From Bacteroidota bacterium (lineage in GTDB: Bacteria > Bacteroidota > Bacteroidia > M30B66), in assembly GCA_947460255.1 (NCBI GenBank), contig CANHIS010000015.1, positions 1-53,996 of the forward strand: a DNA stretch of 53,996 nucleotides. Reading direction: 5' to 3'. Of this stretch, positions 1 through 53,996 are shown piece by piece. How positions within the stretch are numbered: the stretch's first letter is position 1; each line of letters begins with the position of its first letter. The notes under the pieces were generated by a model that had not been told where the DNA came from, searched no databases, and saw only the letters and a list, made by a program, of their open reading frames with translations. The position numbers and the translations under genes are program-made.

Positions 1-1390
1 CATTGATCATCCATTTGGTGTGCGGATCCACTTGCCACTGGAAGTAGTTTCCTGAAGTAGAAACTGTTTGATTGATCTGGCGAAGAAATCCTGGGTACAA
101 ATCGGCAACTTGGTTGCGTGAAAATTCAGAACCCATCAGCAAAACCGATTTCATTTTCGACCAACGAAAACTAAATTGAACACCGGTTGCCAACGATAAA
201 TCTGAGGAATTGCCATACTGCTTTTCAGGAAACGCACTCAATGAACTACCGTAATAAGATTCTCGATTTGTAAGTTGTACCGATCCGTAAGTGGCTGCTT
301 TCCACCGATCGTTGGGTTGGTTGTATTCGTAAGAAACATCGGTGCCGAAAACGGTATGATTAGCCATTTCTGAAACACGACTTTGATGCGGAAGTAATTG
401 CAAATCTGAGCCTCCTCTGCGGGCATCTTGAATAAATCTAGTGCTCATTGCCAACCTCGACCGATCATTAGGTCGATGAAAAAAGTTTGTACCAAGCACT
501 ACATTTTCAAGTTGTGGGATTTCAGAAAATCCGTCTTTCGATGCGTCCCATGCTGCACGATCTCTGTGTGCAATAAATCCTGAAATACCCGATTTGCCCG
601 ATTTCGATACACACGACCCATTCAAGAATCCATAGAAATCTGGCTTGTCGAAATGCGTTAAAGCATAGGAACTTCCTGCTGTCCAGCCATTTTCAATTGG
701 ATCCTTGGTGATGATGTTGATCGTTCCTGCAATTGCATTCCCACCGAAAAGCACCGAACCACCGCCGCGCATCACTTCCACACGATCAATCATAGCTGGC
801 GGAATTTGCTCCAATCCATACACGCTACTCAAAGCGCTATACACTGGGCGACTGTTGATGAGAACCTGCGTATAAGCACCTGGCAATCCGTTCATTCTAA
901 CGCTGCTAAATCCACAATTCTGACAATTATTTTCAACTCTCAATCCAGGTGAAAAGCGCAAACCTTCGTTTAAACTCACACTTTGCGTGGTTTCGAAAAG
1001 TTTACTGTCTAAAACATCAATTAAAATGGGGGCATCACGAAGATTGATTGGCTGTCGATTCGCCGAAATAACCATCGGTTGCAAATCGAACTGCGATGGT
1101 TCAAGCTGAATGAGAAGTTTTTCTTGGGCTGTAATTTCCCTTCGGGGAAGCAGTGCATCCGTGTAACCGATTGCCTTTACCACCAATGTGTCATTTTGCA
1201 AGTTTGAACATGGCATGGTAAAATTTCCGTTACCATCGGATTGACTGCCCAAGCGAGCTTTTTTCCAATACAAAACAGCAAACGGAATCACTTCATTGTT
1301 AGAATCTTTGATTTTGCCTTCAACCAAACATTGAGTAAATGCTTGTGAAACAGTGTTTAAACAAATCAAAAATGTGAACAATAATTTCAT
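1..1390 (-). CDS. TonB-dependent receptor, C-terminus cut off by the window edge
   Basis: Partial outer-membrane receptor; about 463 codons are visible and the barrel continues past base 1. The start is the ATG at 1388-1390, followed by a signal peptide (MKLLFTFLICLNTVSQAF). Next comes a carboxypeptidase-regulatory-like beta-sandwich (about residues 20-85), then a TonB plug (about 105-240) with recognisable plug motifs: IDRVEVMRGGGSVLFGGNAI and AGTINIITKDP. The rest is beta-barrel sequence. The plug carries a C-x-x-C pair (NCQNCGF). Such receptors take up metal chelates, vitamins or oligosaccharides using TonB energy; the substrate cannot be read here. A TAnnTTCG promoter element lies 4 bases before the start codon. 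I see no partner SusD-like gene in the window. Family call is confident, substrate unknown. Confidence 0.92.
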   Translation of the reverse strand, partial: MKLLFTFLICLNTVSQAFTQCLVEGKIKDSNNEVIPFAVLYWKKARLGSQSDGNGNFTMPCSNLQNDTLVVKAIGYTDALLPRREITAQEKLLIQLEPSQFDLQPMVISANRQPINLRDAPILIDVLDSKLFETTQSVSLNEGLRFSPGLRVENNCQNCGFSSVRMNGLPGAYTQVLINSRPVYSALSSVYGLEQIPPAMIDRVEVMRGGGSVLFGGNAIAGTINIITKDPIENGWTAGSSYALTHFDKPDFYGFLNGSCVSKSGKSGISGFIAHRDRAAWDASKDGFSEIPQLENVVLGTNFFHRPNDRSRLAMSTRFIQDARRGGSDLQLLPHQSRVSEMANHTVFGTDVSYEYNQPNDRWKAATYGSVQLTNRESYYGSSLSAFPEKQYGNSSDLSLATGVQFSFRWSKMKSVLLMGSEFSRNQVADLYPGFLRQINQTVSTSGNYFQWQVDPHTKWMIN

Positions 1391-1394
1391 GAAT

Positions 1395-1402
1395 CGAAAT
1401 TA
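1395..1402 (-). promoter_or_regulatory. -7 promoter element (TAATTTCG) of the TonB receptor gene
   Basis: On the minus strand TAATTTCG matches the Bacteroidota -7 element TAnnTTTG with one C. Only 4 bases separate it from the ATG at 1390, which would leave almost no 5' leader. No clear -33 TTG element is seen. Confidence 0.45.
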
Positions 1403-1452
1403 ACCAAATCGAAACAATAATTTAGGGTTGTCTAAAAATAAATTTTCGACAA

Positions 1453-1475
1453 TAAAAAAGCGACCCGAAAGTCGC
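1453..1475 (-). terminator. Rho-independent terminator of the LOG-family gene
   Basis: On the minus strand the sequence reads GCGAC, a six-base loop, GTCGC, then TTTTTTA. A GC-rich 5-bp stem followed directly by six T residues is a typical intrinsic terminator. It starts 24 bases after the stop codon of the LOG-family gene and points the same way. Confidence 0.75.
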
Positions 1476-1498
1476 CTTCAATATAAAATCCGATCAGA

Positions 1499-2224
1499 CT
1501 AGAAATTCGGTCTGAACATGTATTTGTTGTAGAATTCGTTGATCACTTGAACTGCTTCATCGCCAGTATCTACTATTGAGAAGAGATTTAGGTCTTCGGC
1601 ACTGATGAATGGATTTTCGCGAAGTTGTTGTTCTTTAATCCATTCTACCAATCCGCCCCAGAATTTTTTACCTACCAAAACAAGCGGAAAACGTGCGATC
1701 TTATTGGTTTGAATCAATGTGATTGCTTCGAAAAATTCATCCAATGTTCCGAAGCCTCCTGGCATGATGATGAAGCCTTGGGCATATTTCATAAACATCA
1801 CTTTTCGAACGAAGAAATAATCGAAGTTGATGATTTTATCGCGGTCGATATACTTGTTGCCTTCTTGTTCGTGAGGGAGTACAATGTTCAAGCCTACCGA
1901 TTTTCCACCTCCGCGGTGAGCGCCTTTGTTGCCAGCTTCCATAATTCCAGGGCCGCCACCTGTAATGATTCCATAACCTTCTTTGGTCAGTTTGAATGCA
2001 ATTTCTTCAGCTAGAATGTAATCAGGATGATCTGGCTTTGTGCGTGCCGATCCGAAAATCGAAACGCAAGGACCAATTTTACCAAGCTTTTCAAAGGCCT
2101 CCACGAATTCTGCCATGATCTTAAAGATCTGCCAGGAGTTTGTGGTTTTAATTTCGAATGCGTCTTTTTCTTTGAAGGCCTCTATGATTTTGTCTTCATG
2201 GCCTCTTTTGTTGAGATTATCCAT
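1499..2224 (-). CDS. LOG-family protein (TIGR00730-type, probable nucleotide 5'-monophosphate phosphoribohydrolase)
   Basis: Cytosolic Rossmann-like protein of 241 residues. It carries both hallmarks of the LOG (Lonely Guy, formerly 'lysine decarboxylase-like') family: GGGPGIMEAGNKGA near residue 90 and PGGFGTLDEFFEAIT near residue 155, which fits the PGGxGTxxE signature. Family members cleave the N-glycosidic bond of nucleoside monophosphates, for example cytokinin riboside monophosphate; substrate range in bacteria is broad and the exact one is not evident. The first 45 residues are a charged extension ahead of the core, common in the longer bacterial subgroup. It lies 65 bases downstream of uvrA on the same strand and has its own terminator. 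Older annotations as lysine decarboxylase should be ignored. Confidence 0.9.
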   Translation of the reverse strand: MDNLNKRGHEDKIIEAFKEKDAFEIKTTNSWQIFKIMAEFVEAFEKLGKIGPCVSIFGSARTKPDHPDYILAEEIAFKLTKEGYGIITGGGPGIMEAGNKGAHRGGGKSVGLNIVLPHEQEGNKYIDRDKIINFDYFFVRKVMFMKYAQGFIIMPGGFGTLDEFFEAITLIQTNKIARFPLVLVGKKFWGGLVEWIKEQQLRENPFISAEDLNLFSIVDTGDEAVQVINEFYNKYMFRPNF

Positions 2225-2289
2225 TTATATGTAATGAGTTATTTCGAGTAATGCGGCAAAATATGCAAAAATGATTGAATTAACACCAA

Positions 2290-5142
2290 TTAGCTTTTCA
2301 CTTCTAGTGCTAACTCTTGTTTTAAGAAGTGAGCAGTGAAGCTTTTCTTGTTTTTCGCTACTTCCTCAGGCGTGCCGCTCACAAGTAGTTGTCCGCCGCG
2401 TTCGCCACCTTCTGGGCCCATATCAATGATGTAGTCTGCCACCTTGATGATGTCGAGGTTGTGTTCTATGATAACAACAGAATTCCCTTTGTCTACAAGC
2501 TTTTGCAGAACACCCAACAGCACTCGAATGTCTTCGAAATGCAAACCTGTGGTTGGCTCATCGAGTATGAAAAGCGTTTGGCCGGTGTCTTTTCGGCTTA
2601 ATTCGGTAGCCAATTTTACGCGTTGGGCTTCGCCGCCAGAAAGCGTTGTTGAAGATTGACCAAGTGCGATATAGCCCAAACCAACATCATTCAACGTCTT
2701 GATTTTGTGCAAGATTGTTGGAATGTGATCGAAGAATTCCACGGCTTGTTCGATGGTCATGTTCAATACATCGGAAATCGATTTTCCTTTGTACCGAATT
2801 TCCAAGGTTTCGCGGTTGTATCTTTTTCCCTGGCAAGCAGGACATTGCACATAAACGTCGGGAAGGAAATTCATTTCAATCACCTTCATTCCGCCACCAG
2901 AGCAGGTTTCGCAGCGACCACCTTTTACATTAAAACTGAATCGGCCAGGTTTGTAACCTCTGATCGCGGCTTCTGGCATGGATGCAAACAATGTTCGGAT
3001 GTCTGAGAAAACTCCAGTGTAAGTTGCTGGATTTGAGCGTGGTGTGCGGCCAATCGGACTTTGATCAATATCGATCACCTTGTCGATGTGCGCCAAGCCA
3101 TCAATCTTCTTGTATGGAAGCGGTTCTTTGTGCGCGTTGAAGAAATATTTGTTCAGCGCCGGGAAGAGCGTTTCATTGATCAAAGTTGATTTTCCACTTC
3201 CTGAAACGCCTGTTACGCAAACCAACATGCCAAGTGGAATTTCGACGGTAACGTTTTTCAGGTTGTTTCCAGTGGCTTTGTGCACGACAAGCTTCTTTCC
3301 GTTTCCTTCGCGGCGTTTTTCTGGAATCTCAATTTCGCGCTCACGGCGGATATAGGCAGCAGTAAGCGAATCTCCACTTACGATACTCTCAGGTGTGCCT
3401 TCCGCAACCACGCGCCCTCCATGAATTCCGGCTCCGGGACCGATATCAATCACATGGTCGGCTGCCATGATCATGTCTTTGTCGTGTTCCACTACGATAA
3501 CGGAATTTCCAGCATCGCGTAAATCCTGCAAAGCCTTGATAAGCTTCACGTTATCGCGTTGATGAAGTCCGATGGAAGGCTCATCTAGAATGTATAATAC
3601 GCCCACGAGTTTCGACCCAATTTGTGTGGCCAAACGGATTCGTTGCGCCTCACCACCAGACAGCGATCCCGCGCTGCGGTTAACGGTAAGATAATCCAGA
3701 CCAACTTCCATCAAGAAGCCGAGGCGTGTTCTGATTTCTTTGAGCACTTCATGGGCAATCGCTTTTTGGCGACCTTCCATATTGTCTTCAATACCATTAA
3801 ACCATTCTAGCAGACTACCGATGTCTTCGCGGGCGAGTTCTGCTATATTTTTTTCACCAACCTTAAACCAAAGTGCTTGTTTTTTAAGTCGATCGCCATG
3901 ACAATCGGTACAAACAACATTGTTCATGTATTCGTCGGCCCAGTTTTTTCCAGAACCTTCTTTAGCATCTTCGTGCTGATCTGCAATGAAATTCACAATC
4001 CCATTGAACTGCGTGGCATAACCAGAATTGTTGTACGACGGATTCTTGATTTTTAGAATTTCCTCCGTTCCATAAAGGATTGCGTTAAGCGCTTCTTCAT
4101 CAATTTCTCCAACCGGATCTTCGAGTTTGAAACCATATTTCTCGGCGATGGCTTCTACTTGAGCGAAAATCCAATTGTTTTTGTACTCACCAAGTGGCTG
4201 AATTCCACCTTTTTTGAGACTTTTCTTTGGATCTGGAATGATTTTTTTCAGATCCACTTGTGCAATTTCACCCAAACCGTGGCATTTCGGACAAGCACCG
4301 TAAGGCGAGTTGAATGAGAAGAGATTTGGCGCGGGCTCGTCGTACGAAATGCCTGTTGTTGGGCACATTAAGTAACGACTGTAGTGGCGTAGAACGTCAT
4401 CGTCGGTGTCGAGCACCATCATAGATCCTTTACCATGTTTCATGGCAAGTTTCAAAGATTCGGCAATTCGTTGCTTTTGATTTTCAGAGACTTCTATACG
4501 GTCAATTACAATTTCAATGTCGTGGATTTTGTAACGATCCACTTTCATTCCGAAGGTGATGTCTGCGATTTTTCCGTCTACACGAACTTTCAAAAATCCT
4601 TGTTTACGAATTTGTTCGAAGAGCTCGCGGTAGTGTCCTTTGCGGCCTCTAACGACTGGTGCGAGCAGTGCGATCCGTTTGCCCTCAGATACCTTCAAGA
4701 TAAGATCAAGGATCTGTTGCTCGGTGTAGCGCACCATTTTCTCACCTGTTTCGTAAGAATAGGCTTCCCCGGCACGGGCAAAAAGCAAACGCATGAAGTC
4801 ATAGATTTCGGTGATTGTTCCAACCGTAGATCTTGGATTTTTACCCGTTGTTTTTTGTTCGATTGAAATTACTGGACTTAATCCTGTAATTCGATCCACA
4901 TCGGGGCGTTCCATGCTTCCGAGGAACTGTCGGGCATAAGCCGAAAAACTTTCAATGTAACGACGCTGACCTTCAGCATACAAGGTATCGAAGGCGAGCG
5001 AAGATTTCCCGCTTCCACTTAAACCAGTAATTACGACCAGTTTATTTCTGGGAATGGTAATGTCGATGTTTTTCAGGTTATGCTCTCTGGCACCGAAAAT
5101 TTCGATTTTGCTTTCCCCGTTTATGTCTGCAGATTTCATCAT
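2290..5142 (-). CDS. uvrA: Excinuclease ABC subunit UvrA
   Basis: DNA-damage recognition ATPase of nucleotide excision repair, about 950 residues, the usual length for UvrA. Visible in order: first Walker A GLSGSGKSSLAFDTL near residue 40; a C-x-x-C zinc module (CPKCHGLGEI, CTDCHGDRL); first ABC signature LSGGEAQRIRLA; second Walker A GVSGSGKSTLINETL; a second zinc module (CETCSGGG, CPACQGKRYNRETLEIRY); second signature LSGGEAQRVKLA; and the final Walker B ILDEPTTGLHFEDI. The frame is open up to a TTG at 5157, but that TTG overlaps the promoter -7 element at 5155-5162, so the ATG at 5142 (or the adjacent ATG at 5139) is preferred. Monocistronic in appearance, divergent from the aspartyl protease gene. 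Confidence 0.98.
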   Translation of the reverse strand: MMKSADINGESKIEIFGAREHNLKNIDITIPRNKLVVITGLSGSGKSSLAFDTLYAEGQRRYIESFSAYARQFLGSMERPDVDRITGLSPVISIEQKTTGKNPRSTVGTITEIYDFMRLLFARAGEAYSYETGEKMVRYTEQQILDLILKVSEGKRIALLAPVVRGRKGHYRELFEQIRKQGFLKVRVDGKIADITFGMKVDRYKIHDIEIVIDRIEVSENQKQRIAESLKLAMKHGKGSMMVLDTDDDVLRHYSRYLMCPTTGISYDEPAPNLFSFNSPYGACPKCHGLGEIAQVDLKKIIPDPKKSLKKGGIQPLGEYKNNWIFAQVEAIAEKYGFKLEDPVGEIDEEALNAILYGTEEILKIKNPSYNNSGYATQFNGIVNFIADQHEDAKEGSGKNWADEYMNNVVCTDCHGDRLKKQALWFKVGEKNIAELAREDIGSLLEWFNGIEDNMEGRQKAIAHEVLKEIRTRLGFLMEVGLDYLTVNRSAGSLSGGEAQRIRLATQIGSKLVGVLYILDEPSIGLHQRDNVKLIKALQDLRDAGNSVIVVEHDKDMIMAADHVIDIGPGAGIHGGRVVAEGTPESIVSGDSLTAAYIRREREIEIPEKRREGNGKKLVVHKATGNNLKNVTVEIPLGMLVCVTGVSGSGKSTLINETLFPALNKYFFNAHKEPLPYKKIDGLAHIDKVIDIDQSPIGRTPRSNPATYTGVFSDIRTLFASMPEAAIRGYKPGRFSFNVKGGRCETCSGGGMKVIEMNFLPDVYVQCPACQGKRYNRETLEIRYKGKSISDVLNMTIEQAVEFFDHIPTILHKIKTLNDVGLGYIALGQSSTTLSGGEAQRVKLATELSRKDTGQTLFILDEPTTGLHFEDIRVLLGVLQKLVDKGNSVVIIEHNLDIIKVADYIIDMGPEGGERGGQLLVSGTPEEVAKNKKSFTAHFLKQELALEVKS

Positions 5143-5154
5143 TGTTACGAACCG

Positions 5155-5162
5155 CAAAAGTA
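5155..5162 (-). promoter_or_regulatory. -7 promoter element (TACTTTTG) of uvrA
   Basis: Exact match to TAnnTTTG on the minus strand, 12 bases upstream of the ATG at 5142. It rules out the in-frame TTG at 5157 as the start. No obvious -33 element. Confidence 0.55.
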
Positions 5163-5209
5163 GCGATTTGTTGCGGCAGGAAGCAGGTTTTCCTGAGGTA
5201 AAATGTTCT

Positions 5210-5217
5210 TATATTCG
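5210..5217 (+). promoter_or_regulatory. -7 promoter element (TATATTCG) of the protease/CBM48 operon
   Basis: TAnnTTCG variant of the Bacteroidota -7 element, with 6 bases to the ATG at 5224. It supports the ATG at 5224 over the earlier in-frame ATG at 5203. Confidence 0.45.
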
Positions 5218-5223
5218 CGATGT

Positions 5224-6207
5224 ATGCGAAAGCTCGCTATTCTTTTGATTTTCACCATGCTGTGTAGTTGGAATCTCTTGTCGGAAGAGGAGCCAGAACC
5301 CGCTGTGGCTAAATTGAAGCGAATAAAACTTTCCGAATTTTCCGATCCTTTGCCTGTTTGGGAAACGGATCGTGTTCGATTACCCTTTCGTTTTGCAGGA
5401 AATCTGATTTTGGTTCAAGTGAAAACCGATTCTTTGGTGGGCGATTTCATTTTGGATACCGGAGCTCCGCATTTGGTACTAAACAAAACTTACTTTAGAA
5501 ATTACCCGATGTACGGGGAAATAATGGCAGCAGGAATAACTGGATCTGCTGGAACTGGATCTCAAACCCGCGTTGGAAAACTTGATTTTGGTGGTTTGCA
5601 TTTCGACAATGTGGATGCTGATGTTGTTTCTCTAGGTCATCTAGAATCTCAAAGAGGAACGAAGATTTTAGGATTGATTGGACTGAATCTGCTCAAGAAA
5701 CTTGAACTGACAATCGATTTCGATGAAGGAACACTTGAGTTTGTTCGAATCAATCGACAAGGTGATGCTGTTGACAGATTGATGCAAAAGCCAGACAGTT
5801 TGGCCATGGAACTTCGAATGACGGGAGATTTTAGGTTGATTTACCTCAATGGTTCTGTAGGAGGGAAGATGTTGCAGTTTTGTTTAGATACAGGCGCAGA
5901 AACCAATGTGCTTCATAGTGAATTGAACAACAAGGTGATGCAGCAGGTAAAGCTTTTGCGTACGGCCAATGTTTCTGGAAGTGGCGCCAAGAAAAGTGAA
6001 GCATTAATTGGTCGACTCAATCTACTCACGATGAGTTGTGGTGATTATTCAGCTTTAACAACAAGTGTAATGAACATCAGTGCTTTGCGAGAAGTTTACG
6101 AAGAAAGTATTGATGGGATTTTGGGGATGGACTTTTTATATCGGCATGGAAAAATGCTGATCAATATGAACAAAGGCAAAGTGTTTTTATGGAAAAGGGC
6201 AGAGTAA
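5224..6207 (+). CDS. Exported retropepsin-like aspartyl protease with two DTG domains
   Basis: A 327-residue protein starting with a signal peptide (MRKLAILLIFTMLCSW, cleavage near residue 20). It has two tandem retropepsin-like domains. The first has FILDTGAPHLVL (DTG at residues 78-80) and a GLIGLNLL flap-closing motif near 150. The second has FCLDTGAETNVL (DTG at 222-224) and GILGMDFL near 306. Both catalytic aspartates are therefore present in one chain, which could fold like a pepsin-type pseudodimer. This arrangement resembles Bacteroidota proteins annotated as aspartyl protease (Asp_protease_2). The periplasm or cell surface is the likely site; substrate unknown. Its last 19 bases overlap the start of the CBM48-repeat gene, so the two are very probably co-translated. 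Confidence 0.88.
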   Translation: MRKLAILLIFTMLCSWNLLSEEEPEPAVAKLKRIKLSEFSDPLPVWETDRVRLPFRFAGNLILVQVKTDSLVGDFILDTGAPHLVLNKTYFRNYPMYGEIMAAGITGSAGTGSQTRVGKLDFGGLHFDNVDADVVSLGHLESQRGTKILGLIGLNLLKKLELTIDFDEGTLEFVRINRQGDAVDRLMQKPDSLAMELRMTGDFRLIYLNGSVGGKMLQFCLDTGAETNVLHSELNNKVMQQVKLLRTANVSGSGAKKSEALIGRLNLLTMSCGDYSALTTSVMNISALREVYEESIDGILGMDFLYRHGKMLINMNKGKVFLWKRAE

Positions 6208-7643
6208 TCAAGTTGGCTTTGGTGTTGATGGTTTTGAGTTTGCCGTTTGTTTCGGTGGCTCAAACAAGCCCTCAATGCACTGTTGAGAATGGAAAAATGG
6301 TCATTCGAGTTCCTGAAAACTTTACCGAAAATGTGTTAGACAGCTTGCTTTCTGATTTCAACCTGGAGCAAAAAGAATTTCGCTTGTCGCTTGAATCGGG
6401 CAATTGGTCATATTTCGAAAAGCTAGGTTGGAAGATTAAAAAACGCAATCGGAAGGGCATTGTATTGTCGAAGGAAATTGAAAGTTCTGACAACAATGAG
6501 TCGAATTTCTGGACGTGGGATTTCAAGCCGAAAACTAAGTTTGAGTTGCAGCCGGGCATTCCATTCATGACTGAAGCTTATGGAGTGAATCGTTTTGAGA
6601 AAAAGCCTGGTGTAATTACGTTGAACGATTCAACGGCATTGTTCATTTTACGCGGAAAGCAAGATGCTCAGCAGGTTTATTTGTCGGGATCATTTAATAA
6701 TTGGTCGGTGTTGGAAGAAAAAATGACACGCACCGATTCTGGCTGGGTTGCAGTGCGTTCCATGAAGAAGGGGAAGCACCTGTACAAGTTTATCGTTGAT
6801 GGGAAATGGAAAGAGGATTCATCGAACAAACTGCGTGAAAGCGATGGTTACCTAGGAAATAATTCGGTGTATTATCAACCTAACCACCGTTTTTATCTCA
6901 AGGGAAACCTGCAAAAAGAAACATTTTATGTGACGGGATCTTTCTGCAATTGGAAGGAAGGTGAAATTGCGATGACCAAAACCTCAGATGGATGGTTCAA
7001 GCATATTTACATCCAAGAAGGATCCTATCAATACAAGTTTCACTCTGGAAATTTTTGGATATATGATGAATTGAATCCGGTTAAAGCCGACGATTTGGCC
7101 GGTGGTTTCAATTCAGTTCTTGTGTTGGGTGATGGGCAAAGATTCTTTTTAGAAGGCTTCGAAAACGCCAAGCAAGTTTTTTTAACAGGAAGTTTCAATG
7201 ATTGGAATGAAGGCGAACTTCAGATGAAACGGGTAGAAGGCGGTTGGGCTTTGGATTATGTAATCGGACCTGGTGATCACCAGTACAAATTCATTGTAGA
7301 TGGCTCATGGATTACCGATCCGAAGAATTCTATGTTGATCACAGATGATCTTGGGAACACCAATTCAGTATTCATTCACAAACCGAATCACACATTTCAA
7401 TTGTCGGGATTTCCAGAAGCTCAGCAAGTGATTTTGTCGGGTACATTTAACAATTGGGCGGAAAAGGGTTATGTGATGAAGCGGGTAGGAGACACTTGGG
7501 AATTGGCGGTTTATTTATTGCCAGGAAAGCATCAATACAAGTTCATTGTTGATGGCGTTTGGATTACAGATCCAGTCAATCCGTTATGGGAAGAAAACGA
7601 ACACTCAACAGGTAATTCAATTTATTGGCAAACGCCCGAATAA
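6189..7643 (+). CDS. Exported protein with four tandem glycogen-binding (CBM48/AMPK-type) domains
   Basis: A 484-residue protein with a signal peptide (residues 1-25, ending PFVSVAQ), a poorly conserved N-terminal region (26-145), and four repeats of about 80 residues at roughly 150-229, 233-313, 316-397 and 401-482. Each repeat has a V-x-L-S-G-S-F-N-N-W-like strand (163-172, 246-255, 330-339, 414-423) and a Y-K-F-I-V-D-G-x-W strand (near 199, 282, 366, 450), as in AMPK beta-subunit and isoamylase N-terminal glycogen-binding domains. Repeat 2 is degenerate (HSGNFW instead of VDGxW). No catalytic domain is attached. It may bind alpha-glucan outside the cytoplasm, or be a scaffold; ligand is inferred from the fold only. 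The start overlaps the upstream protease gene by 19 bases. Its stop is one base from the convergent transglycosylase stop. Confidence 0.88.
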   Translation: MEKGRVIKLALVLMVLSLPFVSVAQTSPQCTVENGKMVIRVPENFTENVLDSLLSDFNLEQKEFRLSLESGNWSYFEKLGWKIKKRNRKGIVLSKEIESSDNNESNFWTWDFKPKTKFELQPGIPFMTEAYGVNRFEKKPGVITLNDSTALFILRGKQDAQQVYLSGSFNNWSVLEEKMTRTDSGWVAVRSMKKGKHLYKFIVDGKWKEDSSNKLRESDGYLGNNSVYYQPNHRFYLKGNLQKETFYVTGSFCNWKEGEIAMTKTSDGWFKHIYIQEGSYQYKFHSGNFWIYDELNPVKADDLAGGFNSVLVLGDGQRFFLEGFENAKQVFLTGSFNDWNEGELQMKRVEGGWALDYVIGPGDHQYKFIVDGSWITDPKNSMLITDDLGNTNSVFIHKPNHTFQLSGFPEAQQVILSGTFNNWAEKGYVMKRVGDTWELAVYLLPGKHQYKFIVDGVWITDPVNPLWEENEHSTGNSIYWQTPE

Positions 7644-7644
7644 T

Positions 7645-8679
7645 TTATTTCGGAAGGATGGTATCTTGAATCGGTTGTTCAGGATTTAAGGTTTCAACTT
7701 CCTTCAGCAATTCCTTGTAATTCATTACAGACTCATGCGGGATTTTGATATTGTAAACCTTCTTGTCGGGATTGGTAAGCTTATCCGTTCTTAACCAAGG
7801 GTTGTAATACTTCAGCATTTTGTAATTTGTTCCATGCTGCTCAGCAAATTGAGTCAAATTGCTGATGGTTGAATCTACCTTGGTGAATTTTCCCGGTAGG
7901 GGAGAATACAAATCTTTTTTACGCAATACGAAACCATAATCTTGTGGCTTGGAGAGAATTTCCTTCATGGCCAAAACGCGAAAAACGTAGCGACCAGTTT
8001 CTTCATTGAGCAAAAGATCATAATATGATTTTACATTCTGTCGGGCGATTTGTCTTTGAATTCCATTGATTCCTAAATTGAAAGATGCTGCAACCAAAGT
8101 CCAATTGCCTAGTTCTTTATAGGCTTGTTTGAAAAATTTGCATGCCGCTTCTGTCGATTTTTCGGGATGATAACGTTCGTCGATTTCTTCGTTTATAGTG
8201 AGTCCGAAAGCTTCTGCGGTGGATGGAATAAATTGCCAAAATCCAGCGGCACCTTTGGAAGACACATTATGAGTAAAGCCACTTTCAACCACTGCGAGGT
8301 ATTTGAAATCGTCGGGAATGTTATTTTTTCGAAGTATACCTGAAATGATCGGCAACCAGCGGTTGGATCTTTTGGCTAACAATATGGTTTGAGATTGCCA
8401 ATAAGTGTTCACCAAGAATTCACGGTCTATTCTTTCTCTCACTTCAAAATCTTGCAATGGAACTGGATCTCCTGCGAAGTTCAAATCGTGAGGAACGTTC
8501 ACTGAGTAGATTCGATAATGGTCTTTGAAATATTTCTGGTATTGATCGTCGTCGGAGTCAACCTTACCAGAAAAGCTAAACAGGCGAATAATGCCTAGCA
8601 TCCCCAGTAAAAAAACGAAGGCAAAAACCAGTTTGTAAAACGGCGCTGGGATTTTATTGAAGATTTTTAATGGCTTCAA
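7645..8679 (-). CDS. Membrane-anchored lytic transglycosylase (MltD-like, SLT domain)
   Basis: A 344-residue murein lytic transglycosylase. An N-terminal membrane anchor (about residues 16-35) precedes the SLT domain. The catalytic glutamate is E132 in LAVVESGF, followed by the family motifs GAAGFWQFIPSTAEAFGL and AASFNLGINGIQRQ. The C-terminal 65 residues (ISNLTQFAEQHGTNYKML through NIKIPHES) look like a LysM-type peptidoglycan-binding module, as in MltD relatives of Bacteroidota. The enzyme cleaves glycan strands with 1,6-anhydro-MurNAc formation in the periplasm. It is the last gene of the exopolysaccharide operon, its ATG overlapping the preceding stop by 4 bases, which suggests it opens the wall for polysaccharide export or septal remodelling. 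Confidence 0.9.
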   Translation of the reverse strand: MKPLKIFNKIPAPFYKLVFAFVFLLGMLGIIRLFSFSGKVDSDDDQYQKYFKDHYRIYSVNVPHDLNFAGDPVPLQDFEVRERIDREFLVNTYWQSQTILLAKRSNRWLPIISGILRKNNIPDDFKYLAVVESGFTHNVSSKGAAGFWQFIPSTAEAFGLTINEEIDERYHPEKSTEAACKFFKQAYKELGNWTLVAASFNLGINGIQRQIARQNVKSYYDLLLNEETGRYVFRVLAMKEILSKPQDYGFVLRKKDLYSPLPGKFTKVDSTISNLTQFAEQHGTNYKMLKYYNPWLRTDKLTNPDKKVYNIKIPHESVMNYKELLKEVETLNPEQPIQDTILPK

Positions 8680-9761
8680 GCTTTGGTTTTAGGTTTACTG
8701 ATCCGAGTTGTCATGTATAGCCCGATAAAAATGACCAGAAACAATACAGCCGATAATACGGTGTAAAGGGTCGTCCAGTTACGCACATTGTTGATTACAA
8801 AGATCCCAATGAACATGGCAACCAATGAAATAGCGATCATTACAATGGCTACATGGCGATCTGTTAGTCCTGCATACACCAAATGATGCGTTGTGTGGTC
8901 GCGACCTCCAACAAACGGAGATTTACCTTTCATGATTCGGTTAATGGAAACAGTGGCAGTGTCGCTGATGGGAACAACGAACATTAAAATAGCGATAAGG
9001 AATTGCTTGGCTGGCGAAATTGTTCCAAAGTAATCCGGGGCATTCCAGAAGTACTCTATACCGATCCCAGCGAGAAAAACACCAAGGAATTGCGATCCTG
9101 AATCTCCCATATACATTCGAGAAGGATTCCAGTTGTAGTAAAGAAAGCCGAGCAGTGCAGCAAGCACACCCATAAGCAAAATCATATCGATGTTAACAAC
9201 AGCAGATCTAAACGCCATGCTCATTAAGGCGCCAACAATGATTATAGTTGAAACTGAAGTGGTGATGCCGTCCATATTGTCGAGCATGTTTACCGAATTC
9301 ATCAAACCAACCACCCAAAAAAACGTGAAGAAAACATTAACACTGTACCATGGAAACACAGTGATTAGATTGTCGGTAAAAACGAATGAAGCACCGCAAA
9401 TAAACTGTACAAGAAACTTGAGAAAGGGCTTCGTGTTGTATGCATCATCAGCTAATCCCATAATAAATCCAAGCGAAGTGGCGAGGAAGAAGCCTAGAAA
9501 TTTCTTGTTGAGCATCATTTCCTGATTGGGAAAGAATATGCTGAAAAACACAATGGCGAGAAGAAACAGAAGATAGAATGAAACACCTCCAAATGCAGGT
9601 TTTGTGGTAGCAGCCCACCGCACTTGATTAAACTCATTTTTCGAACCCAAGTTCGAGGAGAATTTCAGAAGTAAGCCGTTAATTACCACCGAAACAATAA
9701 TCATTAAAGCAATAAAAATAGTAAGCAGGATAGGTATTGTGAATGTTCCAAGTTCTATCAT
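8676..9761 (-). CDS. MraY/WecA/TagO-family undecaprenyl-phosphate sugar-1-phosphate transferase
   Basis: Polytopic inner-membrane protein of 361 residues with about ten hydrophobic segments, a glycosyltransferase family 4 (PNPT) enzyme. Diagnostic motifs: TTKPAFGGVSF near residue 55, the DD pair in GLADDAYN (105-106), NMLDNMDGITT (158-168), MYMGDSGSQFLG near 217 and the histidine-rich GRDHTTHHLVYAGLT near 285. Such enzymes transfer N-acetylhexosamine-1-phosphate from a UDP sugar to undecaprenyl phosphate and so start glycan assembly. Length and HTTHH motif resemble WecA/TagO more than MraY. It sits 10 bases after rfbC and overlaps the transglycosylase gene by 4 bases, within a polysaccharide export operon. 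The exact donor sugar cannot be told. Confidence 0.9.
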   Translation of the reverse strand: MIELGTFTIPILLTIFIALMIIVSVVINGLLLKFSSNLGSKNEFNQVRWAATTKPAFGGVSFYLLFLLAIVFFSIFFPNQEMMLNKKFLGFFLATSLGFIMGLADDAYNTKPFLKFLVQFICGASFVFTDNLITVFPWYSVNVFFTFFWVVGLMNSVNMLDNMDGITTSVSTIIIVGALMSMAFRSAVVNIDMILLMGVLAALLGFLYYNWNPSRMYMGDSGSQFLGVFLAGIGIEYFWNAPDYFGTISPAKQFLIAILMFVVPISDTATVSINRIMKGKSPFVGGRDHTTHHLVYAGLTDRHVAIVMIAISLVAMFIGIFVINNVRNWTTLYTVLSAVLFLVIFIGLYMTTRISKPKTKA

Positions 9762-9771
9762 CAGTAACAGA

Positions 9772-10326
9772 TTATGGTTGGTATTTGAAAGGCGAGTTGA
9801 AATCTTCGAAATTCAAGTTCTCGTTGTCTTTCTGCGATAAAAGCGGGTTTTCTATTTGCCAATCAATGTTTAATTGAGGGTCGTTCCACATGATCCCCAT
9901 TTCGGAGGCTTTGTTGTAAAAGTTTCCGCATTTGTAAGAAAAAATTGTATCGTTTGAGAGGGTTAGAAAACCGTGAGCAAAACCTACTGGAACATATAAC
10001 ATGAGTTTATTTTTCTCGTTCAATTCAATCGCCAGGTGCTTTCCGTATGTGGGCGATCCTGCGCGTATATCAACAGCAACATCCAAAACCGCACCTTTAA
10101 TTACTCTTACAAGTTTTGATTGGGCAAAATCGCCAGTTTGGAAATGCAGTCCTCTTAAAACTCCAGCCTGTGAAAGGCTTTGATTATCTTGAACAAAGTG
10201 ATCATGGATTCCAGCCTCTTTGAAGCGATCAAAATTATAGGATTCAAAAAAGTATCCTCTTGGGTCCTCGAAAACTGAGGGATAAATGATTTTCAAGTTA
10301 GGGATTTCGAACTTCTCAATTCTCAT
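9772..10326 (-). CDS. rfbC: dTDP-4-dehydrorhamnose 3,5-epimerase
   Basis: A 184-residue cupin-fold epimerase, the usual RmlC length. Visible family features are the N-terminal EDPRGYFFESYN, the catalytic-histidine motif VLRGLHFQ (H61), the VLDVAVDIR strand, VPVGFAHGFLTL and the aromatic segment YKCGNFYNKASE carrying the candidate catalytic tyrosine (Y131 or Y137). The enzyme epimerises dTDP-6-deoxy-D-xylo-4-hexulose on the way to dTDP-L-rhamnose or a related deoxysugar. The partner genes rfbA, rfbB and rfbD are not in the window. It is 2 bases downstream of the tyrosine kinase gene and 10 upstream of the transferase gene, so part of one operon. Confidence 0.93.
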   Translation of the reverse strand: MRIEKFEIPNLKIIYPSVFEDPRGYFFESYNFDRFKEAGIHDHFVQDNQSLSQAGVLRGLHFQTGDFAQSKLVRVIKGAVLDVAVDIRAGSPTYGKHLAIELNEKNKLMLYVPVGFAHGFLTLSNDTIFSYKCGNFYNKASEMGIMWNDPQLNIDWQIENPLLSQKDNENLNFEDFNSPFKYQP

Positions 10327-10328
10327 AA

Positions 10329-12749
10329 TTACTTGCTGATCAATTTTCTGAAGAATTCCTTCAAATTAAATCGTTCTCTACGGATATCTTCGTCGTAATA
10401 ACCAAAACCATAACCATATCCATAACCATAGTCGTAATCGTACACACCCGAATATCCGTATCCAGAGCGCTTAATATCCACTGAGTTTAGAATGATGCTT
10501 AGATTTTTAATATTGTTGTCGCGTATGAGTTTTTTCACGTTTTGTACGAAATTCCTCTTGGAGAAATTTTCACGGAACACGTACACAGGGTAATCTGCCA
10601 TTTTGATGATCCTGATCCCGTCGGTCACTAATCCAACAGGTGGATTATCTATCACAATTACATCGTACATCTTTTTTAGCTCATCAATTACGTTCGACAT
10701 TTTGGAGCTGATAACCAATTCGGATGGATTTGGAGGCACTGGACCGGCAGTGATAAAGTCGAGGTTTGTTAAACTTGACTTGAAAATACATTCTTCGATC
10801 TGATTTCTTCCAATCAAGATCGTACTCATACCCTTGTCGTTAGGAACACCGAAACCAACGTGGATTTTCGGTTTTCTCATATCGAGATCGAGAATGATTA
10901 CTTTCTTTTCAGAAAATGCGATAATACCTGCCAAATTCAGGGCTACGAAAGTCTTACCTTCACCGGAAATGGTAGATGTAATTGCTAAAACTTTTGGTCC
11001 TTCTTTAGTAGATAGAAATTCGAGATTCGACCGGATCGATCTAAGCGATTCTGCAATAATCGACTTCGGTTTTTTATCAACAATTAACTGGGAGATTGGG
11101 ATTATATCTTTGTAATTCGGTACAATGCCAAGCATTGGAACCTCCAAATACTTCATGATTTCATTCATAGAAGTAATTTCGTTATACATCAAATATCGAA
11201 CAACTATTAGCCCTAGACTTACTAAAATCCAACCAATAAATGCGCTTAAGGCTACGATTCGGCGGCTTGGAAAGTAAGGCGCAGCTGACGCTGAAGAAGC
11301 TTCAAGAATAGTGTTTTCGGAAGTAATACCTGCGTTTGAAATTGTTAATTCCGATTTGATTTCAACAAGGCGATTATAGTAGCTTTCGTTTATACTATTT
11401 AATTTTTGAAGACGTACAAATTCAATTCTGTCGAAGCTTAATGCACTTAATTTAAGCTCTTCTTCATAATTCAAAACACGATCTTCAATTTGTATTTTTT
11501 GATCGTTTAAACTTTTCTTTAATGCAGATAGAGCTTCAATAAGTAGTTTTTTCTGAATAGAAATTTGAAAGTCAATTAAAGCAATTTTGGAAGAACTTTG
11601 AGTAACAGAATAAAGCGTAGATGTTCTTCTTTGAAGGAGTGATTTTAATTCAGTTAGCATTTGAAGGATCATTCCTTGGGAGTCTGATGCGGCTAACAAA
11701 GCGACCAATTGATATACATCAATGTCTTTTTCAATAGATATAGCCTCTTCTATCGTTTTCAATGCAGCTTCTTCAAGTTGAATTCTGCTTAACTTCGATT
11801 CAAGATCGTCTATTCTAGTAGCAAAATTTGGTAATGGTGTTTCGTCGTTTAGTCGATTTTTTGTTTTGAAATTTTGCAAATCTACTTCCGAGTCATAAAG
11901 CTTATCGTATACCGCCTTTAATTGATCGTCAATAAATTTGATCGTATTGTTTGATGACTCTGCTTGCTTTTCTATATCATAAATTTTGAATTCGTCGGAT
12001 ATCGTGTTACATATATCAGCAGCCTTTGAAGGATTTCTTTCATAGAAAACCAATTTAATTGTCCCGGCAGCTTCGTTTTCTGTCTCAACTTTTAAGTTGC
12101 CTGAATATGTTCTTACAAGATTTTCACGCTTTGTAAGGATAAAATAATAAGGATTCTCATTGAGCCCTTTCATGTCTTTTCGGATTTTATCAAAATTCCG
12201 AACATTTACTTTTATGGAGTCAATAACTGGCAAACGGACCCATGAATTGGCTTTTATCCTGAAAACACTTTCTTTGTTGTTAAGATTTGTTGTCAAAATG
12301 GCATTATTCTCATCCGTAAATGAAATATATACAGGCAAATTGTAAATTTCATTTATTGGATTTCGATATTCTAACTCGAACGGAGATGTGCGATACATCT
12401 CATAGTTTAAGACGTTTCCGATTTGATAGTAACTCACATCAAGTGGAAGTTTATTAAAAACACGGTCAAGAAAGGTTTGAGAACGCAATAATTCAATTTT
12501 ACTTGGAAGGTCGCCCTTTGCCGTGAACTCCTGATTGAGGAACATTTTTGAGTTTTTGTCAGCTAAGGCAATTTGAATGATTGCTTTAGATTCGTAAATC
12601 GGATATGTGTACCTCAGATAAAGAAAGGCCATCAAAAATGCAATAACAAAAAACAGCAAAATCCAAGCAATATTTTTCCTAATAACCTTAAAGAAAAGCT
12701 TTAAGTCAAAGTCATCATTCAGATTTGAAATTTTTTTCTCGTTCATCAT
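10329..12749 (-). CDS. Wzc-type polysaccharide co-polymerase and tyrosine autokinase
   Basis: An 806-residue inner-membrane BY-kinase. A Wzz-like domain lies between a first transmembrane helix (about residues 29-49) and a second (about 495-520), with a long coiled-coil-prone stretch at about 270-470. The cytoplasmic kinase has Walker A SGEGKT (lysine about residue 599), Walker A' VIILDLDMRKPK and Walker B VIVIDNPPVGLVTDG. The C-terminal tail is a striking tyrosine cluster with alternating Y-G and Y-D pairs (see the repeat feature), the expected autophosphorylation site. It controls polymerisation and export together with the outer-membrane lipoprotein encoded just upstream. The stop of that gene and this start overlap as TGATG. 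The neighbouring second ATG (12746) is an equally possible start. Confidence 0.95.
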   Translation of the reverse strand: MMNEKKISNLNDDFDLKLFFKVIRKNIAWILLFFVIAFLMAFLYLRYTYPIYESKAIIQIALADKNSKMFLNQEFTAKGDLPSKIELLRSQTFLDRVFNKLPLDVSYYQIGNVLNYEMYRTSPFELEYRNPINEIYNLPVYISFTDENNAILTTNLNNKESVFRIKANSWVRLPVIDSIKVNVRNFDKIRKDMKGLNENPYYFILTKRENLVRTYSGNLKVETENEAAGTIKLVFYERNPSKAADICNTISDEFKIYDIEKQAESSNNTIKFIDDQLKAVYDKLYDSEVDLQNFKTKNRLNDETPLPNFATRIDDLESKLSRIQLEEAALKTIEEAISIEKDIDVYQLVALLAASDSQGMILQMLTELKSLLQRRTSTLYSVTQSSSKIALIDFQISIQKKLLIEALSALKKSLNDQKIQIEDRVLNYEEELKLSALSFDRIEFVRLQKLNSINESYYNRLVEIKSELTISNAGITSENTILEASSASAAPYFPSRRIVALSAFIGWILVSLGLIVVRYLMYNEITSMNEIMKYLEVPMLGIVPNYKDIIPISQLIVDKKPKSIIAESLRSIRSNLEFLSTKEGPKVLAITSTISGEGKTFVALNLAGIIAFSEKKVIILDLDMRKPKIHVGFGVPNDKGMSTILIGRNQIEECIFKSSLTNLDFITAGPVPPNPSELVISSKMSNVIDELKKMYDVIVIDNPPVGLVTDGIRIIKMADYPVYVFRENFSKRNFVQNVKKLIRDNNIKNLSIILNSVDIKRSGYGYSGVYDYDYGYGYGYGFGYYDEDIRRERFNLKEFFRKLISK
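10378..10460 (-). repeat. Short tandem repeat encoding the Y-G-rich tail of the tyrosine kinase
   Basis: On the minus strand the sequence alternates TAT/TAC with GGT/GGA/GAT codons (plus strand CCATAACCATATCCATAACC). It encodes about ten tyrosines in some 26 residues near the kinase C-terminus. The near-identical hexamers could expand or contract by slippage. Confidence 0.7.
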
Positions 12750-13516
12750 CAGTTAATAAATGAATAAACAAAAAATCCAAGATTAGCAAGAGCTAGATAT
12801 GAGGCAATTCGAGTTAAAAAATTTTGAGCATAATCATTACGACCTTCAATATAAATTATGTCATTCCCTTGAAGCACCATATCAGCTTTTTTCATTCCTT
12901 CTATTGTCGATAAATCAATCAAGTATACTTGAGGATTCTTCAAATCTCCCCTAATCAACTTTATTCTGTTAGCCTTCCCATTTGTAGAAACTCCGCCAGC
13001 TGAAGCCAAGGCCTCAAGTAAATTTGTGTTTTGGTTTGTTAATGTTAAAACTCTCGCACTTCCTGACTCTCCTGGAAATAAGATTATTCTCTTATTTGTG
13101 ATTTTAATGGTAACATAAGGATCGACATAAAATTGTTTAAGCCTTTCTTCAAGCATAAGCTCCGCATCTCGAATTGAAAGCTCATTAATAAGCACTCTTC
13201 CCAACACCGGCATTTTTATTGTTCCGTCGAACTCAACTGTTGAGCTTATAAATTTATTGGTCGATGAAGACCCCCCGGATGGGTCAGACCCAACACTTTC
13301 AATCAAAGTTGCTCCTTTGTTTGGAACAATTTGAATTTCTAACATGTCGTTTAATCCAATCTTATATTCTCTAGAACTTGAAATTGTAGAGAAATCATCG
13401 AATGGATAATTCTTTTTGGTTTTAAACATGATCGCCCTGTTGTTACAGGAGGTCATTCCAACCGTGAGCAATATAATCAGCCAACTGAGTAATTTGGCAA
13501 TATGTGGGTGACGCAT
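12749..13516 (-). CDS. Wza-type polysaccharide export lipoprotein
   Basis: A 255-residue lipoprotein precursor. The signal peptide ends in a lipobox (LTVGMTSC, lipidated cysteine near residue 24). The mature part contains a polysaccharide biosynthesis/export (Poly_export) domain with YKIGLNDMLEIQIVPNKG and GTIKMPVLGRVLINELSI, then a SLBB-like segment (ITNKRIILFPGESGSARVLT and NLLEALASAGGVSTNGKANR). The final 20 residues (FLTRIASYLALANLGFFVYS) are hydrophobic, like the outer-membrane helix of Wza. It forms the outer-membrane channel for exopolysaccharide. I place the start at the ATG at 13516 because the -7 promoter element at 13523-13530 overlaps the earlier in-frame candidate. It is the first gene of an apparent five-gene operon running to 7645. 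Confidence 0.92.
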   Translation of the reverse strand: MRHPHIAKLLSWLIILLTVGMTSCNNRAIMFKTKKNYPFDDFSTISSSREYKIGLNDMLEIQIVPNKGATLIESVGSDPSGGSSSTNKFISSTVEFDGTIKMPVLGRVLINELSIRDAELMLEERLKQFYVDPYVTIKITNKRIILFPGESGSARVLTLTNQNTNLLEALASAGGVSTNGKANRIKLIRGDLKNPQVYLIDLSTIEGMKKADMVLQGNDIIYIEGRNDYAQNFLTRIASYLALANLGFFVYSFIN

Positions 13517-13522
13517 ATGCCG

Positions 13523-13530
13523 CAAAGCTA
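13523..13530 (-). promoter_or_regulatory. -7 promoter element (TAGCTTTG) of the exopolysaccharide operon
   Basis: Exact TAnnTTTG on the minus strand, 6 bases from the ATG at 13516, predicting a nearly leaderless mRNA for the first gene of the five-gene export operon. Confidence 0.5.
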
Positions 13531-13627
13531 ACAAAATTTAGTGCCAAATGCCTATGAAAATGCCTACATACTGACAATCAATCGTTGATTATCTTTCTCT
13601 CGAATTGAATTGAACCGATGATCGATT

Positions 13628-14836
13628 TTATCCTTCTATAATCAAGGGATTTTCTAACATTTCATAATAGAGTTCCGACATATCTTTAATTAACCGTGTA
13701 TAATGGAAGCGATTTTTCACATGTTCCCACCCTACACTTCCAAATACCTTAAGCTTTTCTTCGTCTTCTGTTAAATCCAAAAGCAATTCGGCAAATTTTG
13801 ACGCATCGGTCTTTGAATTTGCCAAAAGTGCGGTAACTCCCTCTATAACAACATTTTCTATTCCACCTACATTGGTGCTCACAATTGGCTTATTGGCAGC
13901 TTGTGCTTCAATCAAGCTCACTGGCGTACCCTCGTTCAACGATGTTAATGCCACGATATCTAAACCTGCATTCGCTACGTCGATGTCCTTTATCCACGAA
14001 GTGAAGGTCAAAGGCGCTTTCCCTGTTTGGGTCATTGCATCAATAAACGGAATCCCCAACTCACGAGCATTTGCCTCAATTCTCAAACGGTCTTCTCCAT
14101 CTCCAATAATAAAAAATCGGAGTTTCTTATTGGTTTTTTCAAGCACTATTTTAGCAGCCTCCAAAAACAAGCGATGGTTCTTCACAGGAACTAAACGCCC
14201 AATTATACCAATCGCAATCTCATCGTCGTCGAGCATATAACGACTTCTAAAGTTGATTCGCTTTTCGTTCATGCCTTCGGTAAAACGAGACAAATCGAAA
14301 CCCAATGGAATAACTTTTATTTTCTCAGGTTTGCATATTCGATGAACCAAACACAATTCCGCTTTTTGTTTCTCACTAATTGCGATGATTCTCGAGCTTT
14401 TACGCGCTAAATTCCTTTCGATGTTTTTGTACATCACCGTTTTCATTTTCCCAAAATAGGAATGAAAAACGTGCCCATGGAAGGTGTGTATAATCACCGG
14501 AACTTTCATGTTCGATGCAGCCAATCTACCAATCGTTCCTGCCTTTGATGCATGCGTATGCACAATGTCGGGCTTGAAATCTTTGATGATTTGCTGCATC
14601 TTTCTATATGCTTCAAAATCATTTCTCAAATCGATTTCCCTTTTCATCTCAGGAATGATGATCGGATTTAACCCCAAATTCTTGACAATAAACTCTGAAC
14701 TGTCTTCAGATTCATCCTTTTCTCCACCAACTAACATAGTTTCAAAATCATCGGGCATGTAACGCGACAAATAAGCTGCGTTATAGGTTGGGCCACCCAA
14801 GTTGAAACGGTTGATGATGCGGAGAATTCTAGGCAT
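13628..14836 (-). CDS. Glycosyltransferase family 4 (GT-B fold)
   Basis: A 402-residue cytosolic GT-B glycosyltransferase. The N-terminal acceptor domain begins RILRIINRFNLGGPTYNAAY, with the IVHTHASKAGTIGRLAA segment typical of GT4 enzymes acting on lipid-linked sugars. The C-terminal donor domain has IGIIGRLVPVKNHRLFLEAA and the catalytic E-x7-E region VALTSLNEGTPVSLIEAQA followed by KPIVSTNVGGIENVV. Donor and acceptor cannot be told from sequence. It lies 30 bases after asnB on the same strand and upstream of the export operon, so it probably extends the glycan exported by the Wza/Wzc pair. Confidence 0.92.
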   Translation of the reverse strand: MPRILRIINRFNLGGPTYNAAYLSRYMPDDFETMLVGGEKDESEDSSEFIVKNLGLNPIIIPEMKREIDLRNDFEAYRKMQQIIKDFKPDIVHTHASKAGTIGRLAASNMKVPVIIHTFHGHVFHSYFGKMKTVMYKNIERNLARKSSRIIAISEKQKAELCLVHRICKPEKIKVIPLGFDLSRFTEGMNEKRINFRSRYMLDDDEIAIGIIGRLVPVKNHRLFLEAAKIVLEKTNKKLRFFIIGDGEDRLRIEANARELGIPFIDAMTQTGKAPLTFTSWIKDIDVANAGLDIVALTSLNEGTPVSLIEAQAANKPIVSTNVGGIENVVIEGVTALLANSKTDASKFAELLLDLTEDEEKLKVFGSVGWEHVKNRFHYTRLIKDMSELYYEMLENPLIIEG

Positions 14837-14866
14837 TAGTGGTTAATCCTGTTTCGGCAAAAGTAA

Positions 14867-16750
14867 TTATTTCATCCAACGGCGGAACCAACTTTGAAAT
14901 ACAATCAATGCCCAAATCCGAGCAGTTGCATCTCCCGGATCATTCGACATGAGTTGTGCCCTAAGTTTTTTTACCGCTTCTGGATTGAACAGACCTTGTG
15001 CTATAAGTTCTTTGTCCGAAAGCAAATCGTCGAAAATCCAGCTGTTTAGGTCTTCTCTAAACCATTTCAACAACGGTACTTCGAATCCATGTTTTGGCCT
15101 ATGGTAAAGCTCTTCCGGTAAAATACTTCTAAATGCATCTTGTACGATCAGCTTTCTGCCGTTGCCATTTACTTTGTAATCGGGTGGGAGGGAAGCCGCA
15201 AAATCCACCAACTCGAAATCCAAAAACGGTGTGCGAACCTCAAGGCTGTTTGCCATCGACATCAAATCGACTTTCGTCAACATGTCGCCCTGCAACACCA
15301 AATGCATATCGTTGAGCAACATATCGTTCATGTCGCTAGTGGTGCCAATAAATCGGGTGTGGTATTTCTTTCTGGCTTCAATTTCTGCGCTGTTCAGCGG
15401 AAAGGCTGCCATCGATTTCAGATAATCATTGTCGGCATAACCACACCACTGCCAATAACGGTCGGTAGCACCGGCTTTCATTCCACGACTGAACTTCTGA
15501 AGTTTACGCACCATGTTTCCCATGGAAGAATTGCGCGACTTCGGAAGGATTTCCCAAGCAGGGCCTAGCAAACTTACCACTTGCGCTTTGAAGCCTCCAT
15601 TGCGAAGTTTCCACTCGCCGTAGTGCTTCATGTAACCACCAAACAATTCGTCGGCACCATCTCCCGAAAGGGCAACGGTTACCTTTTTACGCGTTTCTCT
15701 GCAGAGGATGTTTACAGCCAACGCCGATGAATCTGCAAAGGGCTCGTCGATGTATTCCAGCATCCCATGCAAATGGTCGAATAGGTCTTTGTTGCGCAAA
15801 CTAAATACGGTGTGATTGGTCTTGTAACGGTCGGCTACAAGTCTTGCATATTTGGTTTCATCGAATAGTGGTTCGTCTTGATAACCAATTGAAAACGTAT
15901 TTATATTTGAAGTAAAACTTGAAGCTATTGCCGTCACCACAGACGAGTCAATTCCACCCGACAAAAAGCTTCCCAAAGGCACGTCCGAAATCATCCTACG
16001 CTCAACCGAAGCAGTCATTTTATCGACCAACATCGACTGTGCTGATGCGTAATCTGGAATGGGCTGTTTGATTTTTGTTGGCATTTCGTACCAACAAACT
16101 TTCTCCACTTTTCCACCTGAGATTTTCAAGTAATGTCCTGGCTCAAGTTTCTTTACACCTTCGAAAATAGTCTCTGGTGCAGGAATGTAATTTAGATGCA
16201 AGTATTGATACAGCGCACTGTGATCGATTTTCTTCGGAATATCATACTGCATCAAGGATTTCATTTCTGATGCGAACGAAATGCCTGAAGAATCTTGGTA
16301 ATAAATGAAGGGTTTCACGCCATAACGATCACGAGCCATAAAAACATCGCCTGTTTCTTTGTCGTGCACTGCAAAAGCAAAAAAGCCGTTGATTTTACTC
16401 AAGCAGGAAATCCCTTCACGAATAAAAAGGTTCAATAAAACCTCTGTATCGCTTGATGAACGAAACTGAATCCCCGATTGCTCGAGTTCGTTTCTGTATG
16501 ATTGAAAATTGAAAAACTCGCCGTTGAATACGATCGTGTACCGTCCCGAATTGTCGGTAAATGGCTGCGAACCATTGTTGCTTACGTCGATGATCGACAA
16601 ACGTGCATGACCAAAAGAAACGGAATCTGTGCGGTAGATTCCGTTTCCGTCTGGTCCACGTTTTTTTAATTGTTCTGTAGCAGCATGTACCTTTTCAAGT
16701 CGGGCTTTTCCCGATTCTAGAAATGCAATACTGCCAGTGATTCCGCACAT
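14867..16750 (-). CDS. asnB: Asparagine synthase-type glutamine amidotransferase
   Basis: A 627-residue class II amidotransferase. C2 in MCGITGSIAF is the glutaminase nucleophile. The N-terminal domain runs to about residue 210, with RGPDGNGIY and FNGEFFNFQSYR. The synthetase domain has the PP-loop SGGIDSS at 264-270, which binds ATP, and VALSGDGADELFGGY near 345. These features fit glutamine-dependent asparagine synthase. The 627-residue length and position beside glycosyltransferase and polysaccharide export genes also fit the amidotransferases of exopolysaccharide clusters that act on sugar carboxylates; sequence alone does not separate the two. It sits 27 bases after lpdA and 30 before the GT4 gene. 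A hairpin (TTTCC/GGAAA) lies just before the start. Confidence 0.9.
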   Translation of the reverse strand: MCGITGSIAFLESGKARLEKVHAATEQLKKRGPDGNGIYRTDSVSFGHARLSIIDVSNNGSQPFTDNSGRYTIVFNGEFFNFQSYRNELEQSGIQFRSSSDTEVLLNLFIREGISCLSKINGFFAFAVHDKETGDVFMARDRYGVKPFIYYQDSSGISFASEMKSLMQYDIPKKIDHSALYQYLHLNYIPAPETIFEGVKKLEPGHYLKISGGKVEKVCWYEMPTKIKQPIPDYASAQSMLVDKMTASVERRMISDVPLGSFLSGGIDSSVVTAIASSFTSNINTFSIGYQDEPLFDETKYARLVADRYKTNHTVFSLRNKDLFDHLHGMLEYIDEPFADSSALAVNILCRETRKKVTVALSGDGADELFGGYMKHYGEWKLRNGGFKAQVVSLLGPAWEILPKSRNSSMGNMVRKLQKFSRGMKAGATDRYWQWCGYADNDYLKSMAAFPLNSAEIEARKKYHTRFIGTTSDMNDMLLNDMHLVLQGDMLTKVDLMSMANSLEVRTPFLDFELVDFAASLPPDYKVNGNGRKLIVQDAFRSILPEELYHRPKHGFEVPLLKWFREDLNSWIFDDLLSDKELIAQGLFNPEAVKKLRAQLMSNDPGDATARIWALIVFQSWFRRWMK

Positions 16751-16777
16751 AATATTTTTCCTTGCGGAAAGAGATTG

Positions 16778-18166
16778 TTATAGGTGAATTACTTCTCCGT
16801 AAGCCATAGCTGTTGCTTCCATCACTGCTTCCGACATGGTTGGATGCGGATGCACCGATTTGATGATCTCGTGTCCGGTTGTTTCTAGCTTTCTAGCCAC
16901 TACCGCTTCAGCAATCATTTCAGTAACATTAGCGCCAATCATATGGCAACCAAGCCATTCGCCATATTTGGCATCGAAAATCACTTTTACGAAACCATCT
17001 TTTGCTCCAGCAGCCGAAGCCTTTCCTGATGCAGAGAATGGGAATTTACCCACTTTGATTTCGTATCCAGCTTCGCGAGCTGCTTTTTCGGTCATCCCAA
17101 CAGAAGCAATTTCAGGATTGCTGTAAGTACAACCTGGGATGTTGCCATAGTTTAGTGGTTCAGGATGGTGTCCTGCAATTTTCTCAACGCAAATGATTCC
17201 TTCTGCAGAAGCAACGTGTGCCAAAGCAGGACCAGGTACGATGTCGCCAATAGCATAAATGCCTGCAACGTTGGTTTGGTACCATTCGTTTACTAGAATT
17301 CTGCCTTTATCGACTTTCACGCCCAATTCTTCCAATCCGATGTTTTCGATATTGGTTACAACACCTGCTGCTGAAAGCACTGTATCGCACTCAAGAATTT
17401 GCTCTCCTTTGGGCGTTTTTACTTTTACTTTCAAGAGAGCGCCAGATGTATCAACCGATTCAACTGATGAATTGGTCATGACATCGATGCCAGCTTTCTT
17501 GAACGAACGCTCAAGTTGCTTGCTTACTTCTTCATCTTCAACTGGTACTACGTTCGGAAGGAATTCTACAATGGTTACTTTCGTTCCGATTGTATTGTAG
17601 AAATATGCGAATTCAACACCGATAGCACCAGACCCAACAACAACCATCGATTTAGGCTGGGTAGCAAGAGTCATGGCTTCACGGTATCCGATGATTCTTT
17701 TACCGTCTTGTTTCAAATTAGGCAATTCACGGCTGCGTGAGCCAGTAGCCAAAATGATACTCTTAGCTGTGTAATGAGATACTTTTCCGTCTTTGTCTTT
17801 TACCTCAACTTTTTTGTCTTTGGTAACTTTAGCATTTCCGAAAATGGTGTCGATCTTGTTTTTCTTCAACAAGAACTGAATCCCTTTGCTCATTCCATCT
17901 GCCACACCGCGGCTGCGTTTTACCATAGCATCGAAATCAGCATCAGCGCCTTCTACTTTGATACCGTAATCAGATGCATGCTTCAGGTATTCGAAAACAT
18001 TTGCACTTTTCAATAAAGCTTTGGTTGGAATACAGCCCCAATTCAGGCAGATTCCTCCAAGTTCTTCGCGTTCAACAACAGCTACTTTGAGTCCGAGTTG
18101 TGATGCACGGATTGCAGCTACGTACCCACCAGGGCCAGTACCGATAACAATTAGGTCGTAATTCAT
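16778..18166 (-). CDS. lpdA: Dihydrolipoyl dehydrogenase (E3)
   Basis: A 462-residue flavoprotein, E3 of the 2-oxoacid dehydrogenase and glycine cleavage complexes, which reoxidises dihydrolipoamide with NAD+. Visible: FAD-binding VIGTGPGGYVAAIRASQLG at the N-terminus, the redox disulfide GGICLNWGC (C40 and C45), the NAD-binding VVGSGAIGVEFAYFY near 180, the second FAD motif IYAIGDIVPGPALAHVA, and the catalytic histidine region SVHPHPTMSEAVMEA near the C-terminus. A TAnnTTTG promoter element sits 34 bases upstream. The other complex subunits are not in the window. asnB and the GT4 gene follow at short spacing and may be co-transcribed. Confidence 0.97.
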   Translation of the reverse strand: MNYDLIVIGTGPGGYVAAIRASQLGLKVAVVEREELGGICLNWGCIPTKALLKSANVFEYLKHASDYGIKVEGADADFDAMVKRSRGVADGMSKGIQFLLKKNKIDTIFGNAKVTKDKKVEVKDKDGKVSHYTAKSIILATGSRSRELPNLKQDGKRIIGYREAMTLATQPKSMVVVGSGAIGVEFAYFYNTIGTKVTIVEFLPNVVPVEDEEVSKQLERSFKKAGIDVMTNSSVESVDTSGALLKVKVKTPKGEQILECDTVLSAAGVVTNIENIGLEELGVKVDKGRILVNEWYQTNVAGIYAIGDIVPGPALAHVASAEGIICVEKIAGHHPEPLNYGNIPGCTYSNPEIASVGMTEKAAREAGYEIKVGKFPFSASGKASAAGAKDGFVKVIFDAKYGEWLGCHMIGANVTEMIAEAVVARKLETTGHEIIKSVHPHPTMSEAVMEATAMAYGEVIHL

Positions 18167-18200
18167 GAATAGGATCTCGAGAGTTCTTTATTTGGAGTGC

Positions 18201-18208
18201 CAAAATTA
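18201..18208 (-). promoter_or_regulatory. -7 promoter element (TAATTTTG) of lpdA
   Basis: Exact TAnnTTTG on the minus strand, 34 bases upstream of the lpdA ATG, in the 60-base gap after the cyanophycinase gene. Confidence 0.5.
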
Positions 18209-18226
18209 GACAATCCAATCATTGTT

Positions 18227-19102
18227 TTATGCATTCGCTGCCAGTTCATCTTTACCGGCGAAAAATTTTCTGTTCTTCACATTGTAATGGTTTCCTTTTG
18301 CCATCACGTGAACAATTAAGTGTTCGATGGAAATTGGATGCCCGTCATCAATGTCGGCAATATTTGAATGACGAATTGAGTGCCCATCAAAAATGATCAC
18401 CAATCCAGAGCCGATTGCTTCTAATTCGGTACCATTACTTACCAAAACACCAGTGTCTTCACCTAAGCCGATACCGATGCATCCAGGATTTGCCGAAACA
18501 GCTTGGGCGAGGCGACCAAATCTTCCACGGCGAACGAAATGCGAATCGATAATTACATCTTTCATAAAGGCCAATCCCGTAGTGATTTTCACTTTCCCTT
18601 TTAGGAAAGATTGATCGCTAGAACCTTCGTAAATCATGGTGTTCGACATGGCCATTGCACCTGCTGATGTTCCAGCAATTACAAAATGCTCATTTTCGTA
18701 ACGATGATGAAGCAATCTCAAAATATCGGTTCCTCCGAAAATGGTCGTTAATCGCATTTGGTTACCGCCTGTAAACATTACGCCATCAGCTTCTTCGATA
18801 CGCTTGTAGTATTCTGGATTTAATGCGTCTTCACGGTTTTTTATGTGGATCACGTTAACGCCTAAACAGCCCAGTCTGCTAAAAGCTTCCACGTAGTTGT
18901 TTCCAACTTCCTCTGGAATTTCCGAAGCGGTGGTAATAACTTCCACTTTGCTGTTAATTCCCTTCATTTCAGAGAGGATTCGCTTTAGAATGCCATCTTC
19001 AAAAAATGCCAAATTATTAGGGTTGTTGTAGTTCGGCTCGGCTGCTGTTCCTTTGTCAACATTGCCTCCGATCGATATCAAAATACCTTTTGGTGTATGC
19101 AT
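18227..19102 (-). CDS. cphB: Cyanophycinase
   Basis: A 291-residue peptidase of family S51. It hydrolyses cyanophycin, the multi-L-arginyl-poly-L-aspartate storage polymer, to beta-Asp-Arg dipeptides. The nucleophile elbow is GTSAGAMAMS with S146. Other family segments are GILISIGGNVDKG at the start, EADGVMFTGGNQMRL near 105, DSHFVRRGRFGRLAQAV near 195 and GIGLGEDTGVLV near 222. Length is normal for intracellular cyanophycinase and no signal peptide is visible, so it should act in the cytoplasm. It is divergent from cphA across a 271-base gap, a layout that allows opposite control of synthesis and breakdown. Confidence 0.95.
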   Translation of the reverse strand: MHTPKGILISIGGNVDKGTAAEPNYNNPNNLAFFEDGILKRILSEMKGINSKVEVITTASEIPEEVGNNYVEAFSRLGCLGVNVIHIKNREDALNPEYYKRIEEADGVMFTGGNQMRLTTIFGGTDILRLLHHRYENEHFVIAGTSAGAMAMSNTMIYEGSSDQSFLKGKVKITTGLAFMKDVIIDSHFVRRGRFGRLAQAVSANPGCIGIGLGEDTGVLVSNGTELEAIGSGLVIIFDGHSIRHSNIADIDDGHPISIEHLIVHVMAKGNHYNVKNRKFFAGKDELAANA

Positions 19103-19127
19103 AGTGCCCGATAATGGTGTAGGTCGA

Positions 19128-19135
19128 CAAAAGTA
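19128..19135 (-). promoter_or_regulatory. -7 promoter element (TACTTTTG) of cphB
   Basis: Exact TAnnTTTG on the minus strand, 25 bases upstream of the cyanophycinase ATG. Confidence 0.5.
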
Positions 19136-19251
19136 GGTGATTCAACTTCTGTAAAACCTATCTATGATTGTCGATTTCAACAGAGTTTTAACAATGGCAA
19201 TGTGCAAAAGGTCTTTTTGATGTATATGTATGATGGATTTTGCATCCTAAT

Positions 19252-19285
19252 TAATGCTTTGATTTACAGATTTATCCAAGCATTA
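19252..19285. repeat. Paired inverted repeat TAATGCTT / AAGCATTA, candidate operator
   Basis: TAATGCTT at 19252-19259 and its exact complement AAGCATTA at 19278-19285, separated by 18 bases, so the arms are 26 bases centre to centre. It lies about 60-90 bases upstream of the cphA -7 element, a usual activator position. The regulator is unknown. Confidence 0.35.
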
Positions 19286-19320
19286 TCAAGAAAAACCGAA
19301 GAATAATGCATTTAAAATCT

Positions 19321-19349
19321 TTTGGGTATAGAGAAAACCCCTATTTTCG
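19321..19349 (+). promoter_or_regulatory. Promoter of cphA (TTTG, 17-base spacer, TATTTTCG)
   Basis: A -33-type TTTG at 19321-19324 and a TAnnTTCG -7 element at 19342-19349 with a 17-base spacer, 24 bases upstream of the cphA ATG. One of two complete promoter matches in the window. Confidence 0.5.
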
Positions 19350-19373
19350 AAAATCTACATTTCTCCCTATCGC

Positions 19374-22028
19374 ATGAAGATTCTTGAAATCAGGGCCATG
19401 AGAGGTCCTAACTATTGGTCGATCCGCCGCCATAAGCTTATCGTAATGAAACTCGACATCGAGGATTTCGAAGACAAGCCAACCAACCACATTCCTGGTT
19501 TCCCCGAACGACTCGAGAAACTTTTTCCGACCATGTATTCGCATCGCTGTTCCGAAGAACGTCCAGGCGGTTTCTTTCACCGTGTGAAGGAAGGAACTTG
19601 GATGGGGCACGTTATCGAGCACATTGCACTTGAAATTCAAACCCTTGCGGGGATGGATGTAGGCTTCGGTAGAACCCGTGGAACCGGAGAATTAGGCATC
19701 TACAATGTAGTTTTTGCCTACATGGAAGAAAAGGCTGGAATCTATGCCGCCAAAGCTGCTGTAAGGATCTGTGAAGCCATTGCTGCCGGAACGGATTACG
19801 ACCTCGACGATGATATTCAAACTATGCGTGAGATTCGCGAAGACGAACGCCTTGGACCATCAACAGGCTCAATCGTTGAAGAAGCACAAGCACGAAATAT
19901 TCCTTGGATTCGACTTAACCGTCACTCGCTCGTTCAACTTGGTTTTGGTGTGAACCAGAAAAGGATTCAGGCGACAGTAGCATCGACAACTTCCAGCATT
20001 GCAGTAGAGATTGCTTGCGACAAAGAAGAAACTAAAAATATCCTTGATGCAGCTGGCGTTCCAGTGCCTAAAGGTTACATTGTTTATGATGAGGAAGACC
20101 TCGAAGATGCCGTTAAAAAAGTAGGCTATCCGATGGTGCTTAAACCTGTTTCTGGAAATCACGGAAGAGGAGCAACCATCAATATCACCAATTGGGAAGA
20201 TACCAAAGAAGCACTTGTAGCTGCCAAGCGCGTTTCGCGTGGTGTGATTTGCGAACGATTTATTTCCGGTTTTGATTTCCGTTTGTTGGTGATCAATTAC
20301 AAGTTGGTGGCTGCCGCAAAACGAACACCTGCTGCTGTTACAGGCGACGGAAAACAAACCATACAACAACTCATCGATGAAGTGAACCGCGATCCACGCC
20401 GTGGCTATGGGCATGAAAAGGTGCTTACCGCGATTAAAGTGGATGAAATGACGCTCAATATCCTGAAAGACAAAGGCCTTGAACTTTCCGATGTATTGCC
20501 TGATGGTCAGATTTTATACCTGAAATCAACAGCAAACCTCAGTACAGGAGGAACAGCGACCGATATCACTGATCTCGTTCACCCTTACAATGTGTTTATG
20601 GCTGAGCGAATTGCCCGTGTGGTTGGTCTTGACATCTGTGGAATCGATATCATGGCGCCTGATCTTTTCACCCCAATCCGCGAAAATGGTGGAGCAATTC
20701 TGGAAGTGAATGCAGCACCAGGATTCAGAATGCACATTGCACCAACCGAAGGACTTCCACGCAACGTTGCAGAACCAGTAATCGATATGCTTTTCCCTCC
20801 GGGGACATCTTCACGCATCCCGATTATCGCTGTTACAGGTACCAACGGAAAGACCACCACAACACGCTTAATGGCTCACATGGTAAAGACCATGGGATTT
20901 AAAGTAGGCTTTACTACTACCGATGGTATTTACATTCAAAACAGGATGCTTCAAGCCGGCGATTGCACGGGACCTGTGAGTGCAGAATTTGTGCTTAAAG
21001 ATCCAACCGTGAATTTTGCCGTTCTGGAAACTGCCCGTGGTGGAATTCTCCGTGCAGGTTTGGCCTTCAGTTTCTGCGATATTGCCATTGTTACGAATGT
21101 GGCAGCCGATCACCTCGGACTAAAAGGCATCAATACCGTAGAGGAAATGGCGCGTGTAAAAGCTGTTGTTCCAGAAAGTGTGCATGTTGATGGTTATTCT
21201 ATTATCAATGCCGACGACGATCTGGTGTACGAAATGCGAAAGCAGCTACACTGTAAAATCGCACTCTTTAGTTTAAACGAAAATAACCCACGCATCATTC
21301 GCCATTGTAACGAAGGTGGTTTAGCGACCATCGTTGAGAATGGTTACGTAACGATTTGTAAAGGAACTTGGAAGATTCGTGTAGACAAAGTGGTGAACAT
21401 TCCACTCACCTTCTCAGGGAAAGCAGTATTCAATATCCAAAATATTTTGCCTGTGGTGATGGCTGGATTCCTCCGTGGTTTTAAGATTGAGGATATGCGC
21501 TTAGCACTCGAAACATTCATCCCGTCGCCAACTCAAACACCGGGAAGAATGAACATGTTCCAGTTCCGCAACTTCCAAGTGATGGTAGATTACGCGCACA
21601 ACACTGCTGGATTCCAGGCAATTGCTAAATTCCTCGAGAAGATCGATGCAACACCTAAAATCGGAATCATCGCTGGAGTAGGAGATCGTCGCGACGAAGA
21701 CATTGTAAATTTGGGCAAAATTGCTGCACAAATGTTCGATCGTATTATCGTGCGCCAAGACCGAAACCTTAGAGGCAGATCAGAACAGGAAATCATCGAT
21801 CTTATGTTAGATGGAATCAAGTCGGTAGATGTTTCCAAGGAAGTTGAGGTTATCCCAACTGAATCTGAAGCTATCGATCATGCAATCGCCACTGCACCGA
21901 AAGGAGCATTCATTGTAATTTGTAGTGATGTAATTCCTGATGCACTCGATCAAGTAATGCGAATCAAAGAGGAGGAAGATAAGTTCCAACTTAATCCTGC
22001 CGACATTCCGAACCTTTCTAAAGTATAA
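19374..22028 (+). CDS. cphA: Cyanophycin synthetase
   Basis: An 884-residue ATP-dependent ligase, the normal CphA1 size, that builds cyanophycin by alternately adding Asp to the backbone and Arg to the side chain. The start fits the family: MKILEIRAMRGPNYWSI. After the N-terminal domain (about 1-160) comes an ATP-grasp domain (about 215-480, with YPMVLKPVSGNHGRGATINI and GAILEVNAAPGFRMHIAP). A Mur-ligase-like domain follows, with P-loop AVTGTNGKTTTTRLMAH near residue 488, ETARGGILRAGLAF and VMVDYAHNTAGF. All motifs are intact. Cytoplasmic. Twelve bases separate its stop from the next membrane-protein gene. Isoaspartyl dipeptidase, needed to finish degradation, is not in the window. Confidence 0.97.
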   Translation: MKILEIRAMRGPNYWSIRRHKLIVMKLDIEDFEDKPTNHIPGFPERLEKLFPTMYSHRCSEERPGGFFHRVKEGTWMGHVIEHIALEIQTLAGMDVGFGRTRGTGELGIYNVVFAYMEEKAGIYAAKAAVRICEAIAAGTDYDLDDDIQTMREIREDERLGPSTGSIVEEAQARNIPWIRLNRHSLVQLGFGVNQKRIQATVASTTSSIAVEIACDKEETKNILDAAGVPVPKGYIVYDEEDLEDAVKKVGYPMVLKPVSGNHGRGATINITNWEDTKEALVAAKRVSRGVICERFISGFDFRLLVINYKLVAAAKRTPAAVTGDGKQTIQQLIDEVNRDPRRGYGHEKVLTAIKVDEMTLNILKDKGLELSDVLPDGQILYLKSTANLSTGGTATDITDLVHPYNVFMAERIARVVGLDICGIDIMAPDLFTPIRENGGAILEVNAAPGFRMHIAPTEGLPRNVAEPVIDMLFPPGTSSRIPIIAVTGTNGKTTTTRLMAHMVKTMGFKVGFTTTDGIYIQNRMLQAGDCTGPVSAEFVLKDPTVNFAVLETARGGILRAGLAFSFCDIAIVTNVAADHLGLKGINTVEEMARVKAVVPESVHVDGYSIINADDDLVYEMRKQLHCKIALFSLNENNPRIIRHCNEGGLATIVENGYVTICKGTWKIRVDKVVNIPLTFSGKAVFNIQNILPVVMAGFLRGFKIEDMRLALETFIPSPTQTPGRMNMFQFRNFQVMVDYAHNTAGFQAIAKFLEKIDATPKIGIIAGVGDRRDEDIVNLGKIAAQMFDRIIVRQDRNLRGRSEQEIIDLMLDGIKSVDVSKEVEVIPTESEAIDHAIATAPKGAFIVICSDVIPDALDQVMRIKEEEDKFQLNPADIPNLSKV

Positions 22029-22040
22029 GTAGATGAGCAG

Positions 22041-23366
22041 ATGAAGTTTCTGCGCTATCGATATTTTCTCACAGGGCTTGTAGCAATACAGGCCCTGTTT
22101 ACTTTACTCATCAAGCCTCCCAAAGAGCAGATGTTGGTGAGCGATGCAGTGCATTACCATAGTTGGCTCACTTCGGCATTCATAGAAAAAGATCTATCGC
22201 TGAATTTCCTCAAGCCAGATAGCACATATGATATCCAATACGCACACAACGTCACTGAGGATGGCAAAGCGGTTTTCAAAATGCCTCCCGGTGTTGCGCT
22301 ATTGCAAATGCCATTTTTCCTCGTAGGTCACGCAATAGCACTCGCGACAGATCAACCTGCCGATGGTTACAGCAATACCTATCAATTGGCTATACGATTG
22401 GCAGGTATTTTTTACTTCATCCTTTCGCTCATTTTCCTTCGGCATTATCTTCGAAAACGATTCGATGAAGCAGCAGTTAATCTAACATTAGCAATTGTCT
22501 CCATCGGTAGTAATTTATACTACTATGCTTTCATGGAGTCGGGCATGTCCCACGTTTATACATTCTCCTTGTTCAGCATTTTGATTTGGCTTTTCGATAA
22601 AGAAAAAATCCGATTTCAAGATGCCCTGCTTATTGGAACAATTGCCGGAATGTTGTATTTGGTGCGAAACTCCAATGTATTTCTGATGGTTTACTTCCCT
22701 TTGTTGCAGTATGTCGGGAAATCCGTCAAGAGCAATTTTTTCCTTCAGCCAAGATTGATCGTAATTGCTGCAATTCCAGCACTGGTCTTGACTTTAACGC
22801 AACTCGTTTACATTCACTATGCAACCAATCATTGGATGTTAAGTGCTTATCTAGGAGAACGATTTTTCTGGACTCATCCCGAAGTGCTCAAATTCTTATT
22901 CTCTTTCAAGAAAGGCTGGTTTGTTTATTCTCCTCTCATGCTTTTCATCATCCCTGGTTTGTGGATTATGTTCCGCAAGCGGGAAGGGGAGACTTTGCCC
23001 ATAATGATTACTCTTCTTCTGAGTGTATATATATTTTCTGCTTGGTGGTGTTGGTGGTACGGCGGATCATTTGGCATGCGCGCCATGATCGATCTCTATG
23101 CGCTATTGATGTTGCCTATTGCGCACGCGATGCAATGGATCATCCGCCGAAAGGCGCAAATTCGAAACTTCACTTTGGGAATATTGATAATCGGTATCAT
23201 GATCAACATCTTCCAAACCTACCAATACCAGCATGCCATTATTCATTGGGATGGAATGAGTGCCGAGCTATACAAGTCGAACTTTTTCAGAATTCAAACG
23301 CCACCTGATTATTCTGGATTGGATGCTCCAAACTATGAACTGTCGAAACGTGAAAGGCTTCCTTAA
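22041..23366 (+). CDS. Polytopic membrane protein, possibly a GT-C-type glycosyltransferase
   Basis: A 441-residue integral membrane protein with about ten to twelve hydrophobic segments. I do not recognise the exact family. The first extracytoplasmic loop, after the first helix, holds MLVSDAVHYHSWLTSAFIE; an acidic residue followed by aromatic and histidine residues at that place is typical of GT-C enzymes (family 39-like, using polyprenyl-phosphate sugars). The later loop WWCWWYGGSFGMRAMIDLY is also reminiscent of that group. Function is therefore a cautious inference. It begins 12 bases after cphA and probably shares its transcript, although no link to cyanophycin is known to me. Its stop codon overlaps the convergent FkbM gene stop by 4 bases (TTAA). 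Confidence 0.7.
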   Translation: MKFLRYRYFLTGLVAIQALFTLLIKPPKEQMLVSDAVHYHSWLTSAFIEKDLSLNFLKPDSTYDIQYAHNVTEDGKAVFKMPPGVALLQMPFFLVGHAIALATDQPADGYSNTYQLAIRLAGIFYFILSLIFLRHYLRKRFDEAAVNLTLAIVSIGSNLYYYAFMESGMSHVYTFSLFSILIWLFDKEKIRFQDALLIGTIAGMLYLVRNSNVFLMVYFPLLQYVGKSVKSNFFLQPRLIVIAAIPALVLTLTQLVYIHYATNHWMLSAYLGERFFWTHPEVLKFLFSFKKGWFVYSPLMLFIIPGLWIMFRKREGETLPIMITLLLSVYIFSAWWCWWYGGSFGMRAMIDLYALLMLPIAHAMQWIIRRKAQIRNFTLGILIIGIMINIFQTYQYQHAIIHWDGMSAELYKSNFFRIQTPPDYSGLDAPNYELSKRERLP

Positions 23367-24115
23367 TTGGTGGCAGATTCCACAGGTGCAGCAATGAAAT
23401 AGTATTCGCTGCCCAATTGGAAATGTTGAACAAAGGCAGATTTTTCAAGTGGTGCTGCATTGGCCAAAAAGTCACTGAGGCAGAATACGTTCAACTTCAC
23501 TTCCTGCAGTAAATCGAACATCAATTCTGGTCCTGATCCGTAAAACTCTGCAGAGCCCAATCCAAATTCGAACAAAACATACGGTCTACATCTCAATATC
23601 AAGGCTTTGCCGCCACTTAAAACGTCAAATTCTCCACCTTCCACATCTACTTTCAACAGCTTCAAAGATTGCTGAGCGGCAAACAAGTTATCAAGCGTTT
23701 CCACCTTCACATGAACCTCTTCAATCTTTGGATTTTCGACCAAATACTTCCGCTTTTTCAAACCACTGTAGGCAGGTGCATCCTTTACAACTTGGAAATT
23801 CGCTTCGCCCTGTTCCTTACCCAAAGCACAGTTGTAAAGCTTCACTTTCGATCCGTACTTCGATTGCAAATTCTTGAAAAGCGAAGGAATGGGTTCAAAA
23901 CCAGTATGCTTTCCCTCCGGGGATAGTTGGAGCATCCAGTCCATTAGTTCACCTTTGTGACAACCAACATCCACGCAAGCATCATCTTTTCTTAGGATGC
24001 GTTTCATGATCAACCATGCTTGTCGGTCATACCGCATATTTCGTGTGAGAAGAATGCCCGAACGAATGAGATGCGGCTTCAGGTAAGTCTTAAGGAATTC
24101 TTTAATTACACTCAT
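23363..24115 (-). CDS. FkbM-family methyltransferase
   Basis: A 250-residue SAM-dependent methyltransferase. The SAM-binding motif is ACVDVGCHKGELMDWML near residue 45; the FkbM-type post-motif LKLLKVDVEGGEFDVLSGG lies near 155. FkbM enzymes O-methylate sugars or other hydroxyl groups, often on surface glycans or natural products; the substrate here is unknown. No signal peptide. It is the last gene of the operon that starts at 28486; its ATG overlaps the stop of the type IX secreted protein gene by 4 bases. It might modify glycans attached to secreted or surface proteins, which is an inference from position only. Confidence 0.9.
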   Translation of the reverse strand: MSVIKEFLKTYLKPHLIRSGILLTRNMRYDRQAWLIMKRILRKDDACVDVGCHKGELMDWMLQLSPEGKHTGFEPIPSLFKNLQSKYGSKVKLYNCALGKEQGEANFQVVKDAPAYSGLKKRKYLVENPKIEEVHVKVETLDNLFAAQQSLKLLKVDVEGGEFDVLSGGKALILRCRPYVLFEFGLGSAEFYGSGPELMFDLLQEVKLNVFCLSDFLANAAPLEKSAFVQHFQLGSEYYFIAAPVESATN

Positions 24116-25545
24116 TCAATCACCAATTTTCTAGTGGTCAGAATTTGCCCCTGGCTTCCAAACATAGTCATGATGTAAATCCCAGTAGCTGTTGATTGCA
24201 ATTCTACTGTGGAGGTTCCAGCATCAGTAATCAATTTAAATTCAACAGTTCTCCCTGTGATGTCTCGAATATCGATCCGATCAAACTTCACTGGGGAAAC
24301 AAAGCTAAATTGACCTTGCGAAGGGTTTGGATAAACATCCACCATGATTTGATTATCCATCCTATTTTTAGCACTCAATTGTAAATTCACCGTTGAACAA
24401 TCGAAGGCTGCGCGGTTCACGAAGATGCTCGTCTGACCTGGACTAAACTCTAAATCAGTTCCACAAAGGATATTTCCATCTTCCACTGCTAGAACAGCAT
24501 TCGATTCGCTGTTCTGGATCCCAGGAAACACAAAGGAACACAAGAATTGAAAATCGGTGGTGTATCTAAACAAGGCTGCGCGGTCAACAGTTCCATCTTT
24601 AAACACACTGGCTACAATCATGGTATTGTCGGGAGCATTGTACCGAATGGCAGAAAAGCTATTGGCAAATTGTTCCCCAGAAGTAGTCTGAGCAAAAAAC
24701 GGCGTATTTCCTTGCGCATCGAATTGATACAGTTTTCCTTGCTTGGCAGTTTCTGTTTGCATGGTATATCCACAGGCTCCGATTAAAGCACCCGAACCTA
24801 AGCACACATCAGTTAGGTGATCTTCCTCTGTCGTTCCAACTAGCTTGGTCCAAATTACTGTTCCATTGGCATCCAATTTTACCAAAAGGAAATCCATGCT
24901 ACTGTTATCGGGGTTGAATGCAGAACCACCAACGTAAATCGTATCCTCTGCAGTTGAAACGATTCCTCCAGCAAGCTGTTGATCGCCCATCGGAAGCACT
25001 CCACGCCACAGTTCTTCACCATCCGCATCGGTGCAGATATTCAAAATTCCCCCGTTAGGGAAAGGCAAATCGTAACTTGTTGAGGTCATCACCAAATTTC
25101 CATTACTCAATTCTGTTACTCCTTCAAAAAGATCCCAAGCTGTGGTGCCGAATTGCTTGGTCCACAAGGTGTCGCCAGCTGAATTCAACTTTACGAGATA
25201 CAGATCGTAATCGCCGTTTTCGCTTCTGTTGGTTTGACCACCAAGGAGATAGTTCCCATCATTCAAGGCGATTAAATCGATCGCTTTTTCCGCATAGGAA
25301 GTGCCGTAAACTTTCCACCATTCTTGATTTCCAAGTGAATCGGTACGTATAACAACCATGTCTCCATTTTCAGAACCCCAACCGCCCGTTGAACCAGCAA
25401 TGAGAAAACCGTTTTCTATTCCTTGAACTATATCGGCTGCTTGGTTAAAGTGCCCCGGAGCGCCATAGGTTCGAAAGAAGAGATTCTGTGCTTGAGCCAT
25501 CCATGAGATCGCGAAAAAGCCTGCTGTCAATATCAATGCTTTCAT
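24112..25545 (-). CDS. Type IX secreted beta-propeller-like protein with C-terminal sorting domain
   Basis: A 477-residue exported protein. A signal peptide ends at MAQAQ (about residue 19). The body contains repeated units of the kind GDMVVIRTDSLGNQEWWKVYG, GDYDLYLVKLNSAGDTLWTK and MDFLLVKLDANGTVIWTKL, spaced 45-60 residues apart, which suggests a beta-propeller of the Bacteroidota SBBP-like type. The last 75 residues form a type A sorting domain: VDVYPNPSQGQFSF, then IDIRDITGRTVEF and IYIMTMFGSQGQILTTRKLVIE. It should be exported across the outer membrane by the type IX system and attached to the surface or released. It overlaps the neighbours on both sides by 4 bases. No enzymatic motif seen. 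Confidence 0.9.
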   Translation of the reverse strand: MKALILTAGFFAISWMAQAQNLFFRTYGAPGHFNQAADIVQGIENGFLIAGSTGGWGSENGDMVVIRTDSLGNQEWWKVYGTSYAEKAIDLIALNDGNYLLGGQTNRSENGDYDLYLVKLNSAGDTLWTKQFGTTAWDLFEGVTELSNGNLVMTSTSYDLPFPNGGILNICTDADGEELWRGVLPMGDQQLAGGIVSTAEDTIYVGGSAFNPDNSSMDFLLVKLDANGTVIWTKLVGTTEEDHLTDVCLGSGALIGACGYTMQTETAKQGKLYQFDAQGNTPFFAQTTSGEQFANSFSAIRYNAPDNTMIVASVFKDGTVDRAALFRYTTDFQFLCSFVFPGIQNSESNAVLAVEDGNILCGTDLEFSPGQTSIFVNRAAFDCSTVNLQLSAKNRMDNQIMVDVYPNPSQGQFSFVSPVKFDRIDIRDITGRTVEFKLITDAGTSTVELQSTATGIYIMTMFGSQGQILTTRKLVIE

Positions 25546-26891
25546 AGAAGTATCATGTAGCTAAAGTAAAAACCATTGCCCGACAAGGATTTCGATGAGA
25601 TAAATCCTTCGTTATACATTGTTCCAATTTGAATTCTGTGTCGATTGGGTTTGTATTCCAGACCTACATTCGAATTTAGATTACCGAATCCACCGTAGGT
25701 GAAGCCCAAGTTTAGGTAAAGTGGTTTGGTATTGATTAACCTGTAGTTTCCTCTCAAAGAATATTCTACGCGCATCCCTAGAATTCTGCGGTAACGCGCG
25801 CCTGCAGTGAGTAAAAGGCGTCCTGTTTTTGGATCTGCCAAATAGCGGAGTTCGGCTTGGAGTTGAAATGGCAGTAGTTTCATTTCTGAAGCTTTTTCTT
25901 CCGCGCCGCGCAAGCGACTTAACAAGCTATCGCCAACAACCAAAGTAGTATCGTCGTAGTTCAGGACATCGTAAAACTGCAATCCCGTGAAACGGAAACT
26001 TGTATCACGTTTGAAATTATCGCTTTGTGCATTCCAAGTGATGAATCCCAAATCTTTCACAGAAGCACTGAGCTTCCAATGGTATTTTTGATCGAGGAAC
26101 TTGTAGAAGCCCAGATCCATCAAGTAACCGTTCGACGGATTTTCTCCCATTCTGTTGGAACTTCTTGTTGAGGTGAAATAGCTACCGTTCCAAGCTAAAT
26201 CTAACCACTGACCTGAAGGTTCTGTGTACAATGAACCTGAATTCAATTGAATATCAGTGTGGTTCAATCCTCTTGCAAATCCGAAATTGGTGAAAAATCC
26301 AAATCGATCTTTCGAGAGTTGCTTTCGATAACCTATTTTAAAATACTGATAACCAATTGCGTAAAGCTTGCTGTTGTCGAAATTCGCCGTTTGATCTGCG
26401 TAAGCTGCATTTCCACTGAAAACGGTGCGCAACAGATCTTCGGAGAATTCTGCTCCATATACCAACTGTCGACCTGCACTAAATGTTATCGCTTGTAGAT
26501 TGTCATGCCAAGTGCTGTCGGGAGATACAACTGCTTCAACTCCGAAGTCCAATTCTAATCCGAATCTTCCCATGCCATTGAGGCGATCGTAAGCGTTCGA
26601 TTTCAACTCATTATCGATAAACTTCGGATTGACAAATGCATTCGAAAAAGACGTGGGAATAGAATTGCTGTTTGAAGAACCCTTCGCATAAAGTTCGACA
26701 ATCGCTTTGTTGTAGGGAGTAAAATAATCATAAGGGTGAAAATAAACTTCACTCAATACTGTAGGAAGTTGAGGTAAGAACATATAGGTGTTCCTAATTT
26801 TCACAGTATCGTTGGCTGGATTTGTTTGTGCCAAAATGCTAGTGAAGCTTAAGCCCAAAAACAGAAAACTAAAAATTGCCTTTTTCATCAC
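25542..26891 (-). CDS. Outer-membrane beta-barrel protein (DUF5723-like)
   Basis: A 449-residue protein with a signal peptide (KKAIFSFLFLGLSFTSILAQ). The rest is rich in alternating hydrophobic strands and aromatic strand ends (for example KIGYRKQLSKDRFGFFTNFG, ELDFGVEAVV and the terminal GNGFYFSYMILL), as in FadL/PorV-type barrels. The layout resembles the Bacteroidota DUF5723 family, an identification from memory that a profile search should confirm. It lies between a lipoprotein gene and a type IX secreted protein gene, overlapping both by 4 bases. It could be a surface channel or a scaffold that docks the secreted protein, by analogy with PorV/PorQ; this is inference. Confidence 0.75.
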   Translation of the reverse strand: MMKKAIFSFLFLGLSFTSILAQTNPANDTVKIRNTYMFLPQLPTVLSEVYFHPYDYFTPYNKAIVELYAKGSSNSNSIPTSFSNAFVNPKFIDNELKSNAYDRLNGMGRFGLELDFGVEAVVSPDSTWHDNLQAITFSAGRQLVYGAEFSEDLLRTVFSGNAAYADQTANFDNSKLYAIGYQYFKIGYRKQLSKDRFGFFTNFGFARGLNHTDIQLNSGSLYTEPSGQWLDLAWNGSYFTSTRSSNRMGENPSNGYLMDLGFYKFLDQKYHWKLSASVKDLGFITWNAQSDNFKRDTSFRFTGLQFYDVLNYDDTTLVVGDSLLSRLRGAEEKASEMKLLPFQLQAELRYLADPKTGRLLLTAGARYRRILGMRVEYSLRGNYRLINTKPLYLNLGFTYGGFGNLNSNVGLEYKPNRHRIQIGTMYNEGFISSKSLSGNGFYFSYMILL

Positions 26892-28486
26892 TTTAGTTTT
26901 ACTGTGTAAATTCCTCTTCCAGCCAATTGTACTTTCACGAAGTAATCGGCATACATGGGAAGCAGCGTGTTTTCCGGTTGCGTATTGAGGCGTACCCTCA
27001 CAACAATGTATTTCGTTTTTTCCAGAGCATTCAATCTGGCAGGAGTGATCTTCGCTTGCAAAATGTGCTTTGTTGGTGAAATCACGCGTAAATCAGCATC
27101 AACAGGCGCTGCAGGAATATTTTGGTTGATCAAAATGGTGTCGATCAAAGCTTTGTTCTGATCAAGTAACCAAAACTCGGTCATCAAATCGAATGGAAAA
27201 CCATTTTCAACAAAGAACTTCAAATCGGCATTTTGCACTGGACTATCTGTGGCGTTTTCTAAACCTGCAGTGCTGATGGTATCTTGAAAAACCAAGGCAT
27301 TTGCAGCAAATTTCAGCGGCATGGTTACGGCCACTTTCGCTCTGGCATTACTCGAACTGTAGATAAAGTCGTTGCCTGAAGAGATATTTCCTAAAGGATT
27401 CAATTCGGCTCTTACCGAATAGTGAAGTTGATCAGGTAGCAATTCAAGCATTTGTACAAGGTTCGAATTGCTGGCATTGAATTGAAAATTTCTCACCACT
27501 GGGGTGTAGGGATTTCCATCCTGCGCCACATTGAGTGCTCTGCCCATGTGTTGAATGTTCCCGATCATCGGATGATTCAAAGAAACCTGAGTGTTGGTGG
27601 ATGTTCTAACGCCCTTCAACTGCTCTACAAGGAAGGAGAAATCTGCGCCAATTGAGTTTTCAAGCTCGAGATCCAATGTAGCATCATCAAGGTTGAGGTT
27701 TCCTTCCAAATTGCGCATGAATCCTAAATCGGAGCTCTCGTTGGAGTTATCGAAAATCTGGCGACCCAAATATCCTTTGGCAAAGTATGGACGAAAATCT
27801 TTGAAGGTGTTTTTGAATTTGATGGCTGGAACATTGGCTATCACCGGACTTCCATCACCCGAAGGGTCAAGTTGTGCATCCAAAATCAATTGGATTTCAT
27901 TGCTCGAGTTGAGGTCTGGTCCGCGGAGGTCTAAACTGTAGCCTGCTAAACTAAAGGAACGTTGTTCAACCCTTGGATTAGTTGCCGATCCCGCTGCAAG
28001 CGATTGGTTAATCAAACTGAACGGAACAGCTGAAAATAGGGCAGAGGGAATCGAATATCCGTAAAGAATTGGATCATCAAGCGATGAAGTGATTTCCGAT
28101 TCTAAACTTCCGGATTCTAAAATCGCGTGCGTCAATTGAAGTTCACCATAGTTGAATCGGATAACTTGGTTGATATCAAATACCTCAAATCCACTTGGAA
28201 GATTGAAGTCTAAGGGCAAACTGTAGGAATTTTCGATTGTCGTATCGGGAATCGAAAGAATCGAATCGGAAGGAATTAAACTAATCGTTGATTCATATTT
28301 AATTACCAGAGGATCTCCAGGATTGCTGATAATCAAGGAGTCGGCAATGATATCTTCTATCGACAACCGAGTTTCGGCTAGCGGACCAAGCAATTCCGTT
28401 TCCCAACTGGTTGATTCTTCGTTGTTACATGCCGAAATGGAGAGGAGCAGCAAGCACGACGAAAGGAGTTTGTAAAATCTTTTCAT
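26888..28486 (-). CDS. Large lipoprotein of unknown function
   Basis: A 532-residue lipoprotein precursor with the lipobox LSISAC at about residue 20 (MKRFYKLLSSCLLLLSISAC). The mature protein is strand-rich, acidic and Ser/Asn-rich, without cysteines or catalytic motifs I recognise. Segments with evenly spaced hydrophobic residues (for example IPSALFSAVPFSLINQSL) suggest beta-sandwich domains. The start is set at the ATG at 28486 because a TAnnTTCG promoter element at 28493-28500 overlaps the earlier in-frame TTG. It is the first gene of a four-gene operon with 4-base overlaps at every junction, ahead of the barrel, the type IX secreted protein and the methyltransferase. Function unknown; an outer-membrane partner of the barrel is likely. 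Confidence 0.85.
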   Translation of the reverse strand: MKRFYKLLSSCLLLLSISACNNEESTSWETELLGPLAETRLSIEDIIADSLIISNPGDPLVIKYESTISLIPSDSILSIPDTTIENSYSLPLDFNLPSGFEVFDINQVIRFNYGELQLTHAILESGSLESEITSSLDDPILYGYSIPSALFSAVPFSLINQSLAAGSATNPRVEQRSFSLAGYSLDLRGPDLNSSNEIQLILDAQLDPSGDGSPVIANVPAIKFKNTFKDFRPYFAKGYLGRQIFDNSNESSDLGFMRNLEGNLNLDDATLDLELENSIGADFSFLVEQLKGVRTSTNTQVSLNHPMIGNIQHMGRALNVAQDGNPYTPVVRNFQFNASNSNLVQMLELLPDQLHYSVRAELNPLGNISSGNDFIYSSSNARAKVAVTMPLKFAANALVFQDTISTAGLENATDSPVQNADLKFFVENGFPFDLMTEFWLLDQNKALIDTILINQNIPAAPVDADLRVISPTKHILQAKITPARLNALEKTKYIVVRVRLNTQPENTLLPMYADYFVKVQLAGRGIYTVKLK

Positions 28487-28492
28487 GTTCTG

Positions 28493-28500
28493 CGAAAATA
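28493..28500 (-). promoter_or_regulatory. -7 promoter element (TATTTTCG) of the lipoprotein/barrel/T9SS operon
   Basis: TAnnTTCG on the minus strand, 6 bases from the ATG at 28486, predicting a very short leader for the four-gene operon. Confidence 0.45.
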
Positions 28501-28521
28501 GCAATTCGAAGCGTGTTAACC

Positions 28522-28563
28522 ATTATAAAACAAAGAAGGCCACTCAAATTGAGCAGCCTTCTT
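28522..28563 (-). terminator. Rho-independent terminator of the 28582-29436 lipoprotein gene
   Basis: On the minus strand an 8-bp stem (AAGAAGGC with GCCTTCTT), a 2-base internal loop and a further 4 bp (CTCA/TGAG) are followed by TTTGTTTTAT. It starts 19 bases past the stop codon and separates this gene from the next operon. Confidence 0.8.
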
Positions 28564-28581
28564 CAAATTCACTTTCTTTCG

Positions 28582-29436
28582 TTAGTTAATTGTGATCGTG
28601 TATGTGTTTCCGTTTATGGTAACATTTACTGTATTGTCGCAAGTTCCATTACCGTAATCTACAATTCTTGCTGGGCGTGATGCTGGTGTAACGGTTTTTG
28701 AGCCACTCACAATTTCGCGGCATGAACGTTTGTGCACCAATGGTGAAGTGATGATTGTTGACCAGCTTCCACCTGAAGCATTGGTTCCATTTGAACTTCC
28801 AGTTACACTGATTTCATCGTCGGCAAACAAGAGTGGTGTATCATAACCAGCAATCCAAGTTCTGATTCTTGAAGCCGACCAAGTGATTGTTCCGCCATTG
28901 TTGGCTAGAGTTACTGTTCCGCTTACTTGAACGGTAAATGTAGGTTGTCCGCTTGAGTTGTTTCCAGTGTTGGTTACAACGCGGCTGCCACTTACGCCAT
29001 TTCCATTTACGAAATAGTTTTGTGGTATGATGGTTACAACTGTGCCTGTTTCAAAATAGCGACCAGTGGTTGAAACGATAATTTTCCCACTTCTGGATCT
29101 GCCGTCGTTTCCTATGCAGCCGGTTCCAAAATCCACAACAATTGTATCGGGATTTAAGGCCGAAACGGCTGATGAGGTGTCGAAAGTAATTACAGCGCAA
29201 GAACTCAACAAGGTTCCTTGGTCTTCTGTTACTTTGAAACCTGACGCAGAACCTGTTTTGGCTACTTGGTCAGCGATGTCGTTAAGTTCGATGTAATATT
29301 TTTCAACAGAATTTTCATTCTTGGCTGCGTTGGTGTCAGAATCTATATCATCTTTTTTGTTACATGATAGAACCAACATTGATAAAGTAATGGCCGCAAA
29401 TAAGCCAGCAAGTCCATTTTTCTTGATAGTTTTCAT
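28582..29436 (-). CDS. Lipoprotein of unknown function with two VD(F/Y)G-G-C repeats
   Basis: A 284-residue lipoprotein precursor; the lipobox is LVLSC with lipidated C25, followed by a charged linker (NKKDDIDSDTN). The mature protein is beta-rich and Ser/Thr/Gly/Asn-rich with few charges. A similar element occurs twice: IVVDFGTGCIGNDGRSRSG near residue 100 and RIVDYGNGTCDNTVNVTING near 257, the second close to the C-terminus. I know no function for it. It has its own terminator and a 68-base upstream gap with a hairpin, so it is probably a single-gene unit. Surface or periplasmic face of the outer membrane is the likely location. Confidence 0.82.
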   Translation of the reverse strand: MKTIKKNGLAGLFAAITLSMLVLSCNKKDDIDSDTNAAKNENSVEKYYIELNDIADQVAKTGSASGFKVTEDQGTLLSSCAVITFDTSSAVSALNPDTIVVDFGTGCIGNDGRSRSGKIIVSTTGRYFETGTVVTIIPQNYFVNGNGVSGSRVVTNTGNNSSGQPTFTVQVSGTVTLANNGGTITWSASRIRTWIAGYDTPLLFADDEISVTGSSNGTNASGGSWSTIITSPLVHKRSCREIVSGSKTVTPASRPARIVDYGNGTCDNTVNVTINGNTYTITIN

Positions 29437-29450
29437 AATGTTAGGGTTTT

Positions 29451-29467
29451 ATGGTCGGGTTGACCAT
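29451..29467. repeat. Perfect inverted repeat ATGGTC-GGGTT-GACCAT upstream of the lipoprotein gene
   Basis: A 6-bp perfect stem with a 5-base loop, 14 bases upstream of the 29436 start codon. It is followed by A rather than T residues in the direction of the gene, so it does not look like a terminator; an operator or leader hairpin is possible. Confidence 0.4.
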
Positions 29468-29504
29468 CCCAATTTAGGATAGTTTAAAATGAGCTATGAA
29501 AATT

Positions 29505-30212
29505 TTATCCGATGGCAAAAACGGCAGGCAACTTGTGCAATTCAGGAACATCCTTTTGCCAGTTTCTAACGCTCATGGTTTTTGTGTAACCATTTGGTAA
29601 GGTGATGTTTACCCCAATGCAAATAGGCGTTTCAGGTTGGCAGCATTTTAAAATGTCGGCCAATAATCCATTGTTTCGATAGGGCGTTTCAATGAAAATT
29701 TGGGTGTATCCTGTAGTTTTAGCATTGTTTTCCAGTTCTCGAATTCGCTTAGATCTTTGAACGCTGTCTACGGGCAAATAACCATGAAATGTGAATTGTT
29801 GACCGTTAAATCCTGAAGCCATCAAGGTGAGCACAATGGCTGATGGTCCTGGAATAGCAACCACTGGAATTCTTTTTTTCTGCGCTCCGCGGACGAGGCT
29901 CGAGCCTGGATCTGCAATTCCTGGACAGCCTGCTTCTGATAGCACTGCAGCATCTTTCCCATCGAGCAGATGTTTAAGCATGGTTTCGATTTCTGCAGAT
30001 GGCGTGTCTTTGTCGAGCCGTTCCATCACCATTTCATCGAAATCGCCTTTAAATCCGGCTTTTCTGAGGAATCTTCTTGCAGAACGTTCGTTTTCGGTGA
30101 ACCAAACTTTTATGTCATCGAACAATGCAATTTCCTTCTGGCAGAGCCATTCGTTTTCTGCATCGTCGCCTAAAAGAGTAGGGAGGAGGTATAAAGTTCC
30201 AGTAGGATTCAA
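29505..30212 (-). CDS. RsmI-like SAM-dependent methyltransferase (tetrapyrrole methylase fold)
   Basis: A 235-residue protein of the RsmI/YraL side of the tetrapyrrole methylase superfamily. GTLYLLPTLLGDD at the start corresponds to the GTLYxVPTPIGN of RsmI. Next come VLSEAGCPGIADPGSSLVRGAQ and VVAIPGPSAIVLTLMASGF, which form the SAM site, then FHGYLPVDSVQRSKRIRELE and IFIETPYRNNGLLADIL. RsmI 2'-O-methylates C1402 of 16S rRNA; this short paralogue is common in Bacteroidota and its target is less certain. Translation must start at the TTG at 30212, because the next ATG is inside the fold. That TTG follows directly on the stop of the phosphatase gene, whose last codons (AAGGAG) provide the ribosome-binding site. 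Confidence 0.9.
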   Translation of the reverse strand: MNPTGTLYLLPTLLGDDAENEWLCQKEIALFDDIKVWFTENERSARRFLRKAGFKGDFDEMVMERLDKDTPSAEIETMLKHLLDGKDAAVLSEAGCPGIADPGSSLVRGAQKKRIPVVAIPGPSAIVLTLMASGFNGQQFTFHGYLPVDSVQRSKRIRELENNAKTTGYTQIFIETPYRNNGLLADILKCCQPETPICIGVNITLPNGYTKTMSVRNWQKDVPELHKLPAVFAIG

Positions 30213-30680
30213 TTAACTCCTTATATGATTGATGATCAATTTTGAAGCATGGTCGAGCATATTGTAAACCTCTTCGAACCCTTCAATTCCTCCATAAAAT
30301 GGATCTGGAACCGATTGGTTTTTTGAAGGGCTTACCTCGTTCATGATGAGAATCACTTTGCTTTTATCATTGTCGTTTCTTGCCAGATTAAGTACATTAA
30401 TCAGGTTAGAAGTATCCATCACGTAAATGAAATCAAAATCGTCGAAATCATTTACGGTAAACTGACGCGCCGACAATCCAGAGATGTCTATCCCTTTTTT
30501 TTGTAGTGTTTTAATTGCACGAAAATCTGGGGCTTCACCAGAATGGTAACCTGAAGTTCCTGCCGAATCGACAATCACTTTTAGGCCGGCCTTTTCTATG
30601 TGGTCCCGAAGAATTCCTTCAGCCATCGGAGACCTACAAATGTTTCCGAGGCATACCATTAGTACTTTAGTTACAGACAA
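30213..30680 (-). CDS. Low-molecular-weight protein-tyrosine phosphatase
   Basis: A 155-residue cytosolic phosphatase. The P-loop is VCLGNICRSP with nucleophile C10 and R16 (C-x5-R); the general-acid loop is SVPDPFYGG near residue 125. The family dephosphorylates tyrosine kinases of the Wzc type or, as YwlE-like members, arginine phosphate; residue context cannot decide. The start is the TTG at 30680, since the first ATG (30659) would remove the first beta-strand; GGGGGAG upstream serves as a ribosome-binding site. It lies 22 bases after dnaA and directly abuts the RsmI-like gene. Its most obvious potential partner, the tyrosine autokinase at 10329-12749, is 18 kb away. Confidence 0.93.
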   Translation of the reverse strand: MSVTKVLMVCLGNICRSPMAEGILRDHIEKAGLKVIVDSAGTSGYHSGEAPDFRAIKTLQKKGIDISGLSARQFTVNDFDDFDFIYVMDTSNLINVLNLARNDNDKSKVILIMNEVSPSKNQSVPDPFYGGIEGFEEVYNMLDHASKLIINHIRS

Positions 30681-30702
30681 TTACGTGTGCTCCCCCTAGC
30701 TT

Positions 30703-32130
30703 TTATTGGTTTCCAATTTTCTTTTCAATCTCGTCGATGTAGACACGGAATTTTTTATCCGTTTCCATGAGATTGTTTACTGTACGGCAAGCGTGCAAAA
30801 CAGTTGCATGATCTTTACCACCGCATTGAAGACCGATACTGGCGAGGGACGATTTGGTCATGTTTTTCGCGAAGAACATAGCAATTTGACGAGCTTGAAC
30901 AACTTCGCGTTTACGTGTTTTTGATTTCAACAATTCCAATGGAAGGTTGAAATAATCGGATACGATTTTCTGAATGAAATCGATAGAAATTTCCCGGGTT
31001 GTATTCTTCACGAACTTGTCGATCATTTGACGGGCAAGTTCGAGTGTGATGGCTTTTCGGTTCAAGGTTGATTGAGCCACCAATGAAATTAGCGCTCCTT
31101 CGAGTTCTCGAACATTTGTTGTGATGTTGTATGCGAGGTATTCGATTACTTCCTTCGGCATATCGATACCGTCGGCATAAATTTTCTTTTCGAGGATCGC
31201 AATTCTGGTTTCCAGATTTGGAACCTGCATATCGGCAGAAAGGCCCCATTTGAAACGAGAAAGTAAACGTTGTTCCAATCCGATCAATTCGATTGGAGAT
31301 TTGTCGGATGTTAAAACCAACTGCTTACCAGTTTGGTGCAGGTGATTGAAGATTTGGAAGAATATGTCTTGTGTTTTTTCCTTCCCTGCGAAGAACTGCA
31401 CGTCATCGATGATGAGGACGTCGATCATTTGGTAGAAATGGATGAAATCGTTGTGCGAATTGTTTTTTACGGCATCAACAAATTGGTGGCAAAACTTTTC
31501 AGATTGAACGTAAAGTACAGTCTTGTTTGGAAAGTTTCTTTTGATTTCCAACCCAATTGCATTAGCAAGGTGTGTTTTACCTAAACCAACACCACCATAT
31601 ATAAGGAGTGGATTGAAAGCTGTTCCACCTGGTTTATTCGCTACTGCAAAACCTGCAGAACGTGCCAAACGGTTGCAATCGCCTTCCACTAGGTTGTCGA
31701 ATGAATAATTTGGGTTTAACTGTGATTCAACATTCAGTTTCTTGAGCCCAGGCAGGATAAAAGGGTTCTTGATTGAATTGTTGTTCAAATCTATCGGCAT
31801 GGAAACCGGTGGATTCTTTGTTCTTGCGTTTACCGCAGGAATATTAATGGTGTATGGGTTCGCGTTACGGTAGTTGTTCTCCATGATGATGGAATACTCT
31901 AACCGCCCATCGGGACCTAATTCTTTATTGATGGTTTTCTTCAGAAGATCAATGTAATGTTCTTCAAGCCACTCGTAAAAAAACTGACTAGGTACTTGTA
32001 TCGTTAATACACTAACGTTGAGTTTAACAGGTTTGATCGGCTCGAACCAGGTCTTAAAGCTCTGCTGGTTAACGTTGTCCCTGATCACATCAAGACAGTT
32101 CTGCCATACTTTCTCAAAAGTTTTCTCCAT
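30703..32130 (-). CDS. dnaA: Chromosomal replication initiator protein DnaA
   Basis: A 475-residue AAA+ initiator of normal length. Domain I (about 1-85: FEKVWQNCLDVIRDNV, SFKTWFEPIKP) binds helicase and regulators; domain II is a short linker. Domain III has Walker A GGVGLGKTHL (179-188), Walker B VLIIDDVQFF (238-247) with the following GKEKTQDIFF, and sensor motifs around TSDKSPIELIGLEQRLLSRF. Domain IV carries the DnaA-box-binding signature GGKDHATVLHACRTV near 443. It starts the dnaA-phosphatase-methyltransferase unit. I do not see a cluster of TTATCCACA boxes in the 117 bases upstream, so the origin is probably elsewhere. Confidence 0.99.
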   Translation of the reverse strand: MEKTFEKVWQNCLDVIRDNVNQQSFKTWFEPIKPVKLNVSVLTIQVPSQFFYEWLEEHYIDLLKKTINKELGPDGRLEYSIIMENNYRNANPYTINIPAVNARTKNPPVSMPIDLNNNSIKNPFILPGLKKLNVESQLNPNYSFDNLVEGDCNRLARSAGFAVANKPGGTAFNPLLIYGGVGLGKTHLANAIGLEIKRNFPNKTVLYVQSEKFCHQFVDAVKNNSHNDFIHFYQMIDVLIIDDVQFFAGKEKTQDIFFQIFNHLHQTGKQLVLTSDKSPIELIGLEQRLLSRFKWGLSADMQVPNLETRIAILEKKIYADGIDMPKEVIEYLAYNITTNVRELEGALISLVAQSTLNRKAITLELARQMIDKFVKNTTREISIDFIQKIVSDYFNLPLELLKSKTRKREVVQARQIAMFFAKNMTKSSLASIGLQCGGKDHATVLHACRTVNNLMETDKKFRVYIDEIEKKIGNQ

Positions 32131-32247
32131 TCTATTACTTTGTGTTAATGTGTTGAGATATAGGTAGTAACCCTGAATTGACCGTCTTTGTAAGTCTTCA
32201 CGTTGTTACAAGCGACAAATATTTAGCAAAAATTCAGTAAAAAAAAA

Positions 32248-33195
32248 TTAAATCGCTATTGACTTTTTAAAAACTTCAATTTGGGAAATTGGGCCGCTCT
32301 TAGTGTTGTTAATGTTACTAAAAAGGTAATTAATACGTCCTAGCCTTAGTCCTGCCCAACCTACCTGATTGATGGTCACCATTCTGCCCTCTAAATTGGC
32401 TGTTTGCATAGGTTTTTCAAGGAAAGTATGGGTATGTCCACCTATGATCAGGTCGATATATCTTGTCTGTGAGGCCAATACGCGATCAGAAACTTTGCCA
32501 TCGGAATATTCATACCCAAGATGAGATAAACAGATAACTAGGTCACATTTGTCCTCGTTTCGGAGCCTTTTGGCTTCATTATCAGCTAATTCAACTGGAT
32601 GGTTGTAATTGATACCAAGTATATTCTCGGCTGGAAGAAGTGGTTTCAAATCTATCCCAACGCCCACGATGCCAATACGTAACCCTGATTTTTTAATCAC
32701 GACCGACTTATGAACAAATTCCGACAATCCGGTTTGTCCAAAATCATAATTGCAGTTCACAAATGGAAATTTCGCCAAACGAAGCAACTTTTTTAAACCT
32801 TCGATGCCATTGTCGAAGTCGTGGTTACCCAAAGTAGCGCATTCATATCCCATTTCATTCATCAATCTGATTTCAGGAACACCTGCATAATAGTTGAAGT
32901 AAGGCGTACCTTGAACAATATCACCTGCATCTAGCAGAAGCACCTCTCCAACTTCCTCTCGAATGCTGTTTATCAATGCCGACCGTCGGGCCGCTCCACC
33001 CATCCCTGGAAACTTTGGATCGTTCACTGGAAAAGGATCGATTCTACTGTGCCAATCGTTCGTATGCAAGATCGATAGTCTTTTTTCGCGCTTCATCGAT
33101 TCTCCCCAAACGGAATTCGGAAGGAATGCCATCCCCAGAATGGGCAAACCTGCTTTTAAGAAATTACGGCGTGGTAACTTTCTGGATTCTTCCAT
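32248..33195 (-). CDS. 5'-nucleotidase catalytic (metallophosphatase) domain protein
   Basis: A 315-residue exported metallophosphatase, equivalent to the N-terminal half of UshA. It begins with a twin-arginine-like signal (PRRNFLKAGLPILGMAFLP). The dinuclear metal motifs are all present: LHTNDWHSR, LLDAGDIVQGTPYF, TLGNHDFDNG and GGHTHTFLEKP. It should remove phosphate from nucleotides or related compounds in the periplasm. The substrate-binding C-terminal domain normally fused to it is encoded by the preceding gene (33164-33934), which overlaps this one by 32 bases. The gene order is thus C-domain first, N-domain second. The two proteins carry different export signals. Confidence 0.92.
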   Translation of the reverse strand: MEESRKLPRRNFLKAGLPILGMAFLPNSVWGESMKREKRLSILHTNDWHSRIDPFPVNDPKFPGMGGAARRSALINSIREEVGEVLLLDAGDIVQGTPYFNYYAGVPEIRLMNEMGYECATLGNHDFDNGIEGLKKLLRLAKFPFVNCNYDFGQTGLSEFVHKSVVIKKSGLRIGIVGVGIDLKPLLPAENILGINYNHPVELADNEAKRLRNEDKCDLVICLSHLGYEYSDGKVSDRVLASQTRYIDLIIGGHTHTFLEKPMQTANLEGRMVTINQVGWAGLRLGRINYLFSNINNTKSGPISQIEVFKKSIAI

Positions 33196-33934
33196 CTTTT
33201 GCTGGTTTTAGCGTTTTTCCTTCTTGATGGATGCGCGTAATGGCCGCTTCAATTCCACTTCGAACCTTTAAGTTTTCAGGAATAACTTTTAACTCTCCTT
33301 CATGTTTCAATAAATACGAATCGCCTCCATTCACCAAATAGTCGGAGGTGAGTACATTATATAATGTCTTTTCCTTCTTAGGATCTCCATTCACCGACCA
33401 AGATTTCAATTGGCCATTTTCTATTTCCATCCGGATTCCAGAAATGGGAGATCCTCCCTTAGCAGCAATCAATTTGAGCATGCCTTCCACTTGCGTAGTG
33501 TTCATTTGTATAACCTGTAACTGATTCTCAAAGGGCATCAATTCGAAAACCATCGATCTAGTAATTGCTCCTTTGGGCCACTCTACGCGCAATCCGCCAT
33601 GATTCAAAAAGCAAATATCAATGGAACTATTGCTCTGTAAGCTCATTTCATTTCGTAGAATGTCGGTGATCAAGCTGCCCAAACTTCCTTCAGGTAATTC
33701 TTTTGTGGCACTTGCATCGCTGAAACACAGGGTTTCTGCCATGCTTTTCTGCAAGGGTTCACGATACGGAGCTATGATGGCTTCAATTTTTGCATCCTCC
33801 GCAGTGAGGTATCCTTTCCCAATTTCATAAGGCAACTGTGGCTCCGGTCCTTGACTCACCATTTTGCTGCAAGCAGAAATTGCTAGTAGTAAAATCAGGT
33901 GAATAAACCTCTTGATAAATAGTTTTTGGGGCAT
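33164..33934 (-). CDS. 5'-nucleotidase C-terminal-domain lipoprotein
   Basis: A 256-residue lipoprotein precursor (lipobox LLAISAC, cysteine near residue 22). The mature part is the substrate-binding domain of UshA-type 5'-nucleotidases alone: DICFLNHGGLRVEWPKGAI, LMPFENQLQVIQM and the base-stacking loop VLTSDYLVNGGDSY. The catalytic half is the downstream gene overlapping by 32 bases. Splitting of UshA into two adjacent genes is familiar in Bacteroidota. They presumably assemble into one enzyme in the periplasm. A TAnnTTTG promoter element lies 22 bases before the start. Divergent from the thioesterase gene. Confidence 0.92.
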   Translation of the reverse strand: MPQKLFIKRFIHLILLLAISACSKMVSQGPEPQLPYEIGKGYLTAEDAKIEAIIAPYREPLQKSMAETLCFSDASATKELPEGSLGSLITDILRNEMSLQSNSSIDICFLNHGGLRVEWPKGAITRSMVFELMPFENQLQVIQMNTTQVEGMLKLIAAKGGSPISGIRMEIENGQLKSWSVNGDPKKEKTLYNVLTSDYLVNGGDSYLLKHEGELKVIPENLKVRSGIEAAITRIHQEGKTLKPAKDGRIQKVTTP

Positions 33935-33956
33935 TCTTGCGTTTCGTTTTAACAGG

Positions 33957-33964
33957 CAAATTTA
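33957..33964 (-). promoter_or_regulatory. -7 promoter element (TAAATTTG) of the split 5'-nucleotidase operon
   Basis: Exact TAnnTTTG on the minus strand, 22 bases upstream of the ATG at 33934. Confidence 0.5.
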
Positions 33965-34006
33965 CCTTGTCGGAATGATGGAATTCCGTGATCCATCAAA
34001 TTTAAT

Positions 34007-34411
34007 ATGTTTCAACACGAAACCTACATTAGAGTAAGATATTCTGAAACCGACCAAATGGGATTTGTTTATTACGGACACTATGCCACATACTTCGAAG
34101 TAGCCCGTGTAGAAGCGTTGAGAAGCATCGGTTGCCCATACAAAGCCCTTGAGGAAGCTGGTATTTTGATGCCTGTTACCGAGTTTTCGATTCAGTATTT
34201 AAAGCCCGGCAAGTACGACGACTTGTTGAAAGTCATCACAACTATCGAAGAATTTCCGATGAGTCGCATTCGTTTTCATTACAAAACGTTTAATGAGGCT
34301 AACGAGCAAATTAATAAAGCTACAACCGAATTGGTTTTTTTATCTGCATCGAACATGCGCCCGGGAAGAGTTCCTGAGTTTATTCGATCGGCGCTGCAAC
34401 CTTATTTTTAA
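34007..34411 (+). CDS. YbgC/FadM-type acyl-CoA thioesterase
   Basis: A 134-residue single hotdog-fold protein, normal for the YbgC family. The diagnostic active-site segment is RYSETDQMGFVYYGHYATYFEVARVE, with the catalytic aspartate in TDQMG and the following tyrosine and histidine. ILMPVTEFSIQYLKPGKYDD is also typical. It hydrolyses acyl-CoA thioesters in the cytoplasm; chain-length preference is not evident. It is followed after 34 bases by the DUF4294-type gene and starts a short plus-strand unit that runs to 35075. Confidence 0.92.
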   Translation: MFQHETYIRVRYSETDQMGFVYYGHYATYFEVARVEALRSIGCPYKALEEAGILMPVTEFSIQYLKPGKYDDLLKVITTIEEFPMSRIRFHYKTFNEANEQINKATTELVFLSASNMRPGRVPEFIRSALQPYF

Positions 34412-34445
34412 TCTGGCATATAAATTGGCAGTCGACTTTTCAACT

Positions 34446-35075
34446 ATGCGTTACGTCCTCATCTTACTTTTCTCCACACTGATATTGCAGGTAAATGCCC
34501 AAATCAGATTGAAGGAGCGTATCCTCATGTCGGAGACCCCAAAGCCGGTTGCATTGAAAGTTCATTATATCATTGGCGACAATGGCGATACAATCCCAAC
34601 GGTTACACTCGAACCTATAACTGTAGCCGAAGCCCGTGTGTTTGCCTCGAAACGAGAAGAGCGTAAATGGAGCCGTTTGAAACGCGATGTGGCGAAAGTG
34701 TATCCGTACTCAAAATTAGCTGGTAAAAAACTCAAGCAGTACAATGATGCAATGGCATTGATGAATCCTAAAGAGCAGAAAAAAATGCTCAAGAAAGCTG
34801 AAGATGAATTGAAGGCTGAGTTTGAAGGCGACATCAGAAACATGACGCTTAATCAAGGAAGAATCCTGATAAAATTAATAGACCGAGAATCTGGTAATAC
34901 GTCTTATGGACTTGTGAAAGATCTTCGTGGTTCTTTTCAAGCCGTTTTCTGGCAATCGGTTGCTAGGATCTTTAAAACAAATCTGAAGTCTTCCTACGAT
35001 CCAAATGCAAATACCGAAGACCGAATGATTGAAGACATCATCGTTTCTATTGAAGACGGAACTTTCGTGAATTAA
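34446..35075 (+). CDS. DUF4294-type exported protein of unknown function
   Basis: A 209-residue protein with a signal peptide (MRYVLILLFSTLILQVNAQ). The core is a charged, helical region: EARVFASKREERKWSRLKRD, AKVYPYSKLAGKKLKQY, then MNPKEQKKMLKKAEDELKAE and NMTLNQGRILIKLIDRESG. This fits the Bacteroidota-specific DUF4294 family as I remember it. No enzymatic residues recognised. The frame is open further upstream, into the thioesterase gene, but the signal peptide marks the ATG at 34446 as the start. The stop overlaps that of the convergent dehydrogenase gene by 4 bases. Function unknown. Confidence 0.8.
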   Translation: MRYVLILLFSTLILQVNAQIRLKERILMSETPKPVALKVHYIIGDNGDTIPTVTLEPITVAEARVFASKREERKWSRLKRDVAKVYPYSKLAGKKLKQYNDAMALMNPKEQKKMLKKAEDELKAEFEGDIRNMTLNQGRILIKLIDRESGNTSYGLVKDLRGSFQAVFWQSVARIFKTNLKSSYDPNANTEDRMIEDIIVSIEDGTFVN

Positions 35076-35962
35076 CGTTTAAACTGCGCAGCAACGATTA
35101 AATCTTTCTTTCCTGCGGAATAATCGTAAAATCCAACCCCACTTTTCACGCCTAGATGCCCAGCTGTTACCATATTCACCAACAATGGAGCTGGAGCATA
35201 TTTAGGGTTTCCAAAACCATCTTGCAAAACACGTAAAATCGAGAGACAAATGTCTAATCCGATAAAATCGGCTAATTGAAGTGGCCCCATCGGGTGTGCC
35301 ATTCCAAGTTTCATTACTGTATCGATTTCATGCACACCAGCAACTCCTTCACTCAAAGTGATAATGGCTTCATTGATCATAGGCATCAAGATCTTATTCG
35401 CCACAAATCCTGGATAATCATTTACGATTACTGGGATTTTTGACAATGACTCAGATGTCTTGAAAATTAAATCACTTGTTTCCTTCGATGTTGAATAACC
35501 ATTAATGATCTCCACCAATTTCATTACCGGTACTGGATTCATAAAGTGCATTCCAATTACACGGTCGGCACGTTTAGTTACCGCTGCAATTCTGGTGATG
35601 GATATGGATGATGTATTTGAAGCAAGAATGCAGCTAGGCTTGCAAACTTCATCAAGTTTTCTGAAGATTGATGATTTAATTTCGAAGTTTTCGGATGCTG
35701 CTTCCACTACTAAATCTGCATCCGCAGCGCGAGAATCAATCGATGTAGCAGTGGTAATTAAGCCCAATGCAGCCACTTTTTGTTCTTCAGTTACTTGCTG
35801 CTTTATCACTTGGCGTTCAAAGTTGGATTGGATGGTTTTCAAACCTTTTTCCAAGGCACTTTCATTTGCGTCGATCAACAATACAGGATATCCGAATTGA
35901 GCAAAGGTGTGTGCGATACCATTTCCCATGGTGCCTGCGCCTACAACAACTACTTTTTGCAT
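35072..35962 (-). CDS. 3-hydroxyacyl-CoA (3-hydroxybutyryl-CoA) dehydrogenase
   Basis: A 296-residue NAD(P)-dependent dehydrogenase. The start is the ATG at 35962, which gives the classic N-terminus MQKVVVVGAGTMGNGIAHTF (GxGxxG). The active-site region is RVIGMHFMNPVPVMKLVEI with the catalytic histidine, and the C-terminal domain has NDYPGFVANKILMPMINEAI followed by KLGMAHPMGPLQLADFIGLD. It interconverts 3-hydroxyacyl-CoA and 3-oxoacyl-CoA in fatty-acid or butanoate metabolism. The size matches HbdA/PaaH-type single-domain enzymes. It is 63 bases after the sugar transferase gene on the same strand and convergent with the DUF4294-type gene. Substrate chain length not determined. Confidence 0.93.
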   Translation of the reverse strand: MQKVVVVGAGTMGNGIAHTFAQFGYPVLLIDANESALEKGLKTIQSNFERQVIKQQVTEEQKVAALGLITTATSIDSRAADADLVVEAASENFEIKSSIFRKLDEVCKPSCILASNTSSISITRIAAVTKRADRVIGMHFMNPVPVMKLVEIINGYSTSKETSDLIFKTSESLSKIPVIVNDYPGFVANKILMPMINEAIITLSEGVAGVHEIDTVMKLGMAHPMGPLQLADFIGLDICLSILRVLQDGFGNPKYAPAPLLVNMVTAGHLGVKSGVGFYDYSAGKKDLIVAAQFKR

Positions 35963-36025
35963 GTGGTTAATTTTGGGATTGCAAAGAAAGTAATTCCGAC
36001 CCAAAAATGTTCAATGTGGTTGCAA

Positions 36026-37462
36026 TTACTTGCCTCGGCCTTGGAGAACAATTAAGGCTGTGTAAATCATGATCTTAAAATCCAGGGCAAGCGTCATGTT
36101 TTCGATATACAAGATATCGTATTTCAAACGCTCAACCATTTCAGGTACATTTTCGGCGTATCCGAATTTCACTTGGCCCCAGCCAGTAATTCCCGGACGA
36201 ACCTTGTGCAAAAGGCGATAATGTGGTGCTACTTCAACAATTTGATCGATAAAATGCTGGCGTTCTGGACGAGGTCCAACAATCGACATAGAACCGATCA
36301 ACACATTGTAAAACTGTGGAATTTCGTCGAGTCGTGTTTTGCGCATAAACCTACCGAAAGGCGTAATACGACTGTCGAATTTGCTGCTCAATTGTGGACC
36401 GCGAGATTCGGCATCCTTGTACATTGAGCGAAATTTGTAAATTTTGAAAGGCTTTCCGTTTAAACCTATTCGATAATGGAAGTAGAAAATTGGACCAGGC
36501 GAACCCAATTTCACAATCATTGCTGTGATTAGAAACACAGGAAACAATCCAACCAGAACCAAAACCGAAACCACTATATCAAACATTCTCTTGAAGGAAC
36601 GTTGCCAAACTGGCATCAATGCTCGATTAAGTTCAATAACTGGGGCGCCAAAAATGGCCGACATTTTTACAGAACCGAGCAAAATATCGGTGATGTCGGG
36701 AATTACTTTGATATAAACTGTGGTAAGTTCGAGCTCCGTGAGGATTCTTCCGAGATATCCATGTTCGCTGTTTTCTGGCGCAACAATTACTTCCTCCACA
36801 TCGAGTTCACGAACAATGCTGCTAAGATTTTCGAACGATCCAACATTGGTTAATGTTGAAGCTAACTCTTTGTTCAAGCTTCCATTAACGGGGATATAAC
36901 CAAGAAAATGGTTTCCAGAACTGATAGTTTGTTCAGATATTTTCTTGAAGGTATCCCAAGATTTTTGCCCTGAACCCACTAACAAGGTATTGAACTTGAT
37001 TTTTCCACTTTGGATTCTTCGAGAATTCCAGGTTGAAACAATGGCTCGCTGAATAATCGTAATTCCTGTGTGGGCGCCAAACAATGCTAGAAATGAAGAA
37101 TAATAGTACTGGTAGGATGGAACAAAATCGTCGAGTGAAATAGTGAAAAACAACAAAGTGCATCCTATCAAACTAAGTAGAAGCGTGTTACCTACAATGC
37201 CAAGTCGCGACTTTCTGAAAACATCGTGGTAGCTTCCACTCATTTGATAAAAAACAATCCAAGCAGCTGGAATGATCAATAAGCCAAGCCAATAATTTTG
37301 GTCGAAAACCAAGTCTATTTCATAACCAAAACGGATGGGTTCGATGTAGATCTTTCGAAAGATGTAGTAAACCGTCCAGCCTGCACCTGCTGAAAGCAGA
37401 TCCGCGAGGGCTTGAATGATCGCCTGATTTCTATCTCTTCTTGTTGCAATCACTCCGATCAA
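36026..37462 (-). CDS. WbaP/WcaJ-type polyprenyl glycosylphosphotransferase
   Basis: A 478-residue membrane protein that starts an exopolysaccharide by transferring sugar-1-phosphate to undecaprenyl phosphate. The N-terminal part has four to five hydrophobic segments (to about residue 145), followed by a Rossmann-like region (NTLLVGSGQKSWDTFKKI). The C-terminal catalytic domain begins with a re-entrant helix (RMFDIVVSVLVLVGLFPVFL) and has GSPGPIFYFHYRIGLNGKPF, FRSMYKDAE, MRKTRLDEIPQFYNVLIG, MSIVGPRPER and RPGITGWGQV. It is the last gene of a unit with the lipoprotein (4-base overlap) and the Gfo/Idh oxidoreductase. Donor sugar not determined. Confidence 0.94.
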   Translation of the reverse strand: MIGVIATRRDRNQAIIQALADLLSAGAGWTVYYIFRKIYIEPIRFGYEIDLVFDQNYWLGLLIIPAAWIVFYQMSGSYHDVFRKSRLGIVGNTLLLSLIGCTLLFFTISLDDFVPSYQYYYSSFLALFGAHTGITIIQRAIVSTWNSRRIQSGKIKFNTLLVGSGQKSWDTFKKISEQTISSGNHFLGYIPVNGSLNKELASTLTNVGSFENLSSIVRELDVEEVIVAPENSEHGYLGRILTELELTTVYIKVIPDITDILLGSVKMSAIFGAPVIELNRALMPVWQRSFKRMFDIVVSVLVLVGLFPVFLITAMIVKLGSPGPIFYFHYRIGLNGKPFKIYKFRSMYKDAESRGPQLSSKFDSRITPFGRFMRKTRLDEIPQFYNVLIGSMSIVGPRPERQHFIDQIVEVAPHYRLLHKVRPGITGWGQVKFGYAENVPEMVERLKYDILYIENMTLALDFKIMIYTALIVLQGRGK

Positions 37463-38313
37463 TAAATAATTTTCATGTTATCGATCAGGATTTCCAACGG
37501 TTCTGATCCTGCAGTTTTGAGCGAATAAAAATACACGCGGTAATTGGATGCGTTCAGCTGTTCACTTACAGCTCTGGTCATCGTGATGTAAATTTTTTTC
37601 CATTCTTCGCTCTTGTTTAAGTTGATGAGCTCAGTATTTTGGATCCCAGAAGATGGATAATATGACTTCAGTCCAACGCTTAACACGTGAGTGGTTTTAT
37701 AATCGAACTCTAAATAAATCACAGTGCCTTGTTTAGGCAGTGAAATCGTTTCAACAAATTGAAATTCAACAAATCCTGAATCACGATTTAGTTGTGCGAT
37801 CATCGATCCATTGCCTTCGAAAACTTTAGCGGGATCGTTGGTGATGCCAATTGTTGTATCTGTTCCTCCAGATGCTTCTAGTTTGCTGCCTGATATATCA
37901 TCAAAATTGGCTAAAAATGCAAACTGTAAAGAATCGAAATAACTTACTGTTGGTTGTAATTCTAGACTTTCACCCGGAACCAGATTTCCAGTAGTTTGGT
38001 AAAAACGATAGAATGGGTAAGGTGCACGAAGTGACGAAATACCATTGATTTTAACCCCTGCGCCAATTGCTATATTTCGGTTTCCCGTTTCGAGAACTGG
38101 AATGTCGCATGGAAGCTCAAATGCACCTACCAGATTGTCGTCGATGTAAATCCACGCATCTGTAATGTTTGAAGAATTTGTGCCTTGTGTTATCGCCTCG
38201 GTCGTTACTGGAATAGTATTCACTCGAATGTAGGCAGGAACACCTTTATCGGTTGAACAAGCCGAAAGCATCAGAACAAACAAAAGGAGAATTAACGTGT
38301 AGCGTTTTACCAT
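37459..38313 (-). CDS. Lipoprotein of unknown function in a polysaccharide-initiation operon
   Basis: A 284-residue lipoprotein precursor with lipobox LMLSAC near residue 19. The mature protein is mostly beta-strand. A small N-terminal domain (AYIRVNTIPVTTE to LRAPYPFYRFY) is followed by a jelly-roll-like domain (about 150-284: SMIAQLNRDSGFVEFQF, GTVIYLEFDYKTTHVLSVGL, ILIDNMKIIY) that resembles carbohydrate-binding beta-sandwiches in outline only. I do not recognise a family. It is 2 bases after the Gfo/Idh gene and overlaps the initiating transferase gene by 4, so a role in envelope glycan metabolism is likely but unproven. Confidence 0.82.
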   Translation of the reverse strand: MVKRYTLILLLFVLMLSACSTDKGVPAYIRVNTIPVTTEAITQGTNSSNITDAWIYIDDNLVGAFELPCDIPVLETGNRNIAIGAGVKINGISSLRAPYPFYRFYQTTGNLVPGESLELQPTVSYFDSLQFAFLANFDDISGSKLEASGGTDTTIGITNDPAKVFEGNGSMIAQLNRDSGFVEFQFVETISLPKQGTVIYLEFDYKTTHVLSVGLKSYYPSSGIQNTELINLNKSEEWKKIYITMTRAVSEQLNASNYRVYFYSLKTAGSEPLEILIDNMKIIY

Positions 38314-38315
38314 CG

Positions 38316-39302
38316 TTAGGCCAATAGATTTGGAGAAAGATTCAGTTTGTCGATGATTTTATATGCGACATCCAGAGCCTGCAATCCATCTGATGCTGTT
38401 ACCACCGGGTCCGTTTGATTAACGATGGCCTCAGCAAAACTTTCTAATTCTGCTTTTATTGCATTTGTTGGTAAAATTGTTGGCTTCTCTAAGAAGATTT
38501 CTTTCATGCCGCGGTTTTCACCCAAATCGATTGTAAGAGAAAGTGGATCGGGCTCTCCTTCAATGGCCGACATCCGAATCACTTCAGTTTCTTTTTCCAA
38601 AAAATCTACACTTATATATGCATCACGTTGGAAGAACCGTGTTTTTCGCATGTTCTTCATCGACAAACGGCTAGCTGTGAGATTCGCCACACATCCATTG
38701 TCGAATTCAATTCTTGCATTGGCAATATCTGGTGTGTCGCTCACTACTGAAACGCCGCTAGCGCTGATCTTTCGAACTGCACTCTTGACGCTTTTAAGCA
38801 CAATGTCGATATCGTGGATCATTAAATCGAGCACGACAGAAACATCTGTTCCGCGTGGATTGAATTGAGCCAATCGATGGGTTTCGATAAACATCGGATT
38901 ATTCAAGAAAGGCTGTGCTGCCGAAAATGCAGGATTAAATCTTTCCACATGGCCAACTTGCACTTTCTTACCGGCTTCAACCGATAGCTGCATGATTTCA
39001 CGCGCTTCATCTACTGTGGTGGCAATCGGTTTTTCGATGAAAATGTGTCGACTCATGCGAAGTGCCTTGCACGCATACTGGTGATGTGCCAAGGTAGGAG
39101 TAACAATATCAACGACTTCGGAGGCCTCAATAAGTGCTTCAGCCGATTCAAACAGTTGGATGCCCGTTTCTGAAGCATAGGCTTGCGCGCGCTCCGTATC
39201 AGAATCGTAAAAGCCTGTAAGATGATAATATTCAGATTCTTGGATGAGTTTTAGGTGGATCTTTCCGAGATGTCCGGCACCAATAACGCCAATCTTAAGC
39301 AT
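38316..39302 (-). CDS. Gfo/Idh/MocA-family oxidoreductase
   Basis: A 328-residue NAD(P)-dependent sugar oxidoreductase. The Rossmann motif IGVIGAGHLGKIHL is at the N-terminus; the conserved EKP is in IFIEKPIATTVDEA near residue 95; the catalytic region VLDLMIHDIDIVL near 165 has the histidine in MIHDID. Enzymes of this family oxidise or reduce nucleotide-activated sugars or inositols. Its operon partners (lipoprotein, WbaP-type transferase) suggest a sugar nucleotide substrate. The start at 39302 is preferred over the GTG at 39320, which coincides with the last base of the -7 element. Confidence 0.92.
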   Translation of the reverse strand: MLKIGVIGAGHLGKIHLKLIQESEYYHLTGFYDSDTERAQAYASETGIQLFESAEALIEASEVVDIVTPTLAHHQYACKALRMSRHIFIEKPIATTVDEAREIMQLSVEAGKKVQVGHVERFNPAFSAAQPFLNNPMFIETHRLAQFNPRGTDVSVVLDLMIHDIDIVLKSVKSAVRKISASGVSVVSDTPDIANARIEFDNGCVANLTASRLSMKNMRKTRFFQRDAYISVDFLEKETEVIRMSAIEGEPDPLSLTIDLGENRGMKEIFLEKPTILPTNAIKAELESFAEAIVNQTDPVVTASDGLQALDVAYKIIDKLNLSPNLLA

Positions 39303-39319
39303 TCTTCCCAATTTTCGCA

Positions 39320-39349
39320 CAAACCTAAACGAAAATCCCTTGCGGCAAA
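39320..39349 (-). promoter_or_regulatory. Promoter of the Gfo/Idh operon (TTTG, 18-base spacer, TAGGTTTG)
   Basis: On the minus strand TTTG at 39346-39349 and TAGGTTTG at 39320-39327 match both elements of the Bacteroidota vegetative promoter with an 18-base spacer. The ATG follows 17 bases later. This is the best full promoter match in the window. Confidence 0.65.
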
Positions 39350-39474
39350 GACTTCGAATTTCTGATTACTTACAAATTACTCATAAAAAATCAACAGTCG
39401 ATTGTGTAATTCCTCTTCTTTCTTTAGAAAATGCAGGCATTGGTGAGCAGTACTTTAGCCTTGAGAACTTATAT

Positions 39475-40125
39475 ATGATTGGGCAGGATACTTACCGACA
39501 CAAAGGATTGAGAAGAAGATTGATCGACGAACTACGCGATTTGAAAATTGCCGATGATCGCACGTTGGAAGCTATGTTGGAAGTTCCTCGCCACCTGTTT
39601 TTTCCCGATCAAGCCTTTGTGGAAAAGGCTTACGAAGACATTGCATTTAAAATCGGCTCTGGTCAAACTATCTCGCATCCAAGCACTGTGGCATTTCAAA
39701 CCACACTGATTTCGCCCAAACGCGGAGATAAAATTCTCGAAATTGGCACTGGAAGCGGCTATCAAACTGCTGTGCTTGTGCAACTTGGTGCTCGTATTTT
39801 TAGCATTGAAAGGCAACATGATTTGCATGTAAGAACCAAAAAACTGCTCGATCTCATGGGTATTTCAGCCCGGTTGTCGTTTGGAGACGGCTATCTCGGA
39901 ATGCCTGGCTTTGCGCCGTTCGACAAAATTCTCGTCACAGCCGGCGCTCCATTTATCCCACAGCCTTTAATCGACCAATTGAAACCGGGCGGTCGCTTGG
40001 TGATTCCTGTTGGCAAAGATGGTACGCAAGAAATGGTGGTGGTGGATAAGGCGCTCGATGGAAGCTTATCGCAATCAGTGCACGGAGAATTTAGGTTCGT
40101 ACCTTTGTTGGAAGACCGAAATTAA
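39475..40125 (+). CDS. pcm: Protein-L-isoaspartate O-methyltransferase
   Basis: A 216-residue SAM-dependent repair enzyme for isoaspartyl residues. Hallmarks are FKIGSGQTISHPSTVAFQT (substrate-binding), DKILEIGTGSGYQTAVLVQLG (SAM motif I), FGDGYLGMPGFAPFDKILVTAGAP and LKPGGRLVIPVG. The usual GQTISQP is GQTISHP here. The frame is open back to 39244, but upstream residues do not look like a PCM N-terminus, so the ATG at 39475 is chosen. Cytoplasmic. Its stop overlaps the convergent smpB stop by 4 bases. The link with cyanophycin, an isoaspartyl-containing polymer, is probably coincidental. Confidence 0.94.
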   Translation: MIGQDTYRHKGLRRRLIDELRDLKIADDRTLEAMLEVPRHLFFPDQAFVEKAYEDIAFKIGSGQTISHPSTVAFQTTLISPKRGDKILEIGTGSGYQTAVLVQLGARIFSIERQHDLHVRTKKLLDLMGISARLSFGDGYLGMPGFAPFDKILVTAGAPFIPQPLIDQLKPGGRLVIPVGKDGTQEMVVVDKALDGSLSQSVHGEFRFVPLLEDRN

Positions 40126-40589
40126 TCGTCGTTTTTTCGCGCTAAATCGCGCTTTACGTCTTTGTTTTTCAACGATTCGCGCTTGTCGTAAAGTTTCTTC
40201 CCTTTTGCCAAAGCAATATCGAGCTTGGCAAATCCCGATTCACTTAAAAACATCTGCAAAGGCACAATTGTCAAGCCTTTGTCTTTCATCTTTGTTCTGA
40301 GTTTGCTCAATTCGACGCGCTGCAGAAGCAATTTGCGGTCGCGTTTGGGCGAATGGTTGTAAATATTGCCTTGCTCATACTCGTCGATGTGCATGTTTCG
40401 AACAAACAATTCGTCTTTCACAAATGCACAAAATGCATCGGTAATGTTGGCTTTTCCAGCGCGAACCGATTTAATTTCGGTACCAGTAAGTTGAATGCCA
40501 GCGGTAAGTTCCATCATGAGCGAATACTCGAAACTGGCGCGTCGGTTTTTAATATTCAGGTTGTTACCTTTATTTCCTTTCGTTGCCAC
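40122..40589 (-). CDS. smpB: SsrA-binding protein SmpB
   Basis: A 155-residue OB-fold protein that delivers tmRNA to stalled ribosomes. Typical segments are NRRASFEYSLMMELTAGIQL, GTEIKSVRAGKANITDAFC, FVRNMHIDEYEQGNIYNH, RDRKLLLQRVELSKL and the basic tail KDVKRDLARKNDD. Length is normal. It begins 4 bases after the DtxR-family regulator gene and is probably co-transcribed with it. No ssrA gene was seen in this window. Confidence 0.97.
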   Translation of the reverse strand: MATKGNKGNNLNIKNRRASFEYSLMMELTAGIQLTGTEIKSVRAGKANITDAFCAFVKDELFVRNMHIDEYEQGNIYNHSPKRDRKLLLQRVELSKLRTKMKDKGLTIVPLQMFLSESGFAKLDIALAKGKKLYDKRESLKNKDVKRDLARKNDD

Positions 40590-40593
40590 GTTT

Positions 40594-41253
40594 TCAGAGT
40601 TTTACAAAAATGCTCGCTGCTGCCTGTCGCGACAACATTATTTCGGGGCCATTGCCCACTTTCACAGAAACAGAACCATCAAATTCGTACTTTCTCAAAA
40701 TGGCTACCCGTGTGCCGGGGATAAGCTGAATGTCTTGTAAATACTGCAAAAACTCTGGTAAATGCACCATAATTCTCGAGACTTCAAATTCCTCTCCTGC
40801 TAATCCGTCTGATAAACTTTTTAATGCCTGTTCTTCAATATGACCTTCATGATCGGGAATTGGATCTCCATGTGGATCGAACTTCGGGAAGTTCAAATAG
40901 CGGTCAAGGTGTTGATACAATCGTTCTGAACTAGTATGTTCGAGTTGCTCGGCAATGTCGTGCACTTCATCCCAGCCAAGGCCTAATCGATCAACCAGAA
41001 AAACTTCCCACAAACGGTGTTTCCTAATGATTTGTAATGCTTTGTTTTTTCCTTCCAAACTCAATTGAACACCTTGGTAAGGTGTGTGATGCAAGAATTT
41101 TTTGTCGCAAAGCTTCTTGATCATATCCGTAACCGACGAGGCCTTGGTTTGCAAAGCATCCGCGATAGCGTTGGTAGAAACATTTCCACCTGTATCGCCG
41201 GCCAATTTAAAAATCGTTTTGAGGTAATTTTCCTCTGTGAAGGAAGTGTTCAT
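40594..41253 (-). CDS. DtxR/MntR-family metal-dependent transcriptional regulator
   Basis: A 219-residue DNA-binding repressor. An N-terminal winged helix (ENYLKTIFKLAGDTGGNVST, ADALQTKASSVTDMIKKLCD) is followed by the metal-binding dimerisation domain (RKHRLWEVFLVDRLGLGWDE, AEQLEHTSSERLYQHLDRYL, FPKFDPHGDPIPD). The C-terminal FeoA/SH3-like domain lies at about 150-219. The metal-ligand pattern and full FeoA-like domain fit iron- or manganese-responsive members. No evident metal transporter gene is adjacent. A -7 element lies only 7 bases upstream of the ATG. smpB follows 4 bases downstream. Confidence 0.93.
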   Translation of the reverse strand: MNTSFTEENYLKTIFKLAGDTGGNVSTNAIADALQTKASSVTDMIKKLCDKKFLHHTPYQGVQLSLEGKNKALQIIRKHRLWEVFLVDRLGLGWDEVHDIAEQLEHTSSERLYQHLDRYLNFPKFDPHGDPIPDHEGHIEEQALKSLSDGLAGEEFEVSRIMVHLPEFLQYLQDIQLIPGTRVAILRKYEFDGSVSVKVGNGPEIMLSRQAAASIFVKL

Positions 41254-41260
41254 CAGGCCG

Positions 41261-41268
41261 CAAAGATA
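41261..41268 (-). promoter_or_regulatory. -7 promoter element (TATCTTTG) of the DtxR-family gene
   Basis: Exact TAnnTTTG on the minus strand with 7 bases to the ATG at 41253, in the 32-base gap after the membrane-protein gene. It predicts a leader of only a few bases. Confidence 0.5.
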
Positions 41269-41285
41269 ATCGTTTGGATTATGGT

Positions 41286-41828
41286 TCAGAGGATATCGTC
41301 TGGTAATCCATCAGTTTCTAAATCTTCTTCAATGCCTTGGTCTTTTCCGAGTGCCTCAGCAATAACCACCGCCAAATACATCGGCCAGAAAAGCAAAGAT
41401 GGAATCTCTTCAATAACACTTATATACGGTAATCTGAGCATGTACCATAAAAATGCAGCTCCAGCACTAATCACCCAAAATAGTTTGAGCAGATCGATCC
41501 AAGATTTTTGCGTTTGCCGAACAATATAGAGCGAATAACCTGTGATGATAAAAACCGAAGAAAGCAAGATTATTTCATAGCTCATGGGCCAATGGAAGAA
41601 TCTAAAGGTGAGCCCAACCACGAAAATCGTCATGCCCACGAAAAGCAACACGGCATTTTTACTTTTAACCGATCGACTGTTATAAAAAAGATACATCAAG
41701 CATATCCAGGCAGCGTAATCCCTCACTTTTTCGAAATTGGCCATTCCTTGCAGGTTGAGCCAAAACCAAACCGACAGAAAGGCGAAAATCATCCAAATAA
41801 TACCGAAATATCGGTTAAGGGCTTTCAT
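41286..41828 (-). CDS. Small integral membrane protein of unknown function
   Basis: A 180-residue protein with about five hydrophobic segments (residues 8-28, 38-50, 58-78, 82-104, 112-132 and a weaker one near 148). The second half of the first bundle, LTFRFFHWPMSYEIILLSSV, resembles the repeated 'FKIQHWPG' helix junctions found in GldL-like and other Bacteroidota membrane proteins, which is a faint similarity only. The C-terminus is acidic (EEDLETDGLPDD). It overlaps the 3-methyladenine glycosylase gene by 4 bases and ends the recQ operon. Function unknown. Confidence 0.8.
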   Translation of the reverse strand: MKALNRYFGIIWMIFAFLSVWFWLNLQGMANFEKVRDYAAWICLMYLFYNSRSVKSKNAVLLFVGMTIFVVGLTFRFFHWPMSYEIILLSSVFIITGYSLYIVRQTQKSWIDLLKLFWVISAGAAFLWYMLRLPYISVIEEIPSLLFWPMYLAVVIAEALGKDQGIEEDLETDGLPDDIL

Positions 41829-42418
41829 GGGTTAAAGCGTAATTCAGGTTTGTTAATGAAAAATCGATAAGGTAACTCAGCATCTAAGCCGGCGTAATCT
41901 ACACCAATTCGCCGACCTGTTATGATCTCAAATTCAGGAAGTTCAACATCAGGTAGTTTTAGTCCAATTACACTTCCATCGATCTGTATTCCATTTTGTG
42001 AGGTGCTGATTCCAAGTGCTTTCGATGCGCGACCTGGTCCGATGGTTTGAAGTTTTCCCGATGGTTTGTTCATTCTTTCACGCATCCATTCATTTCCCGT
42101 TAGGGGAAATATTCCACGTAGCAAAACCGCGTGTGGCGTGCCTTCTGGACCGGTTACTATGTTGAACAAATGATGCATTCCGTAGCAAAGATAAATATAT
42201 GCCGTTCCAGATTTTCGATACATAGTTTCTGTTCGTGCAGTTCTTTTCCCGCCAAAAGCATGGCTTGCCCGATCATTTTCGCCTGCATAAGCTTCTGTTT
42301 CGGTGATTATGCCTGAAGTGTATACGCCGTTTACTTTGGTGAAAATTTCAGAACCGATCAGCTGTTTTGCAATTCTCACTACATCGTTTCCAGAAAGAAG
42401 CTGTTCGAAGGTTGTCAT
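41825..42418 (-). CDS. DNA-3-methyladenine glycosylase (AAG/MPG family)
   Basis: A 197-residue base-excision-repair enzyme of the eukaryotic-type AAG family. The signature region is SGIITETEAYAGENDRASHA with the catalytic glutamate in ITETEAY. Next come KSGTAYIYLCYGMHHLFNIV, AVLLRGIFP and GPGRASKALGI, then GRRIGVDYAG. It excises alkylated purines such as 3-methyladenine and hypoxanthine. It overlaps recQ upstream and the membrane-protein gene downstream by 4 bases each, so all three are translated as one unit. Confidence 0.95.
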   Translation of the reverse strand: MTTFEQLLSGNDVVRIAKQLIGSEIFTKVNGVYTSGIITETEAYAGENDRASHAFGGKRTARTETMYRKSGTAYIYLCYGMHHLFNIVTGPEGTPHAVLLRGIFPLTGNEWMRERMNKPSGKLQTIGPGRASKALGISTSQNGIQIDGSVIGLKLPDVELPEFEIITGRRIGVDYAGLDAELPYRFFINKPELRFNP

Positions 42419-44307
42419 GATTTGAGTTTGAACATCCCCGATGTAGGTTCACAAACGACTTCTTCGTCGAGCAGTTTTCTGAGTACCTCTAAAAGTAAAT
42501 CGGTATTGCCATGGTAGAGCTTTTCTAATTCTGTCATTGTTTTGGGATCTGGATGCAGCCAACTCAAAATCTGCTGCTGCAACCGTTCGATATTCTTCTC
42601 TTTGTTTTTCAGACAGGTATCACATTTTCCACAAGGATCAGGATTTTTCTCTCCGAAATATTTCAACAAAAAGATTGATCTGCAAATCTCTGTTTGCACC
42701 ATGTAATCGACCATGGCTTTGAATCTGCTGGTGGCGGCTTCAGCACGTTCTGCGTAGGTTTTGGCCGACATAGGAAGCCGATCAGGATGTTGACGTCCAA
42801 TATTGAAAAAAATCTTAGGTTGCTGATTGGCTGGGAAATAACTAATCACGCCAGCCTGATGCATCGTTTGGAGGCGCTTTTTGATTTCTGGCTCGGCTAT
42901 TCCACAACGTTCGGCCAATTCTCGTTCTCTAATGACCACATAATCTTGAAACATTCCTCCATAAGAACGTAACATAGTTCGAAGTAACAGTTCGGCCATT
43001 TGATGCTTCACTTCATATTCGTACAAAGTTTCTTTGTCGACCGGAATAAACACCCGCGATTGTGTTGCTGCATCTCCCGAAAAGCTCAACAAACCTTCCT
43101 GCTCCATAAATCGGATGGCGTTCACACATTCGATCGGATGGATTTTGTATCGATTCGAAAATTCACCAACATCGAAAGGGTAGGAGAGTCCTTCGCCGCT
43201 TCCCACGGGCAGTTGCAAATAATTACCGATCCAATTGTAGACCGCTTTCACAGTATCGAAACCTGGAAATTGTCGCTTAAACCGCTGCAATGCATCTTCA
43301 GAATCGGCTGGTTCGGTGAGCAGAATTCCCCACGATTTCTGGCCATCCCTTCCGGCTCGCCCGGCCTCCTGAAAATATGCTTCAGGCGAATCTGGCAAAT
43401 CAATATGAATAACAGAGCGAACATCAGGTTTATCGATACCCATTCCAAAAGCATTCGTACAAACTATGACGCGGATTTTTCCTTCAATCCAGTGTTGTTG
43501 CCGCAGTGCTCGAGTCACAAAATCGATTCCTGCATGGTATGAAGTGGCAGCAATTCCTTGCTGGATGAGCCAATCGGAGATTTCGCGCGTCTTTTTTCGG
43601 TTGCGCACATAAATCACCGAACTGCCCGGCACTTTGTCGAGAATTCGGAGAATTTGCCGCAGTTTATCTTCCGTTTCACGCACCACGTAAACCAATTCAG
43701 GTCTTCGGAAGCTTTTCTGGAAACGTTTGTGGTTGCGGAATTCCAGCCTTTTTTCAATATCATCGCAAACATCTGGTGTAGCAGTCGCTGTGAGTGCGAT
43801 TACAGGAATGTTCAATCCAATAAGTGCTCTGATTTTACTGATTTCCAAGTATGCTGGACGAAAATCGTAACCCCATTGCGAGATACAATGCGCTTCATCA
43901 ACCGCAATCATGCCCACACGTGAATGTCGGAGTGCCTCGATAAAATGTTCGTTACTAAGTCTTTCTGGCGATACGTAAAGAAATTTGTACTTCCCGCGCA
44001 TGCAATTATCGAGCACTACGGGGATTTCTTCGGGCGCCATGGCGGATGAGATCAATCCGGCTTCGACGCCGCGTTTGCGGAGGTTTTCGACTTGATCATT
44101 CATCAACGCGATGAGCGGAGAAATGACCAAGCACAATTGATCGAGACACAGCGCGGGTACTTGGAAGCAGAGCGATTTACCACCACCGGTTGGAAGCAAT
44201 GCCAAAGTATCGTGGCCATCCAGTACCGACTGAACAATATCTCTTTGTAGCGGTCGAAAGGCATTGAAGCCCCAATATTGTTGAAGTATGTCTTCCGGGT
44301 TGAACAT
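42415..44307 (-). CDS. recQ: RecQ-family ATP-dependent DNA helicase
   Basis: A 630-residue superfamily 2 helicase. Motifs in order are ALLPTGGGKSLCFQVPAL (Walker A), VISPLIALMNDQV, AVDEAHCISQWGYDFRPAYL (DEAH), IALTATATPDVCDDI, CTNAFGMGIDKPDVRSVIH and QEAGRAGRDGQ. The RecQ zinc site is formed by CRSIFLLKYFGE and CGKCDTC near residues 550-575. Only a short winged-helix-like end follows, so there is no HRDC domain, which places it with the shorter RecQ paralogues. It unwinds DNA in recombination and repair. A -7 element lies 7 bases upstream of the ATG. First gene of a repair operon with the glycosylase. Confidence 0.95.
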   Translation of the reverse strand: MFNPEDILQQYWGFNAFRPLQRDIVQSVLDGHDTLALLPTGGGKSLCFQVPALCLDQLCLVISPLIALMNDQVENLRKRGVEAGLISSAMAPEEIPVVLDNCMRGKYKFLYVSPERLSNEHFIEALRHSRVGMIAVDEAHCISQWGYDFRPAYLEISKIRALIGLNIPVIALTATATPDVCDDIEKRLEFRNHKRFQKSFRRPELVYVVRETEDKLRQILRILDKVPGSSVIYVRNRKKTREISDWLIQQGIAATSYHAGIDFVTRALRQQHWIEGKIRVIVCTNAFGMGIDKPDVRSVIHIDLPDSPEAYFQEAGRAGRDGQKSWGILLTEPADSEDALQRFKRQFPGFDTVKAVYNWIGNYLQLPVGSGEGLSYPFDVGEFSNRYKIHPIECVNAIRFMEQEGLLSFSGDAATQSRVFIPVDKETLYEYEVKHQMAELLLRTMLRSYGGMFQDYVVIRERELAERCGIAEPEIKKRLQTMHQAGVISYFPANQQPKIFFNIGRQHPDRLPMSAKTYAERAEAATSRFKAMVDYMVQTEICRSIFLLKYFGEKNPDPCGKCDTCLKNKEKNIERLQQQILSWLHPDPKTMTELEKLYHGNTDLLLEVLRKLLDEEVVCEPTSGMFKLKS

Positions 44308-44314
44308 GGGTGTT

Positions 44315-44322
44315 CAAAGTTA
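44315..44322 (-). promoter_or_regulatory. -7 promoter element (TAACTTTG) of the recQ operon
   Basis: Exact TAnnTTTG on the minus strand, 7 bases upstream of the recQ ATG, within the 35-base gap after the P-loop ATPase gene. Confidence 0.5.
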
Positions 44323-44342
44323 CACCAAAAGCCTGCGTCTAT

Positions 44343-44879
44343 TTAGGAGCGGATGCCAGGATGATTGAGAATAAAGTCGGCGCGTTGTTTAATGGATCCC
44401 ATCGGCACGGGAATGAGCTGATAACCAAGTTCTGAGTAGATGCTTTCGAGGGCTTTGTGCACCCGAATTGCTGCTACAAAATCCTCTTTTCGTTCCGGAT
44501 CTTTGCGGAAAATAGCCTCCCAAGGCGGTGTAATGAAGACCAATCGGAAGTATTTGTGTTCTTCGCAGAGTTTCCAAAGTTCATCAGAAATTGACTGTTT
44601 CTCTTTTTTTAGGAATCCTGCGATGTCGGGAATTCCTCGATCGTAAAAGGATGTATTATTCAAACTGTTGTGAAATTGATCAATACGACCTTCGAGTACT
44701 AATTTTGAAAACAAATCAATGTCTTGCCAAGGCGTGGAAGTTCCTCCTGTTTCGATGGCTTGTTGGATGATTTGTCGAGCGATTTCGTGGTGCACGGTTA
44801 AACCTCGGCGCTCCATTTCTTCAATGATGCTCGACTTTCCGAATCCCGGACCGCCTGTTAACAAGACTCTTTTCGTCAC
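44343..44879 (-). CDS. Small P-loop ATPase (AAA_28 / NadR-like)
   Basis: A 178-residue predicted cytosolic nucleotide-binding protein. It has Walker A TGGPGFGKSSIIEEME near the start, followed by the family segments GLTVHHEIARQIIQQA and DLFSKLVLEGRIDQF, then FYDRGIPDIAGFL and LVFITPPWEAIF. It belongs with the AAA_28 group (Ttd14-like) related to the kinase domain of NadR; the biochemical function of these bacterial members is not settled. I prefer the GTG at 44879, which puts the first beta-strand (TKRVLLTGG) at the N-terminus. A TTG at 44957 in the same frame would add 26 residues unlike the family. Confidence 0.85.
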   Translation of the reverse strand: MTKRVLLTGGPGFGKSSIIEEMERRGLTVHHEIARQIIQQAIETGGTSTPWQDIDLFSKLVLEGRIDQFHNSLNNTSFYDRGIPDIAGFLKKEKQSISDELWKLCEEHKYFRLVFITPPWEAIFRKDPERKEDFVAAIRVHKALESIYSELGYQLIPVPMGSIKQRADFILNHPGIRS

Positions 44880-44971
44880 GGCGCAAATAACCGTTAAGGT
44901 TTGCCCCGAAACAAGCACTTTGGATAAAATAATATGACTTGTGAATAGATTTCTCAAAGCGGTTGATTCCA

Positions 44972-44993
44972 GCCTTTAAAGATCTTAAAAGGC
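44972..44993. repeat. 22-base near-perfect palindrome, candidate operator
   Basis: GCCTTT at 44972-44977 pairs with AAAGGC at 44988-44993, and the centre AAGATCTT (44979-44986) is itself a palindrome; only one pair (44978/44987) mismatches. It lies in the roughly 220-base divergent gap between the P-loop ATPase gene and the exported-protein gene. No T tract follows on either strand, which favours a protein-binding site over a terminator. The rest of that gap shows nothing else I can support. Confidence 0.4.
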
Positions 44994-45100
44994 GAAATGG
45001 TGATATGGTTTGCATTAGTTGAAGAGTTCCCGATAATCGTCAAATTCTGTATTTCCGTCTTTGTGAAGTATGAATTAATTTCATTCAAAACTTATGGCTT

Positions 45101-46345
45101 ATGCACATTCGTCGTTATATTTTAGCAATTGTGTTGCTGCACTTTAGCTCTTTGAGTAAGGCTCAGCGCTTCGAAGCTTGTTTAATGGATCAAGATGGGA
45201 AGCCTGTTTCGGGCGCTGTTGTGAGCAACGGAAACAAACAGGTTTTTTCGAACTCCAAAGGCTGTTTCAAAATCGATACAGTGCGTGTAAAACGCTTGCA
45301 GATTAACAGAACAGGTTTCGAACCCTTGAACGTTGATTTAGCCAGCATTTCTGGAAACACCATCGCCATGGTGCGCAAAGAAAATTCACTCGGAACATTC
45401 GAAGTAAATGCTTCGCTGCAGCCCGATACTATTGTTAGTTCGCCCGTTTGGATGATTAAAGATTACATTTTTTCGGGCGATTCGATTTGGCTGCTTACTT
45501 GGGAGAAACGCCCTGATCGTTGCAAGCTTCGGCTGTTCGATCAGCAAAATCATGAATTAAAAGCTTACCAATTGCCGCATAATGCTGAGTCGTTCTTTAA
45601 GGATGCTGCTGGCGAAATTTATCTAGAATGCCAAGCGGAAGTTTTTCGGGTGTCGATTGAAGCACTTTCAGGCATTCGATCCAACGATTATTATAAAGGT
45701 ATTCGGCGTGTGCCTGTGATGAACGATTCTGCCATGGTGTACAGCACGTGGAGACGCGATCGTCCTGAATTCGCTTACATAAAATTGGACCGAAAAGGCC
45801 AATACGATACCATTCTTAACGTGCAAGACAAGCGTCTTCGCGATTTGTACTATGCAGAATTTAAGTTTCTATCGTTTAAAGATCAAACAGAAATCAACCG
45901 CCGATGCAGAAGAACCGGTGAAGACAAATATGACCTTGCTGCTGCATACACTGGTTTTACTCGTTCTTTTTGGTGGCATCCTTTGTACAGTCCGATGATG
46001 AAACAAAACGAGCAATTTGAGGTGTTTGACCATTACCGCGATTCTTTGGTCACATTTGATGATCGTTTGCTGCGCGACAACCAAGCAAACATTCAATTTC
46101 ATGAAGATAAATCCTACCGCAGGCAACTTATTCAAGATGAAACCACTGGTGAAGTTTACGCTTTGTATTTGAGATTAGGTGTTTCTTGGCTGAAGAATCT
46201 CACCAATGGGAAGGAAGAAGAATTTAGACTTACGCACCGGTATGTCGAAAAAATCCGAATCAAGAACCGCAGTGTTTATTACCTATACAGGCCGTTCGAA
46301 TCTTCTCAAAACACTTATTTGTACAAGGAAAATCCAATCAATTGA
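45101..46345 (+). CDS. Exported protein with N-terminal carboxypeptidase-regulatory-like domain
   Basis: A 414-residue protein with a signal peptide (MHIRRYILAIVLLHFSSLSK, cleavage near AQ at 21-22). Residues about 24-90 form a short carboxypeptidase-regulatory-like beta-sandwich (CLMDQDGKPVSGAVVSNGN, FSNSKGCFKIDTVRVKRLQI). The remaining 310 residues, with strand pairs such as DSIWLLTWEKRPDRCKLRLF and GEIYLECQAEVFRVSIEAL, suggest a propeller-like or beta-rich domain that I do not recognise. No sorting tail, lipobox or barrel C-terminus is visible, so periplasm is the likely location. Monocistronic in appearance. Function unknown. Confidence 0.82.
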   Translation: MHIRRYILAIVLLHFSSLSKAQRFEACLMDQDGKPVSGAVVSNGNKQVFSNSKGCFKIDTVRVKRLQINRTGFEPLNVDLASISGNTIAMVRKENSLGTFEVNASLQPDTIVSSPVWMIKDYIFSGDSIWLLTWEKRPDRCKLRLFDQQNHELKAYQLPHNAESFFKDAAGEIYLECQAEVFRVSIEALSGIRSNDYYKGIRRVPVMNDSAMVYSTWRRDRPEFAYIKLDRKGQYDTILNVQDKRLRDLYYAEFKFLSFKDQTEINRRCRRTGEDKYDLAAAYTGFTRSFWWHPLYSPMMKQNEQFEVFDHYRDSLVTFDDRLLRDNQANIQFHEDKSYRRQLIQDETTGEVYALYLRLGVSWLKNLTNGKEEEFRLTHRYVEKIRIKNRSVYYLYRPFESSQNTYLYKENPIN

Positions 46346-46397
46346 TTAACCATTTGGAAAGTTTTGTACCTTAACTTGCACGCTTCATTCAACCAAT

Positions 46398-47174
46398 TTG
46401 TTGACCTTGGAAATTCTACTTGTTTGTTTGGTTGCGTTTTTGGCATCATTGCTCACGTTTTACAGTGGCTTTGGTTTGGGTACATTGCTTTTGCCTGTAT
46501 TCTCTTTGTTTTACGGTGTGCAAATGGCTGTTTTACTTACCGCTTTGGTGCACTTTTTAAACAATGGGTTCAAGGCTATTTTGGTGGTGAAACACGCCCA
46601 CAAAACGCTGGCACTAAAATTTTCGCTTTTTGCAATTCCTGCTGGAGTTTTGGGGATGAATTTGCTCAGCTACTTAGGCGATCTCGACAGTCTTTACGAT
46701 TATACTTTGGGCGAACATGGCTTTTTTATCGATCCAATTAACTTGATTGTTGGCATATTGATGGTGATTTTTGGAATCCTCGAGTTGAATAAAAGATTCC
46801 AAAAATTACAAATCGATTTAAAGTGGCTTCCCTTGGGCGGGATTTTATCAGGATTTTTTGGTGGATTGAGCGGGCATCAAGGGGCACTCAGAACTGCGTT
46901 TTTAATTCGCGCTGGTTTATCCCGCGAAGCGTTTATTGCCACAGGAATTTTTATTGCCTGCGCGATTGATCTTACTAGGATACCATATTATATGTATATC
47001 ACAGGTTCAGAAAATTTGCCCTACGTTACTTTAATGGCGGCTGTGTTAGCTGCTTTTACTGGTGCGTGGCTCGGAAACCGATACATTGGAAAAGTGCAAA
47101 TTGCTTGGATCAGAATGCTGGTAGCGGTTTTTCTGCTGCTTTCCGGAAGTTTAATTGCCTTGGGAATTCTCTGA
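46398..47174 (+). CDS. TSUP-family transporter (TauE/SafE-like)
   Basis: A 258-residue inner-membrane protein with about seven or eight hydrophobic segments. It has the TSUP pattern of two half-repeats: SLLTFYSGFGLGTLLLPVFS near the N-terminus and LPLGGILSGFFGGLSGHQGA near residue 145. The G-F-F-G-G-L-S-G motif is characteristic. Members move sulfite, sulfonates or other organic anions; the substrate cannot be told. There is no ATG before the first helix, so translation starts at one of the TTG codons at 46398, 46401 or 46407. Its stop is 5 bases from the convergent GT2 gene stop. A second family member begins at 53717. Confidence 0.88.
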   Translation: MLTLEILLVCLVAFLASLLTFYSGFGLGTLLLPVFSLFYGVQMAVLLTALVHFLNNGFKAILVVKHAHKTLALKFSLFAIPAGVLGMNLLSYLGDLDSLYDYTLGEHGFFIDPINLIVGILMVIFGILELNKRFQKLQIDLKWLPLGGILSGFFGGLSGHQGALRTAFLIRAGLSREAFIATGIFIACAIDLTRIPYYMYITGSENLPYVTLMAAVLAAFTGAWLGNRYIGKVQIAWIRMLVAVFLLLSGSLIALGIL

Positions 47175-47179
47175 TTCTT

Positions 47180-47920
47180 TTACGAAAGCAACTTCCACTT
47201 CATCAAGCCTGCTTTGTGAAGCATATAGCGCATCGAAACCCCTAAAACACCCAACCCATAAATGGAACTGCGACGGAAATTGATCGATGATGCTTCTTCA
47301 AAGTATTTCGTTGGACAAGTAATTTCACCGATTTCGTAGCCTTTTGCGAAAACCTGCGCGATCATTTGGTTATCGAAAATGAAATCGTCGGAATTGTGCG
47401 TGAAGTCTAAGCTCTTGAGCACCTCACCCGAAAAAGCGCGGAAACCAGTATGGTATTCAGAGAGTTTTTGGTTCATCAAGATGTTTTGGCTCAAAGTGAG
47501 GAAACGGTTCGCAATGTATTTGTACATCGGCATGCCGCCTTTAAGTGCTCCTTTTCCTAAAATGCGCGATCCAAAAACTACTGGATACAAATCGTTGGCA
47601 ATAATGGCGACCATCGAGTGAATTAATAATGGAGTGTATTGATAATCAGGATGAAGCATTACCACCACATCGGCTTTCAACTCTAAAGCTTTCGCGTAAC
47701 AAGTTTTCTGATTTCCTCCGTACCCTTTGTTTTTTTCGTGGCGAATTACATGGCGAATCCCGATTCTCTTCGCTAAATCCGACGTATTGTCCGAACTGTG
47801 GTCATCAACGAGCACAACTTCGTCTACAATGTCGAAAGGAATTTCGGCATATGTTTTTTCGAGGGTAAGCGCGGCATTGTAGGCCGGGAGTACAATTACA
47901 ACTTTTCGATCGCGGAACAT
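47180..47920 (-). CDS. Glycosyltransferase family 2 (dolichyl-phosphate-mannose-synthase-like)
   Basis: A 246-residue GT-A glycosyltransferase. The nucleotide-binding start is KVVIVLPAYNAALTLEKTY, then VDEVVLVDDHSSDNTSDLA near residue 38 and the acceptor/metal region VVVMLHPDYQYTPLLIHSM near 90, where HPD takes the place of the usual DxD-type motif. GSRILGKGALKGGMPMYKY and MNQKLSEYHTGFRAFSGEVL follow. This is the DPM1-like, single-domain type without C-terminal membrane helices, so it probably makes a polyprenyl-phosphate sugar. The start is the ATG at 47920, 4 bases after a TAnnTTCG element that overlaps the upstream in-frame TTG. Confidence 0.92.
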   Translation of the reverse strand: MFRDRKVVIVLPAYNAALTLEKTYAEIPFDIVDEVVLVDDHSSDNTSDLAKRIGIRHVIRHEKNKGYGGNQKTCYAKALELKADVVVMLHPDYQYTPLLIHSMVAIIANDLYPVVFGSRILGKGALKGGMPMYKYIANRFLTLSQNILMNQKLSEYHTGFRAFSGEVLKSLDFTHNSDDFIFDNQMIAQVFAKGYEIGEITCPTKYFEEASSINFRRSSIYGLGVLGVSMRYMLHKAGLMKWKLLS

Positions 47921-47924
47921 GGCG

Positions 47925-47932
47925 CGAAAATA
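47925..47932 (-). promoter_or_regulatory. -7 promoter element (TATTTTCG) of the GT2 gene
   Basis: TAnnTTCG on the minus strand with only 4 bases to the ATG at 47920. If used, transcription would begin at or next to the start codon (leaderless). Confidence 0.45.
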
Positions 47933-48054
47933 ATACAATTCGGCAATAACCTTAACATGCTGATCTCAAAGCATATCAATAAAATAAACGTTTTTCGATT
48001 TGCTAGGAAACGGGCTTTTTGTATTATAGCAAACTGCAATAAACGTTTTAAGCT

Positions 48055-48438
48055 ATGAGTGATCAGAAAAAAATTGAACTTGAATACCTCCTGCGGTGCT
48101 CGCCTGGAGTACTCTATTCTTTTCTGACCGAACCGAGCGGACTTTCGGATTGGTTTTGCGATAACGTAAATATTCGCGCAGGCATGTACACATTTATCTG
48201 GAACAAAGATTCGGAACAAGTGGCCAAGCTCACTGGTTCTAGAGAAAATGTTTATGCCCGCTACCGCTGGGTAGATGGGCCCGACAATGTGTATTTTGAA
48301 TTTCGAATCCAAGTAGACGACATTACTGGAGAAACAGCCTTGATGGTTACCGACTTTGCTGAAGATGGCGAGGAAGATGAAGTGCGTTTGTCTTGGGATA
48401 GCGCCATTCAAAAATTACATCGTACCATTGGCGCTTGA
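48055..48438 (+). CDS. START-like (SRPBCC) domain protein
   Basis: A 127-residue single-domain protein with the fold signature of the SRPBCC/AHSA1 group: KIELEYLLRCSPGVLYSFLT at the start, then SGLSDWFCDNVNIRAGMYTF and the C-terminal helix DSAIQKLHRTIGA. Such domains bind hydrophobic ligands or act as co-chaperones; this short form is frequent in Bacteroidota, with no known function to me. It lies 32 bases upstream of the lptF/G gene, which has its own -7 element, and diverges from the GT2 gene. Cytoplasmic; no signal peptide. Confidence 0.88.
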   Translation: MSDQKKIELEYLLRCSPGVLYSFLTEPSGLSDWFCDNVNIRAGMYTFIWNKDSEQVAKLTGSRENVYARYRWVDGPDNVYFEFRIQVDDITGETALMVTDFAEDGEEDEVRLSWDSAIQKLHRTIGA

Positions 48439-48442
48439 TGTG

Positions 48443-48450
48443 TATTTTTG
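48443..48450 (+). promoter_or_regulatory. -7 promoter element (TATTTTTG) of the lptF/G operon
   Basis: Exact TAnnTTTG, 20 bases upstream of the TTG start at 48471, just after the START-like gene stop. Confidence 0.45.
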
Positions 48451-48470
48451 CAGCCTGATTTAGGTCTTCA

Positions 48471-50102
48471 TTGAAAAAAATAGACAAATTTATCCTGCGG
48501 TCTTATCTAGGGCCGTTTGTGCTTACATTCTTCATCGCAGTGTTTATTCTGTTGATGCAGTTCGTGTGGAAGTATGTTGATGACCTCGTTGGAAAAGGCC
48601 TCGAATGGGGAATTATTCTGAAACTTCTTGGTCTTGTTTCGCTCACCACATTCTCGTTAGCACTGCCTTTGGCAATCCTGCTCTCGTCGCTAATGACTTT
48701 CGGAAACCTTGGTGAATTTATGGAACTCACTGCCATGAAATCTTCAGGAATATCGCTGCAACGTGCCATGCGCCCAGTTTTTATTTTGTGTGTGATACTC
48801 AGTTTTGGTGCGTTTTATTTTTCGAACAACGTGTTGCCGATTGCCAACCTAAAAATGAAAACTTTATTGGCCGACGTAACCCAAAAACGACCTGAACTCA
48901 ACATTAAACCTGGCATTTTTAATAACGATATAGACAAATACGTCATCAGAATTGGTAATAAATCAAACGATGGTAAGCTTTTAACCGACATCATGATTTA
49001 CGACCATTCTCGGCAAAATGGTAATGAACGACTCATCATTGCCGAAAAAGGTGAAATGTCGCAAACGCCCGACAAACGTTATCTTGAACTTCGTTTGAAA
49101 AATGGTTACACCTACACCGAAGCCGAACCAGGTAAAAAGAAAAAACGAAATTCCTACCCATTCCTAAAAGAGCAATTTGCTGAAGATTTGATACGATTCG
49201 ATTTGTCGATTTTCAACATGGGGAAATCAGATGAAAATCTGTACAAGAAAAATTACCAAATGCTCAATTTATCGCAGCTTGAAGCTGAAACTGATACATT
49301 GATCAATGAATTACAAACCGATAAACTTTACTTGCCAAAGGTTTTGTTTCATGGGCCGTTTTTCGATTTAAACAGAACGTATTCTACAATCTTAAAGCCC
49401 CGAAAAGAAAAGCAGCAAATAAAGGATTCGACAATCGAAAAGTCGACAGATACTACGTTTAAAGGTGCAGACAAACTCAGGCTTCAAATTGCTGTGAAAG
49501 AAGCCATGCAAACTGGAGATCCAAATAAAATCGACAGTTTCTTGAACCGAAACGCCGATAAACGTGAGCCTGTAGTTCCTGTTTACAATCAAAAAGAATT
49601 GGCCGATAAGAAATCGGTCATCAACAATTTCAAATCGAACGAGCGCCTCCGAATTTATGAGCAAGCTGCATCAGCGTTACGATCCTCCAAAAGCTCATTA
49701 GATTTTTCAATTTCTACTTTCGAGCAGGAGCAAGAGCGTGTTTATCGCCATCAAATTGAATGGCATCGTAAATTCTCTTTGTCGTTTGCTTGCTTGGTGC
49801 TATTTCTAATTGGCGCTCCACTTGGTGCAATTGTTCGAAAAGGCGGACTCGGTATGCCTGTGGTTTTTTCGCTCATCTTTTTCGTACTGTACCATATGGT
49901 TTCGATTACGGGCGAAAAGCTTGCGCGTGAAGCTGTGCTCACCCCATTTTGGGGAATGTGGCTTTCATCGGCTGTGCTGCTTCCAATAGGTTTGTTCCTC
50001 ACTTACAAATCAACACGCGATTCTGCACTTTTCGATAAACACGTGTATGTGCAGTTTTTTAGAAAGCTGTTTTCCGTTTTTATTCCTGCTGCCAAAAGAT
50101 GA
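48471..50102 (+). CDS. LptF/LptG-family lipopolysaccharide export permease
   Basis: A 543-residue inner-membrane permease of the LPS transporter (YjgP/YjgQ family), larger than the proteobacterial proteins (about 360) because of an extended periplasmic region, as is usual in Bacteroidota. The N-terminal half has helices at about 15-35, 50-75 and 98-118 (FILRSYLGPFVLTFFIAVFI, LMTFGNLGEFMELTAMKSSG). The periplasmic jelly-roll and linker run to about 425, and three more helices follow (FACLVLFLIGAPLGAIVRKG, GLGMPVVFSLIFFVLYHMVS). With LptB it extracts LPS toward the outer membrane. The start must be the TTG at 48471, since the next in-frame ATG lies inside the first helix. It overlaps the following glycosyltransferase gene by 4 bases. 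Confidence 0.94.
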   Translation: MKKIDKFILRSYLGPFVLTFFIAVFILLMQFVWKYVDDLVGKGLEWGIILKLLGLVSLTTFSLALPLAILLSSLMTFGNLGEFMELTAMKSSGISLQRAMRPVFILCVILSFGAFYFSNNVLPIANLKMKTLLADVTQKRPELNIKPGIFNNDIDKYVIRIGNKSNDGKLLTDIMIYDHSRQNGNERLIIAEKGEMSQTPDKRYLELRLKNGYTYTEAEPGKKKKRNSYPFLKEQFAEDLIRFDLSIFNMGKSDENLYKKNYQMLNLSQLEAETDTLINELQTDKLYLPKVLFHGPFFDLNRTYSTILKPRKEKQQIKDSTIEKSTDTTFKGADKLRLQIAVKEAMQTGDPNKIDSFLNRNADKREPVVPVYNQKELADKKSVINNFKSNERLRIYEQAASALRSSKSSLDFSISTFEQEQERVYRHQIEWHRKFSLSFACLVLFLIGAPLGAIVRKGGLGMPVVFSLIFFVLYHMVSITGEKLAREAVLTPFWGMWLSSAVLLPIGLFLTYKSTRDSALFDKHVYVQFFRKLFSVFIPAAKR

Positions 50103-51292
50103 AAATCTTGCAGATTAGTCAGAAGTCGCTTTTCCCACCGATGGATGGAGGGAAATTGGCGATGAAGAATTTGGCCGATGGACTGCGAAATGCGCAAATT
50201 GAAGTCCACCAGTTTATGCTTGGAACACCCGGGCATCCCATTCCTGCCGACATTCCAAAAGGTTATCCATTTTCTGTTCTCACCGAAAATCTCGATACAC
50301 AAGTTCGTGCTATTGGTGCATTGTTGAATCTGGTTTCATCAAATGCTTCATATAACCTTGCTCGCTTCAGAAGCGAAAGCATTGCCCAAACATTGCTCAA
50401 ACGCATAAAAGCTGAGCGGTACGACATTGTACAGGCTGAAAGCATTTTTGCATTGGAACTCATTTATCCGGTTTTAGATAAGATCAAATGTCCTGTAGTG
50501 TTGCGGGCGCACAATGTTGAACACCTTATTTGGGAACGGTTGGCTCACAATTCGTCGAACCCGATCAAACGTCTCTATTTGTCTGCGATGAGTGCTCGAT
50601 TGAAACGTGAAGAAACTCAACGCATCAATGCGGTTTCCGGTTTGATTGCGATTTCCTCATGCGATCTTGACGTATTCAAAAAATTAGGCTTACACGTGCC
50701 AGCCGAAGTTATCGGGATCGCGCAGCCATTTCCCCGGAGGGGAGAAATAAAAAGTAACGACTCAATACACCATCTTTTTCATATCGGAGCGATGGATTGG
50801 CAGCCCAACCAAGAAGCAATTGATTGGTTTTTAAAAGACGTTTGGCCAACTATTTTACAGGCATTTCCTGAAACTTCGTTTGCGTTTGCAGGTAAATCGA
50901 TGCCAAATCGTTACAAGAAGCTCAATATGAGCAGCGTGGAGGTAAAAGATGCTCCTGACGCCATGGCGTTTATGCAGAACCACGGCATCATGGTAGTGCC
51001 ATTGTTAAGTGGAGGTGGAATTCGTGTAAAAATCATTGAAGCACTGAGTCTTGGGAAGATTATTCTTACAACATCGTGCGGTCTTGAAGGCATTCCAGCC
51101 GAACATGGGAAGCATCTTTTTATATGCAATCAACCTGCTGATTTTGTGGCGGTACTGCGGCAGTTAAACGATAATCCTGCGCTTTCGGCCGAGGTTTCAG
51201 AAAATGCGATTACATTTGCACGTGATCATTTCGACCCGGAAATTTTAACCAACCGATTGATTTCGTTTTACAAAACCCTCATCAGCGCTTGA
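50099..51292 (+). CDS. Glycosyltransferase (GT-B, family 4-like)
   Basis: A 397-residue cytosolic GT-B enzyme. Features are the N-terminal glycine-rich loop FPPMDGGKLAMKNLADGL, the acceptor-domain segment CPVVLRAHNVEHLIWERLA, and the donor-binding LFHIGAMDWQPNQEAIDWFL. The catalytic region is VVPLLSGGGIRVKIIEALSL followed by GKIILTTSCGLEGI. The G-G-G-I-R-V-K-x-x-E-A motif is typical of the group that contains Stp-type sugar transferases. Donor and acceptor unknown. It overlaps lptF/G by ATGA and the next glycosyltransferase by TTGA, so the three are translationally coupled. Confidence 0.92.
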   Translation: MKILQISQKSLFPPMDGGKLAMKNLADGLRNAQIEVHQFMLGTPGHPIPADIPKGYPFSVLTENLDTQVRAIGALLNLVSSNASYNLARFRSESIAQTLLKRIKAERYDIVQAESIFALELIYPVLDKIKCPVVLRAHNVEHLIWERLAHNSSNPIKRLYLSAMSARLKREETQRINAVSGLIAISSCDLDVFKKLGLHVPAEVIGIAQPFPRRGEIKSNDSIHHLFHIGAMDWQPNQEAIDWFLKDVWPTILQAFPETSFAFAGKSMPNRYKKLNMSSVEVKDAPDAMAFMQNHGIMVVPLLSGGGIRVKIIEALSLGKIILTTSCGLEGIPAEHGKHLFICNQPADFVAVLRQLNDNPALSAEVSENAITFARDHFDPEILTNRLISFYKTLISA

Positions 51293-52488
51293 AAGTATTA
51301 GTTGTCCTTTCCAGATTTCCGCTTCCAACCGATAAGGGAGATAAACTCAGGGCTTGGCACCACATTTTGGGCCTTGCAGAAGAACATCAAGTATTTCTTT
51401 TTTGCCTTACCAACGAGAAAATTCAGGCCGATGATCTCGAAAAAGTGAAAGCGGTTTGTGCAGATGTATGTGTGGTTAGGCAATCCCTTCCGGGGATCGT
51501 TATTAGGATGCTATTCAATGTGTTCGGCAAGTTGCCATTTCAAGTGACATATTTCACTTCGAGATATTCAGTTAGCCGACTCAAAAAATACACGCAACAA
51601 GTGAAACCTGATGTTTTGTATTGCCAACTGGTTCGGATGGCGGCGCACTGCAAAAACTTGGAAGTAGCTCATAAAGTGATTGATTACCAAGATGCATTTT
51701 CGAAAGGCTTAGAACGTCGACTTCAACACGAATCTTTTTTCAAACGACTAATGATTCAAATGGAATTGAAGCGTTTAAGAGCGTATGAAACGGAAGTGTT
51801 CGACCAATTCGAGAAGCGATTCATTATTTCTGAGCAAGATGCTGGTTTGATTGATCATCCAGCGCGTAAAGAAATGATCATTTTGCCCAATGGTGTGGAT
51901 GTAGATTTCTACAAGCCAGAACCTGCGGCCAAGACGATCGATTTGTTGTTTACTGGAAACATGCAATATGAGCCCAATGTGAATTGTGTGAGCTATTTGG
52001 TAAAAGAAGTTTTTCCTTTGTTGAAAGAGGATTTTCCGCACATCCAATTGGTTGCGGCCGGAAAGAATCCATCTAGCGAATTATCGCGTTTGCACTCACG
52101 TAATTTACAGCTAACAGGCTGGGTGAAAGACCTTAGAAAGTACTATCAGCAAGCCCGTTTATTTGTGGCGCCCATGCAAATTGGAATTGGTATGCAGAAT
52201 AAGATTCTCGAAGCTATGTCGATGGGAATGCCTGTAATCACAAGCAGTTTAGCTAACAACGCCATAGGAGCAAAACATGGCAAAGAAATTTGGATTGCCG
52301 ATACGCCTGCCAAAGTCGCCGAGGCAATTTCCTATCTTTTAAACAACACCGAATTGGCAATCCGTTTAGGCCAAAATGCCCGCGAACTCATGTTGAGTCG
52401 TTACAGTTGGGCTGAACAAAACAAAGCTCTCAACCGTTTTCTTGAGCCAGCTGATGCAATAGCTTCAGAAAACGTTCAAAATAAGTAA
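51289..52488 (+). CDS. Glycosyltransferase (GT-B, Stp1-like)
   Basis: A 399-residue GT-B glycosyltransferase. The N-terminus [20 protein letters not shown] and the following [20 protein letters not shown] strongly resemble the TIGR03087-type (stp1) sugar transferases found with exopolysaccharide/exosortase clusters; no exosortase gene is visible here. The donor domain has [20 protein letters not shown] and [20 protein letters not shown] followed by [11 protein letters not shown]. It starts at the TTG at 51289, inside the TTGA overlap with the previous gene. ribBA begins 1 base after its stop. It probably adds a sugar to an envelope glycan. Confidence 0.92.
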
Positions 52489-52489
52489 T

Positions 52490-53695
52490 ATGCACACCAG
52501 CAGTCTGAATACCATTCCCGAAGCAATTGAAGACTTGAAAAACGGGAAAGTGATCATTGTCGTAGATGATGAAAACCGCGAAAATGAAGGCGATTTCATT
52601 TGTGCAGCACGCCATGCAACTCCCGAAATGGTGAATTTCATGAGTAAGCAAGGCAGAGGTTTAATCTGTGTGGCACTTACCGAAGAACGTTGTGATGAGC
52701 TGGGCTTACAAATGATGGTGAGCAACAACACATCGTCGCACGAAACAGCATTTACAGTATCGATCGATTTGCTTGGTTATGGTTGTACTTCAGGAATTTC
52801 TGCACAAGACCGATCGAAAACAATCTTGGCATTGGTAAATCCTGAAATGCAGCCGAACAATTTTGCACGTCCAGGTCATATTTTTCCGCTCAAAGTGAAA
52901 AATGGCGGCGTGTTGCGACGTGCTGGCCATACCGAAGCTGCTGCAGATTTGTCGCGCCTTGCTGGATTCGAGCCCGCAGGTGTTTTGGTTGAAATCATGA
53001 ACGAAGACGGATCTATGGCGCGTCTTCCCGAGTTGAAAGAACTTGCAGCCGAGAAAGGCTACAAGATTATTTCGATCGAGGATTTGATCAAATACCGCTT
53101 GGAGCACGACAGTTTGATCAAACGTGAAGTTGACGTTTCGATGCCAACTGAGCGCGGCGATTTCGAACTCATTGCGTACACACAAACCAATACTGGCCAA
53201 CCACATTTAGCCCTTGTAAAAGGCACTTGGGAACCCAATGAACCTGTCATGGTTCGCGTACATTCTTCCTGCTTAACGGGCGATATTTTTGGGTCTTGTA
53301 GATGCGAATGTGGTCCACAATTGCATGCATCTATGGAGTTGATCCAGAAAGAAGGCAAAGGTGTGATCGTTTATATGAACCAAGAAGGCCGTGGAATTGG
53401 GTTGCTCAACAAGTTGAAAGCCTACAAGTTACAAGAGGAAGGTTACGACACTGTTGAGGCAAATGAGAAACTAGGTTTTAGAATGGATGAGCGCGATTAT
53501 GGTGTGGGTGCACAAATTATTCGCGACCTCGGCATTAGCAAGTTAAAATTGATCACCAACAATCCAACAAAACGGGCTGGCTTGATCGGTTACGGATTGG
53601 AAATTGTTGAAAACGTTCCGATTGTAATTGCTCCCAACAAGCACAACGCGAAGTACTTGGAAACCAAGCGCGATAAAATGGGACATTCTTTCTAA
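52490..53695 (+). CDS. ribBA: Bifunctional 3,4-dihydroxy-2-butanone 4-phosphate synthase / GTP cyclohydrolase II
   Basis: A 401-residue fusion that provides both entry steps of riboflavin synthesis. The N-terminal RibB domain (about 1-200) has [16 protein letters not shown] and [10 protein letters not shown]-type sequence ([20 protein letters not shown]). The C-terminal RibA domain has the zinc-binding cysteines in [17 protein letters not shown] near residue 262 and [20 protein letters not shown] near 293, which completes the GTP site. Both active sites look intact. It is the fourth gene of the lptF/G unit, 1 base after the glycosyltransferase; no FMN riboswitch is present at this junction. 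Confidence 0.97.
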
Positions 53696-53702
53696 AAGAA
53701 TG
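53684..53702 (+). other. Hairpin spanning the ribBA stop codon
   Basis: CATTCTTT (53684-53691) pairs with AAAGAATG (53695-53702) around a 3-base loop that contains most of the TAA stop codon. The stem is AT-rich and no T tract follows, so terminator function is weakly supported. Confidence 0.35.
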
Positions 53703-53716
53703 ATTAACTATGCAGA

Positions 53717-53996
53717 ATGCCCGAAGGAATTGACCTGATTTGGCTTCTGCTCATCGTATTTGTTGCTGAAGTGCTTGGAACCATTGGAGGTTTTGGGTCA
53801 TCGGTATTTTTTGTTCCATTTGCTGGATTGCTTTTCGATTTCCATACTGTATTAGGAATTACAGCGATTTTTCATGTGTCGAGCAACTTGGCCAAGATCG
53901 CTTTGTTCAGAAAAGGCATAGATAGAAAATTGATCCTCAACATGGGCATCCCCGCAGTTCTTTTCGTAATTGCTGGAGCATTTTTGAGCCAATTTA
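53717..53996 (+). CDS. TSUP-family transporter, C-terminus cut off by the window edge
   Basis: The first 93 codons of an inner-membrane permease. The start is the ATG at 53717 (MPEGIDLIWLLLIVFVAEVL). The glycine-rich half-repeat GTIGGFGSSVFFVPFAGLLF and the segment TAIFHVSSNLAKIALFRKGI fit the sulfite exporter TauE/SafE (TSUP) family. It lies 21 bases after ribBA on the same strand and may close the lptF/G-ribBA unit. It differs clearly from the TSUP protein at 46398-47174, so the two are separate subfamilies rather than a recent duplication. Substrate unknown. Confidence 0.82.
   Translation, partial: MPEGIDLIWLLLIVFVAEVLGTIGGFGSSVFFVPFAGLLFDFHTVLGITAIFHVSSNLAKIALFRKGIDRKLILNMGIPAVLFVIAGAFLSQF

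Follow-up and report, generated by a model that had tools for sequence, protein, structure and literature searches.

The locus and its gene content

The window, i.e. the whole 53,996-nucleotide stretch of DNA that was analysed, carries four intact open reading frames on its minus strand (23363–28486), in the order lipoprotein, barrel, propeller and FkbM methyltransferase. The first gene (26888–28486) encodes a predicted lipoprotein of 532 amino acids with the lipobox SISAC at residues 16–20; its ATG start lies at 28486, and the end at 28504 given in an earlier note on this DNA corresponds to an upstream TTG. It is followed by the genes for a DUF5723 outer-membrane barrel with a predicted FadL fold (25542–26891, assigned by a Pfam match and an AlphaFold model), for a DUF5122/delta-60 beta-propeller with a type A tail, which family models indicate as putative cargo of the type IX secretion system (T9SS; 24112–25545), and, as a family-specific fourth gene, for an FkbM methyltransferase (23363–24115). 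A GT-C-like glycosyltransferase gene on the plus strand (22041–23366; NF047440, 41.4 bits, under the cut-off of 200) converges with the FkbM gene, and the 3′ ends of the two overlap by 4 bases.

The 4-base overlaps previously described for all three junctions within the unit were recovered, the one between lipoprotein and barrel holding only with the barrel start GTG at 26891, as the alternative start ATG at 26888 gives an overlap of 1 base. Junctions 1 and 2 were each −4 in six of eight genomes of the window's family, indicating that the tight gene packing is conserved. The terminator said to isolate the unit from the preceding gene is also real: the upstream gene (28582–29436) is followed on the minus strand by an intrinsic terminator at 28531–28565, consisting of a 16-pair stem with a 3-base loop and then TTTT (fold z = −3.0). 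A −7 element had likewise been proposed in front of the first gene, but TATTTTCG at 28493–28500 (minus strand) matches TAnnTTTG at just seven of eight positions and no exact match is present there, so that it is listed here as a candidate −7 promoter element read from the sequence. Exact TAnnTTTG matches across the window do not exceed the frequency expected by chance.

Conservation of the pair and the trio

The window's family comprised 10 genomes and was the sole family of its order in the sample. The lipoprotein was present in eight of these, and in all eight it was followed by the barrel and the propeller, with FkbM as well in seven; the eighth genome, from a congener (G005), lacked FkbM only. 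The linkage described in the earlier note is thus found in close relatives, in which the four families are not scattered and the four-gene block is syntenic in seven of eight genomes. Wherever the contig shows it, the unit of this family lies downstream of dnaA, low-molecular-weight phosphatase and RsmI-like methyltransferase genes (named from sequence).

Across the class, the lipoprotein profile matches 277 of 395 Bacteroidia genomes (~70%). Sixty loci were taken from 29 other Bacteroidia families, two of which stop at a contig edge just past the lipoprotein, leaving 58 to be scored. The gene directly after that of the lipoprotein encoded the barrel in 55 of the 58, and in 43 a related propeller was encoded a few genes further along the same strand. 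In a phylum-wide draw, the 61-sequence lipoprotein profile matched 48 of 118 genomes, including genomes outside Bacteroidia, and a DUF5723-like barrel was directly next in 16 of 20 loci, 17 of these 20 coming from other classes. A contig search with the single barrel sequence recovered one congener only. Since the pair is kept across the phylum, and the propeller in Bacteroidia loci, the core unit is the lipoprotein–barrel pair; judging from gene order, the propeller is the partner of this pair in Bacteroidia, and FkbM was added late.

A paralogous pair was identified on another contig of the window's genome. It includes a second DUF5723 protein with thrombospondin type 3 repeats and an OmpA domain, whereas the window barrel is short and carries no OmpA extension. 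The product of the gene preceding it, which overlaps by 1 base, belongs to the same lipoprotein family as the one in the window (hhalign 99.6%, E 2e-24, 493 columns), and the two barrels are likewise related (hhalign 99.0%). This lipoprotein/DUF5723-OmpA type recurs in other families. Neither the OmpA version nor the pair outside Bacteroidia is accompanied by the propeller, which may thus be dispensable for the basic function of the pair.

Such linkage could in principle reflect inherited synteny only, with products that do not work together. In 23 loci there is a rarA-like gene, mostly upstream, and in 17 a kdsA-like gene follows the barrel (both named from sequence), and these neighbours are conserved in a similar way with no obvious functional tie to the pair; moreover, distance-matrix correlations, used as a measure of co-evolution, were no higher than those of the rarA neighbour control. 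However, the pair persists amid changing neighbours, across classes and in the paralogous copy, and in the window's family, where neither kdsA nor rarA is found at the trio, the three genes have moved as a unit and stand together beside dnaA. We therefore consider inherited synteny as the sole explanation very unlikely.

The outer-membrane barrel

The barrel matched a single family model, DUF5723 (PF18990), with 75 bits against a cut-off of 26.8, and the same domain was found in 58 of the 61 barrels of the sampled loci. Its AlphaFold model is confident (pLDDT 86, pTM 0.80), and the closest solved folds are the FadL, TodX and CymD channels (Z 18–19), with FadL itself at Z 19.3 (299 aligned, rmsd 5.5). 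Lower scores were obtained for PorV folds (8gl6_F, Z 17.3, 253 aligned, rmsd 8.4; 6h3i_F, Z 16.7, 241 aligned, rmsd 4.4) and for BAM-complex entries with a FadL-type chain (Z 16–17, 9n2d_B reaching 17.1). The model, being confident, points to a FadL fold, which is common to PorV and BamG.

The description of the protein as a PorV-type barrel could not be maintained, since DUF5723 is the only model matched and the FadL fold is all that the two have in common. Identity with PorV or PorQ was rejected, as neither PF19572 nor NF033709–NF033711 matched, the search for PorV in this genome missed the locus, and the hhalign probabilities to the two PorV-family proteins of the genome were 3% (PorV) and 1.5%. 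PorP/SprF models in Pfam and NCBIfam gave no match to the barrel at E up to 1, the 61-sequence barrel profile gave none to PDB chains, BamG included, at E up to 10, and the Toluene_X model found no match in the window's genome. A literature search, which covered few subscription papers, returned no paper on DUF5723, for which no function has been described, none on delta-60 repeats together with T9SS, and no description of a lipoprotein–barrel–propeller unit.

The ranking of FadL, TodX and CymD as the closest folds is what would be expected if the barrel were a transporter of the FadL type, moving a small molecule, hydrophobic or otherwise, with the lipoprotein as surface receptor and the propeller as extracellular binding protein, and TonB-free uptake through a barrel and a lipoprotein would suit a two-gene module. 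Function is, however, not shown by fold alone, and the genes found beside the pair (rarA, kdsA and glycan genes) include no recurring substrate gene, enzyme or regulator; a transport role is thus regarded as quite unlikely.

The lipoprotein and its predicted surface location

None of the 61 members of the lipoprotein family matches Pfam, and the window member is without a Pfam or NCBIfam model. Its AlphaFold model is confident (pLDDT 88.8, pTM 0.74), and only one solved structure, that of the uncharacterised Parabacteroides protein 4h3w, matches it clearly (Z 16.6, 290 residues, rmsd 7.7; Foldseek E 1e-12).

An optimal signal for lipoprotein surface export, C-X-K-(D/E)2-X, has been described in Capnocytophaga (PMC5080379). 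The window lipoprotein starts with C-NNEE, which is not the textbook signal, but two congeners with C-RKEE and the paralogous lipoprotein with C-LKDDF do fit. Among the N-termini of the 61 family members, K or R was found at +3 in 45, D or E at +4 in 38, and D or E at +5 in 11. On these N-termini, surface exposure of the lipoprotein is likely.

A FadL-family barrel carrying a surface lipoprotein is known from the Bacteroidota BAM, in which BamG carries BamH (PMC12611786, PMC12578637). The pair studied here resembles BamG-BamH in combining a FadL-fold barrel with a lipoprotein that is predicted to lie at the surface, and differs in that no sequence relation was found, the pair is not universal, a T9SS cargo gene is linked to it and no tie to BamA is known. 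A sequence search with the lipoprotein profile against BAM chains in the PDB copy, in which a relation to BamH was checked, gave no match, and BAM chains were absent among the fold matches listed for the lipoprotein, so that a likeness to BamH could still exist. Given the absence of sequence matches to BAM chains and the restricted distribution, the pair was rejected as the BamG-BamH of this lineage. A looser version of the idea is that the pair serves as an accessory in outer-membrane biogenesis in the manner of BamG-BamH, the propeller being a co-regulated neighbour or a client and not an anchored partner. The FadL fold, the presence of BamG-containing BAM entries such as 9n2d_B among the matches, the barrel–lipoprotein architecture and the phylum-wide occurrence of the pair without a propeller all agree with it. 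On the other hand, no BAM chain in the PDB copy is matched by either the barrel or the lipoprotein profile, universal occurrence is reported for BamG and BamH (PMC12611786) whereas the pair is confined to 277 of 395 Bacteroidia genomes, and the idea does not account for the recurrence of a type A propeller. For these reasons we consider this role unlikely.

The propeller and the type IX secretion system

The C-terminal type IX tail noted earlier on the propeller was confirmed by both type A models, which scored above their cut-offs over residues 404–476 (24118–24336, minus strand; TIGR04183, 37.7 bits, cut-off 23; PF18962, 40.5 bits, cut-off 27). The protein also contains DUF5122 repeats, and its repeats match CylK. 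A type A sorting domain is present in 44 of 50 propellers of the family. The PorZ model NF052228 did not match the window propeller and matched one of the 50 family members weakly. The window's genome encodes SprA, PorU-PorV and a second PorV-family protein, and on the basis of its tail the propeller is predicted to be T9SS cargo, secreted via this system.

PorV has been reported to recognise type A tails (PMC12618676), so a cognate barrel would be unnecessary for export of the propeller. SprA was found in 383 of 395 Bacteroidia genomes, leaving little contrast for assessing T9SS dependence by co-occurrence. Among the nearly complete genomes, seven, some of them related to one another, had neither SprA nor the lipoprotein, and one genome rated 95% complete (G066) contained the lipoprotein and gave no SprA match.

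Two known arrangements bear on the role of the propeller. In the attachment complex of the P. gingivalis T9SS, the propeller PorZ, itself exported by the T9SS, is held on the cell surface by the outer-membrane barrel PorQ (PMC5562754), and PorZ binds A-LPS (PMC8545088). The unit described here shares with PorQ-PorZ a barrel linked with a T9SS beta-propeller bearing a type A-like tail, as well as the proposed anchoring of the propeller by the barrel and a glycan ligand (PMC5562754, PMC8545088), which here would be predictions. It differs in having a DUF5723 barrel instead of PorV/PorQ, an extra large lipoprotein, and a propeller without an NF052228 match. In the PorP/SprF-like shuttles (SprF-SprB, PorP-PG1035), a cognate barrel gene likewise adjoins a T9SS cargo gene, and the barrel acts as shuttle and anchor (PMC12618676, PMC9143113). 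Their cargo is of type B, whereas the tail in the present case is of type A and the barrel gives no PorP/SprF model match.

FkbM and a possible link with glycans

The methyltransferase identity of the fourth gene was well supported by TIGR01444 (96.6 bits, cut-off 37.7) and PF05050 (63.7 bits, cut-off 22.7). It was rejected as a core subunit: nearly all distant loci lack it as an adjoining gene, and in G005 the propeller gene lies 8 bases from a convergent cyanophycin synthetase gene, showing that FkbM is cleanly absent there. An orthologue (above 260 bits, the next FkbM reaching 82) was present in 7 of 57 outside genomes, and in three of these seven, belonging to three families, it lay within 10 kb of the trio. 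With a binomial P of ~6e-6 under an assumed genome of 3.5 Mb, this proximity is hardly pure chance, common descent being a possible cause. The GT-C-like gene lay close to the trio in five outside genomes, with 0.7 expected (P ~7e-4, matches counted by hand), and is thus loosely associated with the trio elsewhere. As the FkbM translation contains no signal peptide, the enzyme would find its substrate in the cytoplasm, as a sugar or a lipid-linked precursor, and would not modify the surface protein itself.

The O-glycosylation sequon of Bacteroidota is D-S/T-A/L/V/I/M/T (PMC12871550). Compared to shuffled sequences, it is enriched 2.7-fold in the lipoproteins, 3.6-fold in the barrels and 2.3-fold in the propellers, against 0.1- to 1.4-fold in other neighbouring proteins. 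This enrichment of D-[S/T]-hydrophobic sequons, seen in all three exported families but not among neighbours that are cytoplasmic, is in line with the suggestion of the earlier note that the secreted protein is glycosylated. Five lipoprotein positions keep the sequon in 43–52 of 61 members, and these conserved D-S/T positions may be structural instead of glycosylated. In Prevotella intermedia, the linker sugar at the C-terminus of T9SS cargo includes a methylated deoxyhexose (PMC11969387), which makes a methylated surface glycan plausible here. Together, the sequons and the nearby glycan genes suggest a glycan link of the unit.

A proposed surface platform

The occurrence of lipoprotein and barrel side by side throughout the phylum, often with the propeller, indicates that they probably form one undescribed surface complex. 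The idea of a single surface complex thus survives in the form of an envelope unit that has its own barrel and lipoprotein; the PorV-type barrel does not, and the role of FkbM had been overstated. The FadL-fold DUF5723 barrel and its partner lipoprotein, probably facing outward and in contact with the barrel, would constitute an outer-membrane complex. In the Bacteroidia version, the propeller would be exported via Sec and the SprA translocon using its type A tail, and would then be held at the surface by the barrel–lipoprotein platform, as PorQ holds PorZ. The anchored propeller may bind a cell-surface glycan, which could be either a ligand or a decoration, and the lineage-specific FkbM would methylate a sugar of that glycan, or of a protein O-glycan, at the cytoplasmic precursor stage.

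We give about even confidence to the view that the pair is an outer-membrane platform anchoring the T9SS-exported propeller, in the manner of PorQ-PorZ and BamG-BamH. It is favoured by the phylum-wide conservation of the pair, the intact trio after its move beside dnaA, the paralogous pair in the genome, the two precedents, the presence of SprA and PorU-PorV, the fold shared with FadL, PorV and BamG, and the suggested glycan link. It is weakened by distance correlations not above the rarA control, by the C-NNEE start of the window lipoprotein, by the rarity of D or E at +5, by the reported recognition of type A tails by PorV and by the existence of pairs that have no propeller.

The lipoprotein family is found in ~70% of the sampled Bacteroidia genomes and beyond, yet neither Pfam nor NCBIfam holds a model for it, and its close pairing with the barrel provides a first functional handle on DUF5723. 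Surface machines of Bacteroidota (SusCD, BAM, T9SS) are built from barrels and surface proteins, and the present case adds another conserved pair, linked to T9SS cargo. A more specific proposal, possible but doubtful, is that the DUF5723 barrel and the large surface lipoprotein form a phylum-wide complex that serves as a dedicated receptor and anchor for a type A propeller in Bacteroidia, in which case type A cargo, like type B, might be directed to a cognate barrel other than PorV and stay on the surface with no sortase attaching it to LPS. The link of the pair to T9SS cargo bears on how type A cargo reaches its final place, and is directly testable in tractable species.

Other arrangements of the trio

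In the comparison genome G316, which carries the full trio of lipoprotein, DUF5723 outer-membrane barrel and T9SS propeller genes at one locus (L097), a second copy (L098) has no barrel between the other two genes, and the lipoprotein gene directly overlaps the propeller gene. A second lipoprotein/DUF5723 pair is located in the same genome as the window, on contig C1 of G000 (L029:7021-11117); the barrel of this pair bears an OmpA domain as well as thrombospondin type 3 repeats, while the lipoprotein has CLKDDF, a textbook export signal. In many families a kdsA-like gene lies immediately downstream of the barrel, mostly just ahead of the propeller (loci L067, L072-L075, L078, L079, L081, L083, L087, L089, L091, L092, L102 and L113). 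KdsA is KDO 8-phosphate synthase, involved in LPS core synthesis.

Genes flanking the unit

Just upstream of the unit, a gene for a 284-aa lipoprotein-like protein without Pfam match (window 28582-29436), closed by the terminator, is found at the same place in seven of the eight family genomes. Adjoining the trio and kept in most of the family are two divergent genes, named from sequence only as cyanophycin synthetase-like (19374-22028) and cyanophycinase-like (18227-19102; together 18227-22028). The GT-C-like glycosyltransferase gene (22041-23366) is intact in the window, whereas in the sister species G003 only two pieces from its ends remain between FkbM and cphA (71-76% identity; G003:C6:40021-40327, in L021), so the gene has decayed in that species.
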